Notes under the pieces: generated by a model
What the model saw: the letters and a program-made list of their open reading frames with translations, nothing else
The model's database searches: none
Told to the model about the DNA's origin: nothing
Position numbers and translations under genes: made by a program
Shown: positions 1 to 57,025 of the stretch, piece after piece
Layout: every line of letters starts with the position of its first letter
Position numbering within the stretch: position 1 is the stretch's first letter
Source: Bacteroidales bacterium
GTDB taxonomy: Bacteria > Bacteroidota > Bacteroidia > Bacteroidales > UBA932
Length of the DNA: 57,025 nt
Direction: 5' to 3'
NCBI GenBank assembly: GCA_016290835.1
Contig: JAEEVG010000008.1
Location: forward strand, 1-57,025

Positions 1-1477
1 GCCGGCGCGGCCCGCGCGCCGCCGCCCCCGCCGCCTGCACCGGGAAGTACTCCAGCAGCGCGGGCACGAAGAGGTAGGCCACCAGCAGCGACACGCAGAG
101 GTTGATCACGATCACCCAGGTGAAGTCCGACAGGTTGGCCCGTTCCTGCTCGGGCATCAGCAGGATGACGAGCAGCGCCGCGACCGTGGTCATCACGGCG
201 CAGAGCAGCGAGGGGAAGACCCGGCGGTCGCCGCAGCGGGTATAGTGGTCGATCATCACGATGCTGTTGTCGATGATGATGCCCAGCGATACCGTCACGC
301 CGGCGAGGGTGTAGATATGGATCTGGAGCCCCAGGAAATAGTAGAGCGCGACCGAGATCAGCAGGTTGACCGCCAGGGTCACGGCGATTACCAGCATATA
401 GCGCCACGAGCGCGCCATCACGAACACGAACACCAGCAGGATCAGCAGGCAGAGCGCCGTGCGGAAATAGATCCGGTCCAGTTCGTCCGCGATGTATTCC
501 GAGTAGTCGTAGGTCACGGAGATGCCGATTTCCTCCGGGAAGCCCCGCTGGAGTTCGGCGATGCGGTCTTTGATCTCCTGCACCACGCCGAGCAGGTTGG
601 CGTCGGCGCTCACCTCCACCGACAGGGTCAGCACGTTGAGGCCGTTGACGCGGTAGTAGGAGTTCGGCAGGGCCTCCTGGTAGCGGAAGGTGGCGAGGTC
701 GCCCAGGTGCACCACGCGCCCGTCCACCTGCGCCACGGGGATTTCCGCCATCCGGGTCTGCTCGGCGCCGGTGTCGGCTCCCGCGCTGCGCAGGCGCACG
801 CCGTAGGCCTGCCCGCCGCTCTGCGTCATTCCGACGATCTGCTCGGAATAGTAGTTCGCGAACGCGCTGCGGATCTGGTTCGCGGTGATCCCGGAGGCAG
901 CCGCCTTGTCGGCGTCGAAGGAGATCACCCACTCGAAGGGCGTCTGGCCGTAGAAACTCACGCTGCTCACCCCGTCCACGATGGACAGCGGGTAGAGGAG
1001 CTCCCGCTCCACGAAATCCGCAATCTCTTGCGAAGGCAGGGCGCTGCGGATGTTGTAGGCGATGGCCGTCTGGGTCTTCTCTCCGCGCGAGTTCAGCGAG
1101 ATGGTCGGGTAGGAGCAGCCGTCCGGAAGTTTCGAATAGAGGTTGCGGATCTGCGAGGCTACTTCGAAGCGGACGGCCTCGATGTCGGAGCGGTGTGCGG
1201 CACGGACGGTCACGGACCCGCTGCCGTCGCGCGAGACGCTGCTGGTGGCCTCCACGGCGCGGATCGTGGAGAGCACGCCCTCCAGCTTGGAGGTCACCTC
1301 CGCCTCCACGATGCGCGCGGAGGCGCCGGGATAGCTGTAACTGACCGTGATGTTGCTCGTGGCCGCCGAGGGGGTATACTGCACCTTGAGCCGCGGGAAG
1401 CAGGCGATGCCCACCACGGCCGCCACCGCCATCATCAGCAGCACCGAGAAGGAGGATATGCCCCGCCGCTCCGCCAT
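1..1477 (-). CDS. RND efflux permease, second of a tandem pair (C-terminus cut by window edge)
   Basis: Inner-membrane proton-driven efflux pump of the AcrB/MdtC (HAE1) type; about 492 N-terminal residues are visible and the rest lies off the left edge. After a first membrane segment (about residues 9-28) comes a porter domain, then membrane helices. The TM4 relay reads LGIIIDNSIVMID near residue 402, so one Asp is kept and the second is Asn. The ATG overlaps the stop codon of the preceding pump gene by one base (TGATG), which implies translational coupling. The protein differs clearly from its neighbour, so this is not a fresh duplication. The arrangement matches heteromeric pumps such as MdtBC, but a heteromer here is inference. 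Substrate unknown. Confidence 0.9.
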   Translation of the reverse strand, partial: MAERRGISSFSVLLMMAVAAVVGIACFPRLKVQYTPSAATSNITVSYSYPGASARIVEAEVTSKLEGVLSTIRAVEATSSVSRDGSGSVTVRAAHRSDIEAVRFEVASQIRNLYSKLPDGCSYPTISLNSRGEKTQTAIAYNIRSALPSQEIADFVERELLYPLSIVDGVSSVSFYGQTPFEWVISFDADKAAASGITANQIRSAFANYYSEQIVGMTQSGGQAYGVRLRSAGADTGAEQTRMAEIPVAQVDGRVVHLGDLATFRYQEALPNSYYRVNGLNVLTLSVEVSADANLLGVVQEIKDRIAELQRGFPEEIGISVTYDYSEYIADELDRIYFRTALCLLILLVFVFVMARSWRYMLVIAVTLAVNLLISVALYYFLGLQIHIYTLAGVTVSLGIIIDNSIVMIDHYTRCGDRRVFPSLLCAVMTTVAALLVILLMPEQERANLSDFTWVIVINLCVSLLVAYLFVPALLEYFPVQAAGAAARGPRR

Positions 1478-4400
1478 CAGCCGCGCCGACGCTTATAGAT
1501 GGCGGCGTAGACCGTCGGCACGTAGAAGAGACTCACGAGCGTACCGGCCGCCATTCCCACGTTGACCACGAGGGCCATCGGGAACTGCAGGTCGGCGCCC
1601 ATATTGCCGCGCGACAGGAAAGGCGCCACGGCCAGGATCGTGGTCAGCGAGGTCATCAGGATGGCCTTGAGGCGGCGGTGGCCGGCCTCGTGGACGGCGG
1701 CCTCCACCTCCCAGCCGGCCCGCACGAGCCGGTTGATCGTGTCAATCTTGAGGATGGAGTCGTTGATCACGATACCCGTGATCACCACCAGGCCGATCAG
1801 CGACATCATATTGATGCTCACGCCCACCAGCCACAGGAAGCCCAGCGACACGGCGATGTCGATCACCACTTCGGACAGGATGATGAAGGGCTGCACCAGC
1901 GACTCGAACTGCGAGGCGAGGATGAGGAAGAGCAGCGCCAGGGCCACCAGGAGCACCAGCAGCATCTGCCGGATCATCTCCCGGTTGGAGAACCACGCCC
2001 CGGCGAAGGCCACGTCGAAATGGCCGTCCTCCCGGACGGCGCGGCGGATCGCACCCATGGCGCCCGGGACCTCGCGGGCCGGCAGATCCAGTTCCACGGG
2101 ATAATAGTTGCCGTCGTCGCCCGACACGAGCGCCTTGAAGTCCTGCTCGAAGGTCTGCCGCATCAGCGCCGAGGCCGGGATCTCGGTCCGGCCGCCCGGC
2201 ACTTCGGCGTCCGAGACGGACACCGTGGCCCGGGCCAGGATCTGCGAGAGTTCCTCCGCATCCGTACCCAGTACGACGGGCACGGAGCGGGCTCCCTGCA
2301 CGATCTCGAAGAGGCGGTTGCCGTTGAGGGCATTGCGCAGCACGTTCGTCAAATCATTGAAACTCACCCCGTAGAGGGCCATCAGCTCGGGGTCGGAGAC
2401 ATAGAGGACGTCCCGCTTGAGGGGGATTTCGTCCACCTGCACGCCCGGCAGGGCGGTCCGCACGGCGCCCAGCGCCTCCCGGACGCCCGCCACGGTCAGC
2501 CCCTCGTCGGTCGCGGGCCGCAGGCGCGCGAGCAGTTGCGGTTCGCGTTCCGCGAAGACCATTTCAAAAATGTTCCCCGAGGAACCCCACGCGGAGATGG
2601 CCTCCGGCCAGCGCTCGTGCACGAGTGCGGAGAGGCGTTCCTGCAGGGCGGCGAGCTCCCGCGCATTGGCGCAGCTCACATAGAGCGAGGCTTCGTTCAT
2701 CGACTGGTCGCTGCTGTGGCCCAGCACGAACTGCTGCACCCCCACCAGCGCCGAGTTCTGCTGCGACGCGCCGGCCGCGGCCTGCTCCAACGTCACGATC
2801 CGCGCCCGGTTCTCCTCCAGCGTTATATGCTCATTCCAATCCACCTGGAGAATAGCATCGGTATAGGTGATCGGCGGAAGTTTCTCCTTGCGCATCCCCC
2901 ACACGCACGCGGCGGCCACGACGGCGCAGCCGAGCGGCAGCGCCCAGGCCAGCCATTTGTGCGAGAGGCACCAGGAGACCGTGCGGTCATAGAAGCGCGT
3001 GGCCCCGTCGAAGCGGAAGCGCTCCAGGAAAGGACTCGGCCGGAAGGCCGGGAGTTTCTTGTACAGCGCCCAGTAATAGACCGGCAGCACGACCACCGTC
3101 ACGGCATAGGAGACCAGCAGGACCGTGGTCACGGCGATGGCCTGGTCGTAGAAGAGCTGGCCTGCCAGGCCGTTGAGGAAGATCAGGGGGATGAACACCG
3201 CGCAGGTCGTGAGCACGGAACTGAGCATCGCCCCGCGCACCTCGGCGGTGCCTTCCACCACGGCTTCGCGCAGTTGCTCGCCCCGCTGCCAGCGCGCGGT
3301 GATGTTGTCGGTGAGCACGATGGTGTTGTCCACCATCATACCCACGCCCAGCAGCAGGCCGGACAGGGAGATGATGTTGATGGACAGTCCGATGGCGTAG
3401 AACACGAAGAAGGAGATCACCAGCGACACCGGGATCGTGAGCGCCACCAGCAGCGGCGAGCGGAAATCCTTCATAAAGAAGAAAATCACCACGATGTCCA
3501 GCAGGATGGCCATCAGGATGTTCAGGAGCAGGTTGCGGATGGAGTAGTCCAGCAACTCGGTCTGGTCGCGGGACATCGAGAACGCCATCTGCGGATAGTC
3601 CTTTCGGAAGAGCTCAAGCTGTTCCGAGATGCCCTTCTTGAGGTCGGACATCCGGGCCTCGCTCTGCTTGATCACGGCCATCACCACGGCGTCGCGTCCG
3701 TCGCTGCGCGCGAGCCCCGTCCGGGCCGCCTCGCGCTCCACCACGGACGCCACGTCCCGGACCTGGAGCACGCGCTCCCCTACCTTGAAATAGACATTGG
3801 AGATATCCTCGCTGGAGGAGGCGAAGGAGTGGAACTTGACGTTGTAGTGGTATTCCCCGTCGCGGATGGTGAGGTTGGAGAGGTTGACGTTGGCCGCGGA
3901 GATGCTCTGCTCGAACTGCCCCAGCGACACGCCCAGGCGGGTGAGGGCCTCGAGATCCGGGATCACCAGGATTTCACGGTCCACCCCGCCGCTCAGGTCC
4001 ACCATCGCCACCTCGGGCAGCTGCTCGATGCGCTTGGCGATGACGTCTTCGGCGAATTCGCTCATCCGCAGGAAGTTGCCGCCCTCCTCGCGGAGGGTCA
4101 TATTGATGTAGAAGGCGGGAATGTCGGTGGCCGCGGCCTTGAAGACCTTGGGGCGGTCGATGCGCGGCAGGGAGCCCATCGCGCGGTCGATCTGTTCGTT
4201 GACCTCGATGTAGAAGAGGTCCAGGTCCTGCCCTTCCTCGAAGGAGAGGGTCATCGTGGCGCTGCCGTCCTTGGCTTCGGAGCGGATGTCCTTGAGGTGC
4301 GCGATCTGCACGAGCCGCTGGCGCAGCGGCCCCACCACGGCGTCGTTGAGTTCGCGGGCCGAGAGGTCGGGCGCGGACGCCTGGATGGTCACGTAGGGGA

Positions 4401-4518
4401 TGTCCACCTCGGGTATCAGGGACACCGGCAGGCGGCCGATGCCCACGAAGCCCAGTACCACGAGGACCAGCAGGATCATCGTGACGGAGACGGGACGGTC
4501 CAGGAGCTTTCTGAGCAT
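1477..4518 (-). CDS. RND efflux permease, first of a tandem pair
   Basis: Full-length (1013 aa) AcrB/HAE1-type inner-membrane transporter. It has an N-terminal helix (about 10-30), a porter domain, a TM2-6 block (about 330-470), a second porter domain and a TM8-12 block near the C-terminus. The TM4 relay near residue 396 reads VGMMVDNTIV: one Asp is followed by Asn instead of the Asp-Asp of AcrB. In the TM10-11 region (about 916) the sequence is GIVINDSILKID, where AcrB has its essential Lys followed by Asn, so the charge relay may be rewired. Start: ATG 4 bases after the adaptor gene. It is cotranscribed with the channel and adaptor and overlaps the second pump gene. Drug or lipid export is likely; the substrate cannot be told. 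Confidence 0.95.
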   Translation of the reverse strand: MLRKLLDRPVSVTMILLVLVVLGFVGIGRLPVSLIPEVDIPYVTIQASAPDLSARELNDAVVGPLRQRLVQIAHLKDIRSEAKDGSATMTLSFEEGQDLDLFYIEVNEQIDRAMGSLPRIDRPKVFKAAATDIPAFYINMTLREEGGNFLRMSEFAEDVIAKRIEQLPEVAMVDLSGGVDREILVIPDLEALTRLGVSLGQFEQSISAANVNLSNLTIRDGEYHYNVKFHSFASSSEDISNVYFKVGERVLQVRDVASVVEREAARTGLARSDGRDAVVMAVIKQSEARMSDLKKGISEQLELFRKDYPQMAFSMSRDQTELLDYSIRNLLLNILMAILLDIVVIFFFMKDFRSPLLVALTIPVSLVISFFVFYAIGLSINIISLSGLLLGVGMMVDNTIVLTDNITARWQRGEQLREAVVEGTAEVRGAMLSSVLTTCAVFIPLIFLNGLAGQLFYDQAIAVTTVLLVSYAVTVVVLPVYYWALYKKLPAFRPSPFLERFRFDGATRFYDRTVSWCLSHKWLAWALPLGCAVVAAACVWGMRKEKLPPITYTDAILQVDWNEHITLEENRARIVTLEQAAAGASQQNSALVGVQQFVLGHSSDQSMNEASLYVSCANARELAALQERLSALVHERWPEAISAWGSSGNIFEMVFAEREPQLLARLRPATDEGLTVAGVREALGAVRTALPGVQVDEIPLKRDVLYVSDPELMALYGVSFNDLTNVLRNALNGNRLFEIVQGARSVPVVLGTDAEELSQILARATVSVSDAEVPGGRTEIPASALMRQTFEQDFKALVSGDDGNYYPVELDLPAREVPGAMGAIRRAVREDGHFDVAFAGAWFSNREMIRQMLLVLLVALALLFLILASQFESLVQPFIILSEVVIDIAVSLGFLWLVGVSINMMSLIGLVVITGIVINDSILKIDTINRLVRAGWEVEAAVHEAGHRRLKAILMTSLTTILAVAPFLSRGNMGADLQFPMALVVNVGMAAGTLVSLFYVPTVYAAIYKRRRG

Positions 4519-4522
4519 ACGC

Positions 4523-5605
4523 CTACTGCTTGATGACCACGCGGGAGCCGTCGGCGAGGTTGAGGTTGCCCGACACGATCACGCGGTCTCCCTCGGACAG
4601 GGTGGCCCCGCGGTCGGTGTTGGCCACCACGGCGTAGCTCTCGCTGTTGGCGCGGACCGTGTGGACATAGACCCATTCGGCACGGCCGCCTTCACCGTAG
4701 CGGAAGAGGACTTCCAGGCCGTCGCGGATGACCACGGCGCTCTTGGGGACGACCAGCTGCGCGGGGAGGTTCTTGTCCACCGTGACCTTGACGTTCATTC
4801 CGTCCAGCAGCCCGGCGCCGCCGGGGATCGTGGCCGTGACGGCGATCTGGCCGTTCTTGTCGATGGTCGGGTTGATGCTCTTGATGCGGCCGGAGACCGT
4901 GCGCTCGCTGCCGAAGGGGCTCACGCGGACGGCCTGGCCGCGCTCCAGGAAGCTGTATTCCGACTCCAGCGCGGAGAAAGTCACGTCGTAGGTCCCGTCC
5001 GAGATCAGGGTGCAGAAGGCCTCTGCCCCCGTGCGGTCCCATTTCTTGAGGTTCAGGTCGGCCACCTTTCCCGCGAACGGGGCGCGCAGCACCGTGCCCT
5101 CCAGGGCGCGCTGTGCCTTGGCGTAGCTGTTGCGGGCGGCGGTGTAGCCGGAGCGGATGCCGGCGAGATCCCGCACGTCGGCGGGGACCGAAGCCGTGTC
5201 CGCCACGGCATAGCCCAGGCCCGCCAGCACGTCGAGATACTCCAGGCGCGTGCGGGCCAGGTCGATGCGGGCGGTCTCCAGGGCGGCCCGCTGCTCGGTG
5301 TCGTCCAGGCGCGCGATCACGGCGCCCCGCCCCACGGCGGTGCCGTTCTGCACGGGGATATCGACGAGCTGGCCGCTCTCGCGGAAATACAGCGCGCTGC
5401 GCTGCGCCGCGGCGAGCTTGCCGTTCGCGACAAGCTGCATCGGGAAGGTCTCCCGCTGCAGGGTGATGACCTCCACCTCGTTGACTTCGGGCGAGTAGGC
5501 CAGCTTGGATTCGTCCTCCGGGTCCGTCGCCGGCTTTGGCTTGCAGCCGGCCGCCAGACACAGGGCGGCGAGGGCCGCCACCCAGGCTATCTTCTTCAGT
5601 TCCAT
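4523..5605 (-). CDS. RND efflux periplasmic adaptor (membrane fusion) lipoprotein
   Basis: Adaptor of 360 aa linking the RND pumps to the outer-membrane channel. The N-terminus is a lipoprotein signal ending in the lipobox LAAGC (Cys about residue 21), so the protein should be anchored by lipid. The lipoyl/barrel-sandwich half begins near VEVITLQRETFPMQLVANG. A short helical hairpin follows (about 95-150), then the second lipoyl half (VLRAPFAGKVADLNL) and beta-barrel and membrane-proximal domains. The motif RAPFDGxV of this family appears as RAPFAGKV. The gene starts one base after the channel gene and ends 4 bases before the first pump gene, so the four genes form one operon. Confidence 0.93.
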   Translation of the reverse strand: MELKKIAWVAALAALCLAAGCKPKPATDPEDESKLAYSPEVNEVEVITLQRETFPMQLVANGKLAAAQRSALYFRESGQLVDIPVQNGTAVGRGAVIARLDDTEQRAALETARIDLARTRLEYLDVLAGLGYAVADTASVPADVRDLAGIRSGYTAARNSYAKAQRALEGTVLRAPFAGKVADLNLKKWDRTGAEAFCTLISDGTYDVTFSALESEYSFLERGQAVRVSPFGSERTVSGRIKSINPTIDKNGQIAVTATIPGGAGLLDGMNVKVTVDKNLPAQLVVPKSAVVIRDGLEVLFRYGEGGRAEWVYVHTVRANSESYAVVANTDRGATLSEGDRVIVSGNLNLADGSRVVIKQ

Positions 5606-5606
5606 A

Positions 5607-7091
5607 TTACTGCGTCATTTCTTCGTAATTGACCGTCAGGTCGTCGCCCGCAATGAAATCATAGAGCGTGAGCTTGCGGAGCGTGTAGTAGTAGTTCCAG
5701 AAGCTGGCGATGTCGCGGACATACTTCTGCGTGGCGTTGTCGCTCTCCGTGCGGGCCGTGTTGAGGTCGGTCACGGAGGCGGTGCCGCTGCGGAATTTGT
5801 CCATCACCAGTTCGTAGCGCTCCAGCGCGATGGCGGCGGCGCGGCGCGACACGTCGCACAGCTGGCGCTGGTTGTTGAACTGGCCCACGGCCGTGTAGAG
5901 GCTGATGCGCTTGTCATTCTCGGCCTGCTCGACCTGGGCCTTGACCACGTCGGCGGCGGCCTCGGCCTTCTTGACGCGGCCGCGGCCCTCTCCCCAGTCC
6001 AGGATCGGCACGGTGAAGGTCAGGCCCACGACTTCCTGGTTGAGCAGGTCGCGATAGACGCCCTGGAGTTCGGGGGCGGTCTTGGAGAGGCCGAAGCGGG
6101 CGTTCAGCTGCATCGTGATGCCACGGGCGGCCTTCGCCTGGGCGATGGCCGACTCAGCGTTGAGGAGATTGATGTCGTTGGTGAGGTTGAACGAGGAGTT
6201 CTCCGAAGCTTTGCGGAGCACCAGGTCGTAGTCCATCATCACGGCGGGCAGGTTCTCTTCGAGGACGGTCTGGACCTCGCGGGTTTCGTCCAGGCCCAGC
6301 AGCGAATTGAGCTGCATCCGGGCTTCGCGCAGGGCCACGTAGTTCTCGTTGACGGCGATGCTGTCGGAGAGCATCCGGAGTTCCAGCTGGAGATATTCGT
6401 CGCGCTTGACGCTGCCCAGCGAGAGGCGCTCGCGCGCGATGCGCAGGAGCTGGGCGGTGTTGTCGTAGTTGGTCTGGGCGACCTCATAGAGTTTCTGGGC
6501 TTCCATCACCCCGAAATAGCGGTCCACGGCCCGCAGGGTCACGTCTTCCATCGATTCGAGGTAGGTGCGCTTGGCCTTTTCGTATTCTTTTGGGGAGATC
6601 AGCTTGTTCCACTTGAACTGGTTGTAGGAGAAGAGGGGCTGGCTGTAGGAGAGCGTGACAGGCTGGGCGTACCAGGTGGTACCGCCGGAGCGGAACTGGT
6701 CGATGCGCGTGAGGTCGGTATAAAGGGATAGCGTGCCGCCGGTGAAGGGGATGTTCTGCCGGGCGCGCAGGCCCAGGCTGTTCTCCATGTTGTAGTTGGA
6801 GGTGTAGAGGAGTTCGCCGGACTGGGGGTCCTGCAGCAGGCGCAGGGAGCGGTCGAAGCTGCCGAGCGTGCCGTAGAGCGACAGCGACGGCAGGCGGCTC
6901 GCCTGGTAGGAGCGCCAGGCCCAGTAGTCCGAAACGAATGCCGCGCGCGCCTGCAGCGCCGGCACGGACTGCGTCCGCGCCTCGCCGATGACCTCCTTGA
7001 GCGTCATCGGCTGCGCCTGCGCCTGCACCCCCGCGCCCGCGAGCGCGCATACCAGCGCGGCCAGTTTTATGATAATCAGTCGTCTTTTCAT
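5607..7091 (-). CDS. TolC-family outer-membrane efflux channel
   Basis: Outer-membrane factor of 494 aa (usual length 430-500). A Sec signal peptide (MKRRLIIIKLAALVCALAGA..., cleavage probably after AQA near residue 27) is followed by two long alpha-helical halves with the periodic Ala/Gln/Glu-rich pattern of OEP repeats, for example around residues 190-250 and 375-440. It is the first gene of the channel-adaptor-pump-pump operon. Two promoter-like elements lie within 75 bases upstream: a standard TATATTTG box and an ECF-type TGTAAC/CGTCATA pair. The start ATG is the first in frame after the ECF element, with AT-rich leader sequence AAATAAAGAG. Confidence 0.93.
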   Translation of the reverse strand: MKRRLIIIKLAALVCALAGAGVQAQAQPMTLKEVIGEARTQSVPALQARAAFVSDYWAWRSYQASRLPSLSLYGTLGSFDRSLRLLQDPQSGELLYTSNYNMENSLGLRARQNIPFTGGTLSLYTDLTRIDQFRSGGTTWYAQPVTLSYSQPLFSYNQFKWNKLISPKEYEKAKRTYLESMEDVTLRAVDRYFGVMEAQKLYEVAQTNYDNTAQLLRIARERLSLGSVKRDEYLQLELRMLSDSIAVNENYVALREARMQLNSLLGLDETREVQTVLEENLPAVMMDYDLVLRKASENSSFNLTNDINLLNAESAIAQAKAARGITMQLNARFGLSKTAPELQGVYRDLLNQEVVGLTFTVPILDWGEGRGRVKKAEAAADVVKAQVEQAENDKRISLYTAVGQFNNQRQLCDVSRRAAAIALERYELVMDKFRSGTASVTDLNTARTESDNATQKYVRDIASFWNYYYTLRKLTLYDFIAGDDLTVNYEEMTQ

Positions 7092-7100
7092 CTCTTTATT

Positions 7101-7130
7101 TATGACGGATTCCTCCGGCGGAATGTTACA
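7101..7130 (-). promoter_or_regulatory. ECF-sigma-type promoter of the efflux operon
   Basis: On the minus strand TGTAAC (7130-7125) is followed after 17 nt by CGTCATA (7107-7101). This is the classic -35/-10 layout of ECF sigma factors. The spacer contains the near-palindrome TTCCGCCGGAGGAA. The start codon of the channel gene lies 9 bases beyond the -10 element. An almost identical element precedes the propeller lipoprotein (8441-8471). The promoter call is inference from pattern. Confidence 0.65.
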
Positions 7131-7139
7131 CCCCGCTCA

Positions 7140-7165
7140 CAAATATAACGAAATAATCGCACAAA
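7140..7165 (-). promoter_or_regulatory. Primary-sigma-type promoter upstream of the efflux operon
   Basis: Minus strand: TTTG (7165-7162), 14 nt, then TATATTTG (7147-7140), matching the Bacteroidetes -33/-7 consensus TTTG/TAnnTTTG. It lies just upstream of the ECF-type element, so the operon could have a basal and an inducible start. Confidence 0.55.
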
Positions 7166-7219
7166 ACGACCCCGGCCGTCCCGCCTCTGCAGCGTCGACT
7201 TATTTCAGGGATAAGCCCC

Positions 7220-8320
7220 CTACCGGAACCGGATTCTGGCGATTACGGGGTTGTCCGCATCGTCCAGGCCGTCCAGGACCCCGGGGTTCGCGATTTTTCC
7301 CTTCAGGTCCGCGGCCAGTTTCCGGGCATCCCCCGGGAAGAACAGCCCATAGAGCACATCTTCCCCGAAACAGCAGAACGGCGACATGTTCTCCAGCTCA
7401 TACCAGGGCAGCACGAACCACGCCCACGCCTTCCCGTTGTGAAGCCCGAACCGGGCGCCTCCTTCCGTCTGTCCGCCCGACACGTTCACCTGCACCAATT
7501 TGTGCTTCGTCCCTTCCAGATAGCGCCAGATCAGGGCATAATCCCCCGCCATGAGCATCTCGGCCGCCTTGAACGCGTCCTGCGCGCGGAAGAAGTCCGG
7601 CGCGATGGCATATTGCCCGAAATCAAAGTCCAGATACGGGCGCAACTCCCCGCCTTCGAACACATAGACGGTCGGCGAATATGAATCGAGCACACAGACC
7701 CCGCCCCCGGGCAGGGCGCTGAAGACGTGCTCCGATTCCAGGGCCAGCAAGTTCGCGTCCAGGGGCAGGAAGCCCGTTTCCCGGCCGGACCCGTCTTCGG
7801 TGAACACGACCCGGCAATCCTTCTGCTTGCTATACCCGTAGTTGGTGAGCAGCCCTGCCGCGGTGCGATACGCCCCGAAGCCCACGGGCACCCCTTCCCG
7901 CTGCTCCAGCAGTGTCCCGTCCGGAGAAAAAACCAGCTCGGAACCGGGATGGCAGAACAGATGAACCGCTCCGTCCAGGACCTGCAGGGTGCTGATATCG
8001 TTGTACTCCCCCGGCCCGTTGCCGTGGCGCCCAATCTCGTTCAAGAAGCGGCCTTCCGGCGAGAAACGGAACACGTTCGTCCGCTGTTTGTCCACGACCA
8101 GATAGCCCTCGTCCAGCAGGACCAGATCCAGCCGGATCCCCAGCAGGTGGGCATCATCCGTTTCCAGCGGAACGAGTTCGACGGATGAAACGGCATCGGC
8201 GAAGGCTTTCGCCGAATCGGCCGGTGCCATCCGGATGGCAGCACCGTCTTCCCGGCCGCAGCCGACCAGCAGGAGCGCCGCGCAGCACAGCGCAAGGCGC
8301 AGAAAGGAATTCTTATTCAT
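7220..8320 (-). CDS. Six-bladed beta-propeller lipoprotein
   Basis: A 366-aa protein of the Bacteroidetes 6-bladed beta-propeller (NHL-like, DUF5128/DUF4934-type) group. The start is taken at MNKNSFLRLALCC because it opens a clear lipoprotein signal with lipobox LLVGC (Cys about 20); the frame is open further upstream but gives no signal peptide. Blade-type segments recur, such as GYLVVDKQRTNVFRFSPEGRF with GRHGNGPGEY just after, then VHLFCHPGSELVFSPDGTLL. This is the hallmark of these proteins. Function is unknown; they are often surface or periplasmic binding proteins. It is transcribed toward the efflux operon from its own ECF-type promoter, which suggests a shared stress regulon. Confidence 0.85.
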   Translation of the reverse strand: MNKNSFLRLALCCAALLLVGCGREDGAAIRMAPADSAKAFADAVSSVELVPLETDDAHLLGIRLDLVLLDEGYLVVDKQRTNVFRFSPEGRFLNEIGRHGNGPGEYNDISTLQVLDGAVHLFCHPGSELVFSPDGTLLEQREGVPVGFGAYRTAAGLLTNYGYSKQKDCRVVFTEDGSGRETGFLPLDANLLALESEHVFSALPGGGVCVLDSYSPTVYVFEGGELRPYLDFDFGQYAIAPDFFRAQDAFKAAEMLMAGDYALIWRYLEGTKHKLVQVNVSGGQTEGGARFGLHNGKAWAWFVLPWYELENMSPFCCFGEDVLYGLFFPGDARKLAADLKGKIANPGVLDGLDDADNPVIARIRFR

Positions 8321-8322
8321 CG

Positions 8323-8421
8323 TTATTTCAAAGTTTTGGTGAGAAGGGCTTCGAAGCAGACGAAACGGCCGAAGTCGAACGTTTCGTCCGGGTTGCTTTT
8401 GCGGTAGCGGGCGAAGTCCAA
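8323..8421 (-). pseudogene. Short coding-like ORF (32 codons), probable gene remnant or leader peptide
   Basis: An open frame that could start with TTG and ends with TAA three bases before the lipoprotein start. It has strongly coding-like codon choice (GAC, TTC, GCC, CGC, AAC, CCG). It reads LDFARYRKSNPDETFDFGRF and then VCFEALLTKTLK. Immediately upstream in the same frame are TAA and TGA and there is no ATG. Either it is the tail of a deleted gene left between promoter and lipoprotein, or it is a translated leader. I do not recognise the family. Confidence 0.35.
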
Positions 8422-8440
8422 CTTCCGGGGTCATTATATT

Positions 8441-8471
8441 GATATGACGGACGCCCGGGCGCAATGTTACA
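8441..8471 (-). promoter_or_regulatory. ECF-sigma-type promoter of the propeller lipoprotein
   Basis: Minus strand TGTAAC (8471-8466), 16 nt spacer, CGTCATATC (8449-8441). The shared flanks GTAACATT and TCCGTCATA match the element at 7101-7130, and again the spacer holds a GC-rich palindrome (GCGCCCGGGCG). The -35 element ends 2 bases from the stop codon of the DUF1295 gene. The predicted leader is about 115 nt. Confidence 0.65.
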
Positions 8472-8473
8472 GC

Positions 8474-9418
8474 TTACCCCTGCTTTTTTCCGCAGATCCG
8501 GGGGAAGAATTTGGGGACTTCCCGGCAGTAGGCCGCATATTCGGGGTATTTGGAGCCGCTGATCTCTTCGGCGAAGGCGCTGCTGCCCAGGAAGAGGACG
8601 ATCAGCAGGAGGGCGCCGATGATGCTCCAGTTGAGGATGCCGAGACCGCCGCCGAGGGTGAAGAGGTAGAAGGCGCACCAGGTCCCCTGCTCGGCGAAGT
8701 AGTTGGGGTGCCGGCTGAAGCGCCACAGCCCTACCGTGTTGAAGCCTTTGTTGTAGGGGGCGGGAAGCTCTTCCAGACGCCTGCCTTCCCCCAGCATCTT
8801 CCATTTCGTGGATTGGAAGGCCCATTGCTGCTCATCGGCGATGGTCTCGTAGAGGATGAAGCCGAGCATCAGGGCGGCGGCGAGGGCGTCCACCCAGCCG
8901 AAGGGGACGTCCACGCCCGAGAGCACAAGGGCCGGGAAGGTGGTCATCAGGACCAGCGCGTTCTGGTAGCAGCTGATGAAGAAGAGGTTGAACAGCATCC
9001 ATTTCCAGTGGGGCTGGAATTCCTTTTTGGCCCGCAGGACCGGCCAGCGGTAGTCCTCCTCCCCTTCCCAGAATTTGAGGCGGTAGGCCCCTTTCCGGGC
9101 GAAGTTGAAGGTCAGCCGGGCGCCCCAGAGGGTCGCCAGGCAGGCCATCACCACCAGCCGCGTGCTCATACCGCCCCGGGCGGCAATCACCCAGGTATAA
9201 ACGACGGGCAGCAGGCTCCAGAGTTTGTCCATCTGGCTGTTGTTCCCGGTGAGTTCTCCGACCACGAAACAGAACAGGGCGCTGCATCCGCAGATGATTC
9301 CGAGGATCTTCAAAGTCTCCAGCTGAGCCGGGCTCAGCGCCGGCCCGACGAAGATATACAACAACGGGCACGCAATCAACGAAAAGGCCACCAACGACCC
9401 CACAACTTTCACATTCAT
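8474..9418 (-). CDS. DUF1295 family membrane protein (steroid 5-alpha-reductase-like)
   Basis: A 314-aa polytopic inner-membrane protein of the DUF1295 family, related to 3-oxo-5-alpha-steroid 4-dehydrogenases and isoprenylcysteine methyltransferases. The C-terminal region carries the family signature: GLWRFSRHPNYFAEQG (about residues 235-250), followed by EEISGSKYPEYAAYCREVP close to the end. About seven to eight hydrophobic segments are visible. The start is taken at MNVKVVGSLVAF, immediately behind a TATCTTTG box. The longer frame upstream reads through that promoter and gives an unlikely basic N-terminus. Substrate unknown; some sterol-like or lipid reduction is plausible. The gene stands alone in its own transcription unit. 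Confidence 0.85.
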   Translation of the reverse strand: MNVKVVGSLVAFSLIACPLLYIFVGPALSPAQLETLKILGIICGCSALFCFVVGELTGNNSQMDKLWSLLPVVYTWVIAARGGMSTRLVVMACLATLWGARLTFNFARKGAYRLKFWEGEEDYRWPVLRAKKEFQPHWKWMLFNLFFISCYQNALVLMTTFPALVLSGVDVPFGWVDALAAALMLGFILYETIADEQQWAFQSTKWKMLGEGRRLEELPAPYNKGFNTVGLWRFSRHPNYFAEQGTWCAFYLFTLGGGLGILNWSIIGALLLIVLFLGSSAFAEEISGSKYPEYAAYCREVPKFFPRICGKKQG

Positions 9419-9423
9419 ACCCA

Positions 9424-9431
9424 CAAAGATA
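9424..9431 (-). promoter_or_regulatory. -7 box of the DUF1295 gene
   Basis: TATCTTTG on the minus strand, ending 5 bases before the ATG, so the transcript would be essentially leaderless. No clear -33 TTTG at the usual spacing was seen. Confidence 0.6.
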
Positions 9432-9437
9432 CAAAAC

Positions 9438-9570
9438 TTCCCCCAAACTCCCTCCCTCTTTTCCCGTCTCATCCCTGCCGCCATCCCTCCCCTTCTCCTC
9501 GCCTCTCACCTCCTCCTCTCCCCGCCGGCCCGCCGTCGCCTCCTCCTGCCTCTTTCCCCCTCCCGTGCTC
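9438..9570. other. Polypyrimidine tract
   Basis: About 130 bases of almost pure C/T on the plus strand; from 9451 to 9570 only 16 of 120 bases are purines. It fills the first half of the 318-base gap between the DUF1295 gene and the transposase. No convincing gene lies in it. Such tracts can form triplex DNA or pause polymerases. It may be a scar of element insertion. Confidence 0.6.
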
Positions 9571-9572
9571 GG

Positions 9573-9595
9573 AATGTCCTGAAATGCCGGACATT
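9573..9595. repeat. REP-like inverted repeat 1
   Basis: AATGTCC (9573-9579), 9-base loop, GGACATT (9589-9595). It lies 142 bases upstream of the transposase and shares arm sequence and loop length with the second repeat. Confidence 0.75.
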
Positions 9596-9618
9596 TAGAG
9601 CAAAATCGGTTGTTTTTG

Positions 9619-9651
9619 CTGCAAATGTCCTTGATTTTCGGACATTTGCAG
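9619..9651. repeat. REP-like inverted repeat 2
   Basis: Perfect 12-base arms CTGCAAATGTCC (9619-9630) and GGACATTTGCAG (9640-9651) around a 9-base loop. Together with repeat 1 it forms a two-hairpin BIME-like unit, the usual partner of REP-associated transposases. Confidence 0.8.
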
Positions 9652-9712
9652 CATCTCCCGCCATTTTCCCCTGGTTTTTACGTTTCTGCAGGTGAGTTTT
9701 CCCGGAAAAGAC

Positions 9713-9720
9713 TATCTTTA
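9713..9720 (+). promoter_or_regulatory. Possible -7 box of the transposase gene
   Basis: TATCTTTA, one mismatch from TAnnTTTG, 16 bases before the ATG. Confidence 0.35.
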
Positions 9721-9736
9721 GGCAAAACTTGATACT

Positions 9737-10603
9737 ATGTATAAACTGATTTGCGTTCTGGTCTCCACAGACCACCTGCCGAGCCGCCTCTGGTTCCGGG
9801 AAGAGGAAGATTTCAAAGTTGCGATGAACTATGTCGCCGTCATTTCCAGCATGATGGGTATTCCGGTGCTGGCCTTCATCCTGATGTCCAACCACGTTCA
9901 CTTTGTCTTGGGCTGCAGCCGGGAAGAGGCGCTCGCCTTTATCACAGAATTCAAAAGGCGTTATAGCAAATACTATCAGCGGAAATATGGAATCAAAGAA
10001 TTCTTGCGCAGGAACGGTGTAGATATCAGGGAATTAGAGGAAGAGGACGAGACATTGGAGCGGGCTATCGCCTATGTCCAGATGAACAGTGTCGCCGCCG
10101 GCATCTGCGCCAACGCCGCCTTCTATCCCTGGGGCACGGGAGAAAGCTTTTTCCGGGCAGACCAAAAAGAAGGAGCGCTCCTGTCCGACCTTTCCCAAAG
10201 AAAACAGTTCCGTCTGCTTCATAGCCGGGATCAGCCGAAGGCGCCGCTCCGGCTGACGGACAACGGGTATGTGGACCCGGCGTCTTTTGTCGCCGTTCAA
10301 TTTGTAGAAAAACTCTTCCGGACACCGGCCCGGTACAATTTCTTCTTGCAGAACTCTTCAAAAGCGCGTCTGCGCCTCCAGGAAAGCCCAACCCCCTTGT
10401 TCCGGGATCAGGTCATCCTCGGTCTTGTCCAGGAATTGTGCCATTCCTTATTCCGGAAACGCTCTTTGGACAATCTTTCGCCGAAACAGACCGGAGAGTT
10501 GCTCCGGCAGTTGCGGTTTCGCTTCAACACCGAGCCGGCCCAACTCGCCCGCGTCCTCGAACTCCCCTACGAAACCATCACCCGCCTCCTCGACACCTTC
10601 TAA
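9737..10603 (+). CDS. REP-associated tyrosine transposase (Y1/IS200-like, RAYT)
   Basis: A 288-aa single-strand DNA transposase of the Y1_Tnp family. The HUH metal motif is visible in ILMSNHVHFVLG (about residues 49-60). The likely nucleophile Tyr is in the helix FITEFKRRYSKYYQRKYG (about 73-91). The C-terminal quarter adds a helix-turn-helix-like segment (AQLARVLELPYETITRLLDTF), as in longer RAYT groups. RAYTs act on REP hairpins and are usually single-copy domesticated genes. Two matching hairpins lie just upstream (9573-9651). It is the only rightward gene in the first 20 kb, consistent with arrival as a separate element. A strong terminator follows. Confidence 0.88.
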   Translation: MYKLICVLVSTDHLPSRLWFREEEDFKVAMNYVAVISSMMGIPVLAFILMSNHVHFVLGCSREEALAFITEFKRRYSKYYQRKYGIKEFLRRNGVDIRELEEEDETLERAIAYVQMNSVAAGICANAAFYPWGTGESFFRADQKEGALLSDLSQRKQFRLLHSRDQPKAPLRLTDNGYVDPASFVAVQFVEKLFRTPARYNFFLQNSSKARLRLQESPTPLFRDQVILGLVQELCHSLFRKRSLDNLSPKQTGELLRQLRFRFNTEPAQLARVLELPYETITRLLDTF

Positions 10604-10669
10604 ACAGACCCCATACCCCGCCACCCGCACCTCTTGACAGCCGGGACTCCCGGACGGGGATGGAAAGAA

Positions 10670-10697
10670 AAAGGCCTCCGGGGGTCCGGGGGCCTTT
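10670..10697. terminator. Bidirectional intrinsic terminator between the transposase and ppiD
   Basis: Stem AAAGGCCTCCGG / CCGGGGGCCTTT with loop GGGT (one G-T pair). The plus strand continues CTT and the minus strand TTCTTTC. It serves two convergent genes. A weaker CCTCC-GTCT-GGAGG hairpin with TTTTG on the minus strand lies at 10708-10727, nearer the ppiD stop. Confidence 0.85.
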
Positions 10698-10736
10698 CTT
10701 GCGGGGGCAAAAGCCTCCGTCTGGAGGGGCGGGCTG

Positions 10737-12812
10737 CTAATAGAAGCGCTCGCGGTTGTCCTTGACGTTGTCGTACTCCTGCATGACGGAGAGAATCATC
10801 TGGGCCAAGTACTGGTTCTTCTGGAGGGAGAGGTTCTTGGCGTCTTCCTCGGAGTAGAAGGAACCGGTCTCGCGGTTGCTCACGCTGACGATATAGGAAC
10901 CCATGACACCGGCCACGGGGCCGTAGATTTCGCCTTCCTTGGCCGCAACGATGGCGCCGATCAGGGCCGGCTCCACGCCGGAGGAACCCAGCGACAGCGC
11001 GTCGCGGTGCTGGACCTCCACGCCGAGCCGCTCGGCCACCTCTTCGATGGTCTTGGCACCGGCGATCTTCTCGGCGACCTCGCGGGTCTTGACTTCCTGC
11101 ATCTTCTCATTATACAGGCGATCCTGGATCTGGGCGGCCATCTTCTGAACCGGGGCGTAGCCTTCCTTGTTGATCGCTTTGAGGGCCACGACGAAGAAGT
11201 ACTTGTTGTCCACGGTGATGATGTTGGAGGCCTTGCCCGCCTTGGCGTCGAAAGCCCAGCGGGTCACTTCCTTGGCGTTGTCGACAGCACCGTAATTGGC
11301 GGTCGCCTCGGTGATGGTGACAGGGAAAGAATAGACCTTGGTGGTGTCGATGGCGCGCTTGTAGCCATCATAGGTGCCGCCGGCGATGGTGGCGAAGTTG
11401 TTGGCCTGGGAGTAGTAGTCGTTGAAGGTCTCCTTGCTGGCCAGGGCTGTCTTCTCCAGGATGGCGACCTGCTTCTTCAGCACGGGCTTGGTCTTCTGGC
11501 TCACGAGCACGACATGGGTGCCGTACTGGGTGTTGAGCACGTAGGGATCACCCGTTTTGGCATCAAAAACGCCTTCAAAACCGGGCACCATATAGTTCTG
11601 GGTCATCCAGCCGATGCTGCCGAGTTCGCCGTCGGCGGCGGAAGCCTGATCGAGGGAGTACGTGGCCACGAGGTTGGCAAAATTGCCGCCCTTCTTGATC
11701 ACGCCCACCAGCGAGTCGGCCACGTGAGCGGCGTTATCGCCCTGGAGCAGGATGTGCTTGACGAACGCAGAGTCGGGGATCATCCGGCTGTCCATCTCGC
11801 GGCCGGCATAGAAGGTATTGCCGGCGGTGATGACCTGGGTGACCTTGCTGCCACCGAAAATCTGGTCGTTGAGCTCCGCATTGACGGTGCTGAGTTCGCC
11901 GTCCTTGTACCAATAGTTATCCAGGTTGCGGTCGGAATTCTTGGAGAGGAAACTGCGCATGTTGTCGGTGCTGGCGAATTCCTCGTAAGCCTCGGTGATC
12001 GCTTCGCTCGCAGCGGCGACATCTTCAGCGGACGGAATGACCTCGAAGACGACATACTCAATCTCGCGGTTGGCGATTTGCTTGAAGAACTCCTTATGCT
12101 TCTTGTAGTAATCGTTGATTTCCTTGGCGCTGACGGTGATGGTGCTGTCAGGAACCACGGGATAATAGGCCAGGCAGTAGTCCACGTCGGCGGTGGTGTT
12201 GCCTTCCTCGATGGCCTGGGCAAGCTGCAGGGCGTTATCCGGGTTGCTGGCGTTGAACAGGGAGGCGTACTTGGCGTAGAACTGCTGGTTGTGGACCGAG
12301 TTCTGGAGGAAGTTCCAGTAGCTGCTCAGCCGTCCGCTCTCGTCGGCATCCATCTCCTGGATAAAAGCCTTCAGCCGATCCGGGGAGAAATAACCCGTCT
12401 CGTCCACGAAAATCGGGTTCTGGGCAAGCGCCGGGGAGGTGTACTCACCACCCATCAGGGCCAGCATCTCGTCTTCACCGACGGTGATGCCCGCCTCTTT
12501 GGCATTCTTGACAAACATATGTCTGTCAAGGAGATCCTGCCAGGCCGCATCGCGGATGGCCTTCTGGGTCTGCTCGTCGCGGGCGGTGCCGGAGAGGAGC
12601 TCGTTGATGGCCGTGAAACGATCGATATCAGACTGGAAATCGGTGTAGGAAATCTTCTTGCCCGCTATCTGCCCGACGTCATATTTAGAAGACATCTGGG
12701 TCAGGGCAGACTCCAGCGAACTGGGGTCGATGATAAAGGACAGGAGCGACAGCGCGATGATGATCGAGATCACGATGCCGAATTTTACGCGTATTTTTTC
12801 AAGTACCGCCAT
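10737..12812 (-). CDS. ppiD: PpiD-type peptidyl-prolyl isomerase (SurA_N / parvulin)
   Basis: A 691-aa membrane-anchored periplasmic folding factor. One N-terminal membrane helix (about 12-31, FGIVISIIIALSLLSFIID) is followed by a SurA_N-like domain (to about 200). A parvulin domain (about 340-450) contains the family segments FVKHILLQG, GELGSIGWM, MVPGFEGVF and TQYGTHVVLV. A long C-terminal chaperone-like region follows. It is the last gene of the leftward coaX-barrel-TPR-lptC-ppiD cluster, which links it to outer-membrane biogenesis. A 45-base AT-rich gap separates it from lptC. Length is normal for Bacteroidetes homologues. Confidence 0.92.
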   Translation of the reverse strand: MAVLEKIRVKFGIVISIIIALSLLSFIIDPSSLESALTQMSSKYDVGQIAGKKISYTDFQSDIDRFTAINELLSGTARDEQTQKAIRDAAWQDLLDRHMFVKNAKEAGITVGEDEMLALMGGEYTSPALAQNPIFVDETGYFSPDRLKAFIQEMDADESGRLSSYWNFLQNSVHNQQFYAKYASLFNASNPDNALQLAQAIEEGNTTADVDYCLAYYPVVPDSTITVSAKEINDYYKKHKEFFKQIANREIEYVVFEVIPSAEDVAAASEAITEAYEEFASTDNMRSFLSKNSDRNLDNYWYKDGELSTVNAELNDQIFGGSKVTQVITAGNTFYAGREMDSRMIPDSAFVKHILLQGDNAAHVADSLVGVIKKGGNFANLVATYSLDQASAADGELGSIGWMTQNYMVPGFEGVFDAKTGDPYVLNTQYGTHVVLVSQKTKPVLKKQVAILEKTALASKETFNDYYSQANNFATIAGGTYDGYKRAIDTTKVYSFPVTITEATANYGAVDNAKEVTRWAFDAKAGKASNIITVDNKYFFVVALKAINKEGYAPVQKMAAQIQDRLYNEKMQEVKTREVAEKIAGAKTIEEVAERLGVEVQHRDALSLGSSGVEPALIGAIVAAKEGEIYGPVAGVMGSYIVSVSNRETGSFYSEEDAKNLSLQKNQYLAQMILSVMQEYDNVKDNRERFY

Positions 12813-12857
12813 TGTTATATATTTTTATAATTTTCCGATAAGGGGCTGCGAATTTAG

Positions 12858-13490
12858 TTATTTTTTTGGAAACGGCCCAATAAAATTCACAGAATCAATG
12901 ATAACCGCCGTTGTATCCTGCACTACTACCCCGTAACCGTCGAAAGGACGGTACAGAATGGAGTTCCGGACGTGGTCGTCCGAACGCATTCCGAAGCCCT
13001 GCAGGAAGCCCTGGCGGGAATACATCTTGACATAGCAGTCGGTGTATATCTCCTTCTTGGCCTGGTCCCAATAGATGGTGTCCGTCTCCATCGTCTCCTG
13101 CTCTATCACATTGTGCAACACCACGTTGCCGAAGGCCTCCCAGATCTCGTCCTTGTCCCGGCTCTTGGGTACGATGTGCCGGGCGTCGTCCGCCACGATC
13201 ACAGACTCGAGCAGCCCCTCGTCGTTATAGCCGAACACGGAGATGCCGTGAGGAAAAGCATCGAAGGAAGCCGTATCAGTATCGTAGTGCTCCATCAACT
13301 CGGCTTCGATGCGCATCGCAACCGCCCCGTTGCGGGTCTGGACGGCAAACATATCATAGGTACGCTGGGTGGGTGTCTTGCTCAGATCCAGCCGGTCCGC
13401 CTCCCCTATCTGTCCGCCGCAGGAAACGACAATGCTGGCAACCACAGCCGTGATTGCCAGCATAGCGAGTATATTTCTGCGTCCTTTCAA
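12858..13490 (-). CDS. lptC: LPS-export periplasmic protein LptC
   Basis: A 210-aa LptC homologue: LptC takes lipopolysaccharide from LptBFG and passes it along the bridge to LptA/LptD. The N-terminal hydrophobic segment ends in VVSCGG, so it could be a lipoprotein or a membrane-anchored protein as in E. coli. The beta-jellyroll strands are seen in repeats such as YDTDTASFDAFPHGISVFGY, VVLHNVIEQETMETDTIYWD and EIYTDCYVKMYSRQGFLQGF, with the family ending FxGYGVVVQD. The stop codon of the TPR gene directly abuts its ATG (no gap), so the two are coupled. Confidence 0.87.
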   Translation of the reverse strand: MKGRRNILAMLAITAVVASIVVSCGGQIGEADRLDLSKTPTQRTYDMFAVQTRNGAVAMRIEAELMEHYDTDTASFDAFPHGISVFGYNDEGLLESVIVADDARHIVPKSRDKDEIWEAFGNVVLHNVIEQETMETDTIYWDQAKKEIYTDCYVKMYSRQGFLQGFGMRSDDHVRNSILYRPFDGYGVVVQDTTAVIIDSVNFIGPFPKK

Positions 13491-14813
13491 TTATCTGGTA
13501 CGCACCGTGGTGGTGGCGCGCATGCCGCCGCAGACGACCGTATAGGACTGGCCGCGGGTGATGTCGTACATGAAGGCCTCGGCGGTCTCCGGGAAGTAGA
13601 CGCTGTACTGGCTGATGTAGCGGTTGGCCTCTTCGGTCAGGGACGGATCGGCAGCCTTCGCTTTGTTCATGTAGTCGCAAGCCACCCAGTAAGGGGCGCG
13701 ACGGGCGATCTCATCGCCACCGCAGCGGGTGGAACCCCAGATGTTGCCGATGAGGAAGTAGGCCTTGCCGGCCAGGGCCTCGTTCTCGGCGGCCACCTTG
13801 GAAGCATAGTCGAAAGCGCGGGCGCTCTCGCCGTTCTTGAAGCAGAAGGTCGCGAGTTCATAGGTCCAATCGGCTTTGCGGCTGTCTTCGACATCCTCGC
13901 TCGCCAGAGCGTTCTCCATATAGACGATGGCCTCTTTGACGTTGCCGCGGGCACCGTGCAGGCGATACAGATAGTAGGAGCTGCTGGGGGAAGGATCCAG
14001 CTTGTTCATCGTGGTGACGGCCTGCAGGAAGAGGTCGTTGTTGTCGCAACCCTCGGTCATGCTCATCGTCTTGACGATGCTCTGGGCGAGCTGGAGGTTA
14101 TCCGGATCGGCGGCGAAGCGCGGGGTGTAGAGTTCGACCAGGCTCTCGCAGCTGGCGACCTTGCTGCCGGCGAAGAGGCTGCCCATATCGTTCTTGACAT
14201 TGGCGATCTGCTCCTTGTCGTTGTCGTTCGCCGGAACCATCTTCTCGACGATGTCGCCGTTGCGCTGATAGACGTTGATCACGGACTCGGCGTCCAACTG
14301 GCCATCCTGGAAGAGATCGATGGCGGCCTGCATGTCATAGAGCATGATGGTCGGACGGGTCTTCTCCTGGTTGGCGGCGATGATGGTCTCGAAGCCGTCA
14401 TAGAGTTTCTTGGGATCGTCGCGGACATAGTTGTGCAGATCCTGGCCCATGTTGTTGTAGGCCGTCACGGCGTTGGCCGGATAGTACTGGGCGCGCGTGG
14501 TGTGCAGGGTCAGCAGGGAGTCCACCAACGCATTGCGATACGTGGCGTTTGCGGCGTTCTTGGTGATCAGCCGGCGGAGCAGGGTCGTTCCGTCGATGAG
14601 CATCGTCTGGTTGGCCGTAGGCGGGCACAGGGAATAGGCCTTGCGCCAGCTCGGCAACGCCTCGTCATAGTTATTCTGCTTGAAATACTCCTTGTAGAAG
14701 GAAAGATTGGTAATGCACTGTGCGCTGTCTGCGCCGTACTTGCCCTGGGCGAAACCGTTGGTTCCCACCAGCATCATGGCAAAGGTCAGAATGACAAGAG
14801 TTAATTTTTTCAT
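13491..14813 (-). CDS. Secreted tetratricopeptide-repeat protein
   Basis: A 440-aa exported protein with a Sec signal peptide (MKKLTLVILTFAMMLVGTNG, cleavage after FAQ near residue 23). Helical TPR-like repeats are visible, for example NLSFYKEYFKQNNYDEALPS with WRKAYSLCPP, NVKEAIVYMENALASEDVED, and AFDYASKVAAENEALAGKAYF near residue 345. Homologues sit next to lptC in other Bacteroidetes; the function is unknown, and a scaffold role in envelope assembly is inference. It starts after a 29-base AT-rich gap behind the barrel gene. Confidence 0.82.
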   Translation of the reverse strand: MKKLTLVILTFAMMLVGTNGFAQGKYGADSAQCITNLSFYKEYFKQNNYDEALPSWRKAYSLCPPTANQTMLIDGTTLLRRLITKNAANATYRNALVDSLLTLHTTRAQYYPANAVTAYNNMGQDLHNYVRDDPKKLYDGFETIIAANQEKTRPTIMLYDMQAAIDLFQDGQLDAESVINVYQRNGDIVEKMVPANDNDKEQIANVKNDMGSLFAGSKVASCESLVELYTPRFAADPDNLQLAQSIVKTMSMTEGCDNNDLFLQAVTTMNKLDPSPSSSYYLYRLHGARGNVKEAIVYMENALASEDVEDSRKADWTYELATFCFKNGESARAFDYASKVAAENEALAGKAYFLIGNIWGSTRCGGDEIARRAPYWVACDYMNKAKAADPSLTEEANRYISQYSVYFPETAEAFMYDITRGQSYTVVCGGMRATTTVRTR

Positions 14814-14842
14814 ATCGCAAAACTGTATTATTATTCTTTCTT

Positions 14843-16165
14843 TTACAAATACTGGTGCTTGCGGAACCAGATGTCGAAGAGGTTAACTCCTATAGAGAAG
14901 TTTATGTAGCGCTCCCGGATCATTTCTCCGGAAACGGCGCCCCGCTGTCCGAAATCCACACCCAACGTAACTCCGTTGTAACCGGCCAGGCCGTCCAGGT
15001 AAATCGGCAGGGTGACACCCAATGTTATACCGGTAGATGCAACTTTCTTGCCATTAAGCAAGTAATACTCATTTTTGTGGTATGCGCCGATCCGGTAAGC
15101 GGCTGTGTTGAAGTAATATCGCACGTCGTTCCGGTTCGGAATGAACTCGAATCCGAAGCGGATGGCATCGGTGACGGTGGCGGCGAAAGCCTTGCTGGCC
15201 GTGAAGCCGCGGGTGCCATCCAGACCGCTTTTGGTCCAGTCGGAACGGCTGTAATCCAGCTCGGCCATCCATTTGTTGGTATTCTTCAGGGTGATGCCGA
15301 AGGCCATCTCGCCGGCCAGGCTGACGGTCGCATCCTTGCCGAGATTGTCCAATTTGTAGTAAAGCGTATCTGACGCGGCGGTTCCGGCCGAGAAACGCGA
15401 ACTCTCCATCGTGCCGGATAACTTGGCCGCGGTGGTGTAGGTCGCCCCTATCCCGAGACTGAGCCGCGAAGAGAGCGGCTGCTCGAACTGCAGGCCGAAG
15501 CGGGCGGAGTGGCCGCTGAGTTTGGCGGACGTCCCGTTCTTGATGCTATTGTAGGAGGCGTCGTTGAAGGTCGTGTAGTAGGTCTTCTCGATGTTGCCGA
15601 AGTAGAAGTTCCACTGGGCGCCGAGCGAGAGATTGCGGAACACTTTGAAACCGAAGGCCGCGAAACCGCGGTAGAGGCTGCCCATGCCGGTGGCCGAATA
15701 GGTGATGTTGCCGGTGTGGCCGATGATGTTGGGATCGGTGTAGTCGAAACTGTAGCCGAAACCCGTGTCGCTGTAGGGCATGATACCCACCATCATCGCG
15801 GTGTTGTGCCAGAGCGGGAAGGACATCGTCAGGTCGTTGATGTTGAAAGTGTTGCTGGCGGAAGTGACTCCTGCCTGCTTGAACACCTTGTTGTCTCCGT
15901 AAAGCGAGAAGTCGGCCATGAAGGACAGGCTGTCCCGCGCCGTCACGGAGGCCGGATTCATCACATTGATGAACATATTGTTGCGCAACGCTACTCCCAC
16001 GCCGCCCATCGACTTGTTGTAGGCGGTCCCCGGCTGGCTCAGGTCGCCCACACCGTAGATCGAATAGGGTGTGTAGGTTCCCACAGCCTGCGCGTGTGCA
16101 CTGAATGCAGCGCACAGCGACAGGACCAGGGTCCCGAGCACTTTACTTAAGATTCTTCTTGACAT
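14843..16165 (-). CDS. Outer-membrane beta-barrel protein
   Basis: A 440-aa exported protein: signal peptide MSRRILSKVLGTLVLSLCAA with cleavage after AHA near residue 25, then alternating amphipathic strands typical of a barrel. It ends in an aromatic-rich strand (SIGVNLFDIWFRKHQYL). The N-terminal mature part has GVGDLSQPGTAYNKSMGGVG and then VALRNNMFINVMNPAS, reminiscent of FadL/PorV-like transporters, but I cannot assign the family firmly. Its start overlaps the end of coaX by 23 bases. It belongs to the coaX-lptC-ppiD envelope cluster. Confidence 0.8.
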   Translation of the reverse strand: MSRRILSKVLGTLVLSLCAAFSAHAQAVGTYTPYSIYGVGDLSQPGTAYNKSMGGVGVALRNNMFINVMNPASVTARDSLSFMADFSLYGDNKVFKQAGVTSASNTFNINDLTMSFPLWHNTAMMVGIMPYSDTGFGYSFDYTDPNIIGHTGNITYSATGMGSLYRGFAAFGFKVFRNLSLGAQWNFYFGNIEKTYYTTFNDASYNSIKNGTSAKLSGHSARFGLQFEQPLSSRLSLGIGATYTTAAKLSGTMESSRFSAGTAASDTLYYKLDNLGKDATVSLAGEMAFGITLKNTNKWMAELDYSRSDWTKSGLDGTRGFTASKAFAATVTDAIRFGFEFIPNRNDVRYYFNTAAYRIGAYHKNEYYLLNGKKVASTGITLGVTLPIYLDGLAGYNGVTLGVDFGQRGAVSGEMIRERYINFSIGVNLFDIWFRKHQYL

Positions 16166-16871
16166 AATCGTCTGTTATCAAAGCCAGGCCCATCAAAACC
16201 AGGTTGCAAACTACAAATATGGAGTTTTTCATTTTCTTGGCAAAATAAATTGCGTCTCCACCGGTAAAAATCATGATATTCTCCGGCCGGAGCCTGGCGT
16301 ACCCCTCAATTTCAAACATTATGCCCGAAATCACGCCGGACTCGATGGAAGCGCGGATCGAGCGGCCTTCCGGCTCGATTTGTTCGGGTGTATCCACCAG
16401 CGGAAGCGACTTGGAGTAGCGCTCCAGCGACTTGAAGCGGGTCCGGCAGCCGGGGGAGATGTTGCCCCCCAGATAGCGCCCCTCGCGGCTGAGGAAATCC
16501 ACCGTCAGGGTGGTCCCGAAGTCGAAAACGGTCACCGGTTTGTCCTTGAACAACAGGGATGCCGCCACCAGCCCGGCCGCCCGGTCGCTGGACAGATATT
16601 CCGGGAAATTATGGCGCAGGAGCAGGTCTGTGTGGCTTTTGTCCAGAATCAGCAGATGGCCGCAGCGAGTGCGCAGGATTTCCTCCTCCTCGGGGGTGAC
16701 CCCGTAGGCGGAAGCCACCGTGAGGACTTCGGGACGGTCCTTTTCGAGCAGAGAAAGCAGGTAGTCCATCATCTTCTCTCCCTGGTAGCGGAAGGTCTTG
16801 CCGAGGGTGGTTTCCTCGGCCCAGGCCGCCTTGAGCGCCGTATTTCCTGCTTCTACTAATAAGTACGCCAT
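16143..16871 (-). CDS. coaX: Type III pantothenate kinase CoaX
   Basis: A 242-aa ASKHA-fold kinase that phosphorylates pantothenate, the first step of coenzyme A synthesis. Family motifs are in order: phosphate-1 loop LLVEAGNTALKAAW (about residues 4-17), EYLSSDRAAGLVAAS, FDFGTTLTVDFLS, GGNISPGC and TGGDA. The usual Asp of DxGNT is Glu here (VEAGNT), a conservative change that may still hold metal. The start ATG follows a TAACTTTG box by 16 bases. It heads the envelope operon. Confidence 0.92.
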   Translation of the reverse strand: MAYLLVEAGNTALKAAWAEETTLGKTFRYQGEKMMDYLLSLLEKDRPEVLTVASAYGVTPEEEEILRTRCGHLLILDKSHTDLLLRHNFPEYLSSDRAAGLVAASLLFKDKPVTVFDFGTTLTVDFLSREGRYLGGNISPGCRTRFKSLERYSKSLPLVDTPEQIEPEGRSIRASIESGVISGIMFEIEGYARLRPENIMIFTGGDAIYFAKKMKNSIFVVCNLVLMGLALITDDYVKKNLK

Positions 16872-16887
16872 ATCAGTCGCTATCCGG

Positions 16888-16895
16888 CAAAGTTA
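16888..16895 (-). promoter_or_regulatory. -7 box of the coaX operon
   Basis: TAACTTTG on the minus strand, 16 bases before the coaX ATG, in the 30-base gap after mfd. Confidence 0.6.
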
Positions 16896-16901
16896 CGAAA
16901 A

Positions 16902-19900
16902 TTATCGCAACTTGCCTAAAATGGTATGTGCTTCCTTCAAAGAAGGAACTCCCCGCACCACTATCTTAAGTTTGTTCTCGGTCTGCTTGAGTTCAAAGCG
17001 GGGATTGTCCGCCGTACGCTCCAGAATCCTGGCGAAGACGGGGGACTTGTAATACGGCGACATCGGATTCGCAATGAAAAACGCGATCATCAGGCCGTTC
17101 TTGACAATGACTTTCTCGAAGCCCAGTGCGGCGCCCAGGTTGCGGAGTTTCACCACCTCGAAGAGGTTGCCCACTTCGGGCGGCAGGGTGCCGAAACGGT
17201 CTGCGAGCTGCGAGGCATAGCGGTCGATTTCCTTGTCGGTAGACATCGCGTCGATGGTGCGGTAGATGCGGATTTTCTCGGCGGTCACATCGATGTATTC
17301 ATCTGGGATATGCGCCGGCTGGTCGGTTTCTATCGTACAGTCCGTCACGAACTTACCTCTATCGCTACGAGTCACGATGCCCGTCTCTACACCCAGTTCC
17401 TCCATCGCTTCGGCGAGGATCTTCTGGTAGGTTTCGAAGCCCATGTCCAGGATGAAGCCGCTCTGTTCGGCGCCCAGCAGGTTGCCGGCGCCGCGGATAT
17501 CCAGGTCCTGCATCGCGATGTTGAAACCACTGCCCAGGTCCGAGAATTCCTCGATGGCCTTGAGCCGGCGCCGGGCATCATCGGTGATGCTCACCAGCGG
17601 CGGGACGATGAGGTAGCAGAAAGCCTTCTTGTTGGATCTGCCCACGCGGCCGCGCAACTGGTGGAGGTCGCTCAGGCCGAAATTCTGCGCCTGGTTGATC
17701 AAGATGGTGTTGGCATTGGGGATGTCCAGACCATTCTCAATCAGGGTGGTACAGAGCATCATATCGTAGTCGCCCCGGATGAAGTCCAGCATCCGGGTCT
17801 CCAGTTCGTGGGCCTGCATCTGGCCGTGCGCCACGCAAATCTTCATATCCGGCACCAGGCGGTGCAGGATATCGTGGATGGCGGGAAGTTCTTCGACCTT
17901 GTTGTGCAGGAAGAATATCTGCCCGCCACGGTTGAGTTCGTAGTTGATGATGCTGCGGATCTCTTTTTCATCGAAAAGGATGATCTCCGTCTGTACCGGA
18001 ATGCGGTTGGGCGGCGGGGTGTTGATGATGCTGAGATCGCGTGCGCCCAACAGGGAGAACTGCAGGGTGCGGGGGATCGGGGTGGCCGTCAGCGTCAGGG
18101 TATCCACGGTGGCCCGGATGGCGCGGAGTTTCTCCTTGGCGGAGACGCCGAATTTCTGTTCCTCGTCAATGATCAGCAGGCCCAGGTCTTTGAAAACAAA
18201 TTCTTTACTGAGAATCTTGTGCGTGCCTATCAGGATATCTATCCGGCCTTCCGCCAGCCGTTTCTTGATGTCGGTTATCTCCTTGGCCGTGCGCAGGCGG
18301 CTGACATATTCCACATTGCAGGGAAGGTTCTGCAGGCGTCCCTGAAAGGTGTTGTAGTGCTGCAGGGCCAGGATGGTGGTCGGCACCAGCACAGCTACCT
18401 GTTTGCTGTCCGAAACGGCTTTGAACGCCGCCCGGACGGCGATTTCCGTCTTGCCGAAACCCACGTCGCCGCAGATCAGGCGGTCCATCGGGCAACTGTC
18501 CTCCATATCCCGCTTGACGGCGGCCGTGGCCGTCTCCTGGTCAGGCGTATCTTCGTACATGAAAGAAGATTCCAACTCTTCCTGCAGATAGGTATCGGGG
18601 GAGAAGGAGAACCCTTTGGAAGCGCGGCGCTTGGCGTAGAGTTGAATCAGGTCCTTGGCAATGTCTTTTACCTTGGATTTGGCGTTGGTCTTGAGGGTTA
18701 CCCAAGTCTTGGAGCCGAGTTTGTTGATGCGGGGCGCCTCTCCCTCCCGCGAACGGAAACGGGATATTTTATGCAGGGCGTGGACGGACACGAACACCAC
18801 GTCGCCATCCTTGTAGGTGATTTTCACCACTTCCCGCAGTCTTCCGCGGTCGTCGCGCAGCCGCACCAGGCCGCCGAAAATGCCCACGCCGTGGTCGATA
18901 TGGACGACGTAATCCCCGATATTGAAGGAATTCAAGTCGTTGATGGTCAGCTGCTCGCTCTTCTCCACCGTGCGCCGGAGGCTGACGCGGTGGAAACGGT
19001 CGAAGATTTCGTGGTCAGAGTAACAGCAGATTTTGTCCTGCTGGTCGATGAATCCATTGTGGATGTTCTTCCCGGGGACGAATTCAGGGATCAATCCGCC
19101 GTTCTGGGACAGGATGGAACGGACGCGTTCGAGCTGGGACTCTTTTTCTCCGTAGATATAGACTTTGAAACCGTTCTCCAGGCGGCTGCGGATATCTTCA
19201 GTCAGGAGCTCGAAATTCTTGTTGAAAGTGGGTTGCGGGGATATCTGGAAACCCAGTATATCGTCTCCCGCATAGGAGAGGGGAGTGTCTATATAAATCT
19301 TCTGGAAACGTTTCAGGAGCGGGAAGAAGTCTTCCCGGGAATACATATCCGAAGAATCCAGCCAAATACGGGTCCCTGCAGGGAAAATTTCCGTCAGATT
19401 CTGTCCTGCGGCGGCCGCACCGCTCACCATATCCGGAACGATGTCCGCCTTGTCCATTTTATCCTTGGAGAGCTGGGTATTGCAATCGAACGAATGAATG
19501 GATTCTATCTCATTACCCCAGAAGGAAATACGATAGGGATAATTATCCGAAAAAGAGAATATATCCACGATGGATCCGCGGATGGCATACTGCCCCGGCG
19601 CGGATACAAAGTCTACCTTGTCAAAGCCTTTTTCCGAAAGGATATGGATAATCTTGTCGTGGGCAATCTCATCCCCCACCCGGATGCTGAGCACCGAATC
19701 CTTGATTTCCTTCGTTACGGGAATTTCCTCGGACAGTGCCTGCGGATAGGTGACCACGAAGAGCAGACTGCCGTCATAAGAAAGGATTTTGCTGATGGCG
19801 GAGGTCCGCTGGACGCCCAGCGAAGATTTGTAATTGCTCCGCTCCACGCTCTTTCCCGATTCCGGCAGGAAAAACACCCTGTCCCCCTCGATCAGGTGAT

Positions 19901-20084
19901 AGAGATCCCCGGCACAATACTCAGCTGCTTCCTGGTTGGGAAGTACGATGATATGGATTCCTTCCCGGGCCACCTGGCTCAAGACGAACCAGCGGGCAGA
20001 CAAAAAGAGCCCACGACAGAATACGTCCGCACCGGATCTGATCCTGTCCCGAAGAATCTCCGAAGATTTTGAACTTATCAACAT
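16902..20084 (-). CDS. mfd: Transcription-repair coupling factor Mfd
   Basis: A 1060-aa ATP-dependent translocase that removes stalled RNA polymerase from damaged DNA and recruits UvrA. Visible parts are: UvrB-like N-terminal domain (about 20-310), RNA-polymerase interaction (CarD-like) domain (about 385-450, starting NIGDYVVHIDHGVGIFGG), Walker A GDVGFGKTEIA near 545, DEEQ box IDEEQKFGVSAKEKL near 641, and helicase motif VI QLRGRVGRSNKKAFCYL. The C-terminal TRCF domain has EEFSDLGSGFNIAMQDLDIRG. It is somewhat shorter than E. coli Mfd (1148) but like other Bacteroidetes. The ATG lies inside the first TTATCAACA box of the candidate origin and is preceded by AGGAG with almost no spacing. Confidence 0.96.
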   Translation of the reverse strand: MLISSKSSEILRDRIRSGADVFCRGLFLSARWFVLSQVAREGIHIIVLPNQEAAEYCAGDLYHLIEGDRVFFLPESGKSVERSNYKSSLGVQRTSAISKILSYDGSLLFVVTYPQALSEEIPVTKEIKDSVLSIRVGDEIAHDKIIHILSEKGFDKVDFVSAPGQYAIRGSIVDIFSFSDNYPYRISFWGNEIESIHSFDCNTQLSKDKMDKADIVPDMVSGAAAAGQNLTEIFPAGTRIWLDSSDMYSREDFFPLLKRFQKIYIDTPLSYAGDDILGFQISPQPTFNKNFELLTEDIRSRLENGFKVYIYGEKESQLERVRSILSQNGGLIPEFVPGKNIHNGFIDQQDKICCYSDHEIFDRFHRVSLRRTVEKSEQLTINDLNSFNIGDYVVHIDHGVGIFGGLVRLRDDRGRLREVVKITYKDGDVVFVSVHALHKISRFRSREGEAPRINKLGSKTWVTLKTNAKSKVKDIAKDLIQLYAKRRASKGFSFSPDTYLQEELESSFMYEDTPDQETATAAVKRDMEDSCPMDRLICGDVGFGKTEIAVRAAFKAVSDSKQVAVLVPTTILALQHYNTFQGRLQNLPCNVEYVSRLRTAKEITDIKKRLAEGRIDILIGTHKILSKEFVFKDLGLLIIDEEQKFGVSAKEKLRAIRATVDTLTLTATPIPRTLQFSLLGARDLSIINTPPPNRIPVQTEIILFDEKEIRSIINYELNRGGQIFFLHNKVEELPAIHDILHRLVPDMKICVAHGQMQAHELETRMLDFIRGDYDMMLCTTLIENGLDIPNANTILINQAQNFGLSDLHQLRGRVGRSNKKAFCYLIVPPLVSITDDARRRLKAIEEFSDLGSGFNIAMQDLDIRGAGNLLGAEQSGFILDMGFETYQKILAEAMEELGVETGIVTRSDRGKFVTDCTIETDQPAHIPDEYIDVTAEKIRIYRTIDAMSTDKEIDRYASQLADRFGTLPPEVGNLFEVVKLRNLGAALGFEKVIVKNGLMIAFFIANPMSPYYKSPVFARILERTADNPRFELKQTENKLKIVVRGVPSLKEAHTILGKLR

Positions 20085-20300
20085 CTCCTGTCTAAAACCG
20101 GTTGAAAAGCCTGTTGATATCCTGTTGATGCCGGATTCTTTTCTGTTGACAAATCCGGACGCTCACTTATCAACAACGCTGAAAACAGGGTTTCAACAGC
20201 TTTCTCAACCTTTATTTTTATTTATAATATCTTTATTTTCAGGCCTTTGAAGTATTTATCAACATTTCAACAGGCCTATAAAAAAGATAAAAAAATTTCA
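20075..20300. other. Candidate chromosomal replication origin (DnaA-box cluster and AT-rich element)
   Basis: The mfd-ruvB gap holds three exact TTATCAACA boxes on the plus strand (20075-20083, 20167-20175, 20256-20264), each one mismatch from the E. coli DnaA box TTATCCACA. Relaxed copies on the other strand are at 20112-20120 (ATATCAACA), 20123-20131 (GCATCAACA) and 20144-20152 (TTGTCAACA). Extra TTTCAACAG words occur at 20191 and 20266. An AT-rich stretch (about 20202-20240, and again from 20278) could be the unwinding element. Two AGGCCT sites (20241, 20272) flank the third box as part of an imperfect hairpin. Function is inference. Confidence 0.5.
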
Positions 20301-20312
20301 AAATAAAAGAGT

Positions 20313-20320
20313 TATATTTG
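20313..20320 (+). promoter_or_regulatory. -7 box of ruvB
   Basis: TATATTTG ending 8 bases before the ruvB ATG, with TTTC 17 bases upstream of its first base as a weak -33. The leader would be only a few bases. Confidence 0.65.
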
Positions 20321-20328
20321 TATTCTGA

Positions 20329-21363
20329 ATGCCATCGAACCGTATGTCCGATTTCGACCCACATAATACTAACGGATGCAAAGATAAGGATTTGGACGGA
20401 ATAATCCGGCCACGCGAACTGGAAGATTTCACCGGGCAGGGGGAAATTGTGTCCCGCCTCCGGATCTACATCCAGGCCGCGAAGCTGCGCGGAGAGTCTC
20501 TGGACCATACCCTGTTCCACGGTCCTCCCGGTCTGGGAAAGACCACCCTGGCGCATATCATCGCCAACGAGATGGGGGTCAATATGAAGATCACTTCCGG
20601 TCCGGTTCTCGTCCGCCCCGGGGATCTGGCCGGTCTGCTGACTTCCCTCGAGACGGGCGATGTCCTGTTCATCGACGAAATCCATCGTCTTCCGGCTGAA
20701 GTGGAGGAATATCTGTATTCCGCGATGGAGGATTATGTAATTGATATCATGATTGATAAAGGGCCTGGCGCCCGGTCCGTGCGCATATCCCTCAATCCTT
20801 TCACCCTGGTGGGGGCCACGACGCGGGCAGGCCTGCTTACGGCGCCGCTCCGGGCCCGTTTCGGGATTACCGAAGGCCTGGAATATTACGATACCGACGA
20901 CCTGGTGCGCATCGTGACGCGCAGCGCAGGCATCCTGCAGATCGAGATCGAGCCCGAGGCGGCGCGGGAGATAGCCCTGCGCAGTCGCGGAACCCCGCGA
21001 ATCGCCAATTCCCTGCTGCGCCGGGTGCGCGACTTCGCCCAGGTGGTGGGCGACGGCCACATCGACCTGAAGATCGCGCGTTACGCGTTGGATAAATTGA
21101 ATATAGACAAGCGGGGACTGGATTCCATTGACAACAAGATCCTCCGCACCATCATCTCCACCTTCAAGGGCGGCCCCGTGGGGGCCAATACCCTCTCGAC
21201 CGCCATCGGCGAAGACCAGGGCACCTATGAAGAAGTCTATGAGCCCTTCCTGATCAAGGAAGGTTTCATCGTCCGCACCCAGCGCGGCCGCGTGGCCACC
21301 GAGCTTTCTTACAAGCATCTGGGGCTGGATCCTTATCAGAACAATGCCGGCTCCCTCTTTTGA
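20329..21363 (+). CDS. ruvB: Holliday junction branch-migration ATPase RuvB
   Basis: A 344-aa AAA+ motor that drives branch migration with RuvA. Motifs: [12 protein letters not shown] (about 25-36), Walker [12 protein letters not shown] (about 65-75), Walker [12 protein letters not shown] (about 110-120), sensor 1 [19 protein letters not shown], and a C-terminal winged helix ending in [20 protein letters not shown]. The start could also be Met6 (MSDFDP); both fit the short-leader promoter. It is the first rightward gene after the candidate origin and is followed after 26 bases by the fumarate reductase genes. ruvA is separate at 28.4-29.0 kb on the opposite strand. Confidence 0.96.
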
Positions 21364-21389
21364 AAAGAAAAATCACACATACCTGAACA

Positions 21390-23336
21390 ATGTCTGACAA
21401 GTTAAATTCTAAAATCCCCGCAGGACCGCTTGAGAACAAGTGGACCCGGCGCAAGTCGGAGATCCGCCTCGTGAGTCCGAACAACAAGAGAAAACTCGAG
21501 ATCATCGTGGTCGGGACCGGTCTCGGCGGCGCTTCGGCCGCCGCCGCACTGGGCGAACTCGGCTACAATGTCAAGATTTTCTGCATCAGCGACAGTCCGC
21601 GCCGGGCGCACTCCATCGCGGCACAGGGCGGTATCAATGCTGCCAAGAACTATCAGAACGACAACGACTCCGTCTATCGCCTGTTCTATGATACCATCAA
21701 GGGCGGCGATTATCGCTCCCGCGAGGCCAATGTCTATCGTTTGGCCGAGGTCAGCTCGGCTATCATCGACCAGTGCGTGGCCCAGGGAATTCCTTTTGCC
21801 CGCGAATACGGCGGCTACCTGGCCAACCGTTCTTTCGGCGGCGTGCAGGTGAGCCGTACTTTCTATGCGCGCGGCCAGACCGGACAGCAGCTCCTGCTCG
21901 GTGCCTATGCTTCTCTGAATAAGGAGATTGCAAATGGTTCGGTTAAGTCTTACCCGCGTCACGAGATGCTGGATCTCGTGCTGGTGAACGGTCAGGCAAA
22001 AGGTATCATCGCCCGCAACCTCGTGACGGGCGGCTTGGAGCGTTTCGGTGCCCACGCCGTCGTGATTGCGACCGGCGGTTACGGAAATGCTTATTTCCTC
22101 TCCACCAACGCGATGAACAGCAATGGTTCTGCCGCGATGCAGTGCTATCGCAAGGGTGCTTTCTTCGGCAATCCCTGCTTCGCGCAGATTCACCCGACCT
22201 GCATCCCGGTTCATGGCGACCAGCAGTGCAAACTGACGCTGATGAGCGAGTCCCTGCGCAACGACGGCCGCATCTGGGTTCCGAAGAAACTGGAAGATGT
22301 GGAGAAACTCCGCAAACACGAAATCAAGGCTTCCCAGATTCCGGAAGAGGATCGTGATTACTATCTCGAGCGCCGCTATCCGGCTTTCGGCAACCTCGTT
22401 CCGCGCGATGTAGCCTCCCGGGCCGCGAAGGAGCGCTGCGATGCAGGTTTCGGCGTGAATGAGACGGGCAAGGCGGTCTATCTGGACTTCGCAGACGCCA
22501 TCAAGCGCCTGGGTCACCAGCGGGTAGCCGAGCGCTACGGCAACCTGTTCGAGATGTACGAGAAGATCACGGCCAGTTCTCCCTGGAAGGAGCCGATGAT
22601 GATCTATCCGGCTATTCACTACACGATGGGCGGCATCTGGGTCGATTATGACCTGCAGACCACCGTACCGGGGCTCTATGCCATCGGAGAAGCCAATTTC
22701 TCCGACCACGGCGGCAACCGTCTCGGTGCCTCCGCCCTGATGCAGGGTCTGGCAGATGGTTATTTCATCCTGCCCGTGACGATCGGCGATTATCTTTCCA
22801 ACAAGTTCGCAGAGCCCAAGACCGATGTCAACAGCCCGGAATTCGACGCTGCCGAAAAGGCCGTACAGGTCCGTATAGACCGTCTTTTCTCCATCAAGGG
22901 CAAACAGACGGTTGATTCCATCCACAAGCGTCTGGGCATCATTATGTGGGACAATGTGGGTATGGCCCGCGATGAGGCAGGACTCAAGAAAGCCATCGAG
23001 GAAATAAAGGCACTCAAAAAAGAGTTTTATGCCGATGTCAACGTACCCGGATCCCAGTATGAGTTCAACCAGGAACTTGAGAAAGCCCTCCGCCTGGAAG
23101 ACTTCTTCGATATCGGTGAATTGATGGCGCGGGATGCGCTGAACCGCAGCGAATCCTGCGGCGGTCATTTCCGCGTGGAGAGCCAGACCGAAGAGGGAGA
23201 GGCCAAGCGGGATGATGCAAACTTTATGTATGTCTCCGCTTGGGAATACAAGGGAGAAGATGTTGAGCCTGAATTACATAAGGAGCCGCTCAAATATGAG
23301 TTCATCGAGGTGAAAACGAGAAATTACAAAGACTAA
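21390..23336 (+). CDS. frdA: Succinate dehydrogenase/fumarate reductase flavoprotein subunit
   Basis: A 648-aa FAD subunit that interconverts fumarate and succinate. Seen: dinucleotide fold [20 protein letters not shown] (about residues 37-56), covalent-FAD His in [19 protein letters not shown], substrate motif [10 protein letters not shown], active-site [10 protein letters not shown], and [20 protein letters not shown] near 440. Length and the long C-terminal extension match the Bacteroidetes (Wolinella-like, class B) enzyme. In Bacteroides the cytochrome b anchor gene comes just before this gene. Here the preceding gene is ruvB and no anchor is present in the window. The iron-sulfur subunit follows after 5 bases. 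Fumarate reduction is the expected direction in an anaerobe. Confidence 0.95.
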
Positions 23337-23341
23337 GCGAG

Positions 23342-24121
23342 ATGGAATTCAATCTGAAAATATGGCGTCAGAAGAACGCCAAGGTCAAAGGACATTTTGA
23401 AACCTATCACATAGCCGGCATCGAGGAAGACGCTTCTTTCCTGGAGATGCTCGATATTCTCAATGAGCAGTTGATCCGGGAGGGTTGCGACCCGGTGGCG
23501 GTGGAGCGTGGCTGCCAGAGCAGCGGTCCCGTGTCATTCGATCACGATTGCCGGGAAGGTATCTGCGGTGCGTGCGGTTTGTATATCGACGGCCGGGCCC
23601 ACGGTCCGGACGATCACGTGACCACCTGCCAGTTGTTCATGCGTCATTTCAAGGACGGCGCTACGATCACGGTGGAACCCTGGCGCAGTGCCGGTTTCCC
23701 GGTCATCAAGGACCTGGTCGTGGACCGTACAGCCTTTGATAAGATCCTTCAGGCCGGCGGCTTCATCTCCGTGCGTACCGGAGCGGCGCAGGATGCGAAT
23801 AATATCCTGATTCCGCACGACCGGGCCGAAGAAAGTATGGATGCGGCTGCCTGCGTGGGCTGCGGTGCCTGTGTGGCTACCTGCAAGAACGGTTCTGCGA
23901 TGCTGTTCGTGGCCGCCCGCGTGAGTTCACTTGCCCTGCTGCCGCAGGGACGTCCGGAGGCGCATCGCCGTGCCAAGGCGATGGTGGCCAAGATGGACGA
24001 GTTGGGCTTCGGTAATTGCACGAATACGCGTGCCTGCGAGATGGAGTGCCCGAAGGGTATCAATATCTCGCATATCGCGCGTCTGAACCGCGAGTTCCTG
24101 AAGGCGAAGTTCTCGGATTAA
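23342..24121 (+). CDS. frdB: Succinate dehydrogenase/fumarate reductase iron-sulfur subunit
   Basis: A 259-aa electron-transfer subunit. The [2Fe-2S] ligands are in [15 protein letters not shown] with TTCQLF. The second cluster motif is [15 protein letters not shown] (about 178-192). The third is [15 protein letters not shown] (about 222-236). These carry electrons between the membrane quinol site and the flavin. The gene is coupled to frdA. Its stop codon directly abuts the stop of the convergent hflX, leaving no room for a terminator. The membrane anchor is not encoded nearby. Confidence 0.95.
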
Positions 24122-25306
24122 TTACCAGAGGAAATTATTGAAGGGATATCTCCCTGCGTGGATCTCCGCGACCATCTTATAGATGTCGTCGCGGAGTTTT
24201 TCTATGTTCTCCTTCTTGGTGGCCGAGATAAAGATGCAGGGGATTTTCCGCCCGCTGATCCATTTGTATTTGACATCGTCCAGGGTGTAATTGCGCTCGG
24301 TCTTTGGCTCCAGGGAGAATTCGTCGTAGGGCTCGTATGTATAGGCATCTATCTTATTGAAAACCACATAGACAGGCTTGTTGGCCGCCGAAATGTCCCG
24401 GAGGGTTTTGTCCACGACTTCCATCTGTTCTTCGTAGTCGGGATGGGAGATGTCCACCACGTGCACCAGGATGTCGGCTTCCCGCACTTCATCCAGGGTG
24501 CTCTTGAAGGCTTCGATGAGTTGCGTGGGCAGTTTGCGGATGAATCCCACCGTGTCGCTCAGCAGGAAGGGAACGTTGCCGATGACGACCTTGCGCACAG
24601 TGGTGTCGAGCGTAGCGAAGAGTTTGTTCTCGGCGAAGACGTCCGATTTGGACAGCAGATTCATCAGGGTAGACTTCCCTACATTGGTATAACCCACCAG
24701 AGACAGGCGCACTAGCTGCCCGCGGTTGCTGCGCTGGGTGGCCATCTGCTTATCTACTTTCTTGAGTTGTTCCTTGAGGCGGGAAATGCGCTCCCGCACG
24801 ATGCGGCGGTCCACTTCGATCTGGGTTTCACCCATACCGCCGCGGGTACCCATACCGCCTCGCTGGCGCTCCAGGTGGGTCCACATACCGGCCAGGCGGG
24901 GGAGCATATAGTTATAACGGGCCAGCTCTACCTGCATTTTGGCATAGGCCGTCTGGGCGCGCTGGGAGAATATTTCGAGGATCAGGCTGGTACGGTCGAT
25001 GACGGCTGCTGTCTTGATGACCTTCTCGATGTTGCGTTGCTGCATCCCGGTCAACTCGTCATCGAAAATGACGTAATCGATATGGTTATTTTCGCAATAA
25101 TCAGCGATTTCCTTCAGTTTTCCGCTTCGGATGTAGGTGGCCTTGTCGGGCCGGTCCACCCGCTGGACGAATTGTTTGTCGCCCGTGGCACCTGCCGTTT
25201 CGGCCAGAAACTGCAATTCTTCGAGGTATTCGTAGATTTTGCGTTCGTCGTCATCCTGTTTGATGATACCGACGAATACAGCCTTTTCTTCTTTCTTATT
25301 TTCCAT
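24122..25306 (-). CDS. hflX: Ribosome-associated GTPase HflX
   Basis: A 394-aa GTPase that splits stalled 70S ribosomes under stress. The HflX N-terminal domain (about 10-110) contains IDYVIFDDELTGMQQRNIE. A linker has the family Gly-rich motif RGGMGTRGGMGETQIEVDRR. The G domain has G1 GYTNVGKSTLMN, G3 DTVGFIRKLP and G4 NKID. It lies downstream of tonB with a terminator between, and no clear own -7 box was seen, so it may depend partly on read-through. It converges with frdB with zero spacing. Confidence 0.95.
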   Translation of the reverse strand: MENKKEEKAVFVGIIKQDDDERKIYEYLEELQFLAETAGATGDKQFVQRVDRPDKATYIRSGKLKEIADYCENNHIDYVIFDDELTGMQQRNIEKVIKTAAVIDRTSLILEIFSQRAQTAYAKMQVELARYNYMLPRLAGMWTHLERQRGGMGTRGGMGETQIEVDRRIVRERISRLKEQLKKVDKQMATQRSNRGQLVRLSLVGYTNVGKSTLMNLLSKSDVFAENKLFATLDTTVRKVVIGNVPFLLSDTVGFIRKLPTQLIEAFKSTLDEVREADILVHVVDISHPDYEEQMEVVDKTLRDISAANKPVYVVFNKIDAYTYEPYDEFSLEPKTERNYTLDDVKYKWISGRKIPCIFISATKKENIEKLRDDIYKMVAEIHAGRYPFNNFLW

Positions 25307-25314
25307 TTTCAGTC

Positions 25315-25344
25315 AAAAAAAGGCCATCCGCGTACGGACGGCCT
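25315..25344 (-). terminator. Intrinsic terminator of tonB
   Basis: Minus strand: AGGCCGTCCG, TACG loop, CGGATGGCCT, followed by a T run; one mismatch in the stem. It sits between tonB and hflX. Confidence 0.85.
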
Positions 25345-25363
25345 CTCACTTGATATCGCTTGA

Positions 25364-26053
25364 TTAGCGAAGCTGGAAGATCACAGGGAACTGGTAGGTA
25401 ACCTTGACGGCGCGGTCGCGCTGCTTGCCCGGCTCCCACTTCGGAGAACTCTGGATCACGCGGACGGCCTCCCGGTCAAGGGACGGATCGACACCGCGGA
25501 GGACCTTCACATCGGAGACGGTACCGTTCGGGTTGACGGTGAACTGCACCATAACACGTCCGGACACACCGTTTTCCTTGGCGATTTCAGGATAATCGAG
25601 ATGCTGGGACACCCACTTGGAGAAGGTGTTGGCATCGCCACCTTGGAATTTCGGTTTCTCCTCGACGAGGGCGAAAGGAATGGCTTCCTCCTCGACGACC
25701 TCTTCCTGAACTTCCTCGACATAATCCATAATCTCGACACCCAGGTTGGCATCGTCCTCGAGGTTGAGGATGTTGTCATCGACCTTGATGTTGTCGTCGA
25801 CGATGTCGATCTGGTCGGAAAGGATGGGGATCTTCGGAGCCTCAGGGGGCGGCGGAGGCGTGTCCTGGGTGATAGGAATGATCTCTTCCTCAATGAGTTC
25901 CGTGTTCTCCTGAGCGAAAACACTCTCTTTCTTCTCCTTGGACTTGAACTCGAAAGCGCCGAGCGTGACCAGGAGGGCGACGATTAAACCGATCTCGACG
26001 AACAAGAGTTTCTTGTTGTTCAGATCAGCTTTGGGTGATTTCTTGACTTCCAT
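25364..26053 (-). CDS. tonB: TonB energy-transducing protein
   Basis: A 229-aa TonB-family protein that passes proton-motive energy to outer-membrane receptors. A short cytosolic tail is followed by one membrane helix (about 15-35), a proline segment (TPPPPPEAPKIPI), an acidic spacer (about 85-125) and the C-terminal domain (about 140-229). That domain has the family strands HLDYPEIAKENGVSGRVMVQ and FTVNPNGTVSDVKVLRGVDP. It is a single-gene unit; exbB/exbD are not in the window. The promoter TATCTTTG lies 32 bases upstream and a terminator follows the stop. Confidence 0.93.
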   Translation of the reverse strand: MEVKKSPKADLNNKKLLFVEIGLIVALLVTLGAFEFKSKEKKESVFAQENTELIEEEIIPITQDTPPPPPEAPKIPILSDQIDIVDDNIKVDDNILNLEDDANLGVEIMDYVEEVQEEVVEEEAIPFALVEEKPKFQGGDANTFSKWVSQHLDYPEIAKENGVSGRVMVQFTVNPNGTVSDVKVLRGVDPSLDREAVRVIQSSPKWEPGKQRDRAVKVTYQFPVIFQLR

Positions 26054-26084
26054 ATCTAGTGGTTTTAATAATCCATTCGAGTTT

Positions 26085-26092
26085 CAAAGATA
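26085..26092 (-). promoter_or_regulatory. -7 box of tonB
   Basis: TATCTTTG on the minus strand with a TTG element about 20 bases upstream. It lies in the 104-base AT-rich divergent gap with ybeY. Confidence 0.65.
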
Positions 26093-26134
26093 GAAATATT
26101 TATTTTCAATTCCAATTTTTTAATTTAATAGATG

Positions 26135-26142
26135 TAAATTTG
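26135..26142 (+). promoter_or_regulatory. -7 box of ybeY-mnmG
   Basis: TAAATTTG, 15 bases before the ybeY ATG. AT-rich sequence precedes it. Confidence 0.6.
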
Positions 26143-26157
26143 CAAAAAATATCTGCT

Positions 26158-26577
26158 ATGGTCCGTTATTTCCAGGAAGATATACGATTTGAGTTGAAGC
26201 AAAAGATGCTCAACAACCGCTGGTTGAAGATGGTCGCGGGCAGCGAAATGCGCCGCCTCGGAGCCATCAACATCATCTTCTGTTCGGACAACTATATCCT
26301 GGATGTTAACCTGAAATATCTTCAGCACGACTATTTCACCGACATCATCACTTTCGACTATTGCGAGAAGGATATCCTTTCCGGCGACCTGTTCATCAGC
26401 ATCGATTCCGTCCGGGAGAATGCCCGCACCTACGGGACCACTTTCGAAAATGAACTCGACCGGGTGATGGTGCACGGACTGCTCCACCTGATCGGTTACG
26501 ACGACCATACCCCGGAGCAGACCGCCGAGATGCGCCGGAAAGAGAATTATTATCTCGAGATGAAAGCCGCACTCTGA
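26158..26577 (+). CDS. ybeY: Endoribonuclease YbeY (rRNA maturation factor)
   Basis: A 139-aa metal-dependent RNase needed for 16S rRNA 3'-end maturation and ribosome quality control. The zinc triad is plain in [12 protein letters not shown] (about residues 105-116). A DIITFDY strand earlier matches the family. The start is set at [12 protein letters not shown], because the longer open frame would include the TAAATTTG promoter. Its stop overlaps the mnmG start (TGATG), so the two are translated together. Confidence 0.94.
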
Positions 26578-28439
26578 TGGACAGGGTCTATGACATCATC
26601 GTGGTCGGGGGAGGGCACGCCGGATGCGAGGCAGCGATGGCCGCCGCGACGCTCGGCTCTTCCGTGCTGCTGATCACGATGGACATGACCGGTTTCGCGC
26701 GCATGTCCTGCAACCCGGCGGTGGGCGGAATTGCCAAGGGACAGATCGTCCGGGAGATCGATGCGCTCGGCGGATGGACCGGCGTAGTCACCGACCGCTC
26801 GACCTTGCAGTTCCGGATGCTCAACCGCTCGAAGGGGCCCGCGATGTGGAGTCCCCGGGCGCAGTGCGATAAAATCCAGTTTTCGCTGAATTGGCGTAAA
26901 ATACTCGAAAGTAATTATAAATTAAGTATTTACGCGGATTCTGCGGTCTCTTTCCTTTTTGAGAATTCAAAAATCTGCGGCGTACGTACGAATACCGGGG
27001 CAATTTTCAAGTCTCAGGCGCTTATTCTGACCGCCGGAACCTTTTTGTCGGGCCGGCTCTTCATCGGCCGCACGATGATGGAAGGGGGCCGTCTCGGCGA
27101 GCAGGCTTCTTACGGCCTGACCGGACAACTCAAGGAAAGGGGCATTCTCACCGACCGGATGAAGACAGGCACCCCGCCCCGCATCGACATTTCTTCCGTT
27201 GATACTTCGCGCCTGACCCTCCAACCCGGCGACACGGATCCCGCGCGCTTCTCTTTCCTGCCGGAGCCTTCGACGGTGCAGGCTGGCGGCGAAGCACAGA
27301 TGCAGTGTTACATTCTCCACACCAACGAAAGGGTTCACGAAATCCTGCGCACCGGATTCGAGGACTCCCCGCTTTTTACCGGGATGATCCACGGCCGGGG
27401 ACCGCGCTACTGTCCGAGCATCGAAGACAAACTCCGCGTCTTCCCGGACAACAACGCACACCAGCTTTTCCTCGAACCCGAGGGCCGCTGGACGCACGAA
27501 TATTACTTGCAAGGTTTCTCTTCCTCGCTCCCGCTCCAGGTCCAGCTGGATGCCCTGCACGCCATCGAAGGGTTGGAAACAGCCCGGATCTACCGGCCGG
27601 CCTATGCGGTCGAATATGATTATTTCGACCCGACGCAATTGCTTCCGACTCTCGAATCCAAGCTGGTGGAGAACCTCTATCTGGCGGGCCAGGTGAATGG
27701 CACCACCGGGTACGAAGAGGCCGCGGCGCAGGGCTTGATGGCGGGTATCAATGCCCACCGGAAACTCCGCGGACAGGATCCGGTCGTTCTCCAGCGTGAC
27801 CAATCCTATATCGGCGTCCTGATCGACGACCTGGTCACCAAGGGCGTGGACGAGCCGTACCGGATGTTCACCTCGCGGGCGGAATACCGCATCCTCCTCC
27901 GGCAGGACAATGCCGATCGCCGGCTTACGCCGTTGGGTCACGAGATCGGTCTGGCCAGTGAAGAACGGTATGCGGCCGTGATGGAAAAGTATGAGCAGGC
28001 GGACCGGCTCCAGGCCTGGTGCGAGAGTAAGAACCTGACAAAAGAGCAGGCCAATCCCTATCTGCTTTCCGTCGGGTCCAGCCCCATCACGGAGTCCAAA
28101 CGCATAGCCGATCTGGCGACCCGTCCCGAAGTGGAACTGGCAGAATTGCTAAAAATCGTTCCACGTGGAACGCAGAGTAGGGAAGTGATCGAGAGTGTGG
28201 AGATATCCCTCCGGTACAAGGGCTACATCGACCGGGAACTGGCGATGGCGGAGAAATTGCACCGGCTCGAGGATCTCAGCATTCCGGTGGATTTCGATTT
28301 CGACCGGGTGGTGGGCCTGACGATCGAGTGTCGGCAGAAACTCAAAAAATATCGTCCGCTGACGATTGCCCAGGCTTCTCGCATTTCCGGGGTCTCGCCG
28401 GCGGACATATCCGTGCTGCTTGTCTATTTCGGGCGCTGA
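26577..28439 (+). CDS. mnmG: tRNA uridine-5-carboxymethylaminomethyl enzyme MnmG
   Basis: A 620-aa FAD protein that with MnmE modifies U34 of tRNAs. Motifs: [19 protein letters not shown] (about residues 9-27), [60 protein letters not shown] and the C-terminal GIDE domain with [17 protein letters not shown]. The historic name gidA reflects its usual place beside replication origins. Here it lies 6 kb from a candidate origin. A perfect parS-type palindrome occurs inside the coding sequence at 28157-28172. It converges with ruvA with 2 bases between stops. Confidence 0.97.
28157..28172. promoter_or_regulatory. parS: parS-type ParB-binding palindrome within mnmG
   Basis: CGTTCCACGTGGAACG, whose 14-base core GTTCCACGTGGAAC is a perfect palindrome. 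The known parS consensus is TGTTTCACGTGAAACA, with the Pseudomonas form TGTTCCACGTGGAAC. parS sites cluster near chromosomal origins. ParB binding here is inference; parA/parB are not in the window. Confidence 0.75.
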
Positions 28440-28441
28440 TC

Positions 28442-29035
28442 CTACAGGCGCTGGAGCGCTGCCTTGATAATCTGTTCGACGCTGGCGGCGGGATTTCCCT
28501 TGAGTATGGCCTGGATGGCCTTGTTGATATTGGGCTTGGAGAATCCGAGCATCTGGAGGGCCGTGGCGGCTTCTTCGGCCGCGGCGTTGCTGTCGTTCTT
28601 GAAGAGCATCTGCGCGCTCGCGGCATCCCCTTTGACAATCTTGTCCTGGAGTTCGAGCACCATGCGCTGGGCGGTCTTGAGACCGATACCCTTGACGCTC
28701 TTGAGGCGGTTGACGTCTTCGCTGAGGATGGCGTTCCGGAGTTCTTCGGCCGAGAGGGAAGAGAGGACCATCCGGGCGGAGGCGGCTCCCATTCCGGACA
28801 CGCTGGTAATCTGGCGGAAGAGTTCGCGCTCGTCCTGGGTGGCGAATCCGTAGTCTACTTCCGATCCGTCGCGCGGGTTGATCTGGCGCTGGACATAGAC
28901 GGTGGCCTGTGCCTTGCCGTTGAGTGCGTCATAGGTCTGGAGGGATATCTCCACGGCGTAGCCGATACCCTGGTTATCGATCACCGCCATCGTGGGGGTG
29001 AGTGTAGCAAGCTTTCCTGAGATGTAGTCTATCAT
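28442..29035 (-). CDS. ruvA: Holliday junction DNA-binding protein RuvA
   Basis: A 197-aa junction-binding partner of RuvB. The N-terminal OB domain starts MIDYISGKLATLTPTMAVID. Two helix-hairpin-helix motifs follow: FRQITSVSGMGAASARMVLS (about 71-90) and LKSVKGIGLKTAQRMVLEL (about 110-130). A flexible Ala-rich linker and the C-terminal RuvB-binding domain (about 155-197) complete it. It is split from ruvB by about 7 kb. Transcription starts from a box almost touching the ATG. Confidence 0.95.
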   Translation of the reverse strand: MIDYISGKLATLTPTMAVIDNQGIGYAVEISLQTYDALNGKAQATVYVQRQINPRDGSEVDYGFATQDERELFRQITSVSGMGAASARMVLSSLSAEELRNAILSEDVNRLKSVKGIGLKTAQRMVLELQDKIVKGDAASAQMLFKNDSNAAAEEAATALQMLGFSKPNINKAIQAILKGNPAASVEQIIKAALQRL

Positions 29036-29039
29036 ATCA

Positions 29040-29059
29040 CAAAAATAATGTTAAATTTG
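29040..29059. promoter_or_regulatory. Divergent -7 boxes of ruvA and sufS
   Basis: Minus strand TATTTTTG (29047-29040) ends 4 bases before the ruvA ATG. Plus strand TAAATTTG (29052-29059) ends 9 bases before the first sufS ATG. The two boxes are only 4 bases apart, so both polymerases cannot bind at once. Confidence 0.6.
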
Positions 29060-29068
29060 CATTTCTCT

Positions 29069-30298
29069 ATGATGGAAGTCGAAAAAATACGGCAGGAATT
29101 TCCCGAACTCGGGGAGCGCGTCTATGGCAAGCCGCTGGTCTATCTGGACAACGCGGCGACGTCCCAGCGCCCCTTGAGCGTGATCTGCAAATGGGAAGAG
29201 ATGTCCGTCAAATACAACGCCAATCTCCACCGGGCCGTGCATCATATCGCGGACCTGGCCACGGCGGAATATGAGGCGACGCGCGAGGCGGTGCGGGATT
29301 ACCTGGGCGCCGCCCGCAGCGAGGAGATCGTCTTCACCTCCGGCGCCACAGCTTCCATCAATCTGGTCGCGTTCAGTTTCGGCGAGGCTTTCGTGCACAC
29401 GGGGGACGAGATCATCGTCACCGAAGCGGAGCATCACTCCAATATCGTTCCCTGGCAGATGCTCTGCGCCCGCAAGGGAGCGAGCCTCAAGGTCCTGCCC
29501 GTCGACGAGAACGGCCGGCTCCGCCTGGAGGAACTTCCCGCCCTGCTGACCTCCCGCACCCGGCTGCTCTGCGTGGCGCATATTTCTAATGTGCTGGGCC
29601 TGTTGAATCCTGTTAAGGAAATTGTAAATATTTGTCATTCAAATAATTGCAAGGTTTTAGTGGATGGGGCGCAGGGGATTGTGCACCAGCGGGTGGACGT
29701 GCGTGAGCTCGGCTGCGATTTCTATGTTTTCTCCGGGCACAAGGTTTACGCCGCGCCCGGGACGGGCGTGCTCTACGGCCGTGCCGAACTGCTGGAGCAG
29801 ATGCCGCCGTATATGGGCGGCGGCGAGATGATTGACACGGTCCGCTGGTCCGGCACGACCTACGCACCTTCGCCCCGCAAGTTCGAGGCCGGTACGCAGA
29901 ACATCGCCGGAACGCCGACGCTCCGGCCCGCCCTGGAAATGGCCCGCCGGATGCGCGAAGAAGGCGCGGAAGCCGAATTGGAAGCGGTTAAACAATTCAT
30001 GCTGAATAAATTGCAGGAAGATCCCCGGATCCGCCTCTTCGGTGTCCCGGAGGACCCTGCCGGGAAGATTCCCCTCTTTTCGTTCTCCGTGGAACATTGT
30101 CACCACGAGGATCTGGCACTCATCTTGGATAAGATGGGCATTGCCGTCCGCTCCGGACAGATGTGTGCCGAGCCGCTGATGGACCGTTATGGTGTGACCG
30201 GGATGCTGCGGGTGTCGTTCGCCCCGTACAATACGCTTTCGGAAGCGGAATATTTTATCGCATCGCTGGAACGGGCGATCAAAATGCTGCAAGGATGA
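29069..30298 (+). CDS. sufS: Cysteine desulfurase SufS
   Basis: A 409-aa PLP enzyme that takes sulfur from cysteine for Fe-S cluster assembly. The PLP lysine is in FYVFSGHKVYAAPGTGVLYG (about 218-237). The catalytic Cys is in RSGQMCAEPLMDRYGV (about 362-377), the class II (SufS) form. Other motifs: YLDNAATSQRP, EAEHHSNIVPWQ and VDGAQGIVH. The start is MMEVEKIRQEF (29069, or Met2 at 29072); the longer frame overlaps the promoter. It is followed by sufE with a 4-base ATGA overlap. The sufBCD genes are not adjacent in this window. Confidence 0.95.
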   Translation: MMEVEKIRQEFPELGERVYGKPLVYLDNAATSQRPLSVICKWEEMSVKYNANLHRAVHHIADLATAEYEATREAVRDYLGAARSEEIVFTSGATASINLVAFSFGEAFVHTGDEIIVTEAEHHSNIVPWQMLCARKGASLKVLPVDENGRLRLEELPALLTSRTRLLCVAHISNVLGLLNPVKEIVNICHSNNCKVLVDGAQGIVHQRVDVRELGCDFYVFSGHKVYAAPGTGVLYGRAELLEQMPPYMGGGEMIDTVRWSGTTYAPSPRKFEAGTQNIAGTPTLRPALEMARRMREEGAEAELEAVKQFMLNKLQEDPRIRLFGVPEDPAGKIPLFSFSVEHCHHEDLALILDKMGIAVRSGQMCAEPLMDRYGVTGMLRVSFAPYNTLSEAEYFIASLERAIKMLQG

Positions 30299-30708
30299 AG
30301 ACTTTGAAAGAAGTCCAGGCCGAGGTCGTCGAGGATTTCTCGATGTACGACGAGTGGCTGGACAAATATGAGTATCTGATCGATCTGGGACGGCGCCTGG
30401 AGCCGTTCCCGGAGGATTTGAAGACGGAGGACCGGCTGATCAAGGGCTGCCAGTCCCGCGTTTGGCTGGATACGCGCACGGATGGAGACAGGCTCTTCTT
30501 CCGCGCCGACAGCGACGCCATCATCACCAAAGGGATCATTTCCCTGCTGATCGGCGTATATTCGGGCCGCACGGCCCGCGAGATCGCCGAAGATGATTTC
30601 TCCTTCGTGGAGCAGCTCGGCCTGCGCGAAAACCTCTCGCCCACCCGGGCGAACGGCCTCGCCTCGATGATCGCCACCATCCGTGAAACCGCCCTTAGAC
30701 AGCTCTGA
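30295..30708 (+). CDS. sufE: Sulfur acceptor protein SufE
   Basis: A 137-aa partner of SufS that takes the persulfide sulfur and stimulates the desulfurase. The active Cys lies in DRLIKGCQSRVWLD (about residues 43-56). The C-terminal part has FVEQLGLRENLSPTRANGL, typical of the family. The start is the ATG overlapping the sufS stop. The gene after it begins one base beyond its TGA. Confidence 0.93.
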   Translation: MKTLKEVQAEVVEDFSMYDEWLDKYEYLIDLGRRLEPFPEDLKTEDRLIKGCQSRVWLDTRTDGDRLFFRADSDAIITKGIISLLIGVYSGRTAREIAEDDFSFVEQLGLRENLSPTRANGLASMIATIRETALRQL

Positions 30709-30709
30709 G

Positions 30710-31066
30710 ATGGATACCGAAGAAGTGCTCACCCCCCAGGATGTCAAGGAACTCGCCCCCCTCTACGAGGATGTGGTCCTGGCCCTCAAGCAGGTCTATG
30801 ACCCGGAAATCCCGGTCAATGTCTATGATCTCGGACTGATCTACGAATTGAAGATCAACAAGGAGCGCGAGGTCTTCATCAAGATGACGTTCACCGCGCC
30901 CACCTGCCCGATGGCGGACATTGTGCTCGCCGATGTCAAGAACAGCGTGATGGCCACCCCCGGCGTAAAGAATTGCGAGGTCGAGCTGGTCTGGGAGCCC
31001 GCCTGGGACCAGAGTCTGCTCTCCGACGAGGCGCGGATCGCCCTGGGCTGGGATCCGGAAATCTAG
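30710..31066 (+). CDS. DUF59/MIP18-family Fe-S assembly protein (SufT/PaaD-like)
   Basis: A 118-aa protein of the DUF59 family, accessory to Fe-S cluster insertion. Signature regions: KQVYDPEIPVNVYDLGLIYE (about 23-42), FTAPTCPMADIVLADV with the conserved Cys, and VELVWEPAWDQSLLSDEARI near the end. It is the third gene of the sufS-sufE unit. The start is set at MDTEEVLTP; an upstream in-frame ATG at 30683 overlaps sufE and would add nine residues. Confidence 0.88.
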   Translation: MDTEEVLTPQDVKELAPLYEDVVLALKQVYDPEIPVNVYDLGLIYELKINKEREVFIKMTFTAPTCPMADIVLADVKNSVMATPGVKNCEVELVWEPAWDQSLLSDEARIALGWDPEI

Positions 31067-31068
31067 CG

Positions 31069-31503
31069 ATGAAGCCCGTCAGCGTGTATTTCTCCCTCGG
31101 GACGAACCAGGGCGACCGCCGTGCGCAGATTGCGGAGGCCCTGCGGCGCCTCGACGCTGCCATCGGACGTCCGTTCGAGGATTGTTCTTCGATCGTCGAG
31201 AGCCCGGCGTGGGGCTTCGAGGGGCCGGATTTCCTGAATTGCGTGGTACGCTACCGTACGGCCCGGCGGCCGGAAACCCTGCTGCGCATCTGCAAGCGGA
31301 TCGAGCGGGCGATGGGCCGGCGCGAGAGCCTCGAATTCACCCCCGACGGGCGCCGCATCTACCACGATCGCCCCATCGATATCGACATTCTGCTCTACGG
31401 CGATGCGGTCGTGGATACCCCGGATTTGAAGATCCCGCATCCGCTGATGCAGCAGCGGGACTTCATTATGGGCCCGCTGGGGGAGATATTTGAGCAGAAA
31501 TGA
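31069..31503 (+). CDS. folK: 6-hydroxymethyl-dihydropterin pyrophosphokinase FolK
   Basis: A 144-aa enzyme that transfers pyrophosphate from ATP to hydroxymethyl-dihydropterin in folate synthesis. Motifs: SLGTNQGDRRAQIAEALRRL (about residues 8-27), SPAWGFEGPDFLNCVV, and the signature HDRPIDIDILLYGD followed by IPHPLMQQRDFIMGPLGEI. The start is two bases after the DUF59 stop; longer upstream frames lack any match. It closes the suf unit. The glyS promoter begins right after its stop. Confidence 0.94.
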   Translation: MKPVSVYFSLGTNQGDRRAQIAEALRRLDAAIGRPFEDCSSIVESPAWGFEGPDFLNCVVRYRTARRPETLLRICKRIERAMGRRESLEFTPDGRRIYHDRPIDIDILLYGDAVVDTPDLKIPHPLMQQRDFIMGPLGEIFEQK

Positions 31504-31504
31504 T

Positions 31505-31512
31505 TATCTTTG
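31505..31512 (+). promoter_or_regulatory. -7 box of glyS
   Basis: TATCTTTG beginning one base after the folK stop codon and ending 28 bases before the glyS ATG. Confidence 0.55.
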
Positions 31513-31540
31513 TCAGATTGACAAAAAGTTCGTTCAAAAT

Positions 31541-33079
31541 ATGACACAAGAAGAATTGTTCAAGGTACTCGTGGCGCATTGCAAGGAGTACGGTTTCATT
31601 TTCCCGTCCAGCGAGATTTATGATGGCCTGGCCGCCGTGTACGACTATGGCCAGATGGGCGTCGAACTCAAGAACAACATCAAGCAGTATTGGTGGAATG
31701 CGATGACCCGGCTCAACGAGAATATCGTCGGCATCGACTCCTGTATATTCATGCATCCCCGCATCTGGAAAGCCAGCGGTCACGTCGATGCATTCAACGA
31801 CCCGCTCATCGACAATAAGGACTCCAAGAAACGCTATCGCGCGGATGTCCTGATCGAGGACTATCTCGGCAAGATCGAGGAGAAGATCAACAAGGAGGTC
31901 GAGAAAGGCCGCAAGCGCTTCGGCGAGAATTTCGACGAGGCCCAGTTCCGCGCCACCAACCCCAACGTGCTGCGCGAGCAGGCCAAATACGACGAGGTGC
32001 ACAAGCGCTATGTCGCCGCCGAGCAGGCTTCCGACTTCGCGGAATACCGCCAGATCATCATCGATTGCGGCATCGTGTGCCCGATCAGCGGCACCTGCAA
32101 CTGGACGGAAGTCCGCCAGTTCAACCTGATGTTCAGCACCTCGATGGGCAGCACCGCCGACGGCGCCAACACGATCTACCTGCGCCCGGAGACGGCCCAG
32201 GGCATCTTCGTCAACTATCTCAACGTCCAGAAGACCGGCCGTATGAAGATTCCTTTCGGTATCGCGCAGATCGGCAAGGCCTTCCGCAACGAGATCGTCG
32301 CCCGCCAGTTCATTTTCCGCATGCGCGAATTCGAGCAGATGGAGATGCAGTTCTTCATCAAGCCGGGCACCGAACTCGACTGGTTCGCCAAGTGGAAGGA
32401 GAACCGTATGAAGTGGCACGTCAACCTCGGGATGGGAGCGGAGAATTACCGTTTCCACGACCACGAGAAACTCGCCCACTACGCCAACGCCGCCACCGAC
32501 GTGGAGTTCAATTTCCCCTTCGGTTTCAAGGAGTTGGAGGGTATCCACAGCCGTACCAATTTCGACCTGGGCAACCACCAGAAGTTCTCCGGCAAGAAGA
32601 TCGAATACTTCGATCCCGAGGAGGGCGTTTCCTATACCCCGTACGTGATCGAGACCTCCATCGGCGTGGACCGCATGGTGCTCGCCGTGCTGTCGCATTC
32701 CCTGCACGAAGAGAAGCTCGAGAACGGCGAGACCCGCGTCGTGATGAGCATTCCCGCTCCGCTCGCCCCGGTCAAGGCCGCGGTCCTTCCGCTGGTCAAG
32801 AAGGATGGCCTGCCCGAACTCGCCCAGGAGGTGATGGACCTGCTCAAATATGATTTCAACTGCCAGTACGAGGAGAAGGACAGCATCGGCAAGCGCTATC
32901 GCCGCCAGGATGCCATCGGCACCCCGTTCTGCATCACGGTGGACCACCAGAGCCTGACCGACCGCTGCGTGACTGTGCGCGACCGCGACACGATGCAGCA
33001 GGAGCGCGTTCCGATCGACGGCCTGCGGGCGATGATCGACGCCAAGGTCAACCTCAACAACCTGCTTCGTAATCTCTAG
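31541..33079 (+). CDS. glyS: Glycyl-tRNA synthetase (single-chain, dimeric type)
   Basis: A 512-aa class II synthetase of the alpha-2 (archaeal/eukaryotic-like) type used by Bacteroidetes. Motif 2 region: FGIAQIGKAFRNEIVARQFI with FRMREFEQMEMQFF. Glycine pocket segment: NLMFSTSMGSTADGANTIYL. Motif 3: GVSYTPYVIETSIGVDRMVL. The C-terminal anticodon-binding domain has PAPLAPVKAAVLPLVKKDGL. The start is MTQEELFKVLVAHCKEYGF; an upstream start would overlap folK and the promoter. It is cotranscribed with the ThiL-like gene, which starts one base later. Confidence 0.96.
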   Translation: MTQEELFKVLVAHCKEYGFIFPSSEIYDGLAAVYDYGQMGVELKNNIKQYWWNAMTRLNENIVGIDSCIFMHPRIWKASGHVDAFNDPLIDNKDSKKRYRADVLIEDYLGKIEEKINKEVEKGRKRFGENFDEAQFRATNPNVLREQAKYDEVHKRYVAAEQASDFAEYRQIIIDCGIVCPISGTCNWTEVRQFNLMFSTSMGSTADGANTIYLRPETAQGIFVNYLNVQKTGRMKIPFGIAQIGKAFRNEIVARQFIFRMREFEQMEMQFFIKPGTELDWFAKWKENRMKWHVNLGMGAENYRFHDHEKLAHYANAATDVEFNFPFGFKELEGIHSRTNFDLGNHQKFSGKKIEYFDPEEGVSYTPYVIETSIGVDRMVLAVLSHSLHEEKLENGETRVVMSIPAPLAPVKAAVLPLVKKDGLPELAQEVMDLLKYDFNCQYEEKDSIGKRYRRQDAIGTPFCITVDHQSLTDRCVTVRDRDTMQQERVPIDGLRAMIDAKVNLNNLLRNL

Positions 33080-33080
33080 G

Positions 33081-34076
33081 ATGGAGAATTCTTTCTCCTT
33101 CCTGGGCCGGATCGAAGCCATCCGCCAGCTTTTCGAAGGGACGCCCTACGCGCCCTTCGAAGAGCCCTTGTGGTTCGAGGCGAAGCCGCAGGAGTGCATC
33201 ACGACGGCCTCCGCTTTGCTGCTGGAGGGGATCGATTTCAACCTCGTCTATTTCCCGCTGCAGCACCTGGGCCGCAAGGCCGTGCTGCGGGCGACGGGGG
33301 AGTTGTATGCCGTGATGGCCCGGCCGGAGTGCCTCAGCGTGCAGCTGGGCGTGTCGGCGAAATTGGATTTTCCGCAGATCAAGGAACTTTGGAGCGGGGT
33401 GGTCGCCGCGGCGCAGGAGCACGGCTACAAGCACCTCAGCCTGGAGTTGCAGCCCTCCCAGAACGGCCTGACCCTCGCCTTGAGCGCGACCGGTCGCCAC
33501 AGCGCCGCCGTCTCGGTCGCACGGCCGCAGGCGCAGTCCAAGGACCTCATCTGCGTGTCCGGAGCGCTGGGCGCTGCCTTCCTGGGTTTGCAAGTGCTTG
33601 AGCGTGAACGGATTAAATTCGAGCAAGGTGGGACAGACCGCCAGGGGCTCGAGCAGTACCGGATGCTGGTGGGTTCGTATCTGCGGCCCGAACTCCAGGC
33701 CGGCACGCCCGCGTTGCTCGCCGATGCGGGGGTTGCCCCTTCGTTCGGGTATTTCGTGACCCGGGGACTCTCGGATGCCCTGTTCCGGCTGCTCCGGGAC
33801 AGCGGTTTGGGGCTCAAAGTCTATGCGGATAAGATTCCGTTCGAAGGCGGGAGTTTTGCGCTCGGAAAGGACCTGGATCTGGATCCGGTGTCCGCCGCGA
33901 TGAATGGGGGCGACGACTACCGCCTGCTCTATGTCGTGCCCATCGGGCAGTATGAGCGTTTCCGCAAGGATTTCCAGTCCTACGATATCATCGGCCACCT
34001 CGCACGTCCCGAAGTCGGCGGCGTCCTCGTTTCTCCCGACGGCCTCGAACATCCCATTTCCGCCCAGGGCTGGTAG
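33081..34076 (+). CDS. ThiL/AIR-synthase-fold protein lacking most catalytic residues
   Basis: A 331-aa protein with the layout of thiamine-monophosphate kinase. The order LLLEGIDFNLVYFPLQHLGR, DLICVSGALGAAFLGLQVL, DSGLGLKVYADKIP and NGGDDYRLLYVVP aligns with ThiL. The metal and nucleotide residues are mostly gone. The N-terminal GDDxA is replaced (EEPLWFEA), the TTD strand reads TTASAL, NxSDxAAMGA reads RATGELYAVMA, and DxSDGL reads VTRGLSDAL. Only GGDDY remains. It is intact and coupled to glyS, so it looks like a pseudoenzyme or an enzyme with a new job rather than a dead gene. Confidence 0.7.
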   Translation: MENSFSFLGRIEAIRQLFEGTPYAPFEEPLWFEAKPQECITTASALLLEGIDFNLVYFPLQHLGRKAVLRATGELYAVMARPECLSVQLGVSAKLDFPQIKELWSGVVAAAQEHGYKHLSLELQPSQNGLTLALSATGRHSAAVSVARPQAQSKDLICVSGALGAAFLGLQVLERERIKFEQGGTDRQGLEQYRMLVGSYLRPELQAGTPALLADAGVAPSFGYFVTRGLSDALFRLLRDSGLGLKVYADKIPFEGGSFALGKDLDLDPVSAAMNGGDDYRLLYVVPIGQYERFRKDFQSYDIIGHLARPEVGGVLVSPDGLEHPISAQGW

Positions 34077-34089
34077 CGGCCGGGAAGGC

Positions 34090-35193
34090 CTACACCTTCA
34101 GGAACAAGCCCTTTTTGTACATCAGCAGGAGGATTCCGAACAAGATGGCGCCATTGGCGACGGCCAACAGGACCGGATACCAGGTAAAGGCGGAGAATCC
34201 GTGCAGGAGGGACGCGGATACGGAGGAGAAGTCTACCACCTCGCCGATACAGTATGCCGTAATGGCGTTCAATCCATAGATTTTCAGCCAGTCCAGGCCT
34301 TTGTGCCAGCCGCGGACGTCCACCACGTAATAGGTCAGGGCGATGAGCAGGAAGCAGATTCCGCCGGAAAAGAGCGTCATGCTGCTGCTCCAGATTTTCT
34401 TGATGATGGGGAAAAGGGGCGAGATGGCCAGGCCCGCCGCGATGAGCCCGGCGCCCGCCAGGGCGACCAGGGCGGCGCGCTTGGCTGGGGTGTGCCGCTC
34501 GCATTTGAGCATCTGGGCGGCCAAGCAGCCCAGGAGCACGGTGACGGCGAAATTGAGGCCGGACAGGATCCAGGTGTATTGATATTTCGGACTGAAACTC
34601 CAGCTGCCGTCCGCCGCCCAGACGACCCCGTTCCGATGCGGGCCGAGGACGGCCTTGTCGATGACCATCGCGATATTCTCCTGCGGGTCCAGGTTCATCC
34701 CCGTGCAGGCAAAGGCGATCCAGTATGCGGCGAACAGGAGCGCGCCCGCGACCAATTGCCATTTAAGGTCGAGATGGACGAAGAGCAGCGCGGTGATCAC
34801 ATAGCCGATGGCGATGGCCTGCAGGGTGTTGGCCAGCGGGTGGAAGGTTTTCCAATTGAAATCCAGCAGGTTGCCCTGCACGATCCACCCCAGCAGGAAT
34901 AGCAGGCAGAAGCGTTTGGCGAGTTTCAGGTAGAACTTTCCGTCCGGCTTCCCGCCCTGCTTGTAGCGCTCCATCGAGAAGGGAATCGTCATACCGGACA
35001 TAAAGAGGAAGAGGGGCATGATGATGTCCCACAAGACGAATCCTTCCCAGGCCACGTGTGTCGTCTGGTGCGCCAGCCACGCCGTTCCGTCCGGCCAGGC
35101 TGAGATCATGCCATAGAACACGGGCCCCAGGAACAGGAGCAGGAACATATCCGCTCCGCGAAGGATATCCAGGGAAGCCAGGCGTTTCTTCAT
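34090..35193 (-). CDS. DUF5009 / NagX-like membrane acyltransferase family protein
   Basis: A 367-aa polytopic protein related to heparan-alpha-glucosaminide N-acetyltransferase (HGSNAT/NagX). It starts MKKRLASLDILRGADMFLLL, the family N-terminal motif SLDxLRGxxM. The next conserved part is VLWDIIMPLFLFMSGMTIPF. About ten membrane helices are visible. Such proteins are thought to move acetyl groups across the membrane onto amino sugars, in bacteria often beside glycan-degradation genes. The real substrate here is unknown. It is a single-gene unit converging with the ThiL-like gene (13 bases). Confidence 0.85.
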   Translation of the reverse strand: MKKRLASLDILRGADMFLLLFLGPVFYGMISAWPDGTAWLAHQTTHVAWEGFVLWDIIMPLFLFMSGMTIPFSMERYKQGGKPDGKFYLKLAKRFCLLFLLGWIVQGNLLDFNWKTFHPLANTLQAIAIGYVITALLFVHLDLKWQLVAGALLFAAYWIAFACTGMNLDPQENIAMVIDKAVLGPHRNGVVWAADGSWSFSPKYQYTWILSGLNFAVTVLLGCLAAQMLKCERHTPAKRAALVALAGAGLIAAGLAISPLFPIIKKIWSSSMTLFSGGICFLLIALTYYVVDVRGWHKGLDWLKIYGLNAITAYCIGEVVDFSSVSASLLHGFSAFTWYPVLLAVANGAILFGILLLMYKKGLFLKV

Positions 35194-35220
35194 AGAGTGC
35201 AAGATAGTAATAATTTCCCG

Positions 35221-35268
35221 CAAAAAAGAGGATGACCGCAAAGTCTTGTGGACTGATTGGTCATCCTC
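35221..35268 (-). terminator. Intrinsic terminator of the VTC/beta-helix operon
   Basis: Perfect 10-base arms GAGGATGACC (35228-35237) and GGTCATCCTC (35259-35268). On the minus strand they are followed by TTTTTT. The 21-base loop contains a minor AGTC/GACT stem. Confidence 0.85.
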
Positions 35269-35341
35269 GGGGCAGTTTAGGTTTGGGCGCAGAACACGCC
35301 CCAGGGCAAAACATTAAACAACCGGGCCGCCCGGGCCGGGG

Positions 35342-36145
35342 TCAGAAGGAGAAGATGTATCCGACCCCCAGGGTGGTATTGAACATTTGATTATAGGTAA
35401 GATTTTTGAGCTCGGTGCCGGCCCGGTTGGTGTCGATGGCCTTCTCGTAATAGTAATCGAAAAGGCCATAAAAGTTCAGGGTGTGGCCGGGACTGAGTTT
35501 CCACTCGATCCCGAGTCCGCCCCGGTAGCGGGAAAGATAACTGTCATTGTATCCTGTAAATGAGTAATCAGTGTAAGCGGCGGCGGCGGAATTCCAGGTC
35601 GCCTTGCAGGTCGGATCGTTGAGCGTCGCCTTCAATTCGAAGAGGGCGTATGGCTCCACGGTCGCGAGGCCCTTGTACTGGATTTTGAAGCGCGATTTGA
35701 GCGCAAGTGCGTTGCGGGGTTCCTGATACAGGTTGAGATCCCCGGTCTTGTGGGTGAACTGGAGCGTTTCGCGCAGCGACAGGCGCCAGTCTCCGAGGAG
35801 GTACCCGAGCGTGAGCGAAGCGCCCAGGCGGTGGCGGGGTTCCCAGCCGGCCTTGGTCCCGTAGCGGTCGAAGAAGGTATAGGACAGGCCGCCCTTGAGC
35901 CAACCGTTGAACTTGTATTGCAAACCGAGCGAGAACTGGTGGCGGTCGATTTTCGAGAGGACGTGTTCGGTGCGGAGTTCGTAGGCCGCCTCCAGATGGA
36001 GCCCCCGGACCAGACGCCAGTCAAGCGCCACGGATGAGCGCGTCGAGAAGTCGGTCTGCAGGGCGTTCACCAGGCCCTGGCTCCGGCCGGGGGCCGGGAC
36101 CAGTAGCAGGGGAATCCCCAGCAGGAGGCGGATAAGATTCTTCAT
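35342..36145 (-). CDS. DUF2490 outer-membrane barrel protein
   Basis: A 267-aa exported barrel. The signal peptide is MKNLIRLLLGIPLLLVPAPG with cleavage near GRSQ. The mature protein shows repeated amphipathic strands with the DUF2490 pattern, for example VALDWRLVRGLHLEAAYELR, RHQFSLGLQYKFNGWLKGGL and HTLNFYGLFDYYYEKAID. It ends in Phe (GVGYIFSF), as outer-membrane barrels do. It is the last gene of the five-gene operon and starts 6 bases after the DUF4956 gene. It may export or anchor the product of the operon; that is inference. Confidence 0.85.
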   Translation of the reverse strand: MKNLIRLLLGIPLLLVPAPGRSQGLVNALQTDFSTRSSVALDWRLVRGLHLEAAYELRTEHVLSKIDRHQFSLGLQYKFNGWLKGGLSYTFFDRYGTKAGWEPRHRLGASLTLGYLLGDWRLSLRETLQFTHKTGDLNLYQEPRNALALKSRFKIQYKGLATVEPYALFELKATLNDPTCKATWNSAAAAYTDYSFTGYNDSYLSRYRGGLGIEWKLSPGHTLNFYGLFDYYYEKAIDTNRAGTELKNLTYNQMFNTTLGVGYIFSF

Positions 36146-36151
36146 AAAGTA

Positions 36152-36922
36152 TTATGATTCAACATAATCCCGCGCGCGGGTGAGTTGGTCGATGGAGGGT
36201 GCGGTCTGGCCTTTTTCCAGGGTGTAGCTGACCTTGATGAACGCTGCATCCTTGAGGAAATCCACGTGGCCGATCTCCAGGCTGTCGATCTTGAGCCCGA
36301 GCCGTCGCTCCAGGTCGGAGATCAGCTCGGCCCGCCGTTCCGGGACGATCAGTTCGATCCGGTCGTAGAGCACGAGTTTGGTCGCGGTGCGGGACAGGAA
36401 GCGGCCGCCCTCCAGCACCCAGATCAGGCCGACGACCAGCAGGTTGGCCAGGACGGTCACGCCCACGGCCCCGCCGGACAGGGCGTAGTGCGGGTTGTCG
36501 GAGACGGCGCCGACCAGGTGGTAGATGGGGGAGAGGCCGTTGAGCGCCGCCAGGGCGATGATGACGAAGAGATAGGTCATTTCCCGGATGGGAACGGTCT
36601 CGGTGCGGTAGCGGATCACGCCGAAAATGGCGAACAGGCCCAGGGTCAGGCCCACGCCGACCTCGGCGTTGCCCATCATATAGAGCAGCAGCACCATCGC
36701 GGAGGAGAACACCAGGAAGGTGAAATAGTAGTCGCGGCGACGGCTCTTGCGGTAGTAGAAGAAATGCACGAGGATCCAGCATACCGCGAGGTTGAGCAGG
36801 AAGCGGATCCCCAGTTCCGCCAGGCTCTGGCCCGTGGTCATCATCGCGTCCGTAATGGCTTGTACGTCAAAGATTTCCTCGTCGGCGATGTTGTAATCGC
36901 CCAAGATGTCGGGTTGTGTCAT
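36152..36922 (-). CDS. DUF4956 membrane protein
   Basis: A 256-aa inner-membrane protein. About four helices lie between residues 35 and 175 (LGIRFLLNLAVCWILVHFFY, FLVFSSAMVLLLYMMG, VGVGLTLGLFAIFGVIRYR, TYLFVIIALAALNGL). The signature RYRTETVPIREMTYLFVI is typical of DUF4956. A soluble C-terminal domain of about 80 residues follows. Homologues are regularly paired with VTC-domain polyphosphate polymerases. Here the ATG overlaps the VTC stop by 4 bases (ATGA). It may channel polymer across the membrane, but no member has been shown to do so to my knowledge. Confidence 0.88.
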   Translation of the reverse strand: MTQPDILGDYNIADEEIFDVQAITDAMMTTGQSLAELGIRFLLNLAVCWILVHFFYYRKSRRRDYYFTFLVFSSAMVLLLYMMGNAEVGVGLTLGLFAIFGVIRYRTETVPIREMTYLFVIIALAALNGLSPIYHLVGAVSDNPHYALSGGAVGVTVLANLLVVGLIWVLEGGRFLSRTATKLVLYDRIELIVPERRAELISDLERRLGLKIDSLEIGHVDFLKDAAFIKVSYTLEKGQTAPSIDQLTRARDYVES

Positions 36923-37713
36923 AGGGAGGATAATTCTTGGTTGATGATTTTTTCGATGGTTCTGATTTTCGGCTTGAAGCGGTTGTGCTTGACCCGGTCG
37001 TCCGTCAGCGTGGTGCCGATGCAGTATTTATTCACGCGGACGGGCTTGACCCGATGGCGGAGCAAGATCTCCTTCATCACGCTCGCCGCGCGGCCGTCCT
37101 GCTTGAGTTCGATGATCACGGCGTCCTGCAGCGAAGCGTCCCGGCCGTTGCGGCGGTTATGGAAACAGAGGTCCAGATCCAGGGTCAGGCGCTCCGTGCG
37201 GGCGGGATTGACGAGGGTGATCCGGCGGAAGATGGTCTCCAGGGCGGGAGAAAGCGCCTCGGCCTCCAGGGCGGAATACTTCTCCATCAGGCTCTGCGCC
37301 GCGGGGTCCGCCTGGAATTGTCCGAAGGCGGAGGGGCGGATGGCCGTGCGTTTTTTCCTGGTACGGCCGTGGTTGTTCTTGCTTTTGATCTCGAGGAAGG
37401 TCTGCCCGCTGTCCGTATAGGTCCGTGTGCGGACCTTCTGGCGGACGAGGCGCTGATTGTGGTGGTCCAGGAACATCTGCAAGCCCGCCGTATCATAATA
37501 GAGGGTATCGTAGGTGCTGATCATCGTCCCCTGCGTCTGCAACGCCCGGTAGCCCCGGTCGGCGGCGTCCGCGAGGAGGCGCTCCAGCGTCCCGGCCGTG
37601 GTCAGGTACTTGGTGTCGATGCGGTACATCAGGCGGATGGCGTCCATCTCTCCGAGGGTGATCGGGCGGAACGCCTCCAGCGCCGACTCAAGCGTCTTCG
37701 GCGAGGTATTCAT
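36919..37713 (-). CDS. VTC-domain polyphosphate polymerase-like protein
   Basis: A 264-aa protein of the VTC domain family (catalytic core of yeast Vtc4, which makes polyphosphate from ATP in a basic tunnel). Expected charged strands are all present: YRIDTKYLTTAGTLERLL (about 28-45), STYDTLYYDTAGL, RQKVRTRTYTDSGQTFLEIK, NNHGRTRKKRTAIRP, LTLDLDLCFHNR, VIIELKQDGRAAS and VRVNKYCIG. No membrane helix is visible, so the partner DUF4956 protein probably supplies the membrane part, as Vtc4 has its own. The gene overlaps the small secreted protein upstream by 26 bases. An active polymerase is likely but the polymer is not proven. Confidence 0.9.
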   Translation of the reverse strand: MNTSPKTLESALEAFRPITLGEMDAIRLMYRIDTKYLTTAGTLERLLADAADRGYRALQTQGTMISTYDTLYYDTAGLQMFLDHHNQRLVRQKVRTRTYTDSGQTFLEIKSKNNHGRTRKKRTAIRPSAFGQFQADPAAQSLMEKYSALEAEALSPALETIFRRITLVNPARTERLTLDLDLCFHNRRNGRDASLQDAVIIELKQDGRAASVMKEILLRHRVKPVRVNKYCIGTTLTDDRVKHNRFKPKIRTIEKIINQELSSL

Positions 37714-38119
37714 ACACCTTGATGGTTTGGAGTTGTCCCTTGGCGGAATAGGTATATTGGGTTTTCTTGCGGTCGAACTCGTTGTATTCGAACTTCTTGT
37801 AGTTGTCGAGCTTGTTCTTCTCGTTATAGACGGATTCCAGGATTACCCGGCCGGCGGCATCGTACTCGAAACGCTTGCGCCATTTCTGGCCGCGCTGCGT
37901 ATATTCGATCTCCTCGATCTTCTTGCCGTCCGCGTTGTAGGTGGTCACGTGGTCCAGGACCTTGGTCTTGGACTTGACATCGGTATTCCACTCCTTGATG
38001 ACCAGGTTTTTCTTGTTGAGCGTCTGGGCGCTTTGAGCCCGGGCGCTGCCGACAGAGAACGACAGCGCCAGGGCAAGCGCAAAAACAAGCAGACGCTTAG
38101 GATATTTCATCATTTTCAT
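37688..38119 (-). CDS. Small secreted YD/MORN-like repeat protein
   Basis: A 143-aa exported protein with signal peptide (MKMMKYPKRLLVFALALALS, cleavage after ARA near residue 27). The mature part has short repeats of the form xxYxxxGxxxxxxxY: TTYNADGKKIEEIEY, FEYDAAGRVILESVY, YTYSAKGQLQTIKVY. These resemble YD or toxin_WG-like repeats. No known family could be named. It lies 17 bases after the beta-helix gene and overlaps the VTC gene by 26 bases, so it is made together with them. Confidence 0.8.
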   Translation of the reverse strand: MKMMKYPKRLLVFALALALSFSVGSARAQSAQTLNKKNLVIKEWNTDVKSKTKVLDHVTTYNADGKKIEEIEYTQRGQKWRKRFEYDAAGRVILESVYNEKNKLDNYKKFEYNEFDRKKTQYTYSAKGQLQTIKVYEYLAEDA

Positions 38120-38136
38120 AAGCGTTTATCTTTTTA

Positions 38137-39879
38137 TCACCATCCGCCGGGCCGCCCGCTGCTGCTGGTGTAGCCGGACAGGGAGACGGCCGAGCCGCCG
38201 GAGATTGTCGGGGAGAGCAGTCCGACCCCTTCGAAAATCGTTTCTCCGCCGGAGAGGGTCGCGCCCGTGACCAGTTCCGGCTTCGTCGCGCCGGAGACCA
38301 CGAGGCCGCTGCCGCCGCTGGACGGGGTCTTGAAGGCGTAGGTGCTATCGCCCACCGTCATCGCATACCAGGTGTTCTTGTTCCAGGAGGCGGAGTAGCA
38401 GGTCTGGGTCAGCTGGGAGCCGCCTTCGAGCCCGCCGAGGGCGAAGAGGGTGCCGCCGCTGAAGTAGAGTTTGTAACCGCGTTCCGTATTGGCGTCCAGG
38501 GCCACTTCGGGGCTGCCCTTGGCGACGGAATAGACCACCCCGCCCTTGATGTACATATTGCCGTTGGCGTCGAGCCCGTCGTTGCCGGTGGACAGGGCGC
38601 AGACGAGCCCGCCGGAGATGGTCAGGTGGCTGCCGGCATTGATGGCGTCATCGTAGGATTGGGCGTAGACGACCCCGTCCTTGATGTCGAGGGTGCCCTT
38701 GGTTTCGATGGCTTCGTGGTTTTTGGCCGTGACGGTGACCGTGCTCCCGGCGAAGACGAGGTTGCCGTCGAATTTGAGGCCTTTGGCCGCCACGCTGTTG
38801 TCGGAGGACGAGGAATAGCCCCAGCCGCCCGGGAATCCGCCGGGCCCGCCGCCGCTGGAGGAGCTGCCGTAATTGGACCCGCTCACGTCCACGCGGACGC
38901 TGCCGCCGTTGAAATAGCCCTGCAGGTCGACGCTCATGCCCTTGCCTCCCTGGCCGCTGTTGGTGATGGTCAGGGTGCCGTCGTTGATGGTGAACGTGCT
39001 GTTGGTCTTGATGCCGGCCGAGCCGGAGAGGTCGCTGCTGTCGGAACTGTCCACGCCTCCGGAGACGGAAATTATGGTCTGGCCGCCGTCGAAGGTCACG
39101 GCGCCGTCGCTGCTGATGCCCTTCTTGCCGGCCGCGCTGACCGTGATGTCCAGGCTTCCGTCAGACACGATCACGGCATCCTTGCCGCGCAGGCCGTGGC
39201 CCGCGCTGCTGCTGACCCGGATGGCGGGCCCGGCCATGAAGCGCAGGTAGTCGTCGGAGGTGATGCCGGCTCCGCCCGTCGCGGTGACGGTGAGCGTGCC
39301 GCTGCCGCTGAAAATGAGCTGGCCTTCGCCGAATACGGCGGCTTTCTCGTCTTCGCCCGAGGGCGTGCCGGAATAGCTGGCGCCGTCGGTGAGGGTGGTG
39401 TTCCCGTCCACGACGATGAAGGTTCGCTTGTGGCTCTGGATGTTGATGGGGGCGCCGCTGCGGTTGGTGATGTTCACCCCTTTCAGGACCACGGCCTGCT
39501 TGTTGGTGCTGTAGAGCTTGAAGAAGCCGTCGGTGGTGGTCCCGGAGAGTTCGTAGCGGACTTTCTCGTCCGCCGTATTGTTGACGGTCACGCCGTTGCC
39601 GCTGACGGATACGACGCCGTGCGCGTCGCCGGAGACGGTGGCGCTGCCGGTAGTGGAGAAGGTGATGGCGATGGTGCGGTCGAAGCTGACCGTGGCGAGA
39701 CTGTCTTCGGGGTTGAGTGTGTCCACGACCACGGTGGAGGCCTCCCCGTTGCCGCTGTTGCTGCTGTTGTTCTCGGTTTCCCAAGGGAAATAGTCCCCGT
39801 CGAGCAGGAGCTGGTCTTTGAGGCCGCCGCAGGCCAGGACCGTCAGGGGGAGTACTATCAAGAGGATTTTTCGTATCAT
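38137..39879 (-). CDS. Beta-helix lipoprotein, Cthe_2159/DUF4353-type carbohydrate-binding protein
   Basis: A 580-aa lipoprotein: MIRKILLIVLPLTVLACGG gives a lipobox with Cys near residue 17. The rest is a right-handed beta-helix of turn repeats with the pattern GGxxxxVSGGxDSSDSS, KGISSDGAVTFDGG, GKGMSVDLQGYFNGG, EAIETKGTLDIKDGVVYAQS and NAGSHLTISGGLV. This matches the Cthe_2159 family, whose founding member binds acidic sugars. The shorter start is chosen because it opens the signal peptide. A Gly/Ser-rich insertion (about 348-372) includes GGGPGGFPGGWGYSSSS, and the C-terminus also is Gly-rich. It heads the VTC operon; a role as surface matrix or binder of an anionic polymer is inference. 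Confidence 0.85.
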   Translation of the reverse strand: MIRKILLIVLPLTVLACGGLKDQLLLDGDYFPWETENNSSNSGNGEASTVVVDTLNPEDSLATVSFDRTIAITFSTTGSATVSGDAHGVVSVSGNGVTVNNTADEKVRYELSGTTTDGFFKLYSTNKQAVVLKGVNITNRSGAPINIQSHKRTFIVVDGNTTLTDGASYSGTPSGEDEKAAVFGEGQLIFSGSGTLTVTATGGAGITSDDYLRFMAGPAIRVSSSAGHGLRGKDAVIVSDGSLDITVSAAGKKGISSDGAVTFDGGQTIISVSGGVDSSDSSDLSGSAGIKTNSTFTINDGTLTITNSGQGGKGMSVDLQGYFNGGSVRVDVSGSNYGSSSSGGGPGGFPGGWGYSSSSDNSVAAKGLKFDGNLVFAGSTVTVTAKNHEAIETKGTLDIKDGVVYAQSYDDAINAGSHLTISGGLVCALSTGNDGLDANGNMYIKGGVVYSVAKGSPEVALDANTERGYKLYFSGGTLFALGGLEGGSQLTQTCYSASWNKNTWYAMTVGDSTYAFKTPSSGGSGLVVSGATKPELVTGATLSGGETIFEGVGLLSPTISGGSAVSLSGYTSSSGRPGGW

Positions 39880-39897
39880 ATAAAAAGGTTTCAGTAA

Positions 39898-39984
39898 CAC
39901 GGCAGGAAGGAGAATCAAGGATTTTGCCGTGCCGGAAAGAGTTCAACGAAGACCCCGTTTTCTTCAGCGAAGCGCGTGGCGCTT
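39898..39984. promoter_or_regulatory. Inverted repeats in the divergent control region
   Basis: Two palindromes lie between the beta-helix operon and the kinase gene: CACGGCA (39898-39904) with TGCCGTG (39925-39931), and AAGCGC-GTG-GCGCTT (39970-39984). Either could be an operator for the neighbouring LytTR regulator or a hairpin. The role is not known. Confidence 0.4.
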
Positions 39985-39998
39985 TGATGGGAAATGCG

Positions 39999-40006
39999 TA
40001 TTTTTG
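39999..40006 (+). promoter_or_regulatory. -7 box of the kinase-regulator pair
   Basis: TATTTTTG ending 5 bases before the kinase ATG. Confidence 0.55.
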
Positions 40007-40011
40007 TAGAA

Positions 40012-41145
40012 ATGAAACGCTATTTCGAAGGAGATAAACGTGAAAACCGGATCTATCTGATGGTCTGGGTGTTCGTTTTCATCATCGGCGCCCTGCTCGT
40101 GCTGCTGCAGGGAGCCTCCCGTTCGGACGTGACGATCACCTGGTCCGACGTGCCCCGGATCTGGCTGCGGATTCTCCCCTATCTGCTGCTCTTCCTGCTC
40201 CACAATTACCTGGTGGCGCCGTTGCTGATCCGCCGCAACAAGCCGGGTGCCTATGTGTTTGCGGTCATCGTCCTGCTCGCAGTCTTCGCGGCGTATATGT
40301 TGTTGTCCCGTCGCGGCCCCTTCCCCCAAATGCGGCCCCCGATGCCGCCGGACGGCATCCCGCGGTTAGAACCCAGGGGCGGCCCGGCGCCCGGTCCGGG
40401 CGGACCGCGCCGCGCTCCGATGCCGTTCAGTCCGCCCATGCTCAAGATATTGATGGGGGTACTGATGGTGGTCGCCAATCTGGGCTTCAAGTTCCAGTTC
40501 CGCGCCGCGCGCAACGTCGCGCGGGTGCGCGAATTGGAAAAGGAGAACCTCCAGCAGCGCCTGGACACGCTCCGCTACCAGATCAACCCGCATTTCTTCA
40601 TGAACACGCTCAACAACATCCACGCCCTGGTGGATCTCGATCCCGACCGGGCCAAGGAGAGCATCGTGGAGCTGTCCCGGATGATGAGGCACATCCTCTA
40701 TGATGCCGGCAGTCCGACCATCCCGCTGGTCCAGGAAGAAGCGTTCCTGAAACATTATGTGGCCTTGATGCGGCTGCGCTACCCCGAGGGCGTGGATATT
40801 TCCCTGAGCCTGCCCGAGAAGGACGGCGGCGCCCAGGTACCCCCACTCATCTTCGCCTCGTTCGTGGAGAATGCCTTCAAGCACGGCGTGAGCTACGAAG
40901 TCCCTTCCTTCATCCACATTTCGCTGGCCCAGGAAGCGGACTCGGTCATCTTCAAGTGCACCAACAGCGTGCCTTCGACCCCGCCCCGGACGGAAGAGGG
41001 TTCCGGCATCGGCCTCGACAATACCCGCCGGCGCCTGGATCTGCTCTACGGCGATCGCTATACCCTCCATATCAACCAACCGGCGGGCTCCTATGAGGTC
41101 CTGCTGACCCTCCCCGCCCGGATTGAAATCCCCGCTGCCGTATGA
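40012..41145 (+). CDS. LytS-family sensor histidine kinase
   Basis: A 377-aa membrane kinase. Hydrophobic helices at about 15-35, 50-70 and 80-100 are followed by a Pro/Gly/Arg-rich loop (about 104-142, including MRPPMPPDGIPRLEPRGGPA), one more helix (about 145-165) and a coiled linker. The His_kinase domain follows: phospho-acceptor His in YQINPHFFMNTLNNIHALVD, N-box FVENAFKHGVS, G-box GSGIGLDNTRRRLDLLYG. No large periplasmic sensor domain is present, so it senses through the membrane part. The start is placed at MKRYFEGDKREN behind the TATTTTTG box. It overlaps the regulator gene by 4 bases. Confidence 0.93.
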   Translation: MKRYFEGDKRENRIYLMVWVFVFIIGALLVLLQGASRSDVTITWSDVPRIWLRILPYLLLFLLHNYLVAPLLIRRNKPGAYVFAVIVLLAVFAAYMLLSRRGPFPQMRPPMPPDGIPRLEPRGGPAPGPGGPRRAPMPFSPPMLKILMGVLMVVANLGFKFQFRAARNVARVRELEKENLQQRLDTLRYQINPHFFMNTLNNIHALVDLDPDRAKESIVELSRMMRHILYDAGSPTIPLVQEEAFLKHYVALMRLRYPEGVDISLSLPEKDGGAQVPPLIFASFVENAFKHGVSYEVPSFIHISLAQEADSVIFKCTNSVPSTPPRTEEGSGIGLDNTRRRLDLLYGDRYTLHINQPAGSYEVLLTLPARIEIPAAV

Positions 41146-41867
41146 TCCGTGTCCTGGCCATAGACGACGAGCCACTCGCGCTCAAGCAGTTGGAGGGCTA
41201 CATTGCCAAAGTCCCTTACCTGGAATTGGTGGCGGCCTGCCGCAGCGCCTTGGAGGCCCGCCGCGTACTGGGGGAGCAGCCGGTGGATGCGATGTTCCTG
41301 GATATCAACATGCCCGACATCTCGGGAATGGAATTCGTGCGGGCGCTCCCCCATCCGCCCCTGGTGGTCTTCACCACGGCCTATTCCGAGTATGCCGTCG
41401 AGGGTTTCCGCGTCAATGCAGTGGATTATCTGCTCAAGCCGTTCGGCCTGGCGGAATTCATCGCCGCCGCCGAGAAAGTGAAATTGCGCCTGGGCGCGGA
41501 GACCCGCTCGGAGACGCCGTCGCCGGCCCGGCCGCAGGAGGACGCGATTTTCTTCAAGACGGACTACAAGACCGTGCGCGTCCGCCTGGACGAGATCCGC
41601 TATATCGAGGGCATGAGCGAATATGTCAAGGTGTGGCGGGACGGGGTGAAAGAGCCGCTGATCGTGCTGGTGAGCCTGCGGGCGCTGGAAGAACGGCTCC
41701 CGCGGGAGCGCTTCATGCGCGTGCACCGTTCTTATATCATCAACCTGTCGCGCATCCGCGAGGTCTCGCGCGAGGGCGTGGTGCTCGAGGGGGGCACGAT
41801 CCTGCCCGTCGGCGAGAGTTACCGGCAGGAATTCAAGGAGTATCTTTCCCGGACGAGCCTGGGCTGA
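41142..41867 (+). CDS. LytTR-family response regulator
   Basis: A 241-aa regulator. The receiver domain (1-115) has AIDDEPLA, the phospho-Asp in AMFLDINMPDISGMEF (about residue 53), and the conserved Thr and Lys in VVFTTAYSEYAVEGF and DYLLKPF. The LytTR DNA-binding domain (about 140-238) has FFKTDYKTVRVRLDEIRYIE and FMRVHRSYIINLSRIREV. It is the partner of the upstream kinase. The pair diverges from the VTC/beta-helix operon, its most likely target or a neighbour by chance. Its stop abuts the dnaE stop with no gap. Confidence 0.94.
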   Translation: MIRVLAIDDEPLALKQLEGYIAKVPYLELVAACRSALEARRVLGEQPVDAMFLDINMPDISGMEFVRALPHPPLVVFTTAYSEYAVEGFRVNAVDYLLKPFGLAEFIAAAEKVKLRLGAETRSETPSPARPQEDAIFFKTDYKTVRVRLDEIRYIEGMSEYVKVWRDGVKEPLIVLVSLRALEERLPRERFMRVHRSYIINLSRIREVSREGVVLEGGTILPVGESYRQEFKEYLSRTSLG

Positions 41868-44800
41868 TTATTTGTGCTTGACGTCGTAAGGCACGCCCAG
41901 TTGCTGCAGGCCTGAGATGAGCGGCTCGCAGACGCTCATCTGATACTTCTTGGATTTGAATTCCAGGTTGTAGCCGGTGGCGCGGTCGTGCAGCTGGAGC
42001 TGGAGCGGAGCCTTGCCCTTGTAGCGCTTGAGCAGGCGGACCAGCCGCTCGCGGAATTCCGGGGTGATCCGGTCCGACTCCAGGATGAGGGAAAGGGCGG
42101 TGATACGCTCCTCGCCGAGATTCCCGAGCAGGGTGATTTTCTGGATCTTGAATCCGTAGGGGACCCGCTTGCCCTGCGTATGCTCCTCGCCCTTGGGGAA
42201 ATAGCGGGGCGAGATATCCCCTTCGATGAAAATCTGCGCGCGGAGCTGCATGTACGGCAGCCAGTTCTGGTAGTCTTTGCCGAAGAGGGCGAATTCGAAG
42301 GTGCCGCTGTAGTCCTCCACCACCACGCGTGCGCCCTGTGAGCCGTTGCGGGTGGTGAGGGTCTTGACGTCCGTGACGATGCCCGCCACGGCGGCCTTGC
42401 CGGCGGAGTCCTTGCTCTCGCACTCGTCGATGCGCTCCTGCAGGCCGGACAGGGGGCTGTCCGTGAAGGTTTCGATCTCGAAGCGATAGCGGTCCAGGGG
42501 GTGCGAGGACAGATACATCCCCACGTATTCCTTTTCCTGCTGGAGCAGGCCCAGCACATCTTCCTCTCCCGTCATCATCGGGGCTTCGGGCTGCACGGGC
42601 TTGAGCTCTTCGACCTCGCCGAAGAGGGAATTCGCCGCGTCGAGCTGGTCGTTGCGGTAGAGGCCGGCGTAGCGCACGAGCTCGTCAATGTAGGGTTCCC
42701 CGCTCTTGCCGGGCAGGAAGAACTGGGTCCGCTTGAGGCCGAAAGAGTCCAGCGCGCCGGAATAGACGAGGGTCTCCAGGGCGCGGCGGTTCAGCTGCTC
42801 CGCCATCCGCTCGACGAAATCGAACAGCGTCTTGAAGGGGCCGTGCTCCGTGCGCTCCTTGATGATGGCCTGCACGACGTTGTCGCCGAAGCCCTTGAGC
42901 CCGCCCAGGCCGAAGCGGATGTCGCCTTTCTTGTTGACGGAGAATTCCTTATCGGATTCGTTGACGTCCGGACCGAGGACCTTGATGCCCGCTTTGCGGC
43001 AGTCCGCCATGATCTCCTTCATCTCGTCCATATTGGAGAGATTCTGGGTGAGGTTGGAGGCCTGGAATTCCGAAGGGTAATGGGCCTTGACCCAGGCGGT
43101 CTGGTAGCTCACCCAGGCGTAGCAGGTCGCGTGGGACTTGTTGAAGGCATATTTCGCGAAGGCCTCCCAGTCGGACCAGATCTTCTGGAGGGTCTCTTCC
43201 GGGTAACCGTTGGCGAGTGCTCCTTTCATGAAGGACTCCTTGAGCGAGTCGAGCACGTCCTTCTGCTTCTTGCCCATCGCCTTGCGGAGCTTGTCGGCCT
43301 TGCCTTTCGAGAAGCCCGCGAGCTCCTGGGACAGGCGCATCACCTGCTCCTGATAGACCGTTACGCCGTAAGTCTCCTTGAGCAGCGGCTCCATCTGGGG
43401 GAGGTCGTAGTGGATCTTGGCCGGGTCGTTCTTGCCGTCCACGAAATCCGGGATGTAGTCCATCGGACCCGGGCGGTAGAGGGCGTTCATGGCGATCAGG
43501 TCCTCGAAGCGTTCGGGATGCAGGCGGATCAGCCATTCTTTCATCCCGCCGGATTCGAACTGGAAGATGCTCTTGGTGTCGCCGCGGGCATAGAGGTCAT
43601 AGACGGCGGGGTCGTCGATGGGGATCTTTTCGATGTCGATGTCCTTGCCGAAGCGATTCTTGACGAGGCGGAGCGCCCGGGAGATGATGGAGAGGGTCTT
43701 GAGCCCGAGGAAGTCCATCTTGAGCATGCCCACGTCCTCGATTTTGGTGCCTTCGTACTGGCTCACCCAGACCTCCTGGCCCGTGCCCTTGTCGGTGCCG
43801 GTCGTGATAGGGATGTAGTCCGTAAGGTTGCCCCGGCCGATGATCATCGCGCAGGCGTGGATGCCCGTCTGGCGGATGCAGCCCTCGAGCTGGAGGGCGA
43901 AGTCGAGCACCTCGCGCACCAGGGGATCGCCCTGTTCGTATTCGTGCTTGAGCTCCTTGACGAATTTGACGCTGTTGGCGAGGGTGGGCTTGTATTCCTT
44001 TTCCTTGCCGTCTTCCTTGATCACGAAGGGCCGGTCGGGGATGAGCTTGGTGAGGCGGTTGGCTTCCGGGATGGGAAGGTTGGAGATGCGCGCGACATCC
44101 TTGACGGCCAGCTTGGCGGCCATCGTGCCGAAGGTGATCACGTGGGAAATGTGATCGGCCCCGTAGCGGTCCTGCACATACTGGATTACCCGGTAGCGGC
44201 CCTCGTCATCGAAATCCACGTCGATATCCGGCATCGAGATGCGCTCGGGGTTGAGGAAACGCTCGAAGAGCAGGTCGTAGCGGATCGGGTCGAGGTTGGT
44301 GATGCCGAGGCAGTAGGACACGCAGGAACCGGCCGCCGAGCCGCGCCCCGGCCCCACGGACACGCCGTGGCGCCGCCCCCAGTTGATGAAGTCCTGGACG
44401 ATGAGGAAGTAGTCCGGGAAGCCCATGTAGGAGATGGTCATCAGCTCGAAATGCAGGCGGGAGGACTGCTCTTCGGTGAGCTGCTTCCCGTAACGGAATT
44501 TCGCGCCCTCGTAGGTCAGGTAGCACAGGTAGGCGACGGAGCGGCAGAACTCGTCCCCGCGGTAGTGCTTCACCTCGGTTCCGTCCTTGCCCTTGGAGAT
44601 GTCGTATTTGCCGTTCTCGATGATGTCGGCGTAGCGCTGCAGATAGACGTCGATCTGCGCGAGGAATTCCGGGGGGAGTTCGAACTTCGGGAGGACGTGC
44701 CCGCGGTTGATTTCGTAGCGCTCCACCTTGTCGAGGACTTCGAGGGTATTGGCGAGTGCCTCCGGGTGGTCCGGGAACAGGGCAGCCATCTCCTCCTCGC

Positions 44801-45563
44801 TCTTGAGATATTCCTGCTGGGTGTAGCGCAGGCGCTTGGGATCGTCCACCATCGCATTGGTGGTCAGGCAGATGAGCCGGTCGTGGGCCGGTCCGTCCTC
44901 TTTGCGGACGAAGTGGACGTCGTTGGTGGCCACGACCTTGACGCCGTGCTTTTCCGCGAGTTCGAAAATGCGGGCGGTGTATTCTTTCTGCCGTTCGTAG
45001 AGCTCTAGGGACAGGCCCGGGACCTCCGTCTTGTGGAGCATCACCTCGAGGTAGTAGTCCTCGCCGAAGACCCGCTTGTGCCAGGCGATGGCGCGGTCCA
45101 CCCCGTCGTCGTCGTGCGCCAGGATCCCCCGCGGAATCTCCCCCGCCATACAGGCGGAGCAGCAGATCAGGCCCTCGTGGTAGCGCTCCAACACCTCGTG
45201 GCTCACGCGCGGCTTGTAGTACATGCCCTCGATGTGCCCCGTGGAGACGATCTTCATCAGGTTCTTGTAGCCCGTGTAGTTCTTGGCCAGGAGGATGAGG
45301 TGGTAGTATTTCTTGTGGTCGTTGTCCTTGAGGTGGTGGTCGTAGTGCTGGGTAACGTAGATCTCGCAGCCGAAGATGGGCTTGACCGAGGGGTGCTTGG
45401 CTGCCACGTCGCGGAAATCCTTGATGCCGTACAGGTTGCCGTGGTCGGTGATGGCGAGCCCCGGCATGCCGAGCTCTTCCGCGCGGCGGAAAAGCTTCTG
45501 GATGTCGCTCATTCCGTCGAGGATGGAATACTGGGTATGGACGTGGAGATGTACGAAGGCCAT
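41868..45563 (-). CDS. dnaE: DNA polymerase III alpha subunit DnaE
   Basis: A 1231-aa replicative polymerase. The N-terminal PHP domain opens FVHLHVHTQYSILDGMSD. The catalytic palm contains VGPGRGSAAGSCVSYCLGIT (about 404-423) and the Asp pair in MPDIDVDFDDEGRYRVI. The fingers have NALYRPGPMDYIPDFV, and KSHATCYAWVSYQTAWVKAH lies near 816. A tandem HhH, OB fold (about 1050-1140) and C-terminal domain follow. The start is MAFVHLHVHTQ; a longer frame would include the promoter. It has its own promoter directly against the secDF terminator. Confidence 0.97.
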   Translation of the reverse strand: MAFVHLHVHTQYSILDGMSDIQKLFRRAEELGMPGLAITDHGNLYGIKDFRDVAAKHPSVKPIFGCEIYVTQHYDHHLKDNDHKKYYHLILLAKNYTGYKNLMKIVSTGHIEGMYYKPRVSHEVLERYHEGLICCSACMAGEIPRGILAHDDDGVDRAIAWHKRVFGEDYYLEVMLHKTEVPGLSLELYERQKEYTARIFELAEKHGVKVVATNDVHFVRKEDGPAHDRLICLTTNAMVDDPKRLRYTQQEYLKSEEEMAALFPDHPEALANTLEVLDKVERYEINRGHVLPKFELPPEFLAQIDVYLQRYADIIENGKYDISKGKDGTEVKHYRGDEFCRSVAYLCYLTYEGAKFRYGKQLTEEQSSRLHFELMTISYMGFPDYFLIVQDFINWGRRHGVSVGPGRGSAAGSCVSYCLGITNLDPIRYDLLFERFLNPERISMPDIDVDFDDEGRYRVIQYVQDRYGADHISHVITFGTMAAKLAVKDVARISNLPIPEANRLTKLIPDRPFVIKEDGKEKEYKPTLANSVKFVKELKHEYEQGDPLVREVLDFALQLEGCIRQTGIHACAMIIGRGNLTDYIPITTGTDKGTGQEVWVSQYEGTKIEDVGMLKMDFLGLKTLSIISRALRLVKNRFGKDIDIEKIPIDDPAVYDLYARGDTKSIFQFESGGMKEWLIRLHPERFEDLIAMNALYRPGPMDYIPDFVDGKNDPAKIHYDLPQMEPLLKETYGVTVYQEQVMRLSQELAGFSKGKADKLRKAMGKKQKDVLDSLKESFMKGALANGYPEETLQKIWSDWEAFAKYAFNKSHATCYAWVSYQTAWVKAHYPSEFQASNLTQNLSNMDEMKEIMADCRKAGIKVLGPDVNESDKEFSVNKKGDIRFGLGGLKGFGDNVVQAIIKERTEHGPFKTLFDFVERMAEQLNRRALETLVYSGALDSFGLKRTQFFLPGKSGEPYIDELVRYAGLYRNDQLDAANSLFGEVEELKPVQPEAPMMTGEEDVLGLLQQEKEYVGMYLSSHPLDRYRFEIETFTDSPLSGLQERIDECESKDSAGKAAVAGIVTDVKTLTTRNGSQGARVVVEDYSGTFEFALFGKDYQNWLPYMQLRAQIFIEGDISPRYFPKGEEHTQGKRVPYGFKIQKITLLGNLGEERITALSLILESDRITPEFRERLVRLLKRYKGKAPLQLQLHDRATGYNLEFKSKKYQMSVCEPLISGLQQLGVPYDVKHK

Positions 45564-45570
45564 GGCAAGA

Positions 45571-45578
45571 CAAATATA
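45571..45578 (-). promoter_or_regulatory. -7 box of dnaE
   Basis: TATATTTG on the minus strand ending 7 bases before the dnaE ATG. The T tract of the secDF terminator lies immediately upstream, so the two signals share sequence. Confidence 0.6.
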
Positions 45579-45586
45579 CACAAAAA

Positions 45587-45610
45587 CCCCCGACCTTCGA
45601 AGGCCGGGGG
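45587..45610 (-). terminator. Intrinsic terminator of secDF
   Basis: Minus strand: CCCCCGGCCTTC followed by GAAGGTCGGGGG and then TTTTTG. A 12-base stem with one mismatch and almost no loop. Confidence 0.88.
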
Positions 45611-45639
45611 CTGGATTGTTGATAACTTTTTGTCCCGCG

Positions 45640-48600
45640 TTATTTCTTCTTCGGGGCGGCCTTGGCGGCAGGGACCTTGGCGGCGGCTTTCTTGCCGGCG
45701 CGCAGGGTGGCGTCGTACATGATCGGGGTACCGATCATAATGGAGGCGTAGGTACCGATGAGCACACCGAGGCAGAGGGCGACGGACAGACCGCGGATGC
45801 TCTCACCGCCGAAGATGGCGATCGTGAGCATCGGGAGGAGGGTCGACACGGAGGTGTTGACCGTACGGGTGAGGGTCGCGTTGAGGGACTTGTTGACCGT
45901 GTCCTTGAAGTTGTCGTTCGGGTGGAGCGCCAGGTTCTCACGGATACGGTCGAAGATCACCACGTTGTCGTTGATGGCGTAACCGATGATCGTCAGGATG
46001 GCGGCGATGAAGGTCTGGTCCACGTCCAGGTTGAAGGGCAGGATGCCGCTGAACAGGGAGAAGAAGCCGATGATGATGATCGCCGTGTGGGCCAGGGAGA
46101 CCACACCGCCCAGACCCCAGCTCCAGCCTTTGAAGCGGATTGCGATGTACGCGAAGATCACGATCAGGGCGAGGATGATGGAGATGATGGCGTTGCGCTT
46201 GATATCATTGGCGATGGTGGCACCCACCTTGTCGGAGGAGATGATACCGTTGGGGTTCTCCAGCGTGGAGGTGAAGTCGGAGAGGCTCACCGGCTCGGAG
46301 TAGAAGCCCTTGAGGGACTCGTAGAGCATGCCTTCGATCTCGGCGTCCACGGTGCTGGTCTCGTCGCGGAACTTGTAGGAGGTCGTGATCTTCATCTGGC
46401 TGTCGCCACCGAACTGCTTGACCTCGACGGAGGACTCGGGATCGGCCAGGGTGAAGGTCTCGCCCACGGCTGCGCGGACATCCTCGGCGGTCACCGGCTT
46501 GTCGAAGCGGACCACGTAGGTGCGACCGCCCGTGAAATCGACACCGAGGGTGAAGCCCTTGAGGAGCATCGAACCGATGGCGATGACGATCAGTGCGCCG
46601 GAGATGATGTAGGACCACTTGCGGGCACCCAGGAAGTCGACGTGGGTGTTCTTGAGGAAGTTCTTCGTCAGGTTGTTCTCGAAGGTGATGTTCTTGCCGC
46701 GCTTGATGCGGCTTTCGAAGATGAGGCGGGTGACGAAGATGGCGGTGGCCATGGAGGTGAGGATACCGATGATGAGGGTGGTCGCGAAGCCCTTGATCGG
46801 ACCGGAGCCGAAGAAGAAGAGCACGATACCCGTCAGCAGGGTGGTCACCTGGCCGTCGATGATGGCGGAGTAGGCGTTGCGGTAGCCGTCGGCGACGGCC
46901 TTGCTCAGGCCCTTGCCCGCCTTGAGTTCCTCCTTGATGCGCTCATAGATGATCACGTTGGCATCCACGGCCATACCCAGGGTCAGCACGAGACCGGCGA
47001 TACCCGGCAGCGTGAGGACCGCGCTGAAAGCGGCGAGAATGCCGAAGAGGAACACGACGTTGGTGAGCAGCGCGATATCGGCCGCCACACCTGCGCCCTG
47101 ATAGAAGAAGAGCATGAACAGGAGGACGACGCAGAACGCGATGATGAAGGAAATGAGACCCGAGCGGATGGACTCGGCACCGAGGGTCGGACCGACGACC
47201 TGCTCCTGGACGATGGTGGCCGGGGCGGGGAGCTTACCGGACTTGAGGACGTTGGTAAGGTCGGTGGCCTCGTCGATGGAGAACTGGCCGGTGATGGAAG
47301 AAGAACCACCGGTGATCTCGGTCTGGACGTTCGGATAGGAATACACGGTACCGTCGAGCACGATGGCGATCTGGCGGCCGATGTTCTCCTTGGTCAGGCG
47401 GGCCCACACATTGGCGCCCTCGGCGTTCATCGTCATGCTCACGCCCGGATAACCGCCGCGGCGCTGGTCATAGTCGACGCGGGCGTCGGTCACGACACCG
47501 CCGTCGAGCGGGGCCTTGCCGTCGCGGGAGGTGGCCTTGATGGCCACGAGCTCGTAGATGTTGTCACCCTCGATATAGGAGGAAGGCTGGACGGACCACA
47601 TCGGGCGGAACTCCGCCGGGAAGATGGCCTCGATCTCATTCATCCGCAGGTACTTGTTGACCAGGGCGGTATCGGCGGCGGCCGCAAAACCGATGCAGGC
47701 GTTGCCGCGCATGCCGGACGGGCTCAGCACCGCGTAGAGCGGGTTGGCCTTGCGGGCGGCGGCGAGCTCGGCGTCCTCGGAGGCGGCGTTCTGGGCGGCC
47801 ATTTCCTGGGCCACGGCGTCATCCGCGGCGGCCGCGGCGGCCTCGGCGGCCTCCGGCTCATCCTCGGTGGCAAGCAGTTCGGCCAGGCGGGCGTTGGCCT
47901 CGTCCAGATAGGAAGCGATCTCGTCGTAGGTGAAGGTCGGCCAGAACTCGAGGGAAGCGGTTCCCTGGAGCAGCTTGCGGACACGCTCCGGCTCCTTGAC
48001 GCCCGGGAGTTCTACGAGGATGCGGCCGGTGTTGCCGATCTTCTGGATGGACGGCTGGGTCACGCCGAAACGGTCGATACGGTTGCGGAGCACGTTGAAG
48101 GAGTTGGCGACGGCGCTTTCAGCCTCTTCGCGGATCACGGCGATGACCTGCTCGTCGGTGGACTCGGGCTTGATGCGGTCGCGCATCTCATAGGTACCGA
48201 AGACCTGGGCGAGACGGGTGCCGGGGGCGGTCTCCTTGAACGCCTCGGCGAAAAGGGTGATGAAGTCGGACTGGGAATTGACGCTGCGCTGCTTGGCGAG
48301 CTCGATGGCGCGCTGGAACTCCGGGGTCTGGTTGCCGCCGGACAGGGCGCGCACCAGGTCCTCGAGCTGGACCTGCAGCATCACGTTCATACCGCCCTTG
48401 AGGTCGAGACCGAGGTTGATCTCCTGGTCACGGACCTGCTTGAGGGTCTGGCCCATATAAACTTTCACGCCGGAGAGGGAATCTGTGTAGCGGCGGGACT
48501 CGATCTTCCGGATCGAATCAAGGTAGAAAGCGCGGTCCGCCTCGGGCACTCCCGAGAGGTCGGCCTTCTGCGCGATCTGCTCTGCGCGCTGCTCAGCCTT

Positions 48601-48699
48601 GCGGTTGAAAAAGGCAGACACAGCCGTGAAGGACAGCTGCCAGAAACAGGCGAGCAGGAGGCAGATCGTGACTAATCTGATTAAGCCTTTGCTTTGCAT
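45640..48699 (-). CDS. secDF: Fused protein-export subunits SecD-SecF
   Basis: A 1019-aa RND-type motor that uses the proton gradient to pull proteins out of SecYEG. The SecD half has GLDLKGGMNVMLQ (about 76-88), a large periplasmic domain and the TM4 motif GMAVDANVIIYERIKEELKA. The SecF half has TLGVDFTGGRTYVVRF and GYAINDNVVIFDRIRENL. A low-complexity Ala/Glu/Asp insertion occurs near residues 270-320 (EAAEAAAAAADDAVAQ), and the C-terminus is a Lys/Ala tail. The promoter TAACTTTG lies 38 bases upstream. yajC is not adjacent. Confidence 0.96.
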   Translation of the reverse strand: MQSKGLIRLVTICLLLACFWQLSFTAVSAFFNRKAEQRAEQIAQKADLSGVPEADRAFYLDSIRKIESRRYTDSLSGVKVYMGQTLKQVRDQEINLGLDLKGGMNVMLQVQLEDLVRALSGGNQTPEFQRAIELAKQRSVNSQSDFITLFAEAFKETAPGTRLAQVFGTYEMRDRIKPESTDEQVIAVIREEAESAVANSFNVLRNRIDRFGVTQPSIQKIGNTGRILVELPGVKEPERVRKLLQGTASLEFWPTFTYDEIASYLDEANARLAELLATEDEPEAAEAAAAAADDAVAQEMAAQNAASEDAELAAARKANPLYAVLSPSGMRGNACIGFAAAADTALVNKYLRMNEIEAIFPAEFRPMWSVQPSSYIEGDNIYELVAIKATSRDGKAPLDGGVVTDARVDYDQRRGGYPGVSMTMNAEGANVWARLTKENIGRQIAIVLDGTVYSYPNVQTEITGGSSSITGQFSIDEATDLTNVLKSGKLPAPATIVQEQVVGPTLGAESIRSGLISFIIAFCVVLLFMLFFYQGAGVAADIALLTNVVFLFGILAAFSAVLTLPGIAGLVLTLGMAVDANVIIYERIKEELKAGKGLSKAVADGYRNAYSAIIDGQVTTLLTGIVLFFFGSGPIKGFATTLIIGILTSMATAIFVTRLIFESRIKRGKNITFENNLTKNFLKNTHVDFLGARKWSYIISGALIVIAIGSMLLKGFTLGVDFTGGRTYVVRFDKPVTAEDVRAAVGETFTLADPESSVEVKQFGGDSQMKITTSYKFRDETSTVDAEIEGMLYESLKGFYSEPVSLSDFTSTLENPNGIISSDKVGATIANDIKRNAIISIILALIVIFAYIAIRFKGWSWGLGGVVSLAHTAIIIIGFFSLFSGILPFNLDVDQTFIAAILTIIGYAINDNVVIFDRIRENLALHPNDNFKDTVNKSLNATLTRTVNTSVSTLLPMLTIAIFGGESIRGLSVALCLGVLIGTYASIMIGTPIMYDATLRAGKKAAAKVPAAKAAPKKK

Positions 48700-48730
48700 A
48701 AGTATGGTAATTTAAACAATTATCACAAAA

Positions 48731-48780
48731 TAGTCCGCAAAGTTAGTATTTTTCTCAAAAGAAAGAAACTTTGCGGGCTA
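48731..48780. repeat. 14-base inverted repeat overlapping the secDF promoter
   Basis: TAGTCCGCAAAGTT (48731-48744) and AACTTTGCGGGCTA (48767-48780), one mismatch, 22-base spacer. The left arm contains the secDF -7 box TAACTTTG (48745-48738, minus strand). The right arm contains AAACTTTG on the plus strand, one base off a -7 box. It could be an operator for both divergent units. Confidence 0.6.
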
Positions 48781-48858
48781 AATTTATATTTAGGGGTCGG
48801 AAAAACCGGCTATTTTGCTTTTTGGAGCCCCGCAGTTGTTCCTTCAAAAGCAATTTCT

Positions 48859-48866
48859 TATATTTG
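48859..48866 (+). promoter_or_regulatory. -7 box of nfeD-floA
   Basis: TATATTTG, 22 bases before the nfeD ATG, in the 189-base divergent gap with secDF. Confidence 0.6.
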
Positions 48867-48888
48867 TAAGAGATAAAGCTTTTTTTCT

Positions 48889-49359
48889 ATGTGGTGGATT
48901 GTCGTTTCTCTTCTCGTGCTGGGCGTCATCCTGATGCTCGTCGAGATGCTCCTGGTCCCGGGTATCGGGGTCGCCGGTTTCCTGAGCCTCGGCTCGCTGG
49001 GCTTCGCCTGCTGGTACGCCTTCACGGCCATTTCCACGGCCGCGGGCTGGTGGACCTCGCTCGCCGCCGTGTTGCTGCTCGGCGGGATGTTGTTCTTCGC
49101 GCTGCGCGCCAAGACCTGGCGCCGCTTCGAACTCAAGACGGAGGTGACCTCCAAGATGGGAACGGAAGCCGAGGGCGTACACGTGGGTGACCGCGGCTTC
49201 GCCTATACGCGTCTCGCGCCGATGGGAACGGGCCGTTTCGGCACCCTGACCTGCGAGGTCAAGAGCTACGACAACAAGATGGTCTCCGCCGGCACGCCGG
49301 TCGAGGTCGTCGCCATCGAAGAGAACAAACCCCTGGTCAAACCATTAACGCAAGCATAA
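48889..49359 (+). CDS. NfeD-family membrane protein
   Basis: A 156-aa short NfeD protein. Two or three membrane helices fill residues 1-70 ([20 protein letters not shown], then [20 protein letters not shown]). A C-terminal OB-fold (about 95-150) contains the family pattern [19 protein letters not shown] with [16 protein letters not shown] at the end. Short NfeD proteins partner with flotillins in membrane microdomains. The floA gene follows after one base, so this is the standard nfeD-floA pair. Confidence 0.9.
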
Positions 49360-49360
49360 T

Positions 49361-50305
49361 ATGAACCCTATCATCTGGATCGTCATTGCGATTGTCGGTC
49401 TCATCATCATCCTCTGGTTCTTCCCGGTGGCCCTGTGGTTCCAGGCCCTGCTCTCCGGGGTCTATGTGTCCCTGATCCAGCTCGTGCTGATGCGCTGGAG
49501 GGGCGTCAATCCCCGCACCATCGTAATGGCCCTCATCACCGGCACCAAAGCCGGACTGACCCTGAAGGCCAACGAACTAGAAGCGCACTACCTCGCCCGC
49601 GGCAATGTGACCAAGGTCGTGATGGCGCTCATCTCGGCCAACAAGGCCAACATCCCCCTGGACTTCAAGATGGCTTCCGCCATCGACCTCGCCGGCCGCG
49701 ACGTGCTCGAGGCCGTGCAGATGTCGGTCAATCCGAAGGTCATCAACACCCCGCCCGTGACGGCGGTTGCCAAGGATGGCATCCAGCTGATCGCCAAGGC
49801 CCGCGTGACCGTGCGCGCCAACATCAAGCAGCTGGTCGGCGGCGCCGGCGAGGAGACGGTCCTGGCCCGCGTGGGCGAAGGTATCGTCTCGTCCATCGGC
49901 TCTTCGGACAGCCACAAGAGCGTCCTGGAGAATCCGGACAGCATTTCCAAGCTCGTGCTTGGCAAGGGTCTCGACGCCGGAACGGCCTATGAGATACTCT
50001 CCATCGATATCGCCGACATCGACGTGGGCAAGAACATTGGCGCCGTGCTGCAGATGGACCAGGCCGATGCCGATAAGAACATCGCCCAGGCCCGCGCCGA
50101 AGAGCGCCGCGCCATGGCCGTGGCTCAGGAGCAGGAAATGAAGGCGAAGGCCCAGGAGGCCCGCGCCCGTGTGATCGAGGCTGAAGCCCAGGTCCCGCTG
50201 GCGATGGCCGAGGCCTTCCGCAGCGGCAACCTCGGCATCATGGACTACTACCGGATGAAGAACATCCAGGCGGACACGGAAATGCGCGAGAATATCGCGA
50301 AATAA
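49361..50305 (+). CDS. floA: Flotillin-like protein FloA
   Basis: A 314-aa bacterial flotillin that organises membrane microdomains. An N-terminal hairpin membrane segment (about 2-45) is followed by an SPFH domain with [40 protein letters not shown] and [21 protein letters not shown] coiled coil rich in Ala/Glu follows ([20 protein letters not shown], about 240-275). Length and motifs fit the FloA/YqfA family very closely. The stop lies 3 bases from the convergent malQ stop. Confidence 0.95.
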
Positions 50306-50308
50306 GCC

Positions 50309-52174
50309 TTACGCCGCCCGCCTGGAATCTTTGACCAGGCCTTCCACGGCGGTATTCAGTTCACTCCGATTCAGCAGCTCCCGCACATCGAAATGCAGGC
50401 GGAAACGCCAGTGATGGTGCGGGTCTGCGGGCTGGTTGATGCGCTCTTCCATACGGTCGGCGCGGCGCAACTCCTTGTCCAGGGCCACCCAGTCCTGCAG
50501 CGGGAAGATTGCGAGCATCGAAGGGGAGTCGAGGAACTCCCACAGCATCCGGCGCACCTCCCCGGGCTCCGGATCTTCCTTGCACTGCATACGCAGTGTC
50601 TCCATGTCATGGCTGGAAGTGGCACAGACGCTCAGCGTCCGCCAGGGTCCCTCCTGCTCCATGCCGCGCATCTTCAGCGAGAGGATTCTCTCACGCTCCA
50701 TCACGCCGGGCACGCAGTCCGGCACCATTCCGAGGTCCTCTCCGCAGGCGAGCATTCCCGTGGCGCCGAGCAGTTCGGGAAGTTTGCGCTCCGCGTTGCG
50801 GCGCCAGAAGTCGTCGTGGCGGTGGTAGAAGAAGTCGTTGTAGAGGTCCTTGAAGCGCTTCTGCTGCCCGTCCGACAGACCGGCGGTGTCGGGGGAGATC
50901 AGCGGCTGGTATTTGCCCGGATGGCGCGGGTCGGGATGGAAGAGCCCCTTGATGGGCAGGTCCAGGGAGGCGATCTCCTCCGGGGTATAAGGCAGGGCCG
51001 GGTTGAAATGGCCCATCATGCCGCTCTTGTACTCCGTCGGAATCTCCCAGATGCGGAAGAATCCGAGGATGTGGTCGATGCGGAAGGCATCGAAATAGCG
51101 GCTCATTTTCCGCAGGCGCGCCTTCCACCAGGCGAAGTCATCCTTCGCCATCTCCTCCCAGTTGTAGGTCGGGAAGCCCCAGTTCTGCCCGTCTGCGCTG
51201 AAGAAGTCGGGCGGGGCGCCGGTGGAGGAATCCAGGTTGAAGAGTTCGGGATGCCAGTAGGCCTCGGCGCTGTCGGCGCTCACCCCGATGGGCAGGTCTC
51301 CCTTGAGCGAGACGCCCTTGGCGCGTGCGTAATCAACCTCTTCGCCGAACTGCTTGTCCAGGTGGAATTGCATCCAGCCGTAGTATTCCGGCTCCAGGGA
51401 GTCGCGCTTGGCGCAGAAGGCGGCGTATTCGTCCAGCCAGCCCTTGTTCTCCTTGTAGAACTTCTTGTAGGCGGCACTGGCGAGGTCTTTGGCGCTGCGC
51501 TTTTCGAAGGCCTGCCGGATGTAGGCCATCTTGGCCTTGAACACGGCGGGATAGTCCAGCTCGGGCAGGGCGTTGAGCGCGGCCTGCTGTTTCTTGAAGG
51601 CGGCGTCTTCCCGGATGCCGAGGTCCTGCAGGTGCATATAGAGCGGATGCAGGGCGAAGGTGGATATGGGGCTGTAGGGGTAGGAGTCCGCCCAGCCGCC
51701 CTGGCGGGTGGTGTCGTTCACCGGGAGGAGCTGGATGATGCACTGGCGGGTGGCCGCGGCCCAGTCCACGAGGGGCCGCAGGTCACGGAATTCACCGATG
51801 CCGAAATCATCTGCGGTGCGCAGGGAGAACACGGGGATTGCCGTGCCCGCGCCGCGGAAGCCGGGCCGGTCGAACTTCGCGGCCTGGTGCTCGCGGGGGA
51901 AGGGGCAGCCGGGGATCGGGCAGTCGATCCAGGCGTCCCGGATCTCGGCCTCGGCCGCTTTGCGGTGGTGGTGGCTCCATTCGGTGCGGACGATCAGGCC
52001 GCCGCGCATCACCACGTAGGTGTAGTCTTTGAGGGCGGCTGCGGGAACGCCTGTCACCGTCACGCTCCAGACGGCGCCGTGGTTCCAGGTCATCGGGTAT
52101 TTCTTGTCCCGGAGGACCAGCGAGAGGCTCTCGCCCCAAGCGGTCCGGTAATGTATTTGGAAGGTCGTTGTCAT
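50309..52174 (-). CDS. malQ: 4-alpha-glucanotransferase (GH77, MalQ)
   Basis: A 621-aa amylomaltase that rearranges maltodextrins. An N-terminal CBM20-like starch-binding region (about 1-75, FQIHYRTAWGESLSLVLRD) is followed by GH77. Seen are IQLLPVNDTTRQGGWADSYP, GDLPIGVSADSAEAYW, nucleophile Asp in YFDAFRIDHILGFFRIWEI, acid/base Glu in ACGEDLGMVPDCV and the SSHDMETLRM loop. Bacteroides homologues are usually near 890 aa with two CBM20 copies and an insertion in GH77. This one is much shorter and has a single reduced CBM. The start overlaps the GH97 stop by 4 bases. Confidence 0.93.
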   Translation of the reverse strand: MTTTFQIHYRTAWGESLSLVLRDKKYPMTWNHGAVWSVTVTGVPAAALKDYTYVVMRGGLIVRTEWSHHHRKAAEAEIRDAWIDCPIPGCPFPREHQAAKFDRPGFRGAGTAIPVFSLRTADDFGIGEFRDLRPLVDWAAATRQCIIQLLPVNDTTRQGGWADSYPYSPISTFALHPLYMHLQDLGIREDAAFKKQQAALNALPELDYPAVFKAKMAYIRQAFEKRSAKDLASAAYKKFYKENKGWLDEYAAFCAKRDSLEPEYYGWMQFHLDKQFGEEVDYARAKGVSLKGDLPIGVSADSAEAYWHPELFNLDSSTGAPPDFFSADGQNWGFPTYNWEEMAKDDFAWWKARLRKMSRYFDAFRIDHILGFFRIWEIPTEYKSGMMGHFNPALPYTPEEIASLDLPIKGLFHPDPRHPGKYQPLISPDTAGLSDGQQKRFKDLYNDFFYHRHDDFWRRNAERKLPELLGATGMLACGEDLGMVPDCVPGVMERERILSLKMRGMEQEGPWRTLSVCATSSHDMETLRMQCKEDPEPGEVRRMLWEFLDSPSMLAIFPLQDWVALDKELRRADRMEERINQPADPHHHWRFRLHFDVRELLNRSELNTAVEGLVKDSRRAA

Positions 52175-54360
52175 AGTCTTTCGAAAGAAATGGCGAAACC
52201 GCCGCCCGGAGCCATCGTGACGGGAATCGTCCCGTCCGGTGTCACGGTCAGCTTCGTGATCACATAGGACTGCGGATTGTTCTTATAGTGGGCGTCCGGC
52301 GCATCGGCATAGAGGGTGGCCTCGTAGGTCCCGCTCTCCAGGAAGTCCAGTTTCAGATCGAAGTTGCGCGCCTCGGTATCGGTCACGCCGCCGCAGAACC
52401 ACTGTCCGCCGTCCTTGGCCTTGCGCGCCACCACGATGTATTCCATCGGCTCGGCGCCGAGGTAACGGCTCTCGCTCCAGTCCACCGCCACATCCTCGAT
52501 GAACTGGAATGCGTCCGGGAAGCGGCTGTAGTGCTCGGGGGTGTCCGCAGCCATCTGCAGCGGGGAGTACATGGTCAGGTAGAGGGCGAGCTGGCCGCAG
52601 ATCGTGGAGTTGACCCAGGAGTCGTTGCCGCACCACTCTTTGAGGTTCTGCTCGAAGATGCCCGGGGTGTAGTCCATCGGGCCGCCGTTCAGGCGGGTGA
52701 AGGGCAGGATGGCCGTGTGGCCGGGGGTGATGCCGCCGAAGGCCTGGTATTCCGTGCCCATCGCGGACTCGTTGCCGATCAGGTTGGGATACGTGCGGCA
52801 CAGGCCGGTCGGGCGCACCGCCTCGTGGGCATTCACCATGATGTGGTGCTTCGCGGCCTCGGTGATGCAGTAGAGGTAGTGGTTGATCATCCACTGGCTG
52901 TAGTGGTGCTGGCCCTGGGGGAGTATGTCTCCCACATAGCCGGACTTGACGGCGTCATAGCCGTAGCGGTTCATCAGGGAGTAGGCGTCTTCCAGATAGC
53001 GTTCGTAATTGCGCACGCTGGAGGAGGTCTCGTGGTGCATCACCAGGCGGATTCCCTTTTTGTGGGCATAGGCGTTGAGCGCCTCGATGTCGAAATCGGG
53101 GTAAGGCGTCTGGAAATCGAAGACGTGGTCCTTGTTGCAATTGGCCCACTCTTCCCAGCCGATGTTCCAGCCTTCCACGAGCAGGGCGTCGAAGCCGTGC
53201 GCGGCGGCGAAGTCGATGTAGGCGCGGACGTGCTCGTTGTTCGCGCTGTGGCGTCCGTTGGGCTTGGCGGCGGCGTAGTCGAAACTGTCGAGGTCGATGC
53301 CGGAGGCGTTGGTATAGGCCCAGGAGCCCGCGCCGGCGATCATTTCCCACCACACGCCCATATATTTGACCGGGTGGATCCAGCTCACGTCCTCCAGCGC
53401 GCAGGGCTCGTTCAGGTTGAGTACCAGGCGCGAAGCGAGCTGGTCCGTGGCCGAGGCGGCCACCTGGACGGTGCGCCAGGGGGTCTTGGCGGGCGTCTGG
53501 AGATTGCCCTTCCAGCCCTCGGCGTCCGGGGTCAGGTGCGCGTGCAGGGTGTGGGTCTTCCCGTCCACCAGCAGGTGCAGGCAGGGATAGTCCACCAGGG
53601 CGGCCTCGTGGATGTTGACATACAGCCCGCCGGGGGTTTTCATCTGCAGGGAGGTCTGTACACCGGAGGTGCTGAAGGGGGTCTGGCTGCTGTTTCCGCG
53701 CATCTTGTCGCGGAAATGTGCGCTGATCTCCGAAAGCCGGGTGCGGTTGTACTCGTATTCCTGGGTATCATAGTCCCCGGGGATCCACCAGGCCGTGCAG
53801 TCGTCCGCCATCGCGAACTCGGTGAGTTCCTCCTGGATCACGAAATGCACCATCGGCTGTCCGGCGGGGAACTCGTAGCGGAAGCCCAGGCCGTCGTCGA
53901 ACAGGCGGAAGCGGACGTCCAGCAGGCGTCCGCCCTTGGGCTGCTTCAGGTGGACCAGCAGTTCATTGTAGTGGTTGCGGATCCGGGATTCCTCGCCCCA
54001 GACGGGCTCCCAGACTTCGTCGAAGCTGTCCGTCTCCACGCCCAGCAACTCGAAGTCGCGGTCGAAAGCGATCGAAGGGGCGCCGTCCTCCTTGGAGACG
54101 GTCCCGTCGGAGTTGTAAGAGAGTTGTTCGGCCTTGACGACGCCCCGCAGGCGGAAGCCCAGGCGGCTGGGAGTCACGACCGGAACCCCGTCACGCTCAA
54201 GCGCGTAGCGGGGCGTGCCTTCTCCGGAGAGGTAGAAGGACAGGTGCAGCAGGCCGTCCGGGGAGCGGAGCTCCGCCTTGGGCATGGGGGTGGTCTCCGG
54301 GGTGGAGGTGCAGGCTGCCAGCAGGGCAGCGCAGAGGAGGAAGGTCAGGAATCGTCTCAT
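52171..54360 (-). CDS. GH97 alpha-glucosidase lipoprotein (SusB-like)
   Basis: A 729-aa GH97 enzyme. A lipoprotein signal (MRRFLTFLLCAALLAACTST, Cys near 17) places it in the periplasm or on the surface. The N-terminal beta-sandwich (about 28-290) precedes a barrel with LLVEGWNIGWEEW. The catalytic Glu residues are in MHHETSSSVRNYE (about 440), VNAHEAVRPTG (about 510) and NLIGNESAMGTEYQ (about 535). These three fit the inverting alpha-glucosidase branch, in which SusB uses Glu439, Glu508 and Glu532. The gene is coupled on both sides by ATGA overlaps to the GH13 fusion and malQ. Confidence 0.93.
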   Translation of the reverse strand: MRRFLTFLLCAALLAACTSTPETTPMPKAELRSPDGLLHLSFYLSGEGTPRYALERDGVPVVTPSRLGFRLRGVVKAEQLSYNSDGTVSKEDGAPSIAFDRDFELLGVETDSFDEVWEPVWGEESRIRNHYNELLVHLKQPKGGRLLDVRFRLFDDGLGFRYEFPAGQPMVHFVIQEELTEFAMADDCTAWWIPGDYDTQEYEYNRTRLSEISAHFRDKMRGNSSQTPFSTSGVQTSLQMKTPGGLYVNIHEAALVDYPCLHLLVDGKTHTLHAHLTPDAEGWKGNLQTPAKTPWRTVQVAASATDQLASRLVLNLNEPCALEDVSWIHPVKYMGVWWEMIAGAGSWAYTNASGIDLDSFDYAAAKPNGRHSANNEHVRAYIDFAAAHGFDALLVEGWNIGWEEWANCNKDHVFDFQTPYPDFDIEALNAYAHKKGIRLVMHHETSSSVRNYERYLEDAYSLMNRYGYDAVKSGYVGDILPQGQHHYSQWMINHYLYCITEAAKHHIMVNAHEAVRPTGLCRTYPNLIGNESAMGTEYQAFGGITPGHTAILPFTRLNGGPMDYTPGIFEQNLKEWCGNDSWVNSTICGQLALYLTMYSPLQMAADTPEHYSRFPDAFQFIEDVAVDWSESRYLGAEPMEYIVVARKAKDGGQWFCGGVTDTEARNFDLKLDFLESGTYEATLYADAPDAHYKNNPQSYVITKLTVTPDGTIPVTMAPGGGFAISFERL

Positions 54361-57025
54361 TTGTATTCTACGACCAGGGCGGTGCGGCCCGCCACGGTCC
54401 GGGGTTCAAAGGTAATGATTTCTCCGGAGACCACATCGCGTCCGGGCCCCTTCAGGCTGCCGGTGATCTCGGCATAGTCCGCCCAGGGGATGTCCCGCGG
54501 GACGGGGTTGTTGTTGAGGTAGACGAAGACCGTCTCGCCACTGTCGGCGATGCGCCAGTAGGCGTAGGTGTTGTCGCGGCTCAGGAAGTGCAGCGTGCGG
54601 CCGTGCTGCACGGCTTCGGAGCCCTTGCGCCACTGCAGCAGGGCGCGGACATAGTCGTGCAGGTCCTTCTGTACGGCATCCTGCGCCCAGTCCTGCGGGA
54701 ACTCCACGCGAAGGCCCCCGTGGCCCTGGCTCCGGTCACGCGAGACGACCATCAGTTCGTCGCCCGCGAAGACCTGCGGGTAGCCGCGCACGGTGGCGAG
54801 CAGCGCGAAGATGAGCTTCATCTTGTCGGGATCCTGCCCGACCACGTCGCCGATGCGGTCGGTGTCGTGGTTGCCCGGGAAGACCATCATGTTCTGCGGG
54901 TCGTGGATGTAGAAGTCGTTGGCGATGGAGTCATACCACTTGGTGATGCCCTCGTCCCAGCTCTCCCGGTTGGTGTTGATGCCCTGGCAGATGGCAGCCT
55001 GCAGGGCGAAGTCCATGACCGAAGGAAGGTTCGAGTCGAAGCCGTCCAGGTTGGGGTTGCCGGCCTGCCAGTAGGCCACCTGCGGGACATTGGTCGACCA
55101 GACCTCGCCGACGATGTTGAGCTTCGGATACTCGCGGCGCACGGCGGCGCACCACTGCGACATCGGCACTTTCTCGTTGTAGGGGTAGGTGTCCACCCGG
55201 AAACCGTCCAGGCCGGCCCATTCCGTCCACCACACGGCCCACTGCTGGAAGTAGCGCAGCAGGTAGGGATTGTCCAGGTTCATATCCACCATCGAGGTGT
55301 CGAACCAGCCGCCCACCATGTTCTCGCGGTCCAGTTGGGAGCAATAGGGGTCGTTCTGCGCCGAGAAAGCGCAATTGGAATGGGTGTACTCCGGCCACTG
55401 GTGCACCCAGTCGGCGAAGGGCAGGTCCTCCATCCACCAATGCTCGTCCCCGCAGTGGTTGGTGACCACGTCCATGATGACCTTGAGGCCGCGATCGTGG
55501 GCCTGCCGGACGAATTCGCGGTATTTGTCGTTGCTGCCGAAACGCGAATCGATGCGGTAGTAGTCGGTGCAGGCGTAGCCGTGGTAGGAGGAGGTCGGCT
55601 CGTCGTCTTCGAGCAGCGGGGTGTTCCAGATGGCGGTGAAGCCCAGGTCGGCGATGTAGTCGAGCTGGTCCTCGATGCCCTGGATGTCGCCGCCGTGGCG
55701 TCCGAAGAAGGCGTCATAGGCCGGATTTTCCTGCGTGTCGGGGGTCTCGTCGTTGGACGGGTCGCCGTTGACGAAACGGTCCGGCATGATCAGGTAGATG
55801 GCATCGGCCTGGCCGAAACTCCCGCGCCGGGCCGAGTCGGGCTCGCGCGCGTCCAGCCGGTAGGTCACGTGGAAACTGTCCCCGCCCTTGCTGAATACGA
55901 GACGGACGGGGCCCGGGGCGGCGTTCTTCTCCACCGCCACGTCCACGAAGAGGTAGTTGGGGCTCTCGGCGGGGTGCACACCCGTGACGCGCACGCCCCG
56001 GGCGCCCTCGGCGCGGACCGAGTAGCCGCCGATCCCCGCTCCTTGCACGAGCAGCTGGAGCGGCGTCTCCATCCCCACCCACCAGCAGGGCGGCTCGATG
56101 CGCGTGAGGCGGTCCTCGTCGGAAGAGATGCTCCAGGCCCAGGGGGCTTCCAGTTGCACGCTGATCCGGACGGTGTCGTCACCGGTGCTGCGCTCATAAA
56201 CGAGGGTGTTGTCCGCCGAGGAGAGCAGGCGGAATTCCGCGCCGTCGGCGCTCAGCGCCGGGTGGTCTTCCCGGAGCCGGGCGAGCCGGCGATAGAAGTC
56301 GGTCACGGCATTGGTCTTGCGAGCCGGGATGGGATCTTTCTCAAAGAAGGCGAAACGGTGGTCGTAGCCGAACTCCTGGCCGGTATAGATCAGGGGCTGC
56401 ATCTGCGGCAGGGTCCAGGCCAGCACGGTCATCGCCTGCCAGCCCTCGCCCATACGCTCGAATTCGCTGCCGCTCCAGGAGTTCTCGTCGTGGTTGGAGG
56501 TGAAACCCAGGCGTCGGGCGCCTTCGGGGTAGGTCTGCCGGTTCCAGTCCAGGTAGCGGACCAGGCTGTCGGCCCCGCAGCGTCCCTGCGCGATGTCGTT
56601 CAGCAGGTGGTGGAGTTTCCAGGCATAGGTGGTGTCGAAGCCCGCCTCGTGCAGCCAGGCCTCCTCGCCCTCGGCGAGGAAATAGAGCGGCCGGCCGTAG
56701 TCCTTGCGGAACTGCGGCAGGACGGCGGCCCAGAAATCCTGCGGCACCTGATAGGCCACGTCGCAGCGGAATCCGTCCACGCCCCGGTCCAGCCAGAAGC
56801 GCATGCACTTCTCCATCTCGGCGCGCATCTCGGCGCAGTCGTAGTTGAGCTTGGCGATGTCGGTCCAGTCGTATTCGACGATCGTATGGCCCTGCTCGTC
56901 GCGCACATACCATTCGGCGGGCTTCTCCGTGGCCCAGGGATGGTCCGGGGACGTGTGGTTGGCCACCCAGTCGAGCACGACCTTGAAACCCTGTGCGTGG
57001 GCCGCCGCGAGGAAGTGGTCGAAGT
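54357..57025 (-). CDS. Double GH13 alpha-amylase fusion (N-terminus beyond window edge)
   Basis: The frame is open to the right edge; 889 residues are visible with no start. It contains two GH13 catalytic domains in one chain. Domain 1 (to about 56200) has VLDWVANHTS, nucleophile Asp in GVDGFRCDVAYQVP, Glu in LYFLAEGEEAW and SNHDENSWSG. Its C-terminal barrel is followed by a cyclomaltodextrinase-type N-terminal domain (PPCWWVGMETPLQLLVQG). Domain 2 (about 55800-54600) has IYLIMPDRFVNGDPSND, DVVTNHCGDEHWW, Asp in GLDGFRVDTYPYNE, Glu in NIVGEVWSTNVP and FPGNHDTDRIG, then a small C-terminal domain. Both triads look complete. No stop or frameshift lies between them. It is the promoter-proximal visible gene of the starch operon. 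Confidence 0.9.
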   Translation of the reverse strand, partial: FDHFLAAAHAQGFKVVLDWVANHTSPDHPWATEKPAEWYVRDEQGHTIVEYDWTDIAKLNYDCAEMRAEMEKCMRFWLDRGVDGFRCDVAYQVPQDFWAAVLPQFRKDYGRPLYFLAEGEEAWLHEAGFDTTYAWKLHHLLNDIAQGRCGADSLVRYLDWNRQTYPEGARRLGFTSNHDENSWSGSEFERMGEGWQAMTVLAWTLPQMQPLIYTGQEFGYDHRFAFFEKDPIPARKTNAVTDFYRRLARLREDHPALSADGAEFRLLSSADNTLVYERSTGDDTVRISVQLEAPWAWSISSDEDRLTRIEPPCWWVGMETPLQLLVQGAGIGGYSVRAEGARGVRVTGVHPAESPNYLFVDVAVEKNAAPGPVRLVFSKGGDSFHVTYRLDAREPDSARRGSFGQADAIYLIMPDRFVNGDPSNDETPDTQENPAYDAFFGRHGGDIQGIEDQLDYIADLGFTAIWNTPLLEDDEPTSSYHGYACTDYYRIDSRFGSNDKYREFVRQAHDRGLKVIMDVVTNHCGDEHWWMEDLPFADWVHQWPEYTHSNCAFSAQNDPYCSQLDRENMVGGWFDTSMVDMNLDNPYLLRYFQQWAVWWTEWAGLDGFRVDTYPYNEKVPMSQWCAAVRREYPKLNIVGEVWSTNVPQVAYWQAGNPNLDGFDSNLPSVMDFALQAAICQGINTNRESWDEGITKWYDSIANDFYIHDPQNMMVFPGNHDTDRIGDVVGQDPDKMKLIFALLATVRGYPQVFAGDELMVVSRDRSQGHGGLRVEFPQDWAQDAVQKDLHDYVRALLQWRKGSEAVQHGRTLHFLSRDNTYAYWRIADSGETVFVYLNNNPVPRDIPWADYAEITGSLKGPGRDVVSGEIITFEPRTVAGRTALVVEYK

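Follow-up and report, generated by a model that had tools for sequence, protein, structure and literature searches.

Does chromosome replication in this Bacteroidales bacterium begin in the short gap between mfd and ruvB? The DNA analysed here (the window, 57,025 nt) comes from a genome of 2,656,203 b in 112 contigs, which probably belongs to the genus Ca. Cryptobacteroides. A first-pass annotation had put a candidate origin between the two genes, and word conservation, a switch in T−A skew and parS sites in relatives now support that proposal. We consider it very likely that the mfd–ruvB gap is the oriC of this Bacteroidales genus, with a DnaA-box array, opening beside ruvB and bidirectional forks. 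Our survey covered 25 genomes of the genus, none of them closed (fewest contigs, 8); G and L numbers below are our handles for genomes and loci.

A box array in an AT-rich gap

The gap spans 244 bp (20085-20328) and is 67.6% AT, against 39.7% AT in the 57-kb window, where 40 of 56,786 stretches of 240 nt are as AT-rich. Together with the mfd start it carries exact TTATCAACA at 20075, 20167 and 20256, all on the + strand, and eight TCAACA cores within 195 bp (+ 20078, 20170, 20193, 20259 and 20267; - 20112, 20123 and 20144). The first-pass annotation had read three exact words in one orientation, three relaxed ones on the other strand, two AT-rich blocks and a box over the mfd start codon, all of which we find again (Table 1). 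An intergenic cluster of DnaA-box type is a mark of oriC, and this gap has one; that TTATCAACA is a DnaA box, bound by DnaA, we infer. An AT-rich region beside the boxes, a further mark, would be provided by the 88% AT stretch next to ruvB.

Table 1. Predicted origin features and flanking landmarks in the window.
Feature	Position	Strand	Remark
Predicted oriC DnaA-box array, eight TCAACA-core sites	20075..20272	.	TTATCAACA in 38/41 related gaps
TTATCAACA box over mfd start codon	20075..20083	+	exact match
Relaxed box ATATCAACA	20112..20120	-	TCAACA core
Relaxed box GCATCAACA	20123..20131	-	TCAACA core
Relaxed box TTGTCAACA	20144..20152	-	TCAACA core
TTATCAACA box	20167..20175	+	exact match
Relaxed box GTTTCAACA	20190..20198	+	TCAACA core
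AT-rich block, first	20210..20240	.	read from sequence
Tandem pair TTATCAACA / ATTTCAACA	20256..20272	+	pair pattern in 35/41 gaps vs 0.12 expected
AT-rich stretch, 88% AT, NAN triplets; candidate unwinding element / DnaA-trio	20277..20326	+	3' of tandem pair
TATATTTG, predicted ruvB -7 promoter element	20313..20320	+	TATATTTGT in 37/41 gaps
mfd	16902..20084	-	left neighbour of gap
ruvB	20329..21363	+	right neighbour of gap
mnmG/gidA	26577..28439	+	origin-proximal landmark
parS-like palindrome	28157..28172	.	two mismatches to TGTTNCACGTGNAACA

Four copies of TTATCAACA occur in the 57-kb window against a shuffle mean of 0.10, and 0 of 100 shuffles reach four. Equal density of the word elsewhere would speak against an origin here; the opposite was found, since the genome holds 14 copies and, the trio of the gap excepted, no two of them lie less than 12.6 kb apart on one contig. 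The mfd–ruvB gap is also the best-scoring 300-bp stretch for DnaA boxes in all five sequences scanned (the window and stretches of G013, G016, G017 and G041). Eight relative genomes hold 14-47 copies of TTATCAACA each, among the matches listed, and close pairs outside the gap exist in relatives such as G017 and G013.

On the right flank, TATATTTG, which we take to be a -7 promoter element of Bacteroidetes type, stands only 8 nt ahead of the ruvB ATG at 20329, and a second in-frame ATG follows at 20344; ruvB may start at 20344, or it may be nearly leaderless. Next come a fumarate reductase/succinate dehydrogenase flavoprotein and then its iron-sulphur subunit. Farther on, between 31000 and 57025, the balance of genes is leftward, that is, against a fork from the gap, possibly through a lineage-specific inversion. 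The leftward direction described for the genes left of the gap is borne out for the six nearest main genes. At 9737-10603 a Y1/IS200-like transposase is matched weakly, short of the Pfam cut-off; the match lies on the other strand from the genes that separate it from the gap.

Conservation in relatives and in other families

We compiled loci L001–L111 (one from the window's genome, 29 from relatives' genomes, 80 named records and the dnaA locus) and took the 41 gaps in which mfd and ruvB diverge with 100–700 bp between them; all 41 sequences are distinct. Left out were the dnaA locus and 69 loci with mfd but no ruvB in the available DNA. Five of the 69 are close relatives whose locus is truncated by the end of the contig: two exact TTATCAACA are present in L007 and two in L015, L045 has none but three TTATCCACA, and L049 and L054 offer no usable DNA upstream of mfd. 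In the remaining 64, Mfd identity is below 57%; seven have less than 400 bp upstream and 57 have at least 400 bp.

Conserved word clusters between mfd and ruvB in related genomes had been named as a check on the proposal, and conservation is what we observed. Exact TTATCAACA was found in 38 of the 41 gaps against a Markov-shuffle mean of 0.45, being absent from L009, L019 and L051, and within 400 bp upstream of mfd it was found in 0 of the 64 distant loci without ruvB (57 with the full 400 bp). The box at the mfd start is exact in 20 of the 41 gaps and has at most one mismatch in 31, the tandem pair near ruvB recurs in 35 (its pattern is expected 0.12 times), and the ruvB promoter word TATATTTGT is present in 37. 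A recurrent layout runs from the mfd-start box through opposite-strand TGTTGAWAA words, an AT-rich part, the tandem pair and A-rich triplets to TATATTTGT, and it is kept across the 41 gaps though the intervening DNA has drifted.

The boxes themselves vary in a telling manner. The second box of the tandem pair ends in TCCACA in L043, L044, L052 and L098, TATCAACATATCCACA, with CCACA in place of CAACA, is present in four gaps, and classical TTATCCACA occurs in L002, L041, L050 and L051, that of L002 aligning with the window box at 20144. Classical box and variant thus swap at the mfd–ruvB locus, the behaviour expected of DnaA boxes. By eye, the mfd start of L005 and L006 is separated from the remaining boxes by an insertion that has long inverted arms.

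Outside the genus, we found TTATCAACA-type clusters in AT-rich gaps of three of eight parS-bearing stretches from other families (G026, G027 and G029, from three different families), 7.5–15.5 kb from parS. Named from translations, the neighbours are nadA and a TrmH-like gene in G026, rpiB and a MORN-repeat gene in G027, and nadA and rpiB in G029, the nadA genes of G026 and G029 resembling each other. The T−A breakpoint of G027 lies 170 bp from its cluster (rank 1 of 72), with the GC minimum 197 bp away; that of G026 is marginal (rank 8 of 40, 11/200 permutations). Within the part scanned, the best clusters of G028 and G038 fall inside genes, and G033, G035 and G036 gave only weak scores. TTATCAACA probably marks the origin beyond the genus while the neighbours change. 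A nadA query had no match in 25 of 25 genus genomes, many of them incomplete, and the switch to other origin neighbours may have been accompanied by loss of nadA.

We rejected nadA as a general Bacteroidales origin neighbour, as seven of 11 nadA loci have no cluster; TTATCAACA clusters occur in G026 and G029, while the AT-rich clusters of G033 and G039 are made up of different words, TTATTAACA among them. Upstream of nadA in L261 (G039), six TTATTAACA lie within 300 bp of 85% AT DNA (2619-2903), perhaps another DnaA-box variant in another family. An altered recognition helix of DnaA was also considered as the cause of the altered box. Among the 31 DnaA loci compared (L031 and L228-L257, of 36 above the cut-off), the helix reads HAT in 29, HTT in G033 and HST in G006, and HTT in PDB 8btg_A. 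G033 counts against this explanation, since it has HTT and, at its nadA locus, no TTATCCACA and TTTTCAACA-like words instead.

Conserved words between divergent genes might also be operators of a regulator, or sites where DnaA acts solely as a regulator, for the mfd and ruvB promoters, with replication starting elsewhere. The conserved ruvB promoter word in the gap and the box over the mfd start codon would suit such a role, as would the fact that both neighbours are repair genes. We nevertheless judge it highly improbable: the same clusters stand beside other genes (nadA, rpiB, TrmH-like) in G026, G027 and G029, and strand asymmetry switches at the gap in most relatives tested, as detailed below.

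Landmarks and strand asymmetry around the gap

mnmG and parS are landmarks of an oriC, and the first-pass annotation had rightly pointed to mnmG and a parS-type site close by (Table 1). The site, set against TGTTNCACGTGNAACA as the presumed parS consensus, lies inside the 3' part of mnmG, 7.9 kb from the gap; 0.05 sites with two mismatches are expected, and 4 of 100 shuffles have one. Exact parS was not found in the window's own genome and occurs in nine of 24 genus relatives. In six of the nine (G004, G011, G016, G017, G023 and G019) it is on the gap's contig, 8–32 kb off on the ruvB side; G019 carries mfd on two contigs, one of which was confirmed to hold the gap together with parS. In the other three (G005, G020 and G024) parS is in or just 3' of mnmG on short contigs, with the gap absent from the part read. 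In other families, parS is likewise close to mnmG.

dnaA of the window's genome is on a separate contig, C98, and in G013 and G016 it is likewise on a contig other than the gap's. An origin without dnaA beside it, as had been proposed, is an arrangement already known in Bacteroidetes (PMC4755523). The dnaA locus as origin was rejected: none of 31 dnaA loci, up to 4.4 kb long, holds more than two TTATCAACA, and these are scattered.

Total GC skew says little about the origin in these genomes: coding strands are rich in C at four-fold sites, and gene direction therefore drives the skew. A cumulative minimum at the gap, the check suggested at first pass, was obtained in part. In G013 (362 kb), G017 (120 kb) and G018 (105 kb) no more than 200 bp separate it from the gap, and in G021 it is 0.8 kb off, near the contig end; it is not at the gap in the window, G016 (22 kb off), G041, G003 and G023, the five with poor local GC V-scores. 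The GC rank of the gap over nine stretches is marginal (Fisher p=0.06), and four-fold GC skew by strand has one sign in the window, G018 and G003 and the opposite sign in G013 and G016 (all p<0.05). Plain GC skew, driven by gene direction and mixed in its results, was rejected as sole proof of an origin.

We compared T−A skew at four-fold sites between would-be leading and would-be lagging genes. It is higher in the would-be leading genes of all 11 stretches (the window, eight in-genus and two outgroup), with p<0.05 in 10, from 0.034 in the window down to 1e-32, and 0.13 in G003. In these genomes, T−A skew at four-fold sites may indicate the origin better than GC skew does. For breakpoints we used a fit with gene strand as covariate, whose permutations treat genes as independent. 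Six of nine in-genus stretches show a significant difference in strand-corrected T−A between the two sides of the gap, each with 0/200 permutations: G013 (rank 1 of 251 boundaries over 362 kb, best break 0.5 kb away), G021 (1 of 19, with few genes on the ruvB side), G023 (2 of 52, 2.7 kb), G041 (5 of 196, 5.3 kb), G017 (5 of 83, 5.4 kb) and G016 (12 of 423, 17.6 kb of 675 kb). The gap ranks 29 of 78 in G018, 17 of 48 in G003 and 9 of 31 in the window (79/200 permutations; 57 kb, 38 genes used), whose own 57 kb gives weak skew support for an origin at the gap. Fisher combination over the nine stretches gives p=6.6e-5. A strand-asymmetry switch, itself a mark of oriC, is thus found in six of nine in-genus stretches and in G027, and not in the window, G018 or G003.

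Gene orientation was examined as a walk over divergent gaps. The walk is lowest at mfd–ruvB in G013, G041, G017 and G021, second lowest in G016, G018 and the window, and ranks 6 of 12 in G003 and 5 of 11 in G023 (Fisher combination, p=0.003).

DnaA-titrating and DnaA-reactivating sites are known as datA and DARS. The array could be a site of this kind, origin-proximal by chance, with oriC some kb away, and the best switch does lie 5-18 kb from the gap in G016, G017, G041, G018 and G003. We give this even less credence than the operators. In G013 the switch comes to within about 0.5 kb of the gap, and in outgroup G027 to within 0.2 kb of the cluster; no other DnaA-box cluster outscores the gap in any of the five sequences scanned, and the tandem pair with its triplets looks like an opening site. 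The asymmetry switch, too, would tell against boxes that start no replication.

Proposed opening of the gap and comparison with known origins

If the gap is oriC, DnaA encoded elsewhere would occupy the TTATCAACA-type boxes and then spread from the tandem pair (20256–20272) along a single strand of the neighbouring AT-rich stretch, with its NAN triplets from about 20277. DnaA would open this stretch, and forks would depart both ways, with mfd and ruvB each transcribed with the fork. The opening side is probably that of ruvB, because NAN runs 3' of the pair exceed those of shuffles when judged by the rule of PMC8287927. These runs average 5.2 triplets against 3.7 in shuffles, a value reached by 0 of 200 shuffle sets. 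The BUS/DnaA-trio pattern (box or boxes, a spacer of up to 16 nt and at least three NAN triplets) is present here: 35 of 41 gaps have the pair, and 34 of these 35 have runs of at least three NAN triplets. The triplet feature is weak alone, since this A-rich DNA yields a mean of 3.7 even when shuffled. Pair and triplets together resemble an unwinding element.

A more speculative idea, which we think unlikely, is that the origin now lies between repair genes so that DnaA at the mfd-start box and opening at the ruvB promoter tie Mfd and RuvB expression to initiation, the place near mnmG and parS being kept and the neighbours exchanged (nadA/rpiB-type in some other families).

Neither an mfd–ruvB origin nor TTATCAACA as a Bacteroidales DnaA box was reported among the open-access papers listed. 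Within that scope, the origin site in the genus, the word common to other families, the mfd-start box and the neighbour exchange are apparently new. For a group of uncultured gut bacteria the gap offers an origin placed precisely enough to test, and TTATCAACA can serve as a working DnaA-box word in the family and probably in other families of the order. A correct origin is needed when growth rates are estimated from read depth. As to the word, DnaA boxes are described as often species-specific, and the E. coli box TTATCCACA is given as the default of Ori-Finder 2022 (both PMC10225481); TTATCAACA is given as one box of the Cyanothece linear chromosome in PMC4674748, and the word also occurs in the text of PMC3322544.

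Passages of PMC4755523 describe origins far from dnaA as common in Bacteroidetes. Such origins being already known there, the gap is a well-supported further case. In the same source, chromosome I of Prevotella intermedia OMA14 has a predicted oriC far from dnaA, with a GC-skew transition and multiple DnaA boxes called with one mismatch allowed to the E. coli box (PMC4755523). OMA14, as described there, and the mfd–ruvB gap are both Bacteroidales cases with multiple DnaA boxes, an asymmetry transition and a place away from dnaA.

E. coli oriC is an array of 9-mer DnaA boxes beside an AT-rich region, and the gap is like it in this and in having mnmG in the vicinity. E. coli oriC adjoins gidA/mnmG, according to a passage of PMC10225481; unlike it, the gap has the box TTATCAACA, not TTATCCACA, and is flanked by mfd and ruvB, with mnmG 6 kb off. 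The basal unwinding system, BUS, is outlined in parts of PMC8287927 and PMC6669920 as DnaA boxes, a short spacer and triplets with a central A. The gap appears to share this order of boxes, short spacer and central-A triplets, and differs in that its NAN triplets are variable and its element a candidate one.
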